Shown: piece by piece, positions 1-64,000 of the stretch
How positions within the stretch are numbered: position 1 is the stretch's first letter
Layout: each line of letters opens with the position of its first letter
From: Vitis vinifera
Taxonomy: Eukaryota; Streptophyta; Magnoliopsida; Vitales; Vitaceae
Length of the DNA stretch: 64,000 bases
Direction: 5' to 3'
Assembly (NCBI RefSeq): GCF_030704535.1
Contig: NC_081811.1
Location: forward strand, 3,240,501 to 3,304,500
Program-made: the position numbers and the translations under genes
The notes under the pieces: model-generated
Told to the model about the DNA's origin: nothing
Databases searched by the model: none
The model's input: only the letters and a program-made list of their open reading frames with translations

Positions 1-2
1 CT

Positions 3-1293
<1,291 letters not shown>

Positions 1294-1611
1294 CTGTTAT
1301 ATGTACCTGAGACTTTTAATATCTGAGATTGCTGGTGTATTTCATGTAACTCTATTTGTGTTTCATTTCAAAGGGCTGTATCTTTGATCTTTCTTGGAAA
1401 TGAAAGTTCTTGATTGAGAGGTTGTCAATTTGATTGAAATGTGTGGATTTTTTACTACACACTTTTTAACAGATTCATTAAAGACCAACTTCTATTTGAA
1501 CTTACAGATTAAAGTTCTGTAATACACTTCCTGTGCAAGTCTCTAAATCGTGTTTCTGGTTTAGTAAATTGACACCTAGGTAATTGATAGGAACTCCACT
1601 TTCACTCTAAA

Positions 1612-2212
1612 CGAGCTATTTGATGCTTCCTTCATGTTGTGAGTGGGAAGGGTATATGCTAGACACCTTGGTGGAGCACATCATCAGAAATTGAAGGATA
1701 AGATGACTGTTTCATTTTAATGCTCTTTATTAATTAATTTATTTTTTAAACATATTAAATGCTCTTGAATTTTTTATTGGGACAATGGCTTCCGCCAACA
1801 GTGAACTATTAAGGATCGCATCCCACGGATGCTATTTCATGTTTCTTCCATGTTGTAAGTGAGAAGGGTATATGCTAGACACCTTGGTGGAGCACATCAT
1901 CAGAAATTGAAGGATAAGATGACTGTTTCATTTTAATGCTCTTTATTCATTTATTTATTTTTTAAACATATTAAATGCTCTTGAATTTTTTATTGGGACA
2001 TTGGCTTCCGCCAACAGTGAACTATTAAGGATCGCATCCCACGGATGCTATTTGATGTTTCCTCCATGTTGTGACTGAGAAGGGTATATGCTAGACACCT
2101 CGGTGGAGCACATCATCAGAAATTGAAGGATAAGATGTCTGTTTCATTTTAATGCCCTTTATTCATTTATTTATTTTTTAAACATGTTAAATGCTCTTGA
2201 ATTTTTGATTGA
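1612..2212. repeat. Tandem repeat, 216-bp unit, about 2.8 copies
   Basis: The motif GGTATATGCTAGACACC begins at 1651, 1867 and 2083, an exact 216-bp spacing twice. Units run through a conserved block ending in a tract near TTAAATGCTCTTGAATTTTT. Copies differ by scattered substitutions; the third lacks the final quarter. Copies 1 and 2 share a segment (TTCCGCCAACAGTGAACTAT) that copy 3 has lost. No coding sense. It lies just downstream of the kinase gene. Confidence 0.93.
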
Positions 2213-2678
2213 TCTGTTGAAATGTTTGTTTTAGGAGTTTTGAGTTAAGCACCATCCAACCTGTTGCTAAGGTTTATTTAGAATGAGCTTTTTTTTTTTT
2301 AATTGAAGCTTCTTTTTTGTTATTTCCTTTATGTTCAAGATAACTACTAGTAATTATTGCTTCCCGTTTATTGTTCTACGTAAGGCTGAATAATTAATTA
2401 GTTAATTAACTTTTTATCATGAATTTGCAATCTTGTTACTGTTTCTAGTAACCACTTATCCATTTAATTGTGACATGGTGCATGTAGGATAGAGCTCATC
2501 TTTAGCCATTGTTGTGAAAATGTGTATGGTTTCTCACTTGTTGACATCATTCAGCCCCTGCAATTGAGTTTACTTGCTATTAAGTCATGAACAAAGCTGT
2601 CCATGTCAATTTCAAATCATCATATTGTTGAAACTTTTGCGGCCTTATCTCCCACCAAGGTCACACTCAAATGATAAA

Positions 2679-2797
2679 GAGTGTGTTTGATAGTGATTAC
2701 AGGAAACGTTTTAAACTTTTATAACACTTAAATGACAAAAAAATTGAAGTGTTAGATATGTTAGAAACGCTTTATAGAATCACTACCAAACAGGCTC
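2679..2797. mobile_element. Short MITE-like element with inverted ends
   Basis: The left end GAGTGTGTTTGATAGTGATT matches, with three differences, the reverse complement of the right end (AATCACTACCAAACAGGCTC). The element is about 119 bp and non-coding. The TTTGRTAGTGATT core is typical of small plant DNA transposon derivatives. I see no clear target duplication, so the superfamily is not assigned. Confidence 0.55.
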
Positions 2798-5700
2798 AAA
2801 ATCTACTTCAAACCGTTTGATATGAATTTCGACTGACCTCGATCCTTCTAGTCTCCATATGCTTGGAGATTTGGTTTTGTCTGTTATAAATGATTGCTGC
2901 TATAGTTGGTTGAACCTAATAAGGATGAAACTTGCTTCAAATTGTCTAAGGTAAACCTTTATCCTTGACCACTGAAAATCTATTAGCGTTTCAGTCCCAA
3001 AATGAGTTGTGTCCATTTCAATAACGTTATGCTCCCCATTAAATTCAGTGTAGGCATCAAGTTCTATTATTTTGTATTTTTAGGTTCAGTGTTTGTCTGG
3101 TAACTAAGAATGATCATCTTCTTTTATTGGCTGTTTGATAAAGAACATAAAGCAAGAACTATTGAGTGCTAAGTGCAATCATTAGTCATCGTGGACCTAA
3201 CAGTTCAGCAAAATAATTGGCTTTTTTAAAGGGGAGAGATACGTGAGACAACATCCATTAAAGACTGCATTATGTTTTAAAATTCTAAGTAGTTTATCCT
3301 GTTTCACAACTTTGATCTCCAATATTAAAATAATGGCATAAGTAATAAGAGGTAAAATTTCGATTGAGTGATAATCCTATATTAGCCTTTTGCTTCAAAA
3401 TGTTAATTATTATCTTTTGTATATTATGTTTTTGCCTATTATCTAGCATTTGGCTTAAGATGGGAATTGATATCTGACTGTTAAATTTTTTAATTGTAGA
3501 AATATGTTCTGAATATCTTCGTTCCTTCTTCTTCTTCTTCTTCCTCTTCTTCCTTCTTTTTTTTTTTGTGATTTTATTTTATTTTTTGGGTGTTGAACAA
3601 GGTGCAAGAGTACAGATTGCAGCACCTCTTTTTATTTTTTAGGTTCCTTATATTTTTAGACTTGTTTATGGCCATGCATAGCATCAAATGTCATGGTGCA
3701 GAAGCAGCTTGCAATATGTTTACTTGACACTTGATCCTCTACTAGTGGTTCCCTAACAAGACTAACCTATTGGATAGAAATACAGTCATGAGCCAATGTT
3801 TACCAAAAATCTGGCTTTTCCGTCTAAATTGATCATTTGATCTTATAAGCTTCTGTATGATACTATATGCTGAGCATGCCCAACATTCAGGGAATTGGCT
3901 TGCACAGCAGATGCTTCCACCTTGTGAGATGTTACCTTTCACACAATTTTGAACTACAAGTTGTGGTTATGTAATAGCAAAGTTGTGAAACTAATGAGTT
4001 GCTTTCCAAAAATATTACTGAATTTGTTGCCCAGTTGCTCTGAATTTTATTTGAGGCCTTAAATTAAATTTTGACTAAGTGGCTTAATGGTCCTTAGATT
4101 TTCATGTCTTCTTGTTATGTGTAGTTGGAGAGCTCTAAATGTATACTACTTAATTTAAAATTTGTTCCTTTATTCTACTGGCTTTGCATTAATCCAAGGC
4201 TATAAGTGGAAATGCGCCTGGTTTTAGATAGAGCTGCCAAGATATAGCATCACCTGCCTACCAACTTAAAATCTATTTAATTTTTCTATACTTGTGCTTG
4301 TTCTTTTCATTTATTGGTTACATGGAGATTGGGATGTCTCAACTTGATTATAAATAATTGGATGAGGCTTTTTGTTAACCTTTAGGATTAGATGAAGTAT
4401 AATAATACTCAATTTCCATGCAGAGAAAATGATGCCACAAGGGAAAAGGGTCCAGTAGCATGGATAACATAAAATATGGTTCATATCATCATTATACAAC
4501 TGGAGATTTAGGCATTGGTATACAGCTTCAAAGAGATGACATGATTCTTGATTTTCATCTTTAGTGCTTAAATGAATTGAAATACAAATTTACTGTATTC
4601 AAGATTAATTTTTCTTATATCAGTAAAGCAGCTTGGGATTGAGTTGATGTCAATTGACAGCTGGATCCATGTTTAGGTTTGTTTTGAATATGATGTTCTT
4701 GTGCATGTACATGGTTTGTGAGGATGAAAGTAGCATCTTCCCATGTAATACCACTTTTATTGCCCATTGTCCACTTCCTTCAGGGATTGGTACAGGTTGA
4801 GTCATAGCTGATCAAAGTTCAAACCAAGCTCTTGACAGAATATGAAAGAGGTTTTTATTCAACTGGCCTGATTCAGGTTGGTCACTCACCTTTTACCATT
4901 ATGTCTCAATCGATTTACTGGAGCTTGCAGGGCCTACAATGGATATAAGATGTTACCATAAATATTGGTTGTTTTCCCTTGTTGTATACTATGCTTTTAG
5001 ACTATCAAGAAACTTTTGCAGGAATATTAGATAAATACTGCAACAAAGTGCCAGGAAACTGCTAATACCACAGTTTGTGTGGCTACCAATCATGGGGTGT
5101 ATAGGTTTAGGTGGGAAATGTAGCACCACCCTTTATTATAATATTTATACAAGGAGGGCAGATTTTTCGTCTCTCTCAACAAAAGCTAGTTATGGTGTTT
5201 CATTAGAAAAGAGAGCTTTGCTTTGTAGAGGAAATGAAATTGGTGTTAGGGTCTTGTCTTTTCTTGTCAAAAGCTGTTGGTTCTTTTTAACTTTCTTGGT
5301 CTCTGTTACAAATTCCTTGTAATTATGCTTTCCTGGTAACATTACCAAAAATAATTCCAAAGCCAAGAAAAAAGTTGTTAGAAATTTACCTTTTCTTACC
5401 CAGTTATACTTCTGTACTGACCTAACCCCTCCAATTTTTTCCTGACTTCTTTATTTTGCTTTAAGGAGTATATCAGTGTGTGGCAAGGGTCCATCATTCA
5501 ATACAGTCTTTCCCAAATCAGTCCTTTAAGATTCTTAAACAGTCTGATAGTGGGTCACTGATCACTTGGATCAAAGGGCCTGGGGAAAATGGATGAACAT
5601 GAAGAGGGTCCTACATAATACCTAATTTTGAGTTACCAATAAGAGTTTGCCATGAAGAAAAATCACCTGCATTGCACATGCGATACTCCTGTTTGAGGTC

Positions 5701-5918
5701 AGACGTGTCATCCACACACTGGCTCTCTCATTGTTTAGCTGAAGTGGTTTCCACAGAGTGTTGGCTCTATCTATCTCGTGCCTTTTCTTCAACTTTTTTA
5801 ACTCCATTTCTTCAGCTTAAACCACTGCACTCACTTTCAGAGTTCTCCTTCCCTCTCCTTTTTTCTGCATACCACTCTAAAGACTCTGCTTCTCTGTTTC
5901 AGTGTCATTTTGGCTAAG

Positions 5919-6986
5919 ATGGCAACATCACCAGCTCAAGATCCTCCACAACCACTCAAATACCAGGTAAATCCAACCTTTCTATTGCCACCCATCCCTT
6001 CTTTTCTTCATTCCAAGTGTGACTTCAATTTCTGCATCCTTCTCCTTTGTTTCACAGACATGGGTCTTGAAGGTTTCCATCCACTGTGAAGGTTGCAAGA
6101 AGAAAGTGAAGAAAGTTCTCCATAGCATCGATGGTATCGCCAAATTCCAACCATCTTGCATGTGTTTTCTTCTTCTCTCAATTTCCTTATTTGTTCTATT
6201 ATGTGTAGTTGTTGCATTTCTTTTTGATCAATTCACTTGTATTTTTCTTCATTTTTTTCTCTTTTTTTGAGGGGTCGATTTTACCATGTTCTTTCATGTT
6301 CAGGTGTTTATACAACAGTGATTGATTCTCAGCAACATAAAGTTACAGTCACTGGAAATGTGGACGCAGAGACCCTAATCAAGAAGCTGGTGAAAACTGG
6401 AAAACACGCTGACCTTTGGCCAGAGAAGCCTGACAATAAGGAGAACAGCCCTGGAAAATCAAAGAATAAGAAGAAACAAAATGATGCCAAAGACAGCAAT
6501 AAAGGTAACGGTGAGGGTGATCAGAAGAATTCAGCAGATAAGCCTGAAAACTCTGCAAAAGATGCCAAGAAAGATGATGATGGTGCTGGAGCTAAAACTG
6601 CTCCCTCTGCTGATGAGCTGCAGGGTGATGAAGGTGGTGAAAGTGAGGAGGTCGATGATAAAACCAGTAGCAGCACAGGTGGCAAAAAGAAGAAAAAGAA
6701 GAAGGGGCAAAACAATAATCCCACCAACCCCAACCCAAACTCTGGCGCTCCGCCAGCTGAGTCTGAATACCCTGTTTCCAGTCCAAGCCCAGCACCACCT
6801 CCGAACCCTCCACTTCCTACCATATACCCTTACCCAGCACTGTATTACCCTCCTCCAGTATATGGACTTAACTACAATACGGCATCGTTTCCTAGCACAA
6901 GCTCTTACTACTATCGCCCTGCAACTCCGATTGATCCGATTGAAGAGTTGAATGATGAAGACAACAAAGGGTGCTCAATCATGTGA
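5919..6986 (+). CDS. Heavy metal-associated isoprenylated plant protein (HIPP)
   Basis: Probable metal-binding, membrane-attached protein. Exons 5919-5966, 6058-6133 and 6304-6986 join to 268 residues. The HMA domain starts at residue 17 (TWVLKVSIHCEGC) with the metal-binding cysteines C26 and C29, and is split by intron 2 just after the SIDG loop; it continues GVYTTVIDSQQHKVTVTGNV to about residue 80. Then come a Lys/Asp/Glu/Asn-rich charged linker, a proline-rich stretch, a Tyr-rich segment, and a C-terminal CSIM, a CaaX box for farnesylation. In the family, metals such as copper, zinc or cadmium are bound by the CxxC; here the metal is not shown. It resembles the HIPP35/36-type branch, but I do not assign a number. 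Confidence 0.93.
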
Positions 6987-9900
6987 GCATGGTGGGCTAC
7001 TAGGTATATGTTGCCTACGCTAGTATAATTAGTGTATTTTGTACGTAAGGTTTGCATGCATGCATAGAGAAACTGAAGATTCGAGGAAAATTGGGTGAAA
7101 TAAAAGGGTTTGTTTCTGGGGTTTGGAGGGTGGTTATTGTATTTTGTCCCTTCATGTAGCTTTGCTTACAACTTTGGTTTTGCTTAAGCAGGTCACTTGC
7201 CTTGTAATGTTTAGTTGTTTGTAGGGCCTGAAAATCTCTTTTTTCTTGGCACCATGATGTGTAAAGCAGATTTTTGTTTATGAAAATTTCTCACTCTTAT
7301 ATATATATATGATAAATTAAATGACCATAGGAGGTACGGGTTTTGGGAATTGGTTAAAGTTTTCTTTTATGAAAAGCAAAATTTGTTTCTTTGGTTAAAA
7401 GATTTTCCTTTGGACTCCCACCTTCAAGCATTGAATGCATGCTTGTGTGGTTTTTTTGTAGCTTTTCCTTCTTTTGGGTGTAGCCCGTGAACTGAATTGG
7501 GGACCCAGTTGTAAGAAATCTTTTATAATAATAGGACTTTTTTTTAGTAATTTAGTTCCCAGCCATGGTGGTGGTGGTGGTGGTGGTTGTTGTAAAATGG
7601 TTAGATTTTTCAAAAGAGAATTGAATATGCACATCGAAAAGAAAATCCATTTTTTTGCCTCTTCTCTTGACCATGCCTTTTATCTAGAGAAGCATATTCA
7701 GAGTGGATTATTCCTCCTTTTCTTTTTTCCAGACACTTCCTTGTTTCCAAAGTCTAGAAAGCTCTGTGCCTCTTGTGGGCTGTGATTCCCTCAAGTTGAC
7801 CACATCTGGGTCCAAAAAGAGAAGACTATGGTAAATGATTAAATTTATTATCAATATCCAATGATGTAAACAGTGTGTTTTCAACCATAATCTAATTGTG
7901 ATGAATTAATTACAATCATTGACAAAAGTTTTAGGGGGTTCAACTTGGTGGAGGATATTAAATGCCACCGAATGTCCCTTCAAAATCTAACTCTCTAGAT
8001 GGAGGAAGAATTATTTATCTCTGTGTTCTCCTGCTGGGCTCCTCTTTGAATGATTTACAGAATCTAGTAAAAGACTCCCATCACTTTTCTCTGCCGCCCA
8101 TCTTTAATCATCACCCTGTTGTCCCACTTTCTTGTGGAAGAACCAAAAAAAATTTCCATGCGGCTAGAAAATGATTGGAATTTGGAATATTTCCTCATCC
8201 TCTCTGTTTAGGGAAGTGTATACAACAAATGTTCTAAAATGAATGCATCATGACCCAACGAGATTACGTATCATCATCTTTTATGTTCACATCTCGATGC
8301 TAGACTCTCCATACTAGATGATAAGGAATACTTCCTCCAAAGTCGGCTCATTCAAATCTCTTTCATAAAAAAATCCAAGAATATAAATTCAAAAATCACC
8401 GACGATTGAAGAACCTTTGGGGTATTTTCACAACACATGCCTTTCAAGGCTTTCAAATTAAAAATGGGAAACAGCAAAAAAGGGACGAGAGGTGGTCACG
8501 GACGATCTCTAATGTGTACCAAAAGGAAAAGGGTCTGAATCCAACAAGAAATAGTGGGTACATTCAAAATGGAATAAATATCGAACAGAGAAATTTAAGC
8601 TTAGTTTATTCAAGAAAATTATTAGTATAAAAGGGGAAAAAAAAGGGCTGAAAAGGCAAAAGAAAATGGTCAGTAGTACATTGATATAAAGTGAAGTGAA
8701 TGGGGACTGCCATTGTTGTACCATTCATAGTAAAGGAAAAGATCTTAGAAAAAGAGAATCTTATAAAGTCCCAAAGTAAATGCATTCCCTACCTTACTCC
8801 ATTCATCTACAAGACTACAACACACATTTGAATTTGTGTCATGAAAAATATGAAGTGACTTTTGGCTTCCCCACACCATTTTTCATTTACACATGTAGGA
8901 GGATGAAATTTCTTTCATGAGTAATGAATTAGGGTTTCGATGTTGCTATTATGGTTGGTGGTCAGGTTTTTTCTCAATAATTTTCCTTCATAAGTTTTGT
9001 TGAATTTGAAATGGAAACGAAAATGAGAAATAAAGTGGGGAACAAGAGAAACACGGGAAAGGAAGGACGAAAGAATGTAATTAGCTTTTAAGGTTTTTAG
9101 ATTGATGGGACAAAAAAGAAGTCGATGACATTATCATAATCCTTATGATACACAACATAAATATCTTTAATTTTTACTAAATATATTAATTATTATTTCA
9201 AAGGTTGTTGGATGGCTGATTTTTGCGGGTTTTGTGGGTCCTTGGTCACAAAAGTTGGTTTTTGTGATGGAAGATGAGATGAATATGGTGACCAAATCAC
9301 TAGGTGGGAATGTCTTTTAGTACAAGAATTACCATGGTTTTGGTGGGGAATGTCTTTCAAAGCAAGAATTACCGTGGTTTTAGTGGGATGACTAAAGATG
9401 ATAATGACACTACACTAACAATAGTGACTGGTGGGTTAACCACCAAGCTTGTGTATTAAGTCATGGCTCATGGCTCATGGCTCATGTAAAGCCCACCTAA
9501 TTCTTCAATTTTTTCTTGGTAAGATTACATCTTGAAGAGACTTGTCCCTCTAGTGGGGGAACTTTTGGTCTTTACCATTTAGTTTACCAAGGCATTGTTC
9601 CCTTCCACTTGGCCAATTAAATCATTTGCATTAGACCCCTCAAAAAGATGTTAATTTGATTAAGCTTTTTTAGTTTTTGATAAAACTTAATATTTATTTG
9701 TTTAGATAATTTTTAAATTAAAATATACTTAAATCATTTAAGTTATATTAACTCATTAAATTGATTTATTAAAATAATTTTAACTTTAAGTTTTAATGTT
9801 AAATAATTTTATCAAATGTAATTAATATACTTAATTACCTCATGTTTGGTAAAACAAACTTAATGACTTAATAAGATTTAGTTATTTAATTAAGATCATT

Positions 9901-10459
9901 AAAAATAGTAACTATATTTGATAAAATAACTTAATATTATAACTTAAAAGTTCAAAATAAGTTAAAATAATTTAATTATTTTGAATTACAAACATTATAT
10001 ATCTTAATAGTCCACCTCTCTTTTTATCCTTATTTCTTTATTATAATCTTATTATTTAATATTTATTAATGTAAAGATGTAAATTTAATAGTTTAGAAAA
10101 AAAATTAAGTTGATTTGGATGGACATACTTAATACTTAAGAGTAAGAATTAGATAATAAATATTAAGTAAAAATATAATTTAAATTAAAGTTGTCTTAAA
10201 TTATTAAATATTAAGTATTAAGTTATATGTTCTTTTGAAACTTAATAAAAGATTTTGTACTTGATTAATATTGTTAAAAGGGCTTATGACTAAAAAAAGA
10301 AAACTGAATATAAACGACCTACTAATATTGTTTCTTGTAAAGTCCTTATTTTGATTTGTACGTAAATTTATTTTATGGTTAATAAAATTTTATAATACCA
10401 ATTTTCTTATTTTGAAATTATAACTTTAAATGTTTGTGGTATCAATTAATCAGCCCTAG
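6987..10459. other. Intergenic, repeat-poor then AT-rich
   Basis: The first 300 bases are HIPP 3' UTR-like. A (TA)n run lies near 7300 and a (GGT)n microsatellite at about 7566-7588. From 9660 to 10260 the DNA is a lattice of TTAATGACTTAATAA-like words, related in wording to the TIR element at 34780-35330 and probably a decayed relative of it. A 9-base unit (CATGGCTCA) is repeated three times at about 9461-9485. Open frames here look random. Confidence 0.5.
9303..9391. repeat. Two-copy tandem repeat, 40-bp unit
   Basis: The words GGTGGGAATGTCTTTTAG..AAGAATTACCATGGTTTT and GTGGGGAATGTCTTTCAA..AAGAATTACCGTGGTTTT follow each other 40 bases apart with a few substitutions. Non-coding. Confidence 0.8.
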
Positions 10460-12530
10460 ATAATAATTTAAGTGAATGAATAAATTAAGTGTTGGTCTCT
10501 TTTTACAAATTGTATAATTACGAATGCAATAGATAGTCTAAATAACGATATCACATAAAACAATAAAAGAATAATAGCTTGAAATAAATAGAGAACGGGA
10601 TAGAGAGAACATGAACTTAAGATTTTTAAATGGTAGTTTAGTACAACCCAACTTACGTCTGCTCTTTTTAAGTTTCAACCAAGATGAGGGTTCCATTAAT
10701 CGATAAGGTTTTTTAAGCCAAAGTTTTCAAACTCTTGCACTTGGATTATAGCTTAAAGACACCCCTGTAATTTCTTTTAAAGAATACCTCACTCTTAAAA
10801 AAAAAATTCTAACGATACCCAACATTTATACCCTACATAGGAATGACAACAGAGTGGGTTTGGGATGGGTCACCCCTATCCCATTCCCGTCCCAAAATAT
10901 ATGGTTATTTCTCATCCCATCCCAAACCCGGGGTGGGGAGGGTATGCACTCCCATCCCCGGCCCGTCCCGACCCGGATATGTGTATGCACCTTGTGTTGT
11001 CCAAAAAGAGGGGAAAACAATGAGTTACAACCTTACATGCACTCGAACTAAGCACCTTGTGTATGCATGTATTTCTTGACTATTGGGCTTTTGGGACTTG
11101 ACAGCTAGTAAGTTCCACATGAGCAACATACTAAAATGAGAAAAATAAATTAGCAAAAAAACCACACCTTGTTGCTACCATATTACAGATCTACTATACG
11201 TTTAGATTCCCCAAATTTTCTGATTAAGCTACAAGTACAGTGATCCCAATAAGAAGGACAATCCCAAATATCACCAACAAATCTCTCATCTTTTGCCTAG
11301 AAACTGACAAAGAAACACCCCAAACCAAACAAATCAACATTCGAAAAAAATGCCTAAAACAATTCTTATGAAGAAAATGACATTAACGTAAGCTGATGAG
11401 ACTGTTAGTAATTGTGAATATGAAATAAACAAGGATGAATCAAGAGGAGATGGAGGAAATGAGATTATTAAATGGATTTTCGGATGGATTATCTGATGGA
11501 TTTCTGCATTGAGTGGGAGGAACAACAACCCTAACGATAGAGAGGAATGAGAACCCTAAAACGAGAAAGAAAGACCAGAAAGGATCAAAGAAAGCAAATA
11601 TTTATAGGTGGGAGGTAAACTTGTAATTTCATATTCAAGTCGGGGCGGGACATATTATTACTAAACTTGATCCCACCCCAAACCCGATTCGGGTTTAATA
11701 AAAAAAACCTGAACCCGTCTCATTCCCGATTTCTATACTCCCATACCCATTCTAATAGGAGCAGGTGACCTGAAAAACCCGTGAAATTGTCATTCCTAAC
11801 CCTACACGTAGATTTTACCTCACAAAAACACAAGCAATCTATAGAATCAAATTCTTAGTCTTACAATCTGACTAAATGAATACATATAAAATTAGGATTA
11901 AGATGTATTAAAATGTAAGATTTTGAATAACGGTGTTACACTCTCTTGGTAAATGATAATCAATATTAAGTTAGTGGAAAAACAACAACGAGAGTTAGAG
12001 GAATTTTATTTTATATATATGTATTAGAGGCAAACTAGCCATTTTGGAGATTTTCCAAAAGCTTTGGTCATTTATCTGATCTATCACTTAGTTAGCCATT
12101 ATGCATTTAATGTATTGCAAGTAACTGTTGGGAAAACAAAACTAAACACTCGATCAACTGTTTGGTTGAATCACTTCTCTACATAAGGACCTAACTTGAG
12201 AAGTATTTGCACAACTTCAATCCATTATATCTTCTTTATCTTAACCCTGATTTGCGAATCGTTTAAAGTGTTGGATTACTGATTTTGTAAACTTTGAAAT
12301 CATGTATAGCTTGCCTCATAATTTCCACAAGAAGCTATCCAAAATTCAATGTAAATTCATAGTTGATCTTCTTTAACTTTACCCAATCTTGCTTTCTTAA
12401 TTTTAACGATATCTTTTTTTTTCCTTCCTTTGGATATATTTTCTAAAATGTCTATATCCATTAAATTCAAACGTAATTTTGTTATCATCAACACTAAGAT
12501 TAAACAAAACTTTGGTTCAATAAATTTGAT
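10460..12530 (+). mobile_element. Old diverged copy of the long LTR seen at 22205-23556, split by a hAT insertion
   Basis: Segments 10478-10837 and 11799-12530 line up in order with the solo LTR at 22205-23556. Shared landmarks are GGTCTCTTTTT..CACAAAT, the GTACAACCCAACTTACGT block (GTGCAACCCAGCCTACAT in the younger copy), the AAAATTAGGATT..TAATGGTGTTACACTC part, and the end block TTTTGTTATCATCAACACTA. The copy is strongly decayed and both ends are blurred, so the limits are approximate. The hAT element 10838-11798 sits inside it. Confidence 0.6.
10838..11798. mobile_element. Non-autonomous hAT-type DNA transposon, 961 bp
   Basis: The left end TAGGAATGACAA (10838) is the exact reverse complement of the right end TTGTCATTCCTA (ending 11798). 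It is flanked by a perfect 8-bp direct duplication, ACCCTACA, at 10830-10837 and 11799-11806, which is diagnostic of hAT insertion. GC-rich subterminal words of the GGGATGGG / CCCATCCC type cluster at both ends (10855-10975 and 11640-11775), a pattern common in plant hAT elements. No transposase frame is present, so it would have moved with a helper. The exact TSD suggests a fairly recent insertion. Confidence 0.9.
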
Positions 12531-13417
12531 TTCCACTCCCACTTTAACCCAAGCAAAAAACAAGTACTTATTCTAAATGGGCGTAAACGAACTAGAGTTT
12601 CAAGTCCTGACTTGAACTGGAACAGGGGCTACAAACTTGGGCCTTGTATTACAGTTAGTAAGGTTTAGGTCCAGCTCAAACAATAGCTGCCGTTGATTAG
12701 ACCTGGGCTCAGGGAACGGAAATGTAACAATTATATGGATCTCTGCTGGGCCTGGGCTGACACAATGCAACTTGATGGGCTCAAGCCTGCATGGACTTAA
12801 GCACTGTTTGCCTGAAGAGTTCTCCCAACAGACGTACCACGTAAAAGGCAACTTTTCTATATCTATTTTATGATTTTATCCATTTTCCTCGTTGTTGCCG
12901 AATAGTAGTACAGCACTAACGTCACATTCTTATTTTGTAAATTTAAGAAAGTTCCCAAAGTGCCCTCGAACCATTTGAGAAATTCCGGAGAATACTCAAC
13001 AGTCTTATTATGTTTGAGCACTTTATTCTTGACGGTGAAGTGTGGGTGAGAGAAAAGACAGGAGAGTGGAGAAGAATCACGTAAAATATGAATAAAAAAA
13101 TGCTAAGGATATAACACGGAAGTAAACATGACAAGACAAAATAGAGTGATTGAAGTAGACACCGAATTTTATGACCATTCATGATTCCGAAGAGTCGCAC
13201 TCTATAACACCTCATAGTCTCCCAAGTAGTAACTCCCATATTCATTCTTCTTCAACCACCACCCTCCCCATTGGTGGACTCCTTGATGGATATTTTCGAT
13301 CCATTCCCTGCCCACATGTATCATATACATTGGAGGCGGTCTCAACTTAGAAGGGAAAAAAGACAATTTCTATTACTTTTCTTTTTGTAAAGTTTGAAAT
13401 TATAGTAGTTAGAGATT
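12531..13417. other. Intergenic, no recognised feature
   Basis: A GC-richer patch at 12600-12850 has a minus-strand open frame without family resemblance. A second minus frame (12943-13245) is hydrophobic only because of its AT-rich composition. I support no gene here. Confidence 0.45.
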
Positions 13418-13422
13418 CAAGA

Positions 13423-13889
13423 TGTAACGATTTGCTCCCAATCGTACTCACGGTTTTAAAACGCGTGTATATGATTATGAGGAGTCCATACTTATATAGC
13501 ATTAAAAACTTTCATCTATATCTTATATGAGATGTCACAAACACCCTCCATGCAGACACAACGTCTTTTTATATAGCGTCAGGAACTTTCTCCTATATCC
13601 GATGTAGGATGTTACAAACACCATATATGCAGACACAATGTTTTCCTTGTATCCCACGAAATTATGAGCCCAAAGAAACGAACACCCTTATAAGGCCAAA
13701 CAAATCCTCACACCAAAATTGGAGATCAGTTTTGATATCATTTGTAACGACCCGTTTTTAACCGTGTAAATATTGTCCGCTTTTGACCCAAAGGGGCCCT
13801 CACGGTTTAAAACGCTTCTAAATGGATACAACGAGTCCATACTTATATAACGTTAGAAACTTTTCCCTTATTCGATGTGGGATATCACA
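13423..13889 (-). mobile_element. TRIM-type small LTR element with 5-bp target duplication
   Basis: On the minus strand it reads as LTR, primer site, short non-coding interior, LTR. On the plus strand both LTRs begin TGTAACGA (13423 and 13743) and end in CA (13539 and 13889). The duplication CAAGA flanks it exactly (13418-13422 and 13890-13894). Next to the 5' LTR (minus sense) is AAATGATATCAAAACTG, like the TGGTATCARAGC primer site matching initiator Met-tRNA. LTRs are about 117 and 147 bp. An additional partial LTR copy (about 13540-13645), with the repeated word ATGCAGACACAA, sits inside. No protein is encoded. Confidence 0.85.
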
Positions 13890-13894
13890 CAAGA

Positions 13895-14635
13895 GACATT
13901 ATAATAAAATATTTAATTTTTTTTTCAATTTTCTCTCTTAAAAAACTTTCAAAAATTAAAAACTTTTTTTTTTCAAACTTTGTAAAAGCCTTTATACTTA
14001 TTTGATTAATTATATTTCGAAAGTCAATGATTTTTTTAAAAAAATTATTATAAAAGTCAACTTTTTATAAAAACTTTATTTTTATTTATATGAATTATTT
14101 GATATTTAATAAAAAAAATTTATGATATTAATATTGTTCTTAAAATTTGTAATTTTAGTTTTGTCTACAATGAAAAGGAAAATATTTAGTAAGAAAATAA
14201 TGGTTTTGTGCCATTCTAAGCTTTCTTAGGTTATATCATGACGAGAGAGACCATATCTCTATTTTAATTTGTTTAGAAGTAATGGGATGACGTATGATGC
14301 CATGGACCACTAAAAAAATATTCTGTGGATCATCATGCATGGGACAAAGAACAAAAATTAAAAAAAACCCTACGAGAAATTAGATCAAAGTTGCATCACC
14401 GTTAAAAATAAGAAGATGATCAAAGCTCGAAAGTAGACAAAAAAATAACAATAATAATAAGAAGAAGAAAAAATGCAAATAATTTGGCATACTAACTTGA
14501 TTGGGGTGACAATAGGTATTGGTGGGTCCTGATTATGTCAATGTCAAAACTTAATCTAATACGAATAATACTTGTGTAAATAACACAATTTCAAATGTTA
14601 CCTAATAATTAGGTTGAGTTTGGTTTTATCTTCAT
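13895..14635. other. AT-rich intergenic spacer
   Basis: Long T and A runs, a GA/AT-rich tract around 14435-14475, no supported gene or repeat boundary. Confidence 0.45.
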
Positions 14636-14880
14636 TGATGTCCCACATCGAAAGAAAATGTTTCTGACATTATATAAGTATAAATCCTCTTAATCTTATA
14701 GGTGTGTTTTAAAATCGTAAAAACTCTTAAACTCAAAGCAGATAATGTTTATAGGATTAAAAATTAATCATTATAAATAATATTAAAATTGATACTCAAT
14801 CTCGATGTGAGAGTTTGTTTAATCTCGTAAAATGATATTTGTTTATTTGATCCCTTAATCCATTAGACACAATGACGATA
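14636..14880 (+). mobile_element. Partial TRIM of the same family, plus orientation
   Basis: TGATGTCCCACATCG starts the LTR at 14636. It shares the CATTATATAAGTAT and GTGTTTTAAAATCGT words with the elements at 13423-13889 and 31060-31430. The LTR ends near 14775 and is followed by AATAATATTAAAATTGAT, a decayed primer-site region, and interior sequence (TGTGAGAGTTTGTTTAATCTC). No second LTR is seen, so the 3' part is lost. Confidence 0.7.
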
Positions 14881-15249
14881 TATATATTTACGAGTCAATT
14901 AATCTATTTATTTAAAAATAAATTTAAAATTCAACTTGAATAAAATTCATGCTATGAAAATTGATCCAAAATTGTTTTAATTTATACCCAATCCAAACCC
15001 ACAATAAGAAAACATGTTGAATTGATTATTGTGTTGACAAAACCAATCAAACTTTGCCACGCCTAACCCCAATTACTAAAAAGGATGAAAAGAATAGGAA
15101 TAATTTACAGTAGTTGAAGAACAAAATCAGGTACCGAGCTGACCTGTCATCCACAACCATTACGAATCCAGCCCATCGCAAAAGGACATGTGGGACTATT
15201 TTATTGCCCCCTTCATATCACAAAAATGAAAAATCTATACTTTTCCTTC

Positions 15250-15256
15250 TATAAAT
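15250..15256 (+). promoter_or_regulatory. TATA box of the small gene at 15320
   Basis: TATAAAT followed by a C-rich stretch, 64 bases upstream of the start codon, which fits a transcription start near 15281-15285 and a 5' UTR of 35-40 bases. Confidence 0.6.
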
Positions 15257-15319
15257 CCCCCCACCCACCAACTCCAGCCTTCCAATATCCTATCCTCATC
15301 GCCACTTCATTTCTCGAGG

Positions 15320-15538
15320 ATGAAGCCTACACACCTTCCCGGCGATGGTCCTCAGACAACGGTCGGAGAGAGGCTCCGGCTGGCCTATGAGGCGGCCGTC
15401 ATGGCCGTCGCCCGGAACTGGGCAGTGAAGGGTGGTGGTGTTCCAATTCCTAAAGAAATTGAGAGAAGAAAACACTGCTCAGCTGCCGACGACCCCATTA
15501 GAACCATGATGTTCTTGGGGTCTTGGAACCATACCTAG
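15320..15538 (+). CDS. Small basic protein of unknown function, 72 residues, intronless
   Basis: I do not recognise the family. A single open frame begins MKPTHLPGDGPQTTVGERL and ends MMFLGSWNHT before TAG. The middle is Ala/Val-rich and helical in character (LAYEAAVMAVARNWAV), then VPIPKEIERR. No signal peptide or membrane segment. Support for it being real: GC-rich codons against very AT-rich surroundings, a TATA box at the right distance, and a plausible AT-rich 3' region with AATAAA-like words. The overlapping frame 15190-15390 is a shadow. Function and localisation are open. Confidence 0.7.
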   Translation: MKPTHLPGDGPQTTVGERLRLAYEAAVMAVARNWAVKGGGVPIPKEIERRKHCSAADDPIRTMMFLGSWNHT

Positions 15539-16084
15539 ATCAATAACTTCCTTGATATTATCATAAATCACTGGATCTTCAATCCTAAAGTATTCATATC
15601 AAAATTGTAATCCTCTGTACTACTCCTCATGTTCAGATGATTGTACCTGTGAATCTGAAGGTATATATATATTAATAAATGAAAGATTTCTATGATTGAT
15701 GTCAATTATTTTTTTTAATTTTTTTTTTCTGAAGTCTATAATTATTATAATAGTGGGGATAAAAATCTTATATATGGAAGCTTTTAATTAAAAATAGAAT
15801 TTAAATTTTTAATTTTTTTCTGTCAGAATTAGAATTTGATCTCATTAATTTTATTATTATTATTTTAAAATTTTCTGTGAATTATTGGGTATTTTTATTT
15901 TATCATATGAAAATTAAAATTGTTAGAGGAAAATTTTAAAAAAGCCACGTGTAAAGCTCACGTTGATTGGTCACGGAGTTGTGTCCTACCTACTGGTGGG
16001 TGGTAGTGGACTGTCTGCGATTCCCAATCTACAGTCAGACCACATAGTTCCACCCAATCTCCAATCTACCCTCTGTTCTGTCCG
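15539..16084. other. Spacer between the small gene and FOLD2
   Basis: 3' flank of the small gene with T- and TTATTA-runs, followed by the FOLD2 promoter. The last 80 bases before 16085 become GC-richer. No other gene. Confidence 0.5.
15946..15951 (+). promoter_or_regulatory. G-box (CACGTG) upstream of FOLD2
   Basis: GCCACGTGTA lies 134-139 bases before the start codon. The ACGT core with G-box flanks is bound by bZIP and bHLH factors in plants. Binding here is inferred only. Confidence 0.4.
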
Positions 16085-18635
16085 ATGGCGTCGCCGGACG
16101 GTCACAAGGCTTCAATCATCGACGGCAAAGCCATCGCTCAGGCGATCCGGTCGGAAATCGCCGAAGAAGTCCGTCATCTCTCCGAGAAGTACGGCAAGGT
16201 GTCCAATCTCTCTTTCCCGGTCTAGGGTTTCGTGAAGTGATATCAGTTGTACGATGTTTGTATCAAGTTCAGAGCTTCTTCTAAATGGAGCTCTTGTTAC
16301 ATTTCTTAAAATTATGACACTCTGCTCACTCCATCTTCCCTAGGTTCCGGGGCTGGCGGTGGTCATCGTCGGCAACAGGAAGGATTCGCAGAGCTACGTG
16401 AGTATGAAGAGAAAGGCGTGTGCCGAAGTTGGTATTAAGTCTTTTGATGTTGACCTGCCGGAGCAAGTATTGGAGTCTGAATTGATCGGCAAGGTCCATG
16501 AGTTAAATGCTCTTCCTGATGTACACGGTTGGTCGGTTATGAATCTCATTGCATATCTTAATATTACACTTCATGTTGATCCGAGATATGATTTGTCCTT
16601 TTCCTCTGGAATATTTCTGAGTTTGTCCTGTTTTCCATACTGAATTTGCTCTTGCATAGTTGTCCAATTATTCTGTTGTTATTTTCAAACTCATTTTTCA
16701 GTGTTCAAATTCATGCTTTGGTAAGATATTGTGCATAAAATGCAGCATTTCGATTACGGAGACAGATTGGAATGGTGTCATTAGGTGGGATCTGAAAGAT
16801 GATCTTCACTTGAATATGGAACAGAAAAAGAAAATGCTGACTGCAAATGTCATTTAAACGGAATGGAATCGTTTGGAATTTTATGTACAACATAGTGTGA
16901 TGACTGTGGAAGTATGAAATGTCCAAGCACGCCTTTAATGTAATCCCATTTCTTGGGGCATTCTTTCTCGAATTGTTTGATTGTGATTTTAATGGAATAT
17001 TGCTAAAAGTGAATGAGGGCCTGGCCCTTTAATAATCCTCGCTGTTATGATTCGGACAGCTTCTTATTGAGCAACGGTGATAACTCTTTATATGTATATT
17101 GATATATATACACCTTCTATGTTTGATATAAGTTAATATCTCTGCAATGGATCTGCTATTGACAGTTTAAATGCATGATTTCCTACATTGACAGGTATAC
17201 TGGTTCAGCTTCCATTGCCTAAGCATATAAATGAAGAGAAAGTATTAAGTGAAATTAGCCTTGAGAAGGATGTTGATGGTTTTCATCCTCTGAACATTGG
17301 CAAGCTTGCCATGAAAGGGAGAGAACCTCTGTTCCTTCCTTGCACTCCTAAGGTACAGTGGCAATCATGAAAGACAGTGCATACGTTTAATCTCAAGGGT
17401 TACCTTTTTTAAGTTTTTATTAAGTTGATCGAGCAATTGTTTTTGAAGTACTTATAAATGGTTCTTAGCTAGGTCTACATGTTGCAGATAGCAATTTTAT
17501 TTTTTTTTGGTTGATCTGGGACAGTATTTTCTATGTAGGGTTGTCTTGAACTTCTATCCAGGAGTGGTATAAGTGTAAAGGGTAAGAAGGCAGTTGTTGT
17601 GGGTCGAAGTAATATAGTTGGATTGCCGGTTGCACTACTACTTCTGAAAGCTGATGCCACTGTTACTGTTGTTCATTCACATACTCAAGATCCAGAGAGT
17701 ATCATTCGAGATGCAGACATTGTTATTGCTGCAGCAGGACAAGCAATGATGGTAACAAGAGACATTTGATTTGCTTTTGTTTATTCCAAAGCTAATTCAT
17801 GTGCTACCTGGTCTCTCAAGTACTAGTATTTTATTTGATCTCCTTCCAGGATATTACACTTTGATGTTGTTGTTTTTTGTCTCCTTTTGAAGTCTTTAGT
17901 TTGCCTGTATCTAGAATGTGCTTCAGGGCACGGATTATCCTATAAATATAACATAGCACAATTCCAATGTTATGGTTGGCATATTCTTGAGCATCCACAA
18001 CTTACCATGTTCAAATGGCTAAAATGCCAAACGACCTATTATTCACAACCGACAGCATTTACAAATCTAAACATTACTTGGTGTAGGTTTTTGGATGTCA
18101 AATAATTGGTCAGGTTATGCTGTCTTAGGCCACATGAAGTGGTGCAACCTTCCTGTATACATGATATATAACATTGTCGATCATACTCCTAGTACATGGT
18201 GCATGTTCATACCCACTCTAATAAGCTGCAATTTTTATTTGATGGTCTAATCCTCACTTGCTTATTGAACAAATATGATTCTGTTTCTATTGTAATTCCT
18301 TTCTATTTTTGTTTAATTATAATCACTTTCTTGACTGGAATTCACTCTGATTGAACTGGTTAGCAGTGTGACTTACTTGGGCACTTAACATACATAATTT
18401 TCAGATTAAGGGCAGCTGGATCAAACCTGGTGCTGCTGTTATTGATGTGGGGACAAATGCTGTTAATGATCCAAGCAAAAAGTCAGGTTATAGGCTTGTA
18501 GGAGATGTTGATTTCCAGGAAGCATGTAAGGTAGCTGGATGGGTGACTCCTGTTCCGGGAGGTGTGGGTCCAATGACCGTGGCAATGCTGCTCAAGAATA
18601 CATTGGATGGTGCAAAGCGCGTGATTGAACAGTAA
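16085..18635 (+). CDS. FOLD2: Bifunctional methylenetetrahydrofolate dehydrogenase/cyclohydrolase (FolD), cytosolic type
   Basis: Interconverts 5,10-methylene-, 5,10-methenyl- and 10-formyl-tetrahydrofolate using NADP, supplying one-carbon units. Exons 16085-16198, 16344-16527, 17195-17352, 17539-17751 and 18405-18635 give 299 residues, the length of the Arabidopsis cytosolic enzyme. Catalytic Y56 and K60 lie in [18 protein letters not shown] (103-111) and KDVDGFH (124-130) are folate-site motifs. GRSNIVGLP (174-182) is the dinucleotide-binding loop. [11 protein letters not shown] (271-281) is the family signature near the C-terminus. There is no N-terminal extension, which fits the cytosol rather than a plastid or mitochondrial form. 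Every motif is intact. Confidence 0.95.
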
Positions 18636-19204
18636 ACACCTTCTCTGTTCAGTTCCTATTAGGACATTTTGTCCACTGTGCAATTGATAAAATTTTCCCT
18701 CTAGTAATGCTATTTGGAAGCACATGAAACTATAATCTAATAATAATAAAGCAGTTTAACATTGAATTTTACTTTGCTTGTTAGTAACACCCTAAGCTTT
18801 TCTCCTACTATCAGTAGCTGTATGAATGGAATAAGAGCAAGCAAAAACCCGGAGCTTTACTTTTGGATGACCAAACAGTATCGACCTTTGGGCATAAGAG
18901 CATCCAAGCATCTAGCTTAGCCCATAAGCCTCCAGTTTAGACTAAGGATACTTTGGATGGTTTTCATCGAGTTTATGTTAGAGAATATATCATAAATAGG
19001 GGCTCTTTAAGACATAATGTGGATGTGCATATTTGCTTTTACATAAACTATCTTGTTGTTTCATTTGATTTAAAGGATTCTTACTGGATGAGAACATTTT
19101 AAGGGATGCTCCCTCTCTTTCATGATTCGAAAGTAAGAGGAATCCTAAAATCTCCCGGACTAGCATTTGATTATAATTCTATTATTTATTGACTGAATCC
19201 ATCA
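18636..19204. other. 3' flank of FOLD2 and unclassified spacer
   Basis: Contains AATAATAAT and AATAAA-like 3' processing words near 18740-18755, then sequence with no recognised feature up to the Copia remnant. Confidence 0.45.
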
Positions 19205-19850
19205 TGACTCAGATTGTTGGAATCACCACAACACAATTAGTTTTTGGAACACTCTTGAAAGGATGTTTACTACAACTAATCCTGCTCGGGACAATGGAGC
19301 TTCGATTCATGCTTCAAAAAACCAAGAAAGGATGCAAGAAGATGATGGATCACATCTTAAAAATCGAAGGCATAGCAAATAATCTTGCTACTATTGGTGG
19401 TTTGCTCTCTAGTGGTCACCAATTTGAGTCTCCTCAGGGCTATTGGAGACTTAGCCAAATGTTAACTTCAGGGCCCTGTGGGATTATTTGAGATGCACGG
19501 AAGCTGGCCCGGACATCCATGGTTATAAAAAAAAAAAAAATATCTTGCTAGTATTGGTAAGAAAATTAATAACATTGATCACATCTTATATCTTTTAGGT
19601 GGATCAGGTTCTGAATATAATCCTTTTGCCGTAACCTTGACAACAAGACTTAACATTAATCTTGAACAAGTTCACAGTCTGTTCCATACCCAAGAAAATT
19701 GGCTAGATCAACAAAATTCAATTGATGACAGCAACTTGATTCAAGTAAGTGCCACTATCTATCAGAATGATAACAAAAAGAAAAGGAAAACTCTAGCAAC
19801 CTTTCTATGGCCATTTTCATCAATCATGTGGTCAAGGAATTCAACAACCT
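19205..19850 (+). pseudogene. Ty1/Copia gag remnant interrupted by a SINE
   Basis: Two pieces of a Copia capsid (gag) frame are readable: MELRFMLQKTKKG..MDHILKIEGIANNLATIG before 19399, and NIDHILYLLGGSGSEYNPF..LTTRLNINLEQVHSL after 19542. In Copia gag proteins these segments are continuous, and the SINE at 19399-19541 explains the break. The frame before about 19285 is also shifted. No zinc knuckle, protease or reverse transcriptase follows, so it is a dead fragment. Confidence 0.8.
19399..19541 (+). mobile_element. tRNA-derived SINE with poly-A tail and 17-bp target duplication
   Basis: A 143-bp insertion ends in 14 A's (19527-19540) and is flanked by the direct repeat ATCTTGCTACTATTGGT (19382-19398) and ATCTTGCTAGTATTGGT (19542-19558), 16 of 17 bases equal. 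Near the 5' end AATTTGAGTCTCC resembles a pol III B box (GGTTCGAGTCTCC). The 3' body has CAAGCTGGCCCGGACACCC-like wording (AAGCTGGCCCGGACATCCAT) that I associate with a widespread plant SINE group. A long target duplication plus poly-A is the mark of LINE-driven retroposition. It is probably 5' truncated. Confidence 0.82.
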
Positions 19851-19859
19851 GACCTCTCA

Positions 19860-22204
19860 CAATTGAATTTTTTATTTTTATAAATGAATAAACAAGAAAA
19901 TATGTTTGATAATTAAAAAATAAAAAGTATTTTTTTATTATTAAAATTAGAAAACAATTTTTTGTTCTTAAAAATATAAAACATGTTTTTTTGGAAATAT
20001 ATTTGATTATTTTCTTAATTGTTTTAAAAAATAATTTAAAATAAAGCAATGCACTTAAAAGTTTTGATGACTCTTTTAAAAAATAATTATATTAGTACAA
20101 AAAGTAATTAAAAATAAAGCAATACTCATTAAAGTTATGTTTAAAAAGTATTTTAAAATATAGAAAATATGTTAAAAAAAATATTTAAAAATATAGAAAA
20201 TATGTTAAAAATATTTCGAGTTCCACGATCTTTCCTTCTACAAATTATTTGGGAACAGTTTTAAAAAACAATTCTCAAAAACCATTTTTCCAAAATTATT
20301 ATTAAAAATTCTTTCCATTATTTTCGAAGCAATTTTAAATGAATGCAAAATAATTTTTTCCTTTTTATTTCTTACTAAAGATTTTATTTCCCATGAATTC
20401 AAAGAAAACTCACCTTCTAAAATAATTATTTTAGTGCTGGTTTGAAAACTGTTTTTAAAAATAATATTTTGTTCTATAGAATATAAAACAAAGTATTTAT
20501 ATAAGTGTTAAAACTTAGGTTTAACAATTTTTTACTAAAAATAATTTCTTAAAAAATTGTCCTCAAAACATGTTTTTATAGGAGATTTAAAGTGTTTTGA
20601 AGTATTTTTTTTATAGAGTATTTAAAAAATAAAACAAAATATGAATAATACTTTAAAATATTCTATGTATAAATGTTAGTATTTTTATAAAGAATACATA
20701 AGACAAATTATTTTATATTTAAGTTATTATAAAAAAATAAAAAATAAAAAATACCATATAAGATAGGCTATGGGTGAGACCCAAAATGGTCATCAACTTT
20801 GATAAGATTTTAGAAAGCATTAAAATATAAAAACTCAAATATACTGTTATATCTTCCGCTCTCAAGTCAAACATATCCCTACTTTGTCTTTTCTTTATCT
20901 TATCTTTTTTTTTTTTTTTTTCTAATTATTGTTATTTTAAAGATACTATAAATAAATTATTCAAAATAATAATAATAACAACAACAATAATAATATAATC
21001 CTAAAAATTATTATTTTATTATGATAATTAAAATAATAAATTTATTATACTTTTTATTATGTGGATTTCATAAGAAAATATTACAATAAAAAAGTTATTT
21101 TTATATTTTTATTAAATAGATTTTAGAAAATTTGAATTGTTTAACTTTACAATATAATTATTAAAAAAAATATTATAATATTTTTTTATAATTGTTAAAA
21201 AGAGAAATTAAGGCATGTCCTAATATATTGTACTTTTAATATACTTATATTATAAATTCAATACATGAGTGTTCATATGACTTGTACCTACGATTTATAT
21301 CCTTTTTTTTATTCTAATTATTATTATTATTATTAACCTATCAAACAAGAATAATATTAATGCTAGTACATATAAATAATATAATAATGAATTATAAATT
21401 ATTGTTTAAGTAATTATTATTTTAAAAATATTATAAAATAACTTATCCAAAATAATAATAATAATAATAATAATAGCAATATACAATATAATTATTTTAA
21501 AAATTATTATTTCATTTTGATAATTAAAAATATAAAGCTATTATATTTTTTTTTTTATATAGATTTCTTGAAATGTTTAATTTTGTAATATAATTATTAA
21601 TAGAAATAATTTTTAATAAAGAAAATCATAAACTTTTTAAAAAAAATGTCTTTTAAGGTTAATTTATAGTAAAAATAATTTTAAGAAGTATAAAGCAACT
21701 ATTGACAAGTGTTTGTTTAAAAAAAATAAAAATTAAATTAAGTTATGTCTTAATGTATTATATATTTAAAATATTAATATTGTAAAATCAATATATTTTT
21801 GTCATACTTATGACTTGGATATAATATTAATTCTATTAATAATATTAGTAATAAAATTAATGATATAAAACTAGTATCATAAATAATAATATTAATGGGA
21901 TGTTAATGATAATAACAATAATAATTTAATTAGTCTTAATGTAGCATATAAAGCATAAAGGGCAAAATAATAATAATAATAATAATTTTCTAATGAAGCT
22001 TACAAGCCTTAAGAATTAAAAATAAATAAAAATTATTTTCTAGGGTTTTTTTTAAGTAGTAATAAAAATATAATAATATTATTTTTAATATAATGTTAAA
22101 AACATGAATAATAATCACAAAAATAGATAATATCAATAAGAATGATATTAATATTAATATAAATAATTTAAAATACTAATATCATAAATAACAATATTAA
22201 TAAT
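19860..22204. other. Extremely AT-rich spacer with TAA/AAT runs
   Basis: Almost pure A and T with many AATAAT runs. A segment at about 20430-20590 has the AAAACTGTTTTTAAAAATAAT wording of the TIR element at 55157-55531 and may be a decayed relative. No gene. Confidence 0.5.
20920..21900 (+). repeat. Diverged tandem duplication, unit about 0.5 kb
   Basis: Two blocks share order and wording. AATTATTCAAAATAATAATA near 20957 pairs with ACTTATCCAAAATAATAATA near 21441, and the pair TCCTAATATATTGTACTTTT..CATATGACTTGTACC (to about 21287) matches TCTTAATGTATTATATATTT..CTTATGACTTGGAT (to 21820). The offset drifts from about 485 to 533, so indels have built up. Low complexity lowers confidence. Confidence 0.55.
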
Positions 22205-23556
22205 TGTTAGGAATTTTAGGCTAATCCAACATATAGTAATCACCCTAAAGGGGGGGGTGAATAGGGTGATGGTCTCTTTTTCACAAATATAAACTATGCA
22301 AAAATAAGAGACAATTATATGCAAGTATATAATAAACAATAGAATGACAATTGCATATAATTTAAAAGAGTAGAGAAGAGAGAATGCAAACACAAGATTT
22401 ATAGTGGTTCGGTGCAACCCAGCCTACATCCACTCTCCTCTAGCTTCAATCCCAAGCTTGAGGTTCCACTAATTCAAGGCTTCCAAACCAAGCCTTCAAG
22501 CAATATAATTGGATTATGGTTCCAATTCACCCTCTTGGACTTTTGGCTCCAAGCACCCTTTACACTTCTCAAGTGATATCTCACTCTTGAACAACCCTTC
22601 AAGTGATATCACACACTTGAGAAACTTTCTCTCAATGGTTTACAAATAAAGATCTCACAAAATCCTAGCACAAAACTTTTAAACTCAAATGATACAAGAA
22701 AAACTAGGATTGAATGGTGCACTAAAGATATGCAAGTTTTAGAATAATGGTGCACTCAAAAACACTCTTCTAAGGCTCAAATATATTCAAGAGATGTTTG
22801 GAAAGGTTAAACATATGAAACAATGAAGATTGAAGCCTTTTTATAGAAGAAAAAAGCTAAACTAACCGTTGGAGGTTCGACCGGTCGAGCTAGGGGTCAA
22901 CCGGTTGACTAACCGTTAGGAAAAGTGACCGTTGGGCCTCAATCGGACCTCAACCGGTTGAGGTTCAACCTTGACCGGTTGAACAAGCATTCTGGAAGAG
23001 AGAGAAAATTTTTGTACCGGTCGATTGGGTACTGTTCATGGGTCAACCGACACTATTCATACCTCAACTGGTTACTGTTCATACCCTCAACCGGTTGAAC
23101 TAGGGGTCGACCGGTTACTGTTCATCTGGTTCACCTGATTTAACCGATTGAGCCGTTTTTGGCTTAAAAACCAACTTTTTCAACTTAAAACCTTTTAAAC
23201 AAGTTTGAAACAACATTTGACACAAGGTTTTAGTTGAAAACATGAAATCATCCAATTTTAAAAATATTTAAAACAAAATAACCCTTGGATGATTTAGGTG
23301 CATAAGTAAGGAAAATAATGCATGGAAATCCTAGTACACCAACAACCTTACAAAGAGATCTTATGAAGCTTGGATCTTTGAAAAACACTTCTCTTTGAGG
23401 TGGTCTTCTTCTTCATGATTTCTCTTTGGCTTGAATTGTCTTTGTGATTGCCACTTTGGAAATCATCTTACCTAATCACACTTGAAATATGATCATTAGT
23501 TGTAAACCTTGTTTTGTTATCATCAAAATCAAGATTAACCAAACCTTGGTTTCACA
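22205..23556 (+). mobile_element. Solo LTR, 1352 bp, with 5-bp target duplication
   Basis: Begins TGTTAGGAATTTTAGGC (22205) and ends GGTTTCACA (23556), the TG...CA form of LTR ends, and is flanked by ATAAT on both sides (22200-22204 and 23557-23561). It carries a GGGGGGGGTGAATAGGGTG word near the 5' end, a block around TTTATAGTGGTTCGGTGCAA, and a cluster of CCGGTT words at 22865-23155. No protein is encoded and no partner LTR follows, so it looks like the product of LTR-LTR recombination. The flank is AAT-rich, which weakens the duplication a little. An older copy lies at 10460-12530. Confidence 0.75.
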
Positions 23557-24269
23557 ATAATTAATAATAATAATGTGTAAAAAATACAGTAAAATTAAAA
23601 GGGAGAATGGTACAAAAGGGTAGGTTGGGCATAACAATTACTAGAAAGGGTGGTATCTTTTAATAATTATTGGGGAGGACTTTAATAGGCTTAATATACC
23701 AAAACTACCATTTAACTAAAACTTTTAAAATTCAAAGCATTTAAAGTACTTCACTTGATTTGTCAATACATTTATGGTACATGGGTCCCACATTTATTGT
23801 AATTATTGATATTTAAATTTTAAATCAAAATTTTGGGTTTATCCCTTACAATTATATATAATTTGTTATTTAAATTTACTATTTAAAAAAAAATTTTAAA
23901 AATATTTTCAAAATATCATTTATTGTTTTTTTACCTTTTTTATTTTTATTCTAATTTTAAATTTTATGAAAAAAAAAATAAGTTTTATAATTATATAATA
24001 AAAATGATGATTTTTTCATATATATATATATATATTATAATTTTAAATTGATAAATTATGTTTTTGTATTAAATTTAAGGAAGATAAAATGTTTAATTTT
24101 TCATTCAAATTCTCTAAAAAGAATAAGAAAATGGATAGAGAATGTTTAATCATTTTTTATTTTTATAATAAAATAATTTTAAAAAATTTATGTGATTTTT
24201 TTCTTTTGCATAGTGTTTTTTTTTTCTCAATACATCGAGTGGATGATGTTAATATATTTGATATGTTGA

Positions 24270-24745
24270 ATATTAATAAGGTATAAAAGGTGATCCTCAA
24301 TATTATTACTTTTGTTATAAAATATAGGTACAACAAAAATATGTTATAATTACAATATAAATACACTTACATTACAATACATTACAATAAAACCTAATTA
24401 AGAAATTTATGAAATTTTTTATAAAAATGATAATTTTGTATGATCATACCATATTTCACAACATACCTATATCATAAATAATTTCTGAAATCAAATGAAA
24501 TACTAATTTGAATTCACGTAGTTTATATATATGTATATACAAAAATTATTAAATAATTTCAAAACACTAAATAAATGTTGTTAATATATTAATACAATGT
24601 GTTAATACTAATATGGTATGAATAAATATTTTTAGAATTATTACTTTTGTAATGAAATATAAGTACGACATAAATACATTATACTTACAATATAAATACG
24701 CTATCATTACAATATATTACAACATAATTTAATTTATTTTTATTT
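24270..24745 (+). repeat. Diverged direct repeat, offset 335 bp
   Basis: TATTATTACTTTTGTTATAA..AATATAAATACACTTACATTACAATACATTAC (from 24301) is echoed by AATTATTACTTTTGTAATGA..AATATAAATACGCTATCATTACAATATATTAC (from 24637). The block between is unrelated AT-rich DNA. Origin unknown; it could be paired ends of an old element. Confidence 0.65.
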
Positions 24746-25067
24746 AATTTTTTCACGTACTATATTATCCAATGAATAATTGTGAGTTATTCCATTGAAT
24801 AAGTGTGTGTTAGTCAATTGAAAATTTATATATTATTCAATTGATGAATGCTCGTAAAAAATAATTATTCATTATATTATGATAACAAAGTTTTTAATTG
24901 TATGATTTATATATAAAATGATATAATAACTTTAGGATATGGTTTTTATTTATGAGATATTAAAAATTATTTTTTTTACAATGTTCTTTAAAAAATCTCA
25001 AATTTTTTGAAAAAAAATAGTAAATTTTTAAATAGTCAATTGTTCAAAAGTGACAACAATTTTTTTA

Positions 25068-26197
25068 GAGTTTAAGATCAAAATAATCCATGTAAAAAAA
25101 ATGGTAAGAATAGTACCCATCTCAAAATATTTGTCAAAGTAATCTTTTGTATCCACGTAAGCATCTACATGGATCTTTTTTTTTAAGTGTAAAAAATCAC
25201 CGTTGATAATTGTGGTTTTAAAAGTTTCAAAAATATCCTTAAAACCATAGTCTCTACATGTTACAATTTTCCTTAAAACCATAGTTACTAACTGTAGTTT
25301 CAAAATTATTTTGGTTTTAAAAATATCCTAAAAACCACAGTTATAGACTGTGGTTTCACACTTATCTTTAAGGGGAACTCATATAACCATACATCAACTA
25401 AAAAAATATGAGATTTTAGAATTTTGTTTTTTTATTTTTAATTTTAGTATAAATTATGGATGTACTTAACGATGTACCAAATTTCCTTAAAGTTCGTTTT
25501 AGAGTGGAAAATTTTTTTTACAATTTTCTATTGTCAGTTTAAAACTATTTTTTTTACAAATTATCCTTAATAAATTTTTTCTTTACGACTGTTTTAAAAT
25601 TATATATATATTTTTTTATCTTTATTTTTTTTTTCATATTTTCCTTGAAATTTTGAGAAAATAATTTCACTTATGTGCATTCCCATATAAAATTTATATA
25701 TTTATGGTAAATAAAATATTTATTTATTTTATGAATTCTATCACATATGAATAAAAGAAAATTATTTTTTCATATTATTTTTAAATTTTAAAATAATTAA
25801 ACAAATTGTTTATATTATTTAAAATTTTATATTTTCATAAAAATAATAATGTTAATGATTATGATTTTAGGTTATTCCTTACTAATTGTGGTTTAATGGT
25901 TATCATAATAAAAAATATTTTACCATTAAAATGAAGGTGGATTAGAAATAATTTTGAAACCACAATTAATAACTATGATTTTAAGGAAAATTGTAAAATC
26001 ACAGTTTGTGACTGTGGTTTTAAGCATATTTTTGAAACTTTTAAAACCACAGTTACCAATGGTGGTTTTTTACACTTAAAAAAAAAATCCACGTGGATGC
26101 TTACGTGAATACAAAAGATTAATTTGACAAATATTTTGAAATGGGTACTATTCTTACCATTTTTTTTTTACAAATGGATTATTTTGGTCTTAAATTC
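25068..26197. mobile_element. Mutator-like non-autonomous element with about 250-bp terminal inverted repeats
   Basis: The left arm 25068-25313 is repeated in inverse order at about 25945-26197. Shared blocks include TTTAAGATCAAAATAATCCA at the tip, TGGTAAGAATAGTACCCAT, CAAAATATTTGTCAAA, and AAAACCATAGTTACTAACTG. The ends begin GAG, and flanking 9-mers ATTTTTTTA (25059-25067) and ATTTTTTCA (26198-26206) differ at one base, which fits the 9-bp duplications of Mutator elements. The interior is AT-rich and has no transposase. Each arm itself contains several AACCACAGTT / AACTGTGGTT words. Confidence 0.8.
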
Positions 26198-26206
26198 ATT
26201 TTTTCA

Positions 26207-27903
26207 AGTTAAGAAATGTACCGTTGATTGCCTATCAACCTGTAGTTATCATCATGTATAGACCTAACATCATTTATCAACATGTACTTATCATCATATA
26301 TAGGCCCCACATTATTGACAATGTCAATTTATTTATAAATAACATAGAAAACATATTAATGGGTAAAATTGTCGGAGTAAGTCTTCATGGTCATTATTTT
26401 TTTTCATCCATGTTTGTGGGTAATTCTCCCAAATTAAAATAAAAATAAAAGCAAAAAACAAAAAAAGATACAATTGGAATGATGTAATTGTCAATTTTTG
26501 AAAGGTCTTTATAGGAATTTGAAAATATGATGATTTTTATGAGTCATTATCTACGTGATTAAGATAGGAGTATTTATTAGTTCTGCCAGTTGAGCATGCC
26601 TGCATAGCAGGGAAAGGACAGACACCTACAAAATAAATTCTAAAAGACTGCAAATGCTAGGCTGTACTATGAATTTATTCCACTTATTTTTTCTAAAAAA
26701 CTGACATCTAATAAATTGTCAGATGTGTATTTAATTATGAATTTATTGCTATTTAATTATGAATTTATTGATTTTTCTAAATATCAAATCAATCACTTCC
26801 TCTAATTTTAAAAAATATTTTTAAACTTTCTTATACCTAAAATCTTTATCTATCAAATATTAAAAATAAAAAAACAATTCTTAAAATCACTATCAAACAC
26901 ACATTTTTTTCAATTATTATTTCTCTTTTATTTTGATTTAAATTAAATACTTTTCAAGATAAGGATAAATTTATTTCTTTTGAATCATTTATAATTCAAA
27001 ATAAATTTTTTTCTTTTAAAGGACCATTATGGATAATTTTCTATTTTTTGATGGCAAAAAAATAAAATTAAAGTCATAATTTTTAAAGCATAATAATGAC
27101 AACTTTTTATATAAATCAAAATAAAAACTTTAATAAAATTTATTTTTAAGTATATATTTATTTTTACTTAATTTTTTAAATAAACCTTTTTTCTCTTTGC
27201 CACTTACTTATTTTTCTTATTTTCTTTCTATTTATGTATTTTTTTTCACTTTCTTTTCTTTATTTATTATTATTATTTCTTTTTTTACTTTGCTACTTAT
27301 TTCATTTTTGTTCCATTATTTTATTTGTTGTTTTATAAAATTTTAACTTTGTACACTTTTTTTTTAACTTTGTCACTCTTTTTCTTTATTGTAAAAAATT
27401 CTTAATTCAGTATGTTTTCACCGAGTAGGTATATAATAAAATGATAATTGGTGTATGATTTTGAATTTTTTACAAAAAATAGTCAAAATCAGAATCATTT
27501 ATTACGATTTTAACATGATGGTTTTTTGAACTAAAAATTTATATATATATTTTAAAATATTTTAAAATAAATTTAATATTATGAATTTATTATATTAAAC
27601 TCATTTTAAAAAATAAACAAAAATATTTTAAATAAAATAACATAATTTCATATGTATATATATATAAATTTGAAGTTAAATTTAAAATAAAGTAGTAATT
27701 GGGGATTATGATTTTGATTATTAAAAAGAAAAAAAATAAAAACCGTAATCACTGCTGTTTAATCGTAACATAGATGCTTATGTTTTGAAATCACATTGAA
27801 CTGAGAATTATTCCACATTCTGGATTTTTATTTTAAATATGGTATTTTGGGTCAAATCTCAATTTCTCTGTCCGAGGTACCATCAATCTTAAAATCTTTT
27901 CCC
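26207..27903. other. AT-rich spacer before the PCC13-62 gene
   Basis: Begins with a two-copy 42-bp repeat (26233-26316: TATCAACCTGTAGTTATCATC then TATCAACATGTACTTATCATC). The rest is AT-rich with T runs and (TA)n tracts and no recognised element. The last 100 bases form the gene promoter. Confidence 0.45.
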
Positions 27904-27910
27904 TATAAAA
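27904..27910 (+). promoter_or_regulatory. TATA box of the PCC13-62-type gene
   Basis: TATAAAA in CCCTATAAAAAGG, 76 bases before the start codon at 27986, followed by a pyrimidine-rich leader. Confidence 0.6.
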
Positions 27911-27985
27911 AGGCTACTTAATTAGCTCCATGGTGCATGTAGCCTACCTCTAACTCTTCTTCTTCTGGTAGTTGTTTTTTATCGT

Positions 27986-29177
27986 ATGCCCAAAAGAATG
28001 GCTACTATTTCTCAATCTTTCTTCTTCATCTTGCCCTTTCTTCTTTATTCGAGACTGGATATAGCAAGCAGTGCTCCCGGCTGTGGACCACTAGTGGCCG
28101 ATGATGTCGACCGGATTCAATTTGCTCTCAACTTGGAGTTCTTGGAAGCTGAGTTTTTCTTGCATGGCGCCCTAGGTGAAGGGCTCGACCAGGTTGCTCC
28201 GCAGTTGGCCCGTGGCGGCCCACCTCCAATTGGTGCCAGAAAGGCCAATCTTGATGACTTTGAGCGTCGAATCATAGAGGAGTTTGGTTATCAGGAAGTT
28301 GGCCATCTCAGGTTAGTGGTCATATATATATATATATATACATGCATACTGAGATTTGAGAGTTAATGCTTTGCAAACCATATTGGATTGTTTTTTCAGG
28401 GCCATCACATCTGCAGTGGAAGGACTCCCAAGGCCTCCATTGGATCTTAGTCCTCAAAATTTTAAAAAAATTTTTAAGCAGGCAATTGGACAGGATTTGA
28501 AGCCCCCGATGGACCCTTACTCGAACACAGTCAACTATCTCCTAGCAAGCTACGTAATCCCTTATGTTGGACTCGTTGGTTATGTTGGCACCATTCCATC
28601 CCTCACCAACTCTTCTTCGCTCAGTGTAAGAATTACTGATAATTGTTTTTAAAATTAATTTTTTGTTTTCTAAAATAAAATATCAAAAAATTAAGGAAGC
28701 TTTGTTTGAACAGTGTTTCAAAAATAATTTTTTTTTATTTCAAGGCCAATAATTAATATATGTCATGGTGACTTAGCTAGACTATATTATTGCATGCAGC
28801 TGGTTGCATCGCTGCTAGGCGTGGAATCAGGGCAGGATGCAGTTATACGGGCATTGCTGTACAAGAGAGAGAGTGAATTTGTGCAACCCTACAACATAAC
28901 CGTGGCGGAGTTCACACGCGGAATCTCCAATCTAAGGAACCAGCTGGGCATGAGTGGAGTGAAAGATGAAGGGGTCATCGTAGTAGACCCGCAGTCTGGG
29001 GCGGAGAACAAGACCGACAGTAACATATTGTCGGCGGATGCCAATTCACTGTCGTATGCGAGGCAACCGCAGGAGATTCTGAGGATTGTGTATGGAACTG
29101 GGAATGAGAGCCAGCCTGGAGGCTTCCTTCCGAAGGGTGGAATTGGCAATATTGCACAAGCCTATCTTAATTCTTAA
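27986..29177 (+). CDS. Desiccation-related protein, PCC13-62 type (ferritin-like domain)
   Basis: Exons 27986-28311, 28400-28625 and 28800-29177 join to 309 residues, the usual length for this family. An N-terminal hydrophobic segment (FFFILPFLLYSRLDIASSA) looks like a signal peptide, so export to the cell wall or vacuole is likely. If translation starts at the second Met (27998), the protein is four residues shorter. The ferritin-like part begins at LEFLEAEFFLHGALGEG and continues through FGYQEVGHLR and YLLASYVIPYVGLVGYVG. The C-terminal region has LLGVESGQDAVIRALLY and GGFLPKGGIGNIAQ, both typical of the family. The founding member was found in a resurrection plant during drying; a biochemical activity is not established. 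Intron 1 holds a (TA)n tract at about 28323-28340. Confidence 0.93.
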
Positions 29178-31059
29178 CCGAGTTTGAGGATTTTCGATAG
29201 TTAATGTACGAGGTCTCGGCTAGAGCTGGGAAACCAAGTATTAAAAATAAACAGAACTTGGCTTTCTAATTAATGATCTAGAAATATTGAGGCTTAAATT
29301 AAATCATAGGCATGGGTATCTTATAATTAGACTCCGTTTGGCAGTTTTTTTCTACGTGTTTTTAATGAAAATGGATTTTTTCAAAAGTATTTTTAAGGAA
29401 ATCATTTATCAAGTATTTATAAAAAAAAACACTATAAATAATTTTTTTAATTTTTTAAAAATATTTTGGATATTTTGTCAATTACTTTTTTTTTTAAATT
29501 ATATATATTTAGACTAAAAATATTTTCTATAATTACTATTAAACGGATAATTAATATTTGAGAATGTTGACAGGTGTAATGGATTAATCCCTTCTATTGT
29601 AACATAATTCCACGCCATGATTATTGAGGACATTTACGTAAGGGATTTTTGACAAAATAAGGTTTTCTTTAAAAGAATTGTTTTAATAATGTGACAATTT
29701 GAAAACTATTTCCACATCTATGCTGAAGAAGAGTTATTAAAATGTGATGAAAACCTTTTCCACCGTTTCCACATCTATGGTAAATATGAATTAGAAGTTA
29801 TTCTCTGAAGTATTAAAGTTGTATTTTTAAAAGATAATTTCAAATTTCAACTTAAGTTATTTTTTAAAAACACATCTTTCAAACTAATTTTTCTAATTAT
29901 AATAAATTTGAAAATATTTTTTTGATTGTCATATTTCAAGAATAATTTTTAAAATTGTTACTTTCCCCCCCCCCCCCCCCCCCCCCCCCCTCAAAATCCA
30001 CTTGTTGTAATGTTTTGAAATATGATAAAATAATTCTATTAATAAACTAAGCTTTGTTAAATTTTGTACATTCTTGTAATGATGTATAATAGGAGTAGAA
30101 AATAAACCATGTATGAATATTGCTCTCTCTTATTTGTTTCATGGTGGATCAATGATTTTTTGTCATTTATTATATCAAAACAAAATTTATAATCTAATTC
30201 AACTATATTAAGGAACTTTTGCCTTATCAAATTTGGTTTTTTTTAAAAAAAATTATGGTAATATAATGGTTTCAGGTGTTGTTCACTGCAATGATAAATG
30301 TGTTTGACAATTAAGAAAGAAATAAAGAGAATTGAAATGATAATGATAATGAAAAAAATGAGATGGTGAAAATTATAGATGAAAAGTTGAGAAAATTTGA
30401 TTGAAAGTAAAAATATAGAATTTGTCAAAATTAGAGAAAATTCTATTAACCAAAAAAATGTTAGATTCTGAATTCACTAAAAATCAATTTTTATGGTAAA
30501 AAAGTCATCAAGATCTACTTTTCATCAAGTTGGGTTGAAGATCTTAAATATCTTATTAAATCTAACTTTAAGAATTTAATGAATCTATTTAGTTTGTATT
30601 GTAGTAATCATTTAAGACAATTTAAAGAGTAAAATTCTTAAATTTCAATTAATTAATCAATTTAATCAAAATTATCTTTCAATCTTAACTTCAAGTAACT
30701 AATCCATCATAGATCTTGACTTGAGATCCTTCTTCCTCCAAAAAAAAAATGAAATCTAGCCACTCATGTTTGTGAGATTTACTCTACACAATATGTTTGA
30801 CCGGTAAGAAAATGAAAGTGTAAGAAAATTTTATTACAAAAAATTTCTTACAAAAGATCTAAAATATAGTTAAAAACAAAAGAAGAGATAAAAGATTTCC
30901 AAAAGTTTTCAAAAGTCCCAAGTGAGAATCTCCAACTCCTATTTATAAAAAAGTTATATAAATGGACATTTGGCATCATCTTGAGTTATTTTAGAATCCT
31001 TTGAATTGTTAAATTAGTAATTCAAAAGTTTTATTATGATATCTTGCATCAAATAGAGG
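29178..31059. other. Intergenic, AT-rich
   Basis: 3' flank of the PCC13-62 gene. A segment from 29328 (CTCCGTTTGGCAG..) has MITE-like opening wording, but I could not find its other end. It includes the poly-C run listed separately. No gene. Confidence 0.45.
29965..29990 (+). repeat. Homopolymer run of 26 C
   Basis: Uninterrupted C on the plus strand inside very AT-rich DNA, preceded by TTACTTT and followed by TCAAAATCC. Such a run can form i-motif or G-quadruplex structures and is a common place for sequencing length errors. Confidence 0.95.
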
Positions 31060-31430
31060 AAAAAGTTATTGACACCATATAAGTATGAAGCCTCTCTTAA
31101 CCTTGTAGACGTGTTTTAAAACCGTGATAGTTCATTTAGGCTTAAAGCGAATAATATCTACACAATTAGGTACGAGTTGTTATAAATAGTATCAAAGTCG
31201 ATCTTCAGTTCTAATGTAAGAGTTTCTTTGGCCCCATGGGAGGTGTTTATCTGTTTGATCTTGTAATTCCATGGGATACAATGAGGAATAAAAAGGTGTT
31301 TATAATATCCCACATCGGATATGAGAGAAAGTTTCTAACACTATATAAGTATGAGTCCCTCTTAACCTTGTAGATGACTTTTTAAGTCATAAGAGTCCAT
31401 TTAAACCCAAAACAACAATATCTACATTTA
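31060..31430 (+). mobile_element. TRIM element, LTR-interior-LTR, 5' LTR truncated
   Basis: The left LTR part contains CACCATATAAGTATGAAGCC and CCTTGTAGACGTGTTTTAAA and ends near 31184. Next are a primer-site-like AATAGTATCAAAGTCG and an interior ending GGGATACAATGAGG. The right LTR starts at 31300 (TTATAATATCCCACATCGG) and repeats ACTATATAAGTATGAGTCCC and CCTTGTAGATGACTTTTTAA. Same family as the element at 13423-13889. The start of the left LTR is missing, so target duplications cannot be read. Confidence 0.78.
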
Positions 31431-34400
31431 TGATTCACATTCAAATTCTCAAAGTTTAAAGCCAATGTGATCAATCTTGTATAGGCTTTCTCATAATTTG
31501 CATGAGCATGCAAAGTTGAAAAGGAGTTTCAACAACATTTTACACCTTGTTGTCCATTTTCGTGTGGGCATACCAACTTTACCTCTCTCTGCCAACTTTA
31601 TAATGCAAACAAACAAGTAAAACATGTCAATATGGTCAAGTTTCATGGCTATCAAAATTGACCTTTTCCATGTGAAAAATGTCTTTTAAATTCACTTTAA
31701 GTATGTCTTTCATTGTGTTGTTGACATGGTTATGCGAAACTTCATATAGCATACGAATTGAACTACCAAAACTTCTCCAGAAATGCACCATTGCTAGTCC
31801 AATTCGCATGGATATGCGAACTTGGCAAAAACCCTCTTCATTCAAAGACAGTTCTCAACTCATCCTTTTAAACTCCACACTTAGCCGTCTTCTTACATCA
31901 TGACCAACATAATCCACCTTAAATTGGTGAATCAAATATTGTCATTAACAACCCATTCATGGTCTTCCTTCATTATCTTCATCCATCACCAACTTGACTT
32001 TCATTTGTTTCATAAGCTTATTTCCCTCGTTGTACAAATTATCATCAATTATACCTTAAAATTACTTCCACAAATGAAAAGAATTGCTAGTAGCATTGCA
32101 AGATTGACAATATGTGAATGAAATAATTTAAACATAATTATTATTCAAAAGATATGAAATATACATCAATCAATACTAAAAATATATATTCTTTGAGTAA
32201 TAATCAAAAGTCTTTTTCTTACATCTAACAATTTAGAAAACAAAATTTTATTAAAAGGTTATAAATTTTTTTAGGACTTGACTATTTATTTGGCTAAAAA
32301 AAGTAATATCAATTATCAACAGACAATTTTTTTTTTTTTTTGAATCAGATGATTTTTAAATTTTTTGAAACCCAGAACATGAAATAGTTTAAAGAATTTA
32401 GAAAACTTGAGATTTGAAAGAATAAAAATGCCTAGAAGCTAAAATTAATTATTCAACTCAATATTATCCAATTTGCTTTGCAAAAAAAGCCAATTCCAAA
32501 TCAATTATCCACCATGTGTGGTTGGATTGATTTGGTTAAAAGAATTCAAGTTTAATGTGTCCATAAAGAATTAAAATCAATAGAAATAAAAAGATTTAAA
32601 AAAGAAAAACTAAAAAGATTTCCTACTATGTATATAAAAAAAGAAAAAAAAAATCATATGACATGATTGATCAAGGAGAAACCAATAAAAAAGGGTTTGC
32701 TGCACTGCAATGAGTGATATTACTTAAAGCTTGTTGGATTAGGACTTCCACAAGCAGCGAATCATCACCTTACTTGATTGTACCAATCAATTCATTTCAT
32801 TCTTTTTCCTTACTCTCCTTTTCTGGTTTGTATTTTATTTTGTATAAATATCTCTGCACAAAATCAATGAAATACTTACAACAACTTCTCAAAGTTTTTC
32901 TTGATTCTTTATGTACGGTACATGGTTGATTGCAATTGAATGTTTAGTCGAATGATTCTAAATCCTAAACCCTTACAACTTCAAAACAAAAAAAAATTTG
33001 AGTCCAGGAGGTGGATTGTAGGACCTGAATCCCAGTTTCTAGTTTTGGGCCCAACAGACCAAGTGGATATTGATAGGTGAATTTGGAGCCAAATCAAGAG
33101 CCAGGGTTCAGCCCAAGACCAAACAGATGTTGTTTGGGAGCACAAAATACTGATCCACCGGCACGGATTTCCCAGGTGGACATCCGGCCAATGCAATCTT
33201 GAAGACCGGTCCCCACCTGATCAACAATCTTATCCAATACTGGTTCCCACTTGGCCTCAGAATAAGAGAATAGGGAAAGACTCGGAGCTCCAAACTTGTG
33301 GTTTTCTTCGTTGAAATAATTACACTTCCTTTGCACCAGATTCCGCCATTCCCCTTTCCTCCATTTTACTTTTACTTCCATCATTCACTTCCAGACTTAA
33401 AGGCTTTTCTCGTTGAAAAATTGGCTCCACACACCATTCACATTGTCCGTATCTGCTTCACCCATTGACAAAATTGTGTGCATGGGGCCAGGGGGCTGCC
33501 TCGAGTCCTGTCCCACCCCAGGATTTACATGTAGTGAAACAAGATCAGTGGCATCATTAATAGAGGTCTCTTTAGAACCATAATACAGAGTACTAAATCC
33601 ATATCTGTCACATATGGCTGGCGCCCATAATCATGTTCTCATTTTCTGTTGTAGTTTTTAAGCTTCTGGCCATGAAAATTGTACAATTTGAGAAGTGGGT
33701 ATGACAGTAGATAGCACTGTATGTGGTGGGGCGACAAGCAGGGAGGAGGTGGGGAACATGGAGAAGAAAATAAAATTCTAATCCATTCTTGCCTAAGAGC
33801 CATATACATATGAGAGATTTGGCCCCATATGTTTGGAAATCTTATCTCCTTCAGTTTTACACGTTCTGTATATTGTTTATTTGCTCATGTGACTTCATAT
33901 TTATTTGCCACATATTCAAGATCATATATCTCAATTAATTAATTAACCCTTAGATTAATGTTATCTGTCCTTCAACAGATTCTCAAGAAAAAAGAAGTGA
34001 TTAAGGACATGAAATAACAGACACAGAATTTGGACATGAATCCATGTATGGTTGACATATTAGTAGAGACAATTATTGGTTGCAACTGTGTTCTGAAAAG
34101 AGTATCTCAATGGGATAGTAGAGAAAATTAACAGTGTTTGTCTAGGCCGCAACTTGTTTTAGAGCCTAAGATTCATCATTTCTTCCTAACGTTTGCAGAG
34201 AGAAAATTGCATGCGCATGTTAGGCCACCCTGAAACATAGTGTCGCCTAGCTAAACCCACTTTATATGATTCTCGTTAGGCCAACGGATAACTGCACAAA
34301 ATTCAAACTGGTGGGGCTAAGCATACTTGAATTTTGACACTCCGCACACTGGAAATTTAGTGAATTTGTGTAGGTGAGACCCATGATTGGACTGTCTCAA

Positions 34401-34779
34401 AAGCATATGCCAAATTATCCTGAATCCCATCAGGCTAGCATAAAATCATCATTATTAGCATACGTAATGCTTTTTCAGTGTCAATTTTGTTTTTCATGTG
34501 ATCAGTGCTGATGATAAATTGGTCTGAAATCATATGGCAAAGTTTGTTTAGAACGGACGAGAGGTTAGCGAGAAGCCACAAATTTTGAATGGGGCCGTGT
34601 AGGCATTCCATATGGAGCTAGCTTGGAATCGTGGTAGATTTCATGCCTCATGCCAATTCCAATTAATTCTTGGCTTCATGCATGATTAATTCAATCATCT
34701 CTGCATCACTAGTACTTCTTCTCCAATGGATTAGAAATGGCTTCGACCATGATACAAAATTATTTCAATCAAAAGCATA
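31431..34779. other. Intergenic, no supported gene
   Basis: Mixed AT-rich DNA. A GC-richer patch (33000-33540) has a 96-codon minus-strand frame (33094-33384) with no family resemblance and overlapping competing frames; I do not call it a gene. A TGTTGGATTAGGA...CTTCTCA stretch at 32732-32890 with TATA-like TATAAATATCTCTGC could be a small LTR or a promoter but has no confirmed duplication. Confidence 0.45.
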
Positions 34780-35330
34780 GTGGGTATTTGGTAAATCGGT
34801 ATAATGACTTGACTTAATAACTTAATTTAAATCATTAAATAGATTAAACATGTTTAATAAATTAAGTAATTTAAGATTACAACTTAAAATCATTCAATTT
34901 TAATTTTAAGAAATAAGTCAAAATAGTTAACTTATTCTTAATCTCAAATGATTTTTATCTTATTTACCCAACCTAATAAGAGTATATTTTAAAATTATGA
35001 TTACACGTCCATGACTCGTTTTTTTATAATAGATATTTTATGATTATCTTATGTGTTTACAATACTTCAAAATATGGATGTTCCATAAATAACTTTATTA
35101 TTTAAAATTAATAAAAATGATTATAAGTCAAAATCAATGAGGATAAAAATTAGTTAAATTAGTGTAAATATGTTAATTTGATAATTTAGAATAAATTTTA
35201 ATATGATTTTAGACAACTTTAATACTTAAAATAAAAAATAAATATTAAGTTTTAAATTAACAATTTAACTTAAAATCAATTTAAGTCATTAAAAAATAAA
35301 CATACTACTGTGTTTTACCAAATAACCCAC
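34780..35330. mobile_element. TIR element of about 550 bp, AT-rich, non-coding
   Basis: The left end GTGGGTATTTGGTAAA (34780) matches, with one indel, the reverse complement of the right end TTTACCAAATAACCCAC (ending 35330). The interior is built of TTAA-type words (ACTTAATAACTTAATTTAAA). The target duplication is not clear, so the superfamily stays open. The region 9840-10260 has similar wording. Confidence 0.75.
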
Positions 35331-35739
35331 TTATGGTGAGCAGAATTCAACAAAAGGGAAATCAGCATCCCATTTTTGGAGCAGCTTTTGGCTTTACCCT
35401 CTCAGTTTCCCTCATTGCATTAGATATGCAGTAGTACTGCAACTTTATAATTAACCAAAGTGGCCAGAAACAGAATCATCACAAGTTGTGTAGTAGTTGT
35501 ACTGCACTATCCCCTTCTTTTCAAATCTTGGCTTCAAAGCACAATTAAACTAAGCCAATCCATTGATTGAAATGACTGATACATATTCACCGACAGCTAG
35601 TGCATGTCAGATCTTTCTGCAACAAAATGGTGTACCCTACAGCTCACAGCAAATCCCATTCGGGTCAAGAAGACTAGTACTAGGGATATGAACAAATTAA
35701 AGTTTGTTCTAATTATTGTATGATTACTACAATATTTTT

Positions 35740-38172
35740 TTAAGGGATCCATCTGGGATCTCTTGGACTAAAGAAAGAAGCCTCCACATTAGAGTTAAGC
35801 AGTTTAAGGGCGTTGCTGGACTTGATGCACCTGGGGGTTTTATACTGATTGATGGATCCCCCTTGGCTAATGAAAAGGTCCATCAAGTCTTCAAATGTTC
35901 CGGGCTGCACGAGTCTTATCTCGAGCGGTCCTACAGACTTATCGTGTGTGCGGCACCGCCTGTAGATGTAATCAAGCTCTTCTTCCACAGCAATGCAACA
36001 CTCTTCTAGCACCTTGGAATCAAGTGGGGTACTTGGGGAATCTGTAGAGATACAGTGTGTGATCTCCCAATATAGCACGTAATGCCCCGGTAAAGATGAT
36101 GTATCGGCATAGCTAGTGTATTCGACAAGTAGAGCATTATAGGGCTCTAACAGCTTTTTTGCCATTGTGATGCTCCTATGCAGATCCTCTTCATTGGTTT
36201 TGTCATTGTCGATGCTGAGGACAACGTTTCTCCTGCAGATAAACCGAAATTGTGGAGCTCGGTTGTGGAATCCAGTCACTTGGAGCACATCACCGATTCG
36301 ATACCGATTCAGTCCTGAAAATTTATGTAAAATCAAGCAACAGTGATGCAAAAGACACGTATTGATACAATTCAATGCTTTCCAATACCAGTAAACGATA
36401 TGTGATCAAGAATATATTCTTACCAGCGAAGGTGGTAACCACCAATTCATAGTAACAGCCGAGTCGAACATGCACTAAGTCGACAAGCTTCTCTTTTGGC
36501 ACCCCCTTTTCTTCATCCATGTCCATTAACAGTGTCCCATTCTCTCCCAAGGGTATAAATTCAAAATAACACATGTTGGGCAAGAGGGTAAAAGCTACAT
36601 CGGCAGGATCACATAAGGGTTTCATATTAACTCCAAAGTAACACTCGGAGGAAGCATACATGGTGCACACCAATGGTAACTTCCCTCCACTGTAGTACTC
36701 CAGTGAAGGTATATATTGTGCCATTGAACCTGTGATCACAGCCTCAATGTACTTGGCCCTAGGCCAAAGCTGACTGAGCATACCCTTCCATGATGGATGG
36801 CTACAGATTTCCTCAATTTCATCAGCCAGATGCGGGTTGGGGGATGAGAGTATGGTCGACATGGACGACCGACACTCAGGATCAGTGATGCTGGAGTCAA
36901 GATGGCCTGTGCGGATGTCGTTGCAGAGGTGGACCCAATGGCGCTCAAGAAAAGATATGGCCCGGAGAAGGGCTGATGCAAAGACTGCTCCAAGCCGCAG
37001 GACTTGGTGGCGGTGGACTAGACCGGCGAGCAACTGGCAGTACATGCTTTGGTTGCTATCAGTGCACAAGATGGCCTGGTCGGGGCTAGTGAAGTCGTTG
37101 AAGGCGTCACGCACTCGGCACCTGAAGTTCTTGCTCTTATAGTAGCTGGTGAGCACTGCCCGGGCTGGTAAGCCACATGGTGTCGACATTTCCGCCTTGA
37201 CAAAATATAGAAACATCGCCTTGCCTTCATCAAGACCAGGGATGTACCTGAAATTAATTTTTTTTTAGGATCACACACAATAGAATCAATCAGATAATGT
37301 GTATATTTGACTTATAAATGACCATTTTTAAGGGTGCTATATACTAGGTCCAATATCAACTATGTGTCCATTTTCGAGTCACAGCTCACTAGACCTGGTG
37401 CAGATGGATGGGTGAATTAATAAAGCAAGTAATGGGTTAAGTGTTTATCATGCGTTTACACGCAGCCTACACTATCCATTACCCGGATTCTCAGAGTATG
37501 CTTCTGGGGTGGATGCCACCAAACACACAAATTTTAGAAGATATTATGGATGAGTGGAGGGGGGCTGTTTTCTCTGAAGGCAAGCTCAACCCCACACCTC
37601 CATGTGTCTCCTTGAAGGAAAAAAGGGAATAATGATGTTAAAAGCTACATGTAAATGTGATATATAGACGGAAGAATCTAACTGGTTCATGATTGGCATG
37701 ATGAGATTATATAAAAAGGTTCTGCGGTTGAGATCTTCTGCGATCGAGGGCATCATCTTAGGCTCTCCACCAGAAGTCCCAGAGCTGCAAATCAAATGCA
37801 AGAAACACAAGTTCATTAGAAATATTCAAAACGGGACAAGAGACACAAGTGTAGCAAAGGTGATGAAAAGAGAGAAAGGAACCTGCATAACATCTCAGTT
37901 ATTGGGTGACCGCTAATGAGAGAAGAGTCTTCACCATTAGCGATTCTCTGGATGTAAGGATGGATATCCTTGTAAGTAATAACGGGAACACTCTGCTTAA
38001 ACTCTAGTACATCTTTTGATCCCCCCATGTACTTCTTCAAATACTCAGTCTCACAATTACGTGCTATTATCTCTTTTAAAATGTTCTCCTGAACTTCATC
38101 AGCCTTGGCTGTGAACTTTTCCAGTTCCTTCAATGCCTCCTCACCTCTGTACTCCAATCTTTTCCCTTCCAT
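35740..38172 (-). CDS. GH3.9: GH3 family acyl-acid amido synthetase, GH3.9 type
   Basis: GH3 enzymes adenylate a plant hormone acid and join it to an amino acid; this branch (group II) acts mainly on indole-3-acetic acid and lowers free auxin. Exons on the minus strand are 38172-37883, 37784-37683, 37247-36424 and 36314-35740, giving 596 residues. Motif 1 SSGTSGGEPKMMP starts at residue 97, motif 2 YASSECYFG is at 328-336, and motif 3 RYRIGDVL is at 409-416, the three ATP/AMP-binding motifs. Residue order, exon pattern and the ending SFFSPRDPRWIP match Arabidopsis GH3.9 better than GH3.1-GH3.6 as I remember them. The residue before the last motif is Asn (GLNRYRIGD) where most relatives have Tyr. 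One TGTCTC auxin-response-like word lies at 38812-38817, too far and too common to weigh much. Confidence 0.93.
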
Positions 38173-38262
38173 GTCACTAGAAAATGAGTAAGAATAGAGA
38201 AGAGTAGCAGAAGAAGTTAACAAGACTGGTTGCAGTGCTTCTCAGGAGTGAACCAATAGGGT

Positions 38263-38271
38263 CTATATATA
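38263..38271 (-). promoter_or_regulatory. TATA box of GH3.9
   Basis: TATATATAA-like stretch (minus-strand TTATATATAG) about 91 bases upstream of the start codon at 38172; a CCAAT word lies at 38252-38256 (plus strand). Confidence 0.5.
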
Positions 38272-38279
38272 ATAAGCTT

Positions 38280-41200
38280 GGCTATAAAAAATGTTTCTCA
38301 CAAATGGATATGTTTTTCCACATCATTGCAACCCGGCTAGAGGCAAGGCAATCCATGCTGATTGGATCCACAAGTGTGGCCCTTCACAAGCTTTTCTTGA
38401 TTTGAGATTAATGACCGTGCCATCTGATGTACCAAGACAATGATTCTTATATATGAACATTGCTTAATAAGTTAATATTTCTTCCAAAACTCTCCTGCCC
38501 ACAAGCACCAGCCAAAGAGCAAAAGCAAGTGCATAAAAAAAAAATTGGGCCCCCCAAGAAAGATCATGGAATGAATGATCCAATGGCTTTTGTTTGCCTA
38601 CCAGCAGGCTTGCACATGTTTTTGATGTGATATGAAGCATCGAAGGTTTGATTTTTTTGGTGTGTATAATTAACCTAAAATTGTAGCCACACCATCTAAT
38701 ATTGTTCTTTTTTCCACACAAGATATATAAGATTGCTTTTCCAAAGAGGAAAGCATGTCTTCAGTCTGATGATTCAATTCAATTAGGTGTATGTACGCAT
38801 ATCCATCAATATGTCTCATTTAACATGTGACTAGCTAGTAATGTTCTTCTCATGGACAGCACAAGTTCCATCTTTTTGTTTCACATGGAAGTTCATTATG
38901 TGATTGTTTGATTTAGAACATGACAGACTCAGAAGTTTCATTAGTGTAATTAAAACCCGGCAGGCGAAATTCTTAGCAGTGTAATCGTAGGCAATATTTC
39001 TAGAAATTATAGTCCAGGTTGGTAGCTTTCATCTGTGATTTGATAATGTTCACAAATAGTGTAATCACAGCCAGTTCTTGGTATTTGATAGCAAGGGATT
39101 TTGAGGCATTTTGAAATAGTAGTGGTGCCTTGTATTCTAGATATAAATCATGGACAATATTGAGAGATTGTTAGTATCTGGTTCGACATCATGGATCGCC
39201 CACATTGATAGAGCTTTTTGCTTTTTCTTGTCTGAATAAAAGCATTAGAAAAGCCAACAAAATCACTTCTTTCTTTATGGTATCTGCTCTCTTTCTCACA
39301 TACTAGTACTGTCTGAATAAGAATATATGACGTGTAAAACAGAAAAGAATCCTCTACTTCATTCCTTCAACTGGCAATTCCAGTGGTTAACAAGCTGCAA
39401 TTAAGGCATCACCTACTAGCTGGTCCGCGTCAAGTTGCACGTATCAGATGGTCATTCAATCAAAACCCCATTAATACAAAAGTTATTCCCTTAACTACCA
39501 TATTCATGAAATTGGATTGGATGAGAGGGAATTGCACCATCTTTGCATACTAGTACTGATGGGATCATCTATATATCAGAGGCTTGTTGTTGTGATAATA
39601 AAAAAGGAAACAATCTGGACCATTCAATGCGTCCAAGGAGTGTAAGGGACTGCAGATGTCAGCAGAACATCCTTATCCATGACCGATCACTGTCCTTGTC
39701 TACATCTTTAACACATGTACCATTTACTGAGCTTTGGTGCTCGCCGCATCCACTTTTGATCTTCTTTATCAATTTTTTCTCTCTCCTTTAGATTTAGTGT
39801 GAGACATGATGCATTGCCTCCAAACCCTCCCCTACTCACTTGACAATTTTGGGTAGACAATAGTGCTAGTGCGTCCAAGACCTTTTCCCCTTCCTGGGAA
39901 GTTTGTGATAATGCAGGAGAAAGTAAACTGTCTCCAGGGTTTGGTTTTTCCATGACTAGGTGGAGCAATTTGAGCAACTTTCGCGTGCCACCATTTAAAT
40001 CATGGTGTCCTCCAACACTCACTTGGAAGTATTCTCTGTACGGTATAGAAAAATATAATCCATCACTCTTGCTTTCCTTCTTTCTTTCGCTTTTTTTCTA
40101 AGCTCCCTGGAATGACCGTTTCATCACCTTAAGAGCGAAACTGTGGTTACAAAATGCATGCATGGAGCCTAATGGAAATTCTGGAATTGGAAAGCTAGAA
40201 GCTAGTTAGGGCTGGAAATAGTCGCAATAACTAGGATTTGTCATCCCACCATGGCACTTTTCTAAGAAAATAGGCCCTTAAATTGCTTTTTCAATCTGGG
40301 TTTGATTCTTTAGAACCCCACCTTTCTTCTTTCTGATGAAAACCACAATACAACCCCAAAGGGACAACAGTGCTGAAGGGAATTACAATTACATTTGTGG
40401 CAAAGAGGAGAGCTTTCAATAAAGAACTGATGATGGGTGAGAATTATTTTTGCAAGCAGCATAATGGAGGATGACTTTTGGAGCTAGTGAAACGAAGAAA
40501 GACCGGGGCACATGAAAGGTAAATTTATCAGCTTTTAGTATTGAAAATAGGTTGCTTTTCTATTGAAAGTACGTTCAGATGCGAGGACTTGTATAATTCC
40601 TCAATAACCCAAGCTCAATTAATGGGCGCGATCGATGTAGCCATGGAAGTGATCTCTCCCTTTTCTTGAAAAGGGGCATTGCATGATCGAATAAAACATA
40701 TACTGTTTCTGTACACTTCTGAGAATGAGACAACATTCATTGTTTCTGTACATTTTCCTCAATGGCTTTTCTCAGCGTCTCTCACCGCTAATGGAGTTCA
40801 TTATTGAAGTGTCTTCTCAAGGAAGCACTTTTCTACCTTTTGATGAGTACAGTCATCCAAAGCTGGTTTAAACATACCTGCTTGATTAGATTATAAGGAA
40901 AAGACGTAAGTTACTCTATTTACTGATCTTAGCTTAGAATTTTCTAGTTTTCTTCTCAATGACAAGTTTTAACCAGAGAAGAAAGTTTTGGTCCTTAGGA
41001 TGTTTTCTGTTTTTGTAGGAATCATATCCCATATCAAAATGCTTTTTCAAAAGGCTTAGCTTTTTCTATGGTTGTGTTTGGTTATGGAAAATAATAAGGA
41101 AGGAAAAAAAATACGAATAAAAATAAATTTTTTATGTTTGGTTGTCTAATGAAAAATATAAAAGAAAATCAAATACAATTAAAATTTTATATATATTTAA

Positions 41201-42984
41201 ATTATTTAATTTTTATACTGATGAATTAAAATAAATAAAATAAGTTTGAAGTAATAAATAAAAATAATTTATCGATTATTAATCTTTTTTTTTTTCTACT
41301 TTTTTTTTATATTTTCTTTTCTTTGCATTTTTTCTTAGATCTTCTGGGAATCAAACATGGTCTATAAAACCCCTATCTTTTCATACTCATGGTTTATTTT
41401 CCTATTTGCTGAGGATTTACCATCATGTATAGTAGTTTGTTAGTGTAATCAACATTTTAAGAAATATTACCTATGTTTCAACCCTGTTGTTGCACTTCAA
41501 ATTTGTGTGTTTAGTAGGAGGAGGAAATTGAGCAAATATAACTGCTGGGTCTATTCTTAACCTAATTCAAACCATCCCCACCTAGTTATGTCAAAAACAA
41601 AAAGAAAATTATGTTTGAATTTTTTATGTGTGGACTTACATAATATGATAATGTCATAAATCAATGTTATTTTATTTTTGCATTGTGGTTTATAATGGGA
41701 CTGAACACATATTATTACTTGATTTTTTATGGACTCACCCTAATTCATTTTACTGGTCCATTAAGTCAAGTGGTCCAAATAATATATATATATATATATA
41801 TATAACTGCAAAGGAAAGGGTTTCTTCTTCTTGGGGGGCTGAAAAAGGCACACACTGCACGCATTCTTGAGAGCACACACTTGGACTGAATCTTGGAGAG
41901 GAAAGGAAAGAGCTTATTGAATCCGGATTCACACATACCATCACAGACTGAGCTTCTTCTTGGACACCAGTGGAACACGAAATGATTTTTCATAACATTA
42001 ATTAAGGTGAGAATTTCATTTATTGTCATTTAATACATACTTTAATGTTTACATGTGATCCTATGTCGTTTAAATTTTCATCAAATTAATGCTCCTATGG
42101 ACTTCAATCTAGCCTTGTTTTAGGAAAGGCCAAGTTGTGTGTTTGAGCAATATTATTTGACTTCGATGCCCACCAAAATGTATTTCAATCAAGAAGGGAA
42201 AAAAGGAAAAGGAAAAACCCATCTCAGACAGGGCTGAGACTATCCATTATGAACAGCATTACAGGGTTTGACCTATTTTACAGAACCATAGTTGGAATGA
42301 AGCGGTAGGCATCAGCTACTCAAACTCGTACGTACAGCATGTATTTGCTTTTTATAAGGGTTGAGAATAATATTGAGATTCTTCACTGAAAGCGCTGCCC
42401 ACTATCATGCTATATTGTTTGAGAAGGTGGCCATGAGGTTGAGGTTGACTATCTTACACTCAACCTCGTGCACACAGTCACTCAAACTCCATTTGAGTAC
42501 AGACATCATGCGCCCGAGGCACTTGCAATGGAGACAAACCTATGCAAATCGTGGAATAAATCAAATCAATGCGTAAGCTTGTGCAGCTGTACTGAAAGTA
42601 CATTCAATATTTCAAACAAGTGCGCAAGAGAATAAATCACTTCGCCTCATGTCCCCTTCCATGTAGGACTGATAACTACTCTTTGTCCATGTCCTTATAG
42701 ATATTAAGTAAAAGAAAATGCTAAGTGTCCGAGTGGTACTCGGGTACCTTGAGTGGTACATCCAGGATAAAAGATCCCAATAGTTAAATATGTCGTGTAC
42801 AAATGAATAAGAAGGATATAAAGGTATGAGAATAGTATAAAAGTACAAATAGATTAGACATAAGAATACTAACAAATGAAGCTATTTTACAAAATATAAG
42901 ACCTAAAAATATATAGATAGCACCACAAAGTTATGATATAAAATATAAGATCTATATATATATATATGACATCATATGATTGAT
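38280..42984. other. Intergenic region upstream of GH3.9
   Basis: No gene supported. Holds a MITE (41072-41361), (TA)n runs at about 41781-41804 and 42955-42966, and otherwise unclassified sequence. Short open frames here have no recognisable motifs. Confidence 0.5.
41072..41361. mobile_element. MITE-like element, about 290 bp
   Basis: Starts GTTGTGTTTGGTTATGG and ends near CCCAGAAG-complement wording (CTTCTGGGAATCAAACATGG), an imperfect inverted pair around a TTTGGTT / AATCAAA core. The AT-rich interior (TTAAATTATTTAATTTTTAT..AATAATTTAT) is found again at 56648-56775, showing it is a repeat family. Target duplication not clear. Confidence 0.6.
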
Positions 42985-45900
42985 GGTATTTTTGTACTGA
43001 AGTTAAACCTTCAAGTAAATAAAATCTTTCAACTAAAATAAGTTCACAAAATTCACCTTGCATCATTATGACAAAGCTAATATTTTTACATAAATTATTT
43101 ACGTTCTTTCATAAATTATTTATGAGATTGCTTCACTTTAGTTTTATTTTTCATTCCTCTTTCTATAATGTTTATATAAATGATGAAAAACCTCATAAAC
43201 TTAGCCTCATTGGAGAATGGAACCAACAATCTTTTTACCCATCAAGAGTCACAAATAAATGCTTCCACCTAGATGATATGAATCCACCACTTTCAATATT
43301 CTCATAGGGTATTTATTGTGTATAAAACTTTAATGTAGAAGCATATGGCTTTGATCATTAATTTGCTAGATTCATTATTTTGGTTATGATAGCTTGAATT
43401 GTTCCACATACATCATGCCTTTAATCTACCCACGCATATTAGATGTACAATATAAAAAATGTAAATATTAGGTTCATGAATGTAACTTTATGTGGTCATG
43501 AAAGCCACAGTAATTTCCAACATCCTCTCATTTGGGCAAATCATGACTACATGTAAGACTTGAAACTTTTATAAAGTCAAGAAGAGGTCATATAAAAATT
43601 ATATTATTATTGTTGCATGTTTATCCTATGAAGTCACCATTACGTATCATGATGGTCACATATCATTTTATTAGGTGTATCATGATAGTTTGTTTAATGT
43701 TTTTCCATCTATAGGCAACACATCCTATAAAATCTTAATCGGAATAGCCAACAACCTCTAGTGATCACTATATTTATAGGCAAGTATATAATCTATTATA
43801 CCTTGTATATAACGCATCATCTATTTAGCTACTTTCCAATGATCTAATCCAGGATTGCTTTGATGCTAACCAAGCATTCTAATTGTAAAACTAATATCTA
43901 GGCATGTACATGTTGAGGCATATATTACATTTTATCAGATTATGTTGCAACTGTTTATGTTTCAAATACCATGCAGAAATTTCTTTACAACCTATAAAAC
44001 AATGGTATAGGAAAAGACAATAATAATGGGAAATAGAAAAGAATTAATAACTAGCAAAGGCTATTGGAACCTATATATAGACTCATTCTTTACACTAGAT
44101 TTTCTCCACATATATCCACAACTCTAAACTTTACTTAAATATATTGGTATTTATATTGATTATATCAAAGGAAAATAGACGAAAAATACTAAGAAAGTAC
44201 CACTAAAAGTTCAAAATTACTTAAAATAATACATATTAATACTTGTGGACCGTTTTTCTTAGAGAGAAAAATATTTTATCATCTTTATTGATGATCTCTA
44301 ATGGTATGGTTACATCCATCTAATTAAAGAAAAATTGATAATGCCTTGAATGTCTTAAAGATTTTCAATGTAGAGGTTGAAAATAAACTAAATTAAAAAA
44401 GAAATTAAAGTTGTGAGATCTTTGTGACTATTATAAAAAGAAATGGTGAAACTAGCAAAAATTTAGGCCCATTTGCAAGATTTCATCCAAAAAATGGGAT
44501 CGTTGTATAATACTCAAGGCTAAGGACACTTCTATAAAATGATGTAGAAAGATACAAAAGAACTTTATTAAATATGACAAGATGTATAATTAGTAATTCA
44601 ATTCTTCCCTAATTTTTGTGGAGTGAAGTCACAAAAGCAATTATGCATATATTAAATTGTGTTCTTGCTAAAACTATTTTTCAAGCCCTTTGTTATTTTT
44701 GAGTCAATAAAAAACCAAGTTTAAATTATACATATATTTGGGGTTGTCAAACTAAAGTATGAGTTTGCAATCCATGTAAAAGAAAATTAGATCCAAGGAT
44801 TACTAGTTGCTTCTTTATTGGATATTCTGAAAGGTCCAAAGGATATAAATACTTCAAAGTTAACTATTAAAGATCAAAGGGTGATTGATCAAGATACTAA
44901 TAAAGAGTTATCAATTCATGAAGAAATTAACCGATAACACTTCTAAATCTATATGAAAAAGAACATATGTACAAGATGATATGGAGAATCTAATGTAATC
45001 TCAATGGAAAAAAAATTGACATTTTAATTGACTAAGTTGTGTACTTACAAGAACAAAACTTAATACTAGCATTAATGATGATCCAGAAACAAATATTTTC
45101 ACAAACCATTAAAAGTAATGAATTTGATCAATGGATGGATACAAAGAAAGATGAAATTATGTCTATGAAAATAAATTAGGTTTGGGAATTAGTTGAATTA
45201 CTTAATGGATTTACCCTAGTACAAAGTAAATGAAGTATTCAAAACTAAAAGGGACTCCTCATTACAACACTCAATTAATTGGTTGCTAAAAGATTCATTC
45301 AAAGAGGAGACATTGATTATAATGATATTTTCTCCCTAGTATCAAAAAGACTCATTTAGAATTTTTATGGCACTTGTGATTTATTATAATTTAGAGTTAA
45401 ATCAAATGAATGTGAAAACAATCTTTTTGAATGAGAATCTAAATGAAGAAATTTGTATGAGACAATCATAGGGGTTTGAGGATAAAGACAAGAAACATAT
45501 AATATACAAGTTAAGAAAATTGATAGACTTAAACAAGCCTCCCCCTTAATGGTACTTTAAGTTTCACAATATTGTAACATTTTTCAATTTTAAAGAATAA
45601 AAAAAATTGATGAATGTATATACCTGAAAGTCATTAGGGGCAAGTTTATGTTTTTTATGTTGTATGTGGATGATATCCTACTTGTTTCTAATAATTTGGT
45701 CTTGTTACATGAAACTAAATTTTTTTTCTCAAAGAACTTTGAGATGAAAGATATGGGGGTAATGTATCATTGATGCTTAGAATTGAGATTCGTCGAGATA
45801 GATGTCAACGTCTCATTGGTTTATCTCAAAATACCTACATAAATACAGTTCTTGAAATTTTCAAATACAAAAATGTTCACGAAGTCTAGCTCCCATTTTT

Positions 45901-46490
45901 AAATAAATTAAGTTGAAGTCAATCTCCCAAATAACTTGCATGATCATCATAATGTAAACTTTATCAAGTCATAAACTTCAACAAAAGTGTTAGAAAATCA
46001 AGCAAATAAGATCTCAAAATTTTAGTTTAAGGAACCAAAATAAATTCACAAAACTCACCTTGTATCATTATGAAAAAAATTAACTTATGCATTGTTCACG
46101 AAATTGTGTCACTTTAAACAACATCTTGTATTAGTATTGACACCTTATATTTCTCTTTTCTTACACTCTTTATAATGTTTACAAGAACGATGGAAACCTT
46201 ACAAATTTAGGATGATTGGAAAGAGGAACTAAAAAGTGGCCTAACCCATCAAGAGTTACAAATGAATACTTTCTCCTATATTAAATGAATTCACCTCTTC
46301 TAAACCTATATATATAATATTCATTGTATACGTAACTTTAATGTTATTAAGTACATGACTTTGATTATTATATCTTGTACATAATTTACTAGTTTCATGT
46401 CTTTGGTCATGATACTTTATATTTTTCTACATATATTATACTTTTAATATGTTCACATGCATTAGATATAAAATATGAGAATTACAAATA
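42985..46490 (+). mobile_element. Decayed Ty1/Copia retrotransposon with two diverged LTRs
   Basis: Direct repeats of about 0.5 kb lie at about 42990-43470 and 45985-46490. Both contain CAAAA-TCACCTTG-ATCATTATGA, then a TATAATGTTTA block, CATCAAGAGT-ACAAAT, and CATATTAGAT-like ends. Between them are fragments of Copia pol in plus-strand order: the end of integrase (KLDPRITSCFFIGYS near 44790-44840), weak reverse transcriptase pieces (45110-45300), and the RT catalytic region LYVDDILLVSNN near 45660-45700 followed by FEMKDMG. Stops and frameshifts are everywhere; gag, protease and RNase H are not seen. Clearly dead and old. Confidence 0.8.
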
Positions 46491-48058
46491 TATACCAATG
46501 TTTTTATAACCAAATCAAATCGATTAGTTGGATTCACATGTGAAACTATTTTTAAGATTGAATCAATCGTTAATCAACAGAATTACCAATTGAACTGGTA
46601 CTTAAATCAACCAATTTTTGAAAAATCATTTAGTCCAAAATATAGATACATTTGGTAACCCTGACCAAGTACCCATCACTCTTGCTCCTCACACAAAAAC
46701 TTCATATATTTATATATGGATGGATATGAATCCACCACCTACAACAACAACATTTGTGCCGCCTTCATAGTTATATATGATGTTCGAGATTATTGAGAAA
46801 CCAAATACAGTACCAATTAGGGACCGAGATGGGTAAATCATAAAGGTTGTTGAAATTAGAAATGGAGGGTGGGTTTTTGTTTCTTGTAAGGGAAGCAAGT
46901 GGTTAACATGAGTCACTAATGAGAATCAGTGGTGGTTAACATGAGTCACTAATGGCAATCAATGGAGGTGCCAACATGTCTCCTGATATTCAAATTTAGT
47001 GGAGATATGTTTTATGCTTGGAATTGAACAATGACATTATAAGTTTTTCACTATGAACAGAACAGAGCTATGTCTTCGGCAGATAGAATTAGAAAATGGC
47101 AAAACTAACCTCTCCAATGGTAGATGTCCATCAATGGTCTACATCCAGCAGGTATCCCATGATAAGATCAAAGGGACTCTCATTCTATAAGAAATAATTA
47201 CATGTTTGATTCTTGATGTGATCACTATGATTTATCAATACCTATATGTTCTACTTCTTGGCTAGACCTGCAATAGCTCAGTTGACAATAGATACCTAAG
47301 TGGATATCTGGTCATCAAAGAAACATTCTTTTAGCATATCTTTACCATCATATAAAGCCACTAATATTCAAGCAACCATGTTGAGGGTAAAAAATAAAAA
47401 ATAAAAAAAGGGGTGTTGGGGGGGATTGAAAAATATATAAGATCTTAATTATTTTTAAATAGATGCATAGAATTTGAATTTTATAAATTCGAGTTTTTAT
47501 TTCTATGATTTTCTTAAAAAAAAAAATTATGTTGATAATCAATTAGCATTGAATATATTTAATAAAATAAGTTTTTTTATTAATTTAAGAATCATTTCAA
47601 AGTAGTAATTTATATTTTAAAACTTTACTTAACACCTAAATTTTATTAAGAAAAGGCACTGCAAAAATTTACAAGCCCTGCCATGATCATATATGGCAGG
47701 CTTGTTCATTCTAGTGGGATTTAAGTTTTTAATAGTACTAAATGATGATAATAACAATGATAAGAAATTTTCCTAAATGAAGCGAAGGGTGCTATAAGTG
47801 TATGATGAATCCATTGAATGCTTCTTTTGAGTATTTGGTGTACACATATTCTTTTTACTTGCCACCAAATTAATTATTTTTCACCATGAATGAAATCTTA
47901 AGTACAAATGGATTGATCTCAGGGGAAACCCAAGGATATATGGGGGCGAATTAAACGACGGCGTTTCAAACATCTTGTGAAAGATTTGGTATCCAATAAA
48001 GATTGGGCAAAACAGAGGACAGAGTGAGGATAACTCTTTCGAATTGCATGAAATCTAA
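46491..48058. other. Intergenic region upstream of LPA1
   Basis: Contains a two-copy 33-bp repeat (GTGGTTAACATGAGTCACTAATG at 46899 and 46932), an inverted repeat at 47671-47705 (listed), and AT-rich DNA. The LPA1 promoter and 5' UTR lie at the right end. No gene. Confidence 0.5.
47671..47705. other. Short inverted repeat able to form a hairpin
   Basis: ACAAGCCCTGCCAT and ATGGCAGGCTTGT pair around an 8-base AT-rich loop with one unpaired C. Stem about 13 bp. Too short for a microRNA precursor; possibly a transposon relic. Confidence 0.6.
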
Positions 48059-51000
48059 ATGGCTTTGGCTGCTGCTCTTGCAGTGAACCACCACTTGCTT
48101 TGCTTCTCAAATCCAAGAACAGTGACATGGGTTCCCACCAAGTTGAAACCCCAGAAGAGGGCTTATCTTTCTTTCACTTGTTGCACTTCTTCTTCTTCTT
48201 CTACTTCGCCTGAAGCTGATCTACAGACGGCTGAGTCTCGTGTCAACCTGGGCCTCTCCCTCTTCTCCAGAGGACGGGTATTTCAGTCGTTTCTTTTTTA
48301 TTATTATTATTTCTCTTTTTTCTTTTTCTTTTTCTTTTTCTTTGAATTTCTGCTCTATAGTTGTGCTTTTAGGATATGGGTGTGTTGAATTTTGGTATAT
48401 TTTGGGCTCAGTATGACAGAATTGATGTTCAGCAACATGCCTTGCTGAGATTTTCTTTACTTTCTGATGGCTTGGAGCCTGTTCTTGTTGTGATTTTGAT
48501 ATGGTGTGTAAATGTAGTTTTAATCTGTGGCCGGCATGTGAAGATACATGAAATAGGCTTATCGATTTTTTTTTGTGGCAAATTTACCTGAATTCATACT
48601 TGAGGAAGTGCTGTTAGAACTTCTAACACTATGTACATTAATTAATCATGAGGAGTATGGACCTTGGTTTTGCACTACTGTGGGAAACTGTTAATAGAAG
48701 GATAGAATTGGTACCTACACTATCTCTTTAACTCATTGAGAAGTTGCTTAATTTGGGAAGATCCCTAATTTGATTTTGGTTCAAGTTTGAAGAATAACTA
48801 TTTGATGGTAGCCTTGGCTGCAAGAAAATGCATCCTCTCCTATTCAATTAAATGAGTGCACAAAATCAATTCTTAGTGTATCTTAGATTGATTTTTACCA
48901 TTCTATTTGGGTCGACGATCGAAAGCTCGTATTCTCAATGCAGTATGTATGGACCAACTCAATGGATGTGTTTGGTATGTGGGAATGGGAATGGGAATGA
49001 AAATAGGATGGGAATGGAGGTGGATCATAATACCGTGTAGAAGAGAAAAATCAAAATCCTTGTAAAAGTGGGCTTTGATTTGCATAACAATGAAATAAAA
49101 TAAAATAAAATAAAATAAAATCCAAACACATTAATGAATGAGAATGGAATTGATTTCCCATTCCGATTCTTTATTCTAGCATTCCAAACTTGGCCTAAGT
49201 GTCATCTTAACTATTTGGGTTGACTACATGAACAGTCTTTGCCATTCTACTTCTAGTGCATATGATCTTTTAAATCATAAAGATTCACATCTTTAATCAT
49301 AAACTTGGCCCATGTTCCTGTCTACCTTCACCTTATCCCTGTCCTTGTGCTTTCCTCAGTCAAGACCATATCACTCCCTTTTGATGGTAAATTCTTGGTC
49401 TGAGTTGCAGGTGACCAACGTATTTCAGCTGACTCTCTCTTATCTCATCTTGAATTAGTGCCACTTTTAATTTATTCTGAATGTTTTCTAGTCTATTCAT
49501 TTCTTGACATGGGACTGATTCATTCCAACATCCCAATGTCAACTGCCAACTGTATGGCAATGCTGCCCCAACTGTCTATGCCATAGGGCATGATGGACCT
49601 CTTGCTCTTTATTGACCTCACAGTTTTCTGAAGACATTGTCTAGAAAAAATCTAGCACTAATTCAATTGAGAATAGTTGATCCACTATCATGGTTTTTTT
49701 AGTTTCAAAGATGATATGTAAGATTCCACTATCATGGTTTTTTTTACTCTCAATCAAGATGACTTGGTGCTTGTCTGAGTCAAATCCATCAAGAGATTCT
49801 ATTCCTATTCACGGTAAGGAGATATGTAAGATTCTTCGTTGGATTCTATGATCATCATGACCACTTATCTAATCTCTGAGAGTTTTGCAAGACCACAGAC
49901 AGCATTTTCCACATGCCATTCTTGAAGCTTCTTCTTGTCCATGTATAGTGTTTTTTCATTGTTTTTTGGACAACTTAATTTAAGGAAACAATTTTAGTAT
50001 CTGCACTTGTGACAATGGATTTTACAGGTTAAAGATGCTCTAGCTCAGTTTGAGACTGCACTTACCTTAGATCCCAACCCTATGGAGGCTCAAGCTGCAC
50101 TCTACAATAAAGCCTGTTGTCATGCTTACAGGTAGAAATTTCAACATTTCCTTCCTGTTTCCCTTCTTCCTTAGCATAGAATTGCCTATTTTAAATATTA
50201 TTCAATTATGGTGTGCTTGTGAGCACCTTCTAGGAAAAATTGACTTCTCATGGTACACAATTTATATAAACTCAAACCTGGAAAAATAAAAAATTTCTGA
50301 ATTTTCATGCTTCTAAACCAACTCATGATTTATAGCTTGTTTTTTAAGTTCAAAATTGAGAATGTTCTCAAATGAAGGCCTTTGCATCTGTCACAGATGT
50401 CATAAGCATACCTACAGCTGCATTTATGCACAAAATGCAACCCAGTCAATTATCTTAATTTTCATAGTTCTATGTATATAATGTTGCATCATAAATATGC
50501 TGGCTTTTAAGTAAAGATTTTGTCTATTTTATTCTCTTAGTCTATACGGTTTTATGTGAAATCCAGATTGTGTTATATGCTTTCTTGCATCCTCATAGAG
50601 GTAAACCCTTGTCATAACCATGTAAATCAAGTTTCTTTGCAAGTTCCTTGGTGATATTTTTTCTTGTACTATTTAGCAATTAATGTGTGAAATGGTTCCA
50701 TAAAAAAGCAGGCACCACCTGCTCTTTGAGTCAAGTATGGGAAATTTTCGGTGGATGAGGGAAAGCAACTGACTTAAATTTATACAACATTTCGAAGTTT
50801 ATGCTCAGTCCTTCAAATATATCACTGAAATAAGCTATTAGAGTTATCATAATAGTCATTAGATATCATTCTTCCTTATGGATCTTTCACGTGGCCTTAT
50901 TCATCTGAGCTGAGGGATTTTGTTTGCCTTTTCCTATCTATTTTCTTTTGTGTGAAGTTGAATGTGGACAGTTGGAGATTGAAGGAAGCAATTCACTTAA

Positions 51001-54000
51001 ATTTTGACAGTAATGTTCAATCCTTAATATATGCCTCTGAAATAAGCTATTAAAGTTCTTATGATGGCCATTAGTAGTCATTCTTCCGATAGATTTTCCA
51101 AAGACACTGTAAATCTTTCTCTGGGGGTTGTCAGATAAGCTGATGGATTTTGTTTTCTCCTTTTTTTTTTTCCTATTTGAGGAAGAGGGGAAGGAAAGAA
51201 AGCTGCTGACTGTTTGCGTACTGCACTGAGAGAATACAACCTTAAATTCAGCACAATTCTTAATGATCCAGACTTGGCCTCCTTCAGGGCTTTGCCTGAA
51301 TTTAAGGAGTTGCAAGAAGAGGTTATTACTTGATATGGGAATCTAATGATTATTTTTCTCCTGCTTTTCTCTCTATGGATATTGTCAAGTTATTTTCTTC
51401 AATATAGTTAGAGTTGCATCTCATTATCAGTTATTTCTTATATGATTCCAATTACCTGCAGGCTAGGCTTGGAGGGGAAGATATAGGCTACAGTTTCCGA
51501 AGAGATCTCAAACTCATTAGCGAAGTCCAAGCCCCATTTCGAGGGGTGAGGAGATTCTTTTATGTGGCATTTTCTGCAGCGGCAGGAATTTCAACTTTTT
51601 TTACTATACCCAGGCTATTCCGTGCAATTAAAGGCGGTGATGGTGCTCCCGATATCTGGGAAACTGCTGGTAATGCTGCCATCAATATTGGAGGTAAGCA
51701 GTGGGTTCTTTTGCTCCTAAATCAAGATAGTGATGTATCTCTGATTTTCTTCTGGCTGTGGATGATTGGTTTTGTTAAAAAATGATTACTTGACATTCTT
51801 CAATACAGAATAGTTTGTTTCTTAAAATGACTAAGCTTTTTAATCAGCAATCTACAGGTATTATTGCTCTTGTGTTATTATTTTTCTGGGACAATAAGAA
51901 AGAGGAGGAACAACTTGCACAAATATCCCGAGATGAAACTCTTTCACGGTTGCCATTGCGCCTTTCAACTAATCGTGTTGTTGAACTTGTGCAGCTGCGA
52001 GACACTGTCAGGCCAGTAAGTGTCGATGATTTTCCTTCTCAGATTGTTCATGTCAAATACTCTGCAATATTAGAACGAAAACTTTACTACTCATGTCAAA
52101 AGTTACCTTGCACTATTATTCCAAATCTTTGTCCAACTATTTTCTTGCTGGATATGGGAATTATAACTCTTGATTCATCATTCCTTTCTAAAAGGTGTAA
52201 ACCTCCATGTGGGGGGCACATTTTAGGAGGAGAAACAGGATGAGGACCTGATAATATAAGTTCATTTTGGTCCTTTGTCGCCAAAAATCCAACAAGAGCT
52301 CTGTGGCTACCCTCTGAATATGACTTAATAGATATACCAAAAGTTTAAGTCTCTGCAAAGGAAGCTATGCATATGCGTTCTCCTTCTCAACTCTCTGAAT
52401 ACAAAGTGGTTGTTTATCTAAGCATGACTCTTGGATGTATCTAATTATCAAATCTATCCAAATTACATATATGTACGTAGTGTTCTTTTTTCTCAGTATA
52501 CATCCACTGCTGTCTTATCTTAACGAGTTGATATTCTAAATGAGGCTTGAATTTAGGTTATCTTAGCTGGAACAAAAGAAACTGTTTCTTTAGCTATCAA
52601 GAAGGCTGAAAGGTTTCGAACTGAGCTCCTTAAGCGAGGTGTTCTTTTGGTTCCTGTAATTTGGGGTGAAAATAAGGCACCACAAATGGAGAAGAAAGGT
52701 TTTGGCATTCCTTCTAAGGCAGCTACTTCTCTTCCTTCAATTGGGGTAAGATTCAAAAGTTCTCTTATAATACAAGCAGTATCCTCACAGCCCACAATTT
52801 TTTCTACACTGAATTGCCATATTGTCTATTTTGTTCATGATTATCCCTCAGGATAATGGTTGTAGAATTTATAATTGTAAAGTTTGGATGTATCCTGTGT
52901 TTGGAGAGCCATAGGCACATGATGATATCACAATTGTACACTTTTTTTGGTAAATCACTCCATGAAAACAGATTATATCTCTACCCATTTACAAACTTCC
53001 ATGGCGTTTTCCAAAACTAACACAGATGTTTTCTTTGCTAAGACATGCTTCTTTTTTACTCTAAATGTGATTATGTCATGTTAGGAAGATTTCGAGAAAA
53101 GGACTGAATCTATAGCTGCAAAATCAAGGTTGAAAGCTGAAGTTCGATTTAAGGCTGAAGTTGTATCACCTGCAGAATGGGAAAGGTCATATGCTGATTT
53201 ATCTTGTCTGCATGCTTGTTTTTCCATAGTCCTGATATTGTGGATGACAGAATTGTTCTATGGTACTTTTCTTCTAATTTAAGAGAAGGAATGCACCTCA
53301 ACAAAGTTTTACATTTATGTTATGCTTCTTCTGTTTTTCTTCTTTAAATGGAAATTGCTTTCACTTATTAACAAAGTAAGTTCAAGCGGTTGTATTTGGT
53401 CTTCTGGTAACCGTTTATAAGTTCAATATTGTGAATGAACTCCAGATGTGTGCCCTGAAAAGTTGGTTTCTTTTCACTAACTATTCCTAAACTTGTACAG
53501 GTGGATAAGGGATCAACAAAAATCTGAAGGAGTTACCCCTGGTGAGGATGTATACATAATACTGCGTCTAGATGGCCGTGTTCGAAGATCTGGGAAGGTA
53601 AATGCATATGATGAAGTTTATTTATTTATTTATTTATTTGCTGATATATGGAATAACCAATTTCTTATGTGTTATTTGGCTACTGGAAAGACATTAAAGA
53701 AGATGAAAGCTTGGAATCTTACCGCCATTTAAATCCTGTATAATTTTAAGATACCAAATGTTCTTTCCTTTCATTCTTGGCAACCAATGGAATGTTTGGC
53801 ATCCATTTGGAGAGTTCATGTTATATGTGCTTCATTATGTCAAGCGAACTATTGGCAAAGAAGGAATTAAACTATTAGAAAACAGAAATTAAGCTCCTAA
53901 CCCCTTCCAAACTGGTCAATGTGAATTTGTTACATAACACACTCTTAAAACCAGCATAGGAGATTGCAAGTGTAAAGGGGAAAATCATGTTTGAGACCGA

Positions 54001-54242
54001 TTTCTGGAGAACATCACAAGGATATTTACCTCATTATCTTTTCATTTTTTATTTAAGAAACAAAATGATGAAAAACGACGTATCCTTAAAATTCAGCATT
54101 TCACACTACATTACTACATTTCTTTCTGCTATGTTGTCATTGTGAGTTGACTCCCTCATTCTTGCAGGGCATGCCTGACTGGCAACAAATTGTGAAGGAG
54201 CTCCCACCAATGGAAGCATTGCTTAGCAAGCTAGAGAGATAG
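48059..54242 (+). CDS. LPA1: LOW PSII ACCUMULATION 1 (LPA1), chloroplast photosystem II assembly factor
   Basis: Thylakoid membrane protein needed for efficient assembly of photosystem II, in Arabidopsis shown to interact with D1. Nine exons: 48059-48277, 50028-50131, 51186-51321, 51462-51693, 51858-52015, 52557-52745, 53085-53185, 53501-53597 and 54168-54242, giving 436 residues. The N-terminus is rich in Ser/Thr and basic residues with few acids (a plastid transit peptide of about 45-55 residues). TPR-like helices follow (VNLGLSLFSRGRVKDALAQF, ALYNKACCHAYRGEGKKAADCL). Two membrane spans come next: FFYVAFSAAAGISTFFTIP and GIIALVLLFFW. The stromal C-terminal part has RLPLRLSTNRVVELVQLRD and DVYIILRLDGRVRRSGKGMPDW, both strongly conserved in the family. 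The exon 3 acceptor is placed by frame and homology (GAAG before AGGGGAAGG). Confidence 0.95.
48966..49195. mobile_element. MITE in LPA1 intron 1
   Basis: Left end GTGTTTGGTATGTGGGAATG and right end GGAATCGG-like wording ending CATTCCAAACTTGGC form imperfect inverted repeats. The interior holds a GGGAAT repeat and an (AAAAT)n run at about 49093-49120. Non-coding and far from splice sites. Confidence 0.55.
50758..51184 (+). repeat. Diverged tandem duplication in LPA1 intron 2
   Basis: Two copies offset by 212 bases share GAAATAAGCTATTA (50827 and 51039), GTCATTCTTCC-type and GGATTTTGTTT..TTTTCCTAT blocks. The second copy runs right up to the exon 3 acceptor, so the acceptor-side polypyrimidine region has an older twin upstream. 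Confidence 0.75.
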
Positions 54243-55156
54243 GTGTCACATGTTTCGCTCACTCTTCCTCAGAGAGAATTTGAGTTAAAAGCTAAGGTAA
54301 GACTCCTTTTATCTTTGTAAATGCCTTTTATTTTTTTTTGGCTACCCTGCAAATTTCAAACTCTGAAAATAAAACCCCTGTCTTACCCCTCAATTTGGCA
54401 GTTAATGTGGAGATAGTTCATAAAGGAAAGGAAAGCTAAATAACAGGGACTAGACACTAAGGTGGCAGGCCGGCTATGTCACATCCAGTGTTGCATTTAT
54501 TTGGCCTTGTCCGATCTTCAGAGTGTGCCAACTGAACAGTATGTGGACTTCCTTGGTTTTATTTATTAAACTTTCTTATAGGGTGATGATGTCCCCAAAT
54601 GGGACGGCATCCATTTTCTTTCCCTTGTTTGAATTCTTGAAGACAATGCCAGTCTGGGCATTCACCTCACCCTTCTCTTTTATATTGTTGAACATGTTGT
54701 GAAGTAAAGAATACAAATTCACCATTTATTTAAACATTGGATTTGGAGGAACAGATAGTATAAATCTGAATTGGGCCACGTAAATTCTAAACAATTAGTA
54801 GGGCACGAAAAATGAAACAATTAGTTGTACATGGCTCTACTGAAAACTCATATTCTAATCTCTGCTGCCTAAAAAGATGTGATATAGTATGGTTTGAATA
54901 GGCAAAGAAGGATATAAAAATGGAAAATCTTGTGGTCCTGGACTCTATAAAATATAATCCCAGTTCACTCCATTTTGGAATAAGTGTAGATCGATGACAC
55001 GATTTTGTTTCATACTTTGACATATGAATATTAAAATCACCATGTGGGTAGTCTGCATTTCATATAGCTGGCATGTATTAATGTCGAAGTTCTCAAGTTA
55101 CTGACTGAGTCATAAGAAAACTGCCCTGCAGCTGCAGCTTAAGCTTCAGTCTTTCA

Positions 55157-55531
55157 GGTCCTGTTTGGGAACTGTTTCAAAAACAGTTTTGTAAAACAGT
55201 TGTCTAAGACAGTTTTTGAAAAATGTTCTATAATGTTTTGTAGAACAACTGTTTGATTGGAAACCCGAAATGTTTTTAACCTATTTTTATGTTTTTAAAT
55301 ATGTTTTAAAAATAACTTTTATATGTTGTGTTTTATTTTTAATTATTCTCCATATTTGTGTAATTATTTTTTAAAACAATTCTTAAAAAACAACTAAAAG
55401 ATGTTATATAAAAACACCTTGTTTTCTTTTTTTTAAAACAAAAAACTATTTTTTGTTGTTCGATTGTTGAACTTGTTCTTTTGTTCTAGAAAACAAAAAA
55501 CTAGTTTTAAAAACAATTACCAAATAAAGCC
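55157..55531. mobile_element. MITE-like TIR element, about 375 bp
   Basis: Starts GGTCCTGTTTGGGAACTGTT and ends AACAATTACCAAATAAAGCC, whose reverse complement GGCTTTATTTGGTAATTGTT matches the start at most positions. The interior repeats AAAACAGTTTT and TTTTAAAAACA words. Flanking 3-mers (TCA left, TTA right) are near but not equal, so a PIF/Harbinger origin is only a guess. Confidence 0.65.
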
Positions 55532-56647
55532 TTAGAATCTAATATCATCCAAAAAAAAGCTAACAGCACCCCTTCCTAGTATTTCTATGCAGAAAAACAC
55601 ACTAGACCTTGAGTTGGAGTCTTTGGCTACATTTCTCCGGGAAAAAGGAAAACCCCATGTCCAAAAGAGCAAGAACAAACAAAGAATGTTCCCGGATCAT
55701 CCTCAATCCGCATTCCCTTAGACCCCTGATCCTCTCTGCATTTCCCTTTCACACATATGGTATTGAATGCCATCCATCTTTTTCAATTCTGATGTGGTTT
55801 GATTCAAAAGACCGCGTAAACATCACACTTCACATCTGATATTCATGAACATAGCTGAGCTGACATGGATTGAAGTTGAACTGATCAATGCTCTCTTTTT
55901 TATATTCTCTTGCTATTTTGATTAGCTTATATCAATTTCTTGGTAGGTTTTGAAGAGGTCATACACTCACTGATCCTACTTTCTTACAGCAATGAAAACA
56001 CCCTTGAACTCGTCACAGAATAATCATACTAATAAGCTGATTCGCCTCAGAAATGAGTGCCCATATGTCCTTATTATTATCAAATTCTACTCCTCTCTTC
56101 ATTTCTTAATCTATTTTTTGGGGTTAGGTTTTGCTATTTTATTTTTATTAATTTTCTTATTATTTTTATTTTTACTGAGTCCAAGGTTAGGATGGCCAAC
56201 TGTCGAGGGTAGTTGGGCAGAACTTGGAATAAGAGCAAAACACATATGACAACACATCCATTGGTCAACCAAAATGCCCATCAATCAACCCATTCTTCTC
56301 AATCTAACTACAATACTGCCACACCAACATTGAGACAAGCATCTTAAATCCTTCTTTTAAGCCCAATTTCAAATCATTTTCTATGAGTGTCATATATTTT
56401 TGTGAAAAAAATATCAAATTTATTTCTTAAACAGTTAAGTAACTAGAAGATCTTCCTCAGGTGATAGCATCTCAGTCAAAAGTGGCATTAGGGTTGCTGG
56501 TTGGTTACTCCATCTGGGTTATTGTATTCTTCAAAGCCACCATAGAGAGGAGGGATGACTTTAGTTGGCCCATTAGAAAAGGACAAAATAATGTCATCCT
56601 TATGTTAATACATTGTCTTATCTCATTTCTTTGATGGGCAAGTTGTC

Positions 56648-56775
56648 ACTTAAATTATTTAATTTTTATATAAAAATATTAAAATAAATAAAATTGTCTT
56701 ACATAAAAATAATTTATTGATTTTAATTTTTTTTATTTTTTCTATTTATTTTATTTTCCTATAGTATTAAATTTT
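56648..56775. repeat. Fragment of the MITE family found at 41072-41361
   Basis: TTAAATTATTTAATTTTTAT followed by AAAATAAATAAAAT and AAAATAATTTATTGATT parallels the interior of the 41 kb element in the same order. No ends are present. Confidence 0.5.
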
Positions 56776-57028
56776 TCTCCTCGATTAATTTTTGTTGTTA
56801 CAATAAAATCTTTCTAATGTCAAAAATATTTTTGTTTTTCCTAAATCCAATTCCTAATGACCTAATTTATAAAAATGCAAAAGATTCGAAAACAGTGGTC
56901 AAACAGATTGGCATTTCTGTGATAATGTACAAAAGCAAGGTCATATTCCATACCCCTATTTTGTCCTCTTTAAAACAGCTCGCCAGCCCGCTATTTTGTC
57001 TCGAGGAGTCTCAATAGTTTTTCATACA

Positions 57029-57048
57029 GAGAGAGAGAGAGAGAGAGA
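57029..57048 (+). repeat. (GA)10 tract in the RALF leader
   Basis: Perfect GA dinucleotide run ending 21 bases before the RALF start codon, so probably in the 5' UTR. GA repeats are bound by BPC/GAGA-binding factors in plants; a role here is not shown. Confidence 0.7.
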
Positions 57049-57069
57049 AAGAGAGCAACAACACCAACT

Positions 57070-57426
57070 ATGGCCAATTCTAATGGCCTTTTCCTCATAT
57101 CTTCCATCTTCGTCGCAGCTCTCTTCACCGCCTCCGTCTCCGCCGGCGGGGACTTCAGCCAACTGAACTGGGAGCCGGCAGCGAAGGCAGCAGCCACATG
57201 CCAAGGCTCGATAGCGGAGTGCCTCGCGGGAAGGGACGAGTTCGAGATGGACACGGAGATCAACCGCCGCATCCTAGCGACGACGCAGTACATAAGCTAC
57301 GGTGCGCTGCAGAGGAACACTGTTCCCTGCTCTCAGAGGGGTGCGTCCTACTACAACTGCAAGCCCGGTGCCGAGGCCAACCCCTACAACCGTGGCTGCA
57401 GTACTATTACTCGTTGCCGTAGTTAA
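57070..57426 (+). CDS. RALF: Rapid alkalinization factor (RALF) peptide hormone precursor
   Basis: Secreted signalling peptide; family members bind CrRLK1L receptor kinases such as FERONIA and raise apoplastic pH. Single exon, 118 residues. Signal peptide at about residues 1-25 (LFLISSIFVAALFTASVSA), acidic propeptide, then the site-1-protease cleavage motif RRIL (66-69). The mature peptide begins near ATTQYISYGAL with the receptor-binding YISY (74-77) and has the four conserved cysteines C87, C97, C110 and C116, plus the YNRGC and ITRCR signatures. The frame is GC-rich compared with its surroundings, so overlapping open frames on both strands are artefacts. It belongs to the classical RALF1/22/23/33-like group; I do not assign a number. 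Confidence 0.96.
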   Translation: MANSNGLFLISSIFVAALFTASVSAGGDFSQLNWEPAAKAAATCQGSIAECLAGRDEFEMDTEINRRILATTQYISYGALQRNTVPCSQRGASYYNCKPGAEANPYNRGCSTITRCRS

Positions 57427-57485
57427 GCTTTTTCCTTTTTCTTTCATAACTTTGGTTTTATCTTTGGCTTTGTTTTTATTTGTAA

Positions 57486-57521
<36 letters not shown>

Positions 57522-58533
57522 AAATAATAATACGATGAGTATTGGAAATTTTTAGTTACATTTGATGTGGAGTGTTTTGTTTAATAATGTATTTATCAGC
57601 TCTTCAATATTATTACGAGTTGATTCGGTCTCTTTTCATACTTACACCCCATCTTTCTCGATCATAAGGTTAGATTTTTAAATGTTTTTATTTGTTGTAT
57701 GTATGTTAGTTTTCATGACAAATCAAATAAAAGGATTCTTTTTTTCTAATATTTTCTCGATCCAAATTAAACCTAATAGGTTGATATTTAATTTTTCCTA
57801 ATATTCGCGCCACAGGTATTAGAACAAAGGGGAACAGCAGGAATCAGTCTTTTGATCTTTCCTTCCTTGTATTAAGGGAACAAAATATTCTCCGATTTGG
57901 ACCGAAACTGAGGGAAAGAATCGCCCTTACAGTAACAGGATAAAGTAAATTTTTTTTTTTTATTTTAATGACCAAGAATGAATATGCATCGGCAGTCCTA
58001 AATTACAAAAGGGAGATAAAGGAGCTGCAGACACAATCTCAAAGCTAAAGCTGTCTGCAACTTTGTTTTTTGAAAATATATAGCCCTTGCAAGTAGCGGA
58101 CTTTAAAAGAAATGTGGTAGTTGAACGAATAACAATAATGAAAGAGAAGAAACAACACAATTTAAGTGTACACAATATCACCAATTTGATGTACTGAAAG
58201 TTATGGAGAATTAACCACCTTGCTTGCTTTGGAAGGAAGGCCCGTAATCCTCACATGAGATGATCAGATTAATGCAAGGCTAGGCCAGATTGAGGCACAG
58301 TTGGGGCACTTGAATGATAGCATGAAACAAAAGCACTCTATACAAGCATAGTTGCCAAAATGATTTAGGGAAATGGAAAACAGGAAGATCCTTAACTGCA
58401 TAATTCCTACAGCAGTGCACGTAATAGTCTTATAGTAACAAATGTTTTGATTTCTCAACCGGGCAAACATAGGGAGAAAAGTCGGGCATGAAATCTTGAA
58501 GCATCATGTCTTGGACTGTGATTAATCAAAAAC
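57427..58533. other. Spacer between convergent RALF and HSBP genes
   Basis: RALF 3' flank with an (AAT)n microsatellite at about 57485-57516, unclassified DNA, then the HSBP 3' UTR on the minus strand. A T-run with TTTATT at 57949-57964 reads as AATAAA on the minus strand and could end the HSBP transcript, about 570 bases past the stop. Confidence 0.5.
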
Positions 58534-60554
58534 TTAACCATCATCTGGCTTCACTTCATCAGGCTTCGACTTGGGTGGTGCCAAGGGGCTTGGAGAGCCC
58601 TCTGCTCCCATCTCTGCTCTCAGCTCGTTGATGCTCTGCTCCAACTCATTTATTGAGTTTCCCATCTCATCAAGTGAGTCCAAGTCAAGGAAATAAAGAA
58701 CTTCCCATCAATCAGTCTCAATGCAAATGTGAAGCACACGTACTCCCACTGGTCTCCTGCTTGTGATTTGTGAAGACTAGGGACACTTGCACTTCTCTTT
58801 GCCCAATATCGTGTATAAACGCATTCTATATCCAGAGTTCTTATTGCTTGGGGCAGGAGAAACATCAAAACTAGGGTTGATGTGATATGATTGCACAAGG
58901 ACTGATGATCAAGACCAAGATATGCGTATATTCACACAAACTAAGGTATTAAGCCTATTCATACCATCTCACAGATTTGAATCATGGCAAACATGTATAG
59001 CTAAAGATGATTGACAGAATAGAAAGTACAACAGACAAATTTATACCCTGAGGTCTAGCTCAGATGGTATAGAGGTTCCATTTCAAGTGTGTGTGTCAAT
59101 ATGAAGGAAAATAGACAAGTTTGTCCTAAAACATTATACTGGAGGGATTTAACTGCCTTCAATCATAGGCATATTAAGACGTATGTTGGGAAAATGGGTT
59201 CTTCCCATTGACTCACTGATGCCTATAATATTCATTACCATCAAACTGACTATGAAAAAGGATATTCTTTGTAACAATGGAGTCTGACATTGCCTGGAAC
59301 CTGGATTGCTGAAAGCAAAGTTACATTTTAGTAAGAGCAGCATACCAACAAAATTTCCAATCAAGAAAAAGGCAATTTGCAGAGTCACAACTCACCATCT
59401 GCTGAAGAAGGTTTTGCACCTGATAAAAACAAAGCAATAAAAATGAGTCAACGCTGAGGGACTTTGTTAATAAACGCAGAAAAATTGCAACAGTCAAATA
59501 ATGGTTCCTACATCCTTTCAAATCTGACTATTTCGTTGTAAAAACCAAATTCTGATGATTTGAGAAATAGGAGGTTATTAATCATAAGTCAGCCCTTCAT
59601 AGTGGCCTCTAATTCCCACATTCATGTTATGAGGAGGACAAATTCCCATATTTTTCTTTTAAAAAGCTAGAGAAACTCACGAAAACTGTCATATCAGCAG
59701 TGCTTTTTGGATCTTCCAAGTTTTGTCCATCCTGCCAGCAAGACCAGTTAGTAAAATGAAACTGATCACCATTTGCAGTAACTTCTAATTTCAATGCCCC
59801 TAAAGCAGAAGTATATTAAGATATTAAAACATCCCTAATTATTTCAACAAATGAAATTGAATCTGATCCTAAAATGCAACTCATAACCATTTGCATGAAT
59901 TTTGAAATTCCAATGCCTCATAGACAGAAATAGATTAAGATACTACCGGAAGTTTTTGATCTTAAATTTTGGAAATATCACCTCCTCCCCCAATGGAAAA
60001 GACTGATCTATGTTCTGCTTCTTTCGATTTTTTTTTGGTTTAAAAAGAGGCGGTCATAAAAAACACTTTCTTGGTTCAACCTATATTGCAATCCAACTTA
60101 CATCCAAGCATCCACTATATCATATCCCAGACTCCGGCAATTTACTACGAAAAAACCACCAACAAATCCACAAACTTTTACAAAAAATATAGAATATCCG
60201 ATTTTCCCACCCTAAGACTGTTTGAAAACCGATCACAACCGATGATGCCCGCAGCAACAACGACAAAATCAAAGACATGGCATTCAAGACAAGAAACAGA
60301 GCATTAATAATTCAATGAAAGCAGATCTCAGGGGCTACAAAACTAAATTTTCCATCAAATTGCCCTCAGAATCCTCGAAACCTAACCCAATGTTTGTCTC
60401 GGGGTAAAAATGAAAGAAACAAGAAGAAAATGCACGCAAAATGGCTCAGGAAAAACCACTTCCAATGCTTCCTCATTTTTCCCGAGAACCAAACAGATCG
60501 CACAAAGATTCAACCAAAAACGAGCAGATGATAGAGTTGGATTATCCTCACCAT
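58534..60554 (-). CDS. HSBP: Heat shock factor binding protein (HSBP), five coding exons
   Basis: Small coiled-coil protein that binds heat shock factor trimers and damps the heat shock response. Minus-strand coding parts are 60554-60552 (only the ATG), 59731-59681, 59419-59396, 59308-59266 and 58673-58534, giving 86 residues. Readable order: DGQNLEDPKSTADMTVF, VQNLLQQM, QSRFQAMSDSIVTK, then I-DEMGNSINELEQSINELRAEMG and a Ser/Pro/Lys-rich tail. The hydrophobic heptads typical of HSBP are intact and the protein closely follows Arabidopsis HSBP. Three introns are GT-AG. The last is a U12-type AT-AC intron (listed), and recognising it restores the frame and the conserved sequence. Without it the gene would look broken. 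Overlapping open frames in this region are shadows. Confidence 0.92.
58674..59265 (-). other. U12-type AT-AC intron of HSBP
   Basis: The intron begins ATATCCTTTTT (59265 downward on the minus strand), a full match to the U12 AT-AC donor consensus. It ends TTCCTTGACTTGGACTCAC at 58674, holding the U12 branch element TTCCTTRAC at 58692-58684. The branch A (58685) is 11 bases before the AC end, inside the usual 10-16 range. It splits the Ile codon after SIVTK in phase 1. Length 592. No GT donor or AG acceptor at these positions gives the conserved protein. Confidence 0.92.
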
Positions 60555-61690
60555 TCTTAGCTGTTGATCTCTGCTTTGCAGTTTCGTACGATCGCAGCGA
60601 CGTGAAGCAAAGTTGGAGAAGATGCGAAAGAATTGATATTTATCAGCTGCGTTACATTTACTTTTTCCTCCCTGGTAATTCTGTATAATAACGGACCTGC
60701 CACAGTTACAGTGTTAACCAATAAAATGCATATTGACTCTGCTACCCTCCATTATGTTTTTGGAGCGAATTTCTGAATTGAAAATTCTTTTCCATTTTTT
60801 TTCCCAAATTTTACAAAATTTAGATCAGTTTTAAAAAAAAAAAAAGAAAAAGAAGAGATAATTTCATTTTAAAATTCAGATTAGAAGAATTAAAAAAAAT
60901 TGTCAAAATAATTTGAGGGCATGAGGGGCATTTTTGTCATTGACAGTAGTTGTTCTTGCCTTGTACACTGCTAATTGAAAATTGATTTGAAAAGTTGAAG
61001 ATGGGCATTTTCGTCATTCAATAACTAGAGCCACTTTGAGTGGTAGGGGCGCCTTTTAATTCAAAATTTCAAACTACAGGCCCTTTTATGTACAAAGAGA
61101 TCGTTGACCAGGACCCTACAAATATTTACAAATTATTTAAAAAAAAATTAAAGAATTATTTAAAATAATTTCTTAAAACAAATTTGATTCATTATTATTA
61201 AAAAAATTATTTTTTTAATATTTTTTATATTCAAACATCAAATGATTCTTCAAAAATTTTATTAATAAAAAAATTTTAATTTAAAAACACTTTCATCAAA
61301 GGATCTCTTTCCAAGTGGCTGAAGCCAAATCAAATCCTTTACTGGTTCTGTCAAATTTTTATTTTATGACCAGGCCCTTTTCAAAAAGAACTAACTGCCA
61401 AGTGCCAACCACCAACTACCATGCCACAGTGATTAATGACCTGAAAACATTGAGGTTATCTTTGGTATAACTAGTAACAAACTGGAATGTTTAAGAATAT
61501 GAAAATGGAATGGATCTGCACAAATGCAGCTGTCTGCTGAAATCATATTCAAATAGGACCCAGAACAAGATTCAACCTGCCAAAAATGGAGGAAGAAAAA
61601 AGGAAAATTAGCCTGTTTTGCACTTATGGGTATAAAAAGTTCAAAGATTTAAACTAGATAAATAACAGGAGGACAGACAAAATTTCCACT
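60555..61690. other. HSBP leader/promoter and spacer to ALG3
   Basis: From 60555 to about 60700 lies the probable HSBP 5' UTR (minus strand). The rest is AT-rich with A and T runs (61130-61290) and no recognised element. Confidence 0.5.
60780..60787 (-). promoter_or_regulatory. Possible heat shock element upstream of HSBP
   Basis: GAAAATTC followed by TTTTC gives GAA-nn-TTC-nn-TTC wording about 226-233 bases before the HSBP start codon. This is a two-unit core of an HSE; the third unit is not in alternating orientation, so support is weak. Confidence 0.25.
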
Positions 61691-63968
61691 TCATTTGTTC
61701 TTGTTTCTTGTTAATGATTTATCATTGACATAAGGATATTCAGCTGGGGCAGTCCAGAGACCCCATAGTATAACTAAGTGGATACAGAGGAGCAAGGCAG
61801 ATGAATAGATGTTTGAGGGGTATACGTTCCAGCAGAGTTCCACTCCTACAAATAAAATTAATCTGCATGATAAGAATACAAACACAGATCAGTCCGGTTG
61901 CAGTAAAAGTATTTATCCATGCAGATCATTATGTTAGAACAACTAGACACCTGAGCAACCTACCGCAAAAATGTAGGAAAAGGCGTTTTCCAGAGAAGAT
62001 ATGGTAAGCTGAAGAAATACCTGCACATGAATCCAATATTTTACAGTTAGATTATGCCATTCCTTCTCGATTTAAAGGAGAATGTTTGACTATGTTAATC
62101 TAGACTTGGGAATACTTTAAAAGCTACTTTTCAAGCCCATGTTATCATAACTCATTTTTTAATAATGAGAGTAGTCCGTAATCCATGTTGCATCAAAATC
62201 CAATGAGAAATAGCTGCAATCAAGATAAAAATAAGCTTCTGATTCTCATTTGAATATTGCCCAGAACATTCTATTTAAATGAGATTGAAAGAATGCAGCT
62301 CTAGCATATATTAAGACTGGTATGCAGATAAGGATTTTTGTCAGCAGAACTTACCAGGAGTAGAACTGATAATGCAAAGAACGGGCACATAGGATGCCGA
62401 TGAAGTTCCCCACGAACATAGTGGTTACAATGTCTGAATCAATTGCAAAACCATGTTCAATGTCCAACCCACAGGAAAAACACAGCACAAATTGAACTCA
62501 AATAGGAGAAAGTTCATGACTTACGATCTTCATTGAGGATTTTGCAGGTTGAGTTACAACTGAATAACTGCTTGAAGAAGGAACTAGAACCAGTAACTCC
62601 CAGCTTCATAGAAACAAATCTAGAATGCAAAAAATTGAGAAGTCCTCCCTCATTCCTGCAATGACAGAAGCAATGAGCCTAAAACTTCAATCAGGCCCAT
62701 ACTCATATGAGCATATTCACAGGCTAGAATTCTGCCTGAAACAGCACATAGATCTCAGGTCTTTGCACTTGTTCTTTCATGTCCCCACATCCTCATCAAT
62801 CCAACAGTCCAATATCTGAGGCCCTAAAATAGGCTCATTCTACAGAAACTACATGCTCGATATCATTGTTCATTTTATCCAAAAACAGAATGCAATATCA
62901 AGATTGGAGAGAGATTTTTCAGATGCCAGCTAATTAGGATTGTCCAATAAACCTTATTTGACAAGGCTAGACTACAAAAGATCTGTCTACCTTGCTGGTT
63001 AAGTGATTCATAAGGTCCAAAACACTAAATATGAACGATACACAGAAATAAAAAATTCTAATGTCAGATACATGCACAAATCTCAGGAACTTGCTGTAGC
63101 ATTTCCTGGAAACTTTTTCTGATATATAAGGTTAGGGAAGAAATTTTTCCCTTAAATTTGATCTCCTTCAAATTTCAGCTTGCAACTTCCATTTTGTGTA
63201 TTATTACAAAGAATGGAGAATGCTTTTACTTACTTGCACCACCTATAATGAGCAAAAGTTGCAAGCAGTATGAGGTGAGCAACCAGCAATGAAACCGCAA
63301 ATGGTTTTGATACAAAAATTGGTTCAGGAACAAATTTGAAGTTAACAGACCTGATACAGTAGAGTGAAAGTCAATTTCAACTATAAAGGGCAACATATCA
63401 AAAGAAAACTCGAGCATAGCAGTGCATTCAAAGGAAATTAATACAAAACTGATCAAACTAGCAAGTATTTTGAGAAGTGAAGAAAAAATTTGAGTTAATC
63501 AACAGCACTGATTACCACAAAAATGGAGGATATGATACTTTACTGGTTATCAAGATTGATAAGATTCACAAGACCAGTAGGTAAAAGATTCATGCTGCTA
63601 CATTGTAGTCCTTTCATGAAAAAGCAGTCCAAAGAATGAACCAATCTGTGTGGCAAACAACTTTGCAACATATATTTTTCACGTGGATTACTCCATTGTG
63701 TAATAAAAGTGCATTGAGCCATGGGCCTCATGAGTCCCATATTTATCCTTCCCCACAAGGTTATAACCCCCAATTTTACCAACTTCTCATGTGGTTACCA
63801 TGTGGGGCACAAGGATTAGTCCAGAGTACTAAGATCTAGTTCATAACAACATTTTCAACCATCAGGTTAAGGAAAGTACCAAAAGTGGATGAAGACACGC
63901 CCAAGATTAAAAGCCCTTGATATATATGCAACTGGGTGTGATACAATAAAAGGTAGCCCCACCAGAAT
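61691..63968 (-). CDS. ALG3: ALG3 alpha-1,3-mannosyltransferase, C-terminal half (runs off the window)
   Basis: Adds the sixth mannose from Dol-P-Man to Man5GlcNAc2-PP-dolichol in the ER lumen, the first lumenal step of N-glycan precursor assembly (GT58 family). Minus-strand exons are 63968-63880, 63350-63234, 62655-62525, 62433-62355, 62020-61964 and 61862-61691, with phases that agree throughout, giving the last 214 residues of roughly 440. Visible family segments: LPFIVSHPVAYISRAFNLGR, SVNFKFVPEPIFVSKPFAV, FAHYRWCK, FVGNFIGILCARSLHYQFYS, LPYLLWKTPFPTFL and ILFVGVELCWNVYP. The stretches are strongly hydrophobic, as expected for a multi-span ER protein. The short charged tail lacks a clear KKxx retrieval signal (ends NKNK). 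The start and catalytic N-terminal half lie beyond position 64000. Confidence 0.94.
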
Positions 63969-64000
63969 CTGCACAACCATTCACCCAATAGGAGGGCAAA

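Follow-up and report, generated by a model that had tools for sequence, protein, structure and literature searches.

Which intron separates the last two coding exons of a small HSBP gene in Vitis vinifera, and which spliceosome would remove it? The gene lies on the minus strand of the window, by which we mean the whole 64,000-nt stretch of DNA (on contig NC_081811.1) that was analyzed here. Reading this strand from 60554 to 58534 by frame and splice consensus gave a model with five exons, as follows.

60552..60554, minus strand: HSBP exon 1; its coding part is the ATG alone, then a GTGAGG donor (predicted from the frame and the splice consensus)
59681..59731, minus strand: HSBP exon 2; 51 nt, between GGCAG and GTGAGT
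59396..59419, minus strand: HSBP exon 3; 24 nt, between ATCAG and GTGAGT
59266..59308, minus strand: HSBP exon 4; 43 nt, 3′ end ACAAAG A
58534..58673, minus strand: HSBP exon 5, coding part to the stop; 140 nt, the stop codon ending at 58534

While introns 1 to 3 have GT-AG ends, the question concerns intron 4. All five coding exons are in frame, and their joined product of 86 amino acids reads ...SDSIVTK-I-DEMGNSINELEQSINELRAEMG... across the last junction, which falls between the first and second bases of the isoleucine codon (phase 1). Against the coiled-coil domain of the Pfam family HSBP1, the joined protein scored 76.5 bits over residues 14 to 61 (E 1.4e-21; curated cut-off, 28.6 bits). 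Solved structures with an E value of 0.001 or better comprised one distinct sequence, that of human HSBP1 (3ci9; E 5.4e-10), and the alignment to it runs without a gap across the exon 4/exon 5 junction. These matches clearly assign the predicted 86-residue protein to the HSBP1 family, to which Arabidopsis HSBP (At4g15802) and rice OsHSBP1 also belong (PMC12582567, PMC12922113). HSBP is described in plants as a negative regulator that attenuates heat-shock factors, and HSF trimer binding and attenuation of the heat response are known for its relatives (PMC12582567, PMC12922113). Relatives of the protein were also sought in viral and genome contig collections, where 36 and 341 pattern matches, respectively, yielded none that was confirmed.

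Other features of the window include, downstream of HSBP and on the opposite strand, a frame with a RALF peptide domain (56974-57423, plus strand; E 2.9e-30). Farther away, open frames on the plus strand match dephospho-CoA kinase (814-1290), a heavy-metal-associated domain (6228-6983), and tetrahydrofolate dehydrogenase/cyclohydrolase (16344-16640), while two minus-strand frames (36326-37264 and 37819-38241), which match parts of the GH3 family, are probably exons of the same gene. A 216-bp unit repeated in tandem at 1615-2211 (2.8 copies, 95% matches) follows the dephospho-CoA kinase frame at a short distance. Most of the window has a GC content of ~0.3 to 0.4, with very AT-rich stretches at 20001-22000 and 24001-28000 (0.155, 0.183, and 0.224 per 2 kb). 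Scanning the window with Rfam at gathering scores gave 0 matches, as did a tRNA scan.

The HSBP frame joins correctly between exons 4 and 5 only if 59265-58674 is taken out as an AT-AC intron. The first-pass annotation had placed a U12-type AT-AC intron at 58674..59265, and these coordinates proved exact; the minor-spliceosome donor, the branch element, and the AC 11 nt after the branch A that it reported are all present. The features of the intron are the following.

58674..59265, minus strand: U12-type AT-AC intron 4; 592 nt, phase 1, first A at 59265 and last C at 58674
59255..59265, minus strand: 5′ splice site ATATCCTTTTT; its first 10 bases are the same in the paralogue described below
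58684..58692, minus strand: branch element TTCCTTGAC, whose branch A (58685) precedes the last intron base by 11 nt
58674..58676, minus strand: 3′ splice site CAC

Intron 4 thus starts with ATATCCTTTTT and ends with TTCCTTGACTTGGACTCAC, its donor context being AAAGA/ATATCCTTTTTC and its acceptor context GGACTCAC/TTGATG (slashes mark the splice sites); a slide of even one base at the exon 4/5 junction is impossible in either direction. The extended donor consensus of U12-type AT-AC introns is ATATCCTTT, and a donor of this kind was found in both HSBP genes of the genome, as ATATCCTTTTT in the window and as ATATCCTTTT in the paralogue. The branch element TTCCTTGAC matches TTCCTTRAY, the branch consensus of plant U12 introns (PMC5932401), at 9/9 positions. 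A distance of 11 to 13 nt from branch to acceptor is given as the optimum (PMC3584512), and both intron 4 and its counterpart in the paralogue, with 11 nt and a CAC end, lie within it. Phase 0 is reported to be avoided by minor introns (PMC10639083), a bias with which the phase 1 of intron 4 agrees. A distinct polypyrimidine tract is not expected in U12-type introns; pyrimidine counts per 20 bases were 14 and 12 in the two AT-AC introns versus 12 to 16 in six U2-type introns, so that the two kinds overlap, the branch element itself being pyrimidine-rich.

The paralogue came from a Pfam-family search of the window's own genome (495.6 Mb in 21 contigs; 150/619 candidates scored), in which HSBP1 gave one match, on a contig (C5) other than that of the window (C7). 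The window's own HSBP gene was absent from the result; the search therefore misses genes split by introns, and the copy number it gives is a lower bound. In coordinates of its own locus, the second gene comprises:

1417-2906, minus strand: second HSBP gene (L001), with the same AT-AC intron, donor at 2307 and last intron base at 1563

Exon 3 of L001, with 24 nt, and its exon 4, with 43 nt, are as long as those of the window gene. Its AT-AC intron of 745 nt follows exon 4 at the same codon and in the same phase, starting with ATATCCTTTT and ending with TTTCTTTGACTGTGATGCAC, and its branch element, TTCTTTGAC, is one base off the TTCCTTRAY consensus, with CAC at 11 nt. An ATG-only exon 1 is assumed for L001, for which ATG-GTAAAT, located 2,139 nt upstream of exon 2, is a candidate.

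Between the two genes, identity in the coding exons is 85% across 204 columns; the 65 codons compared hold 11 silent differences and 10 residue changes, and 7/18 fourfold sites differ. Exon 4 falls within a 59-column match (59314-59256) that is 93% identical to the paralogue. When the two gene regions were compared at an E value of 0.01, five pieces aligned, four of them on exons 2 to 5 and the fifth a 28-bp match elsewhere (E 0.002). Two of the exon pieces continue into intron 4, that of exon 4 for 10 bases and that of exon 5 for 27. The first 10 bases of the two introns are identical (10/10) and the last 27 share 20, while the intron bodies show no significant alignment (best E 0.19); among 2,000,000 random pairs of 10-mers drawn from both bodies, none was identical. 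Judged by these alignments, the ends of intron 4 have been kept between the HSBP paralogues and its interior has not.

AT-AC ends can also belong to introns taken out by the major (U2) spliceosome, as known from sodium channel genes (PMC2831892), and the HSBP intron might be of this type. The sodium channel introns, however, have G at +5 (PMC2831892), the mark of type II (U2-type) AT-AC introns, whereas position +5 is C in both HSBP genes. This C disfavors the U2-type reading, against which the extended donor ATATCCTTTT and a 9/9 branch element 11 nt from the intron end also speak, and we regard it as very unlikely.

How much weight do the motifs carry by themselves? A loose pattern, consisting of ATATCCTT followed within up to 3 kb by TTCCTTRAY and AC, has 1 full match in the window versus a mean of 0.23 expected, and 21/100 simulated windows reached this number. 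As motifs only, the donor-branch-AC set is weak evidence and not rare in this AT-rich window, and we rejected motif statistics alone as proof. A looser scan (donor RTATCYTT, branch of at least 8/9, up to 3 kb) gave 59 combinations in the window, among which only 59265-58674 has a 9/9 branch. A second branch/acceptor cluster within intron 4 (TTCCTTCAT, with ACs at 59093-59087) was also considered and set aside, having an 8/9 branch and giving no HSBP reading at the conserved codon. As a separate observation, ATATCCTT occurs 11 times on both strands of the window versus ~5 expected (2/100 simulations reach 11), with 8/11 occurrences on the minus strand.

A different picture emerges once the splice sites are anchored to the protein. 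We enumerated in-frame pairs, taking donors in exon 4 or up to 250 nt beyond the AT-AC donor, and acceptors in the interval that begins 250 nt upstream of the AT-AC acceptor and ends 90 nt downstream of it. This yielded 55 pairs near the HSBP junction (26 GT-AG, 10 GC-AG, and 19 AT-AC), and each of the 55 products was scored with human HSBP1 as the reference, which is independent of the AT-AC product. The AT-AC pair 59265/58673 alone came out on top with a score of 129, the next pair reaching 115. In the paralogue, the matching AT-AC pair likewise stood alone at the head of 28 pairs, with 135 against human HSBP1 and 119 for the next. Anchored to the HSBP protein in this way, the AT-AC pair is strong evidence.

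The same enumeration bears on the possibility that the true intron is of the GT-AG kind, for instance 59275/58665, with loss of the residues VTKIDE, or 59216 with exon 5 starting from 58633 or 58618. In-frame GT-AG pairs near the junction are indeed plentiful (26 in HSBP, 16 in the paralogue), and the pair that loses the six residues VTKIDE is common to both genes. Yet the best GT-AG product scored 103 against human HSBP1 versus 129 for the AT-AC product, and 108 versus 135 in the paralogue, and a GT-AG reading would not explain why both genes have kept the AT-AC signals; we consider it slightly less probable even than removal by the U2 spliceosome. Decay or mis-assembly of the locus, with loss of expression, can practically be dismissed, given five coding exons in frame, normal GT-AG signals in introns 1 to 3, and a protein at 76.5 bits versus the Pfam cut-off of 28.6, and in view of the intact frame we rejected a pseudogene.

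We therefore read 59265-58674 as a U12-type AT-AC intron of phase 1 between HSBP exons 4 and 5, most probably so (roughly 0.96), because its splice pair is the unique best match to human HSBP1 among the 55 in-frame pairs near the junction, the paralogue has the same intron, and position +5 is C.

Donor and branch of minor introns are recognized by U11 and U12. In HSBP intron 4, the donor ATATCCTTTT would be read by U11 and then by U6atac snRNA, and the branch element TTCCTTGAC by U12 snRNA; the second splicing step would take place at the AC 11 nt downstream and restore the isoleucine codon of SIVTK-I-DEM. What the sequence shows is the anatomy of the gene, its intact joined frame, the protein family, and conservation in the paralogue; actual splicing of intron 4, its dependence on the minor spliceosome, and any effect on the heat response are inferred. 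If intron 4 is retained, the frame ends 17 codons in, giving 57 amino acids (40 correct plus 17 new), and this product would lack the latter half of the coiled coil of HSBP. There is no later intron in the coding model, and decay of the retained RNA would therefore probably depend on a long 3′ end.

Human cells in which minor splicing of such introns fails also resort to alternative major sites (PMC8280824). One candidate of this kind lies inside intron 4:

59211..59216, minus strand: cryptic U2-like donor GTGAGT; its in-frame GT-AG use is predicted to replace part of the coiled coil

The two GT-AG products closest in length to the AT-AC product both start from this GTGAGT at 59216. Together with the GT at 59275, it is a candidate alternative major donor, the resulting isoforms being predictions; these include an in-frame loss of VTKIDE when donor 59275 is paired with the AG before 58665. 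The warning of the first-pass annotation that gene finders forcing GT-AG ends would truncate or otherwise misread HSBP was broadly right, as retention gives 57 amino acids and all 26 GT-AG products score below the AT-AC product. Gene finders restricted to GT-AG introns are expected to misannotate both HSBP copies.

How unusual is such an intron? AT-AC introns are reported to make up 26% of U12-type introns in Arabidopsis, 22% in rice, 23% in soybean, and 13% in maize (PMC7367187), and a share of 4.8% is quoted from another survey (PMC5932401). With 165 Arabidopsis genes listed as having U12 introns (PMC3422263), these figures translate into a handful to some tens of AT-AC U12 introns per plant, making them rare but not extraordinary. 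Their description as a very small class in plants holds in absolute numbers, though not as a share, which is 13 to 26% of U12-type introns in four plants (PMC7367187).

A close parallel is intron 4 of the plant CBP20 gene, which, like HSBP intron 4, has AT-AC ends and a TTCCTTRAY-type branch (PMC5932401). Its position in the gene has been kept over long times and the other introns are U2-type, features in which HSBP is alike (PMC5932401). The CBP20 case, however, covers ten species and includes cDNAs and in planta tests (PMC5932401), whereas that of HSBP draws on the sequence of two paralogues in one genome. The report on rice describes OsHSBP1 with an exon 5, and the intron class is not discussed for the family in the text available from PMC12582567 and PMC12922113. 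Among the matches listed in our literature search, none linked HSBP to U12 splicing or treated intron 4, which intron databases may nevertheless hold. AT-AC minor introns are reported to require DROL1 in Arabidopsis (PMC11039992) and CENATAC in human cells (PMC8280824). HSBP intron 4 is of the same subtype, and its retention is predicted if this module fails (PMC11039992, PMC8280824). As it stands, we see in HSBP intron 4 a well-formed member of an intron class that is known and long-lived.

Could the AT-AC intron of both paralogues act as a regulatory valve, in which minor-spliceosome capacity sets the amount of HSBP and hence the speed of heat-shock shut-off? Such capacity may shift with heat or cold, and if splicing failed, HSBP would be made as the truncated product of 57 residues or as GT-AG isoforms whose coiled coil is altered. 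A precedent is the U6atac/p38 switch of human cells, where minor introns occur in stress-response genes, as in the case of HSBP; this switch was demonstrated in human cells and is for plant HSBP an analogy only (PMC3728624). It has been argued that neutral processes may account for much of minor-intron evolution, and between human and Arabidopsis conservation is described as lower for minor than for major introns (PMC10639083), while alternative splicing with U12-type introns is reported to be almost absent (PMC3584512). On these grounds, we hold the regulatory reading to be unlikely. Should splicing of the intron nonetheless respond to temperature, the minor spliceosome would be linked to the way in which the heat-shock response is switched off.
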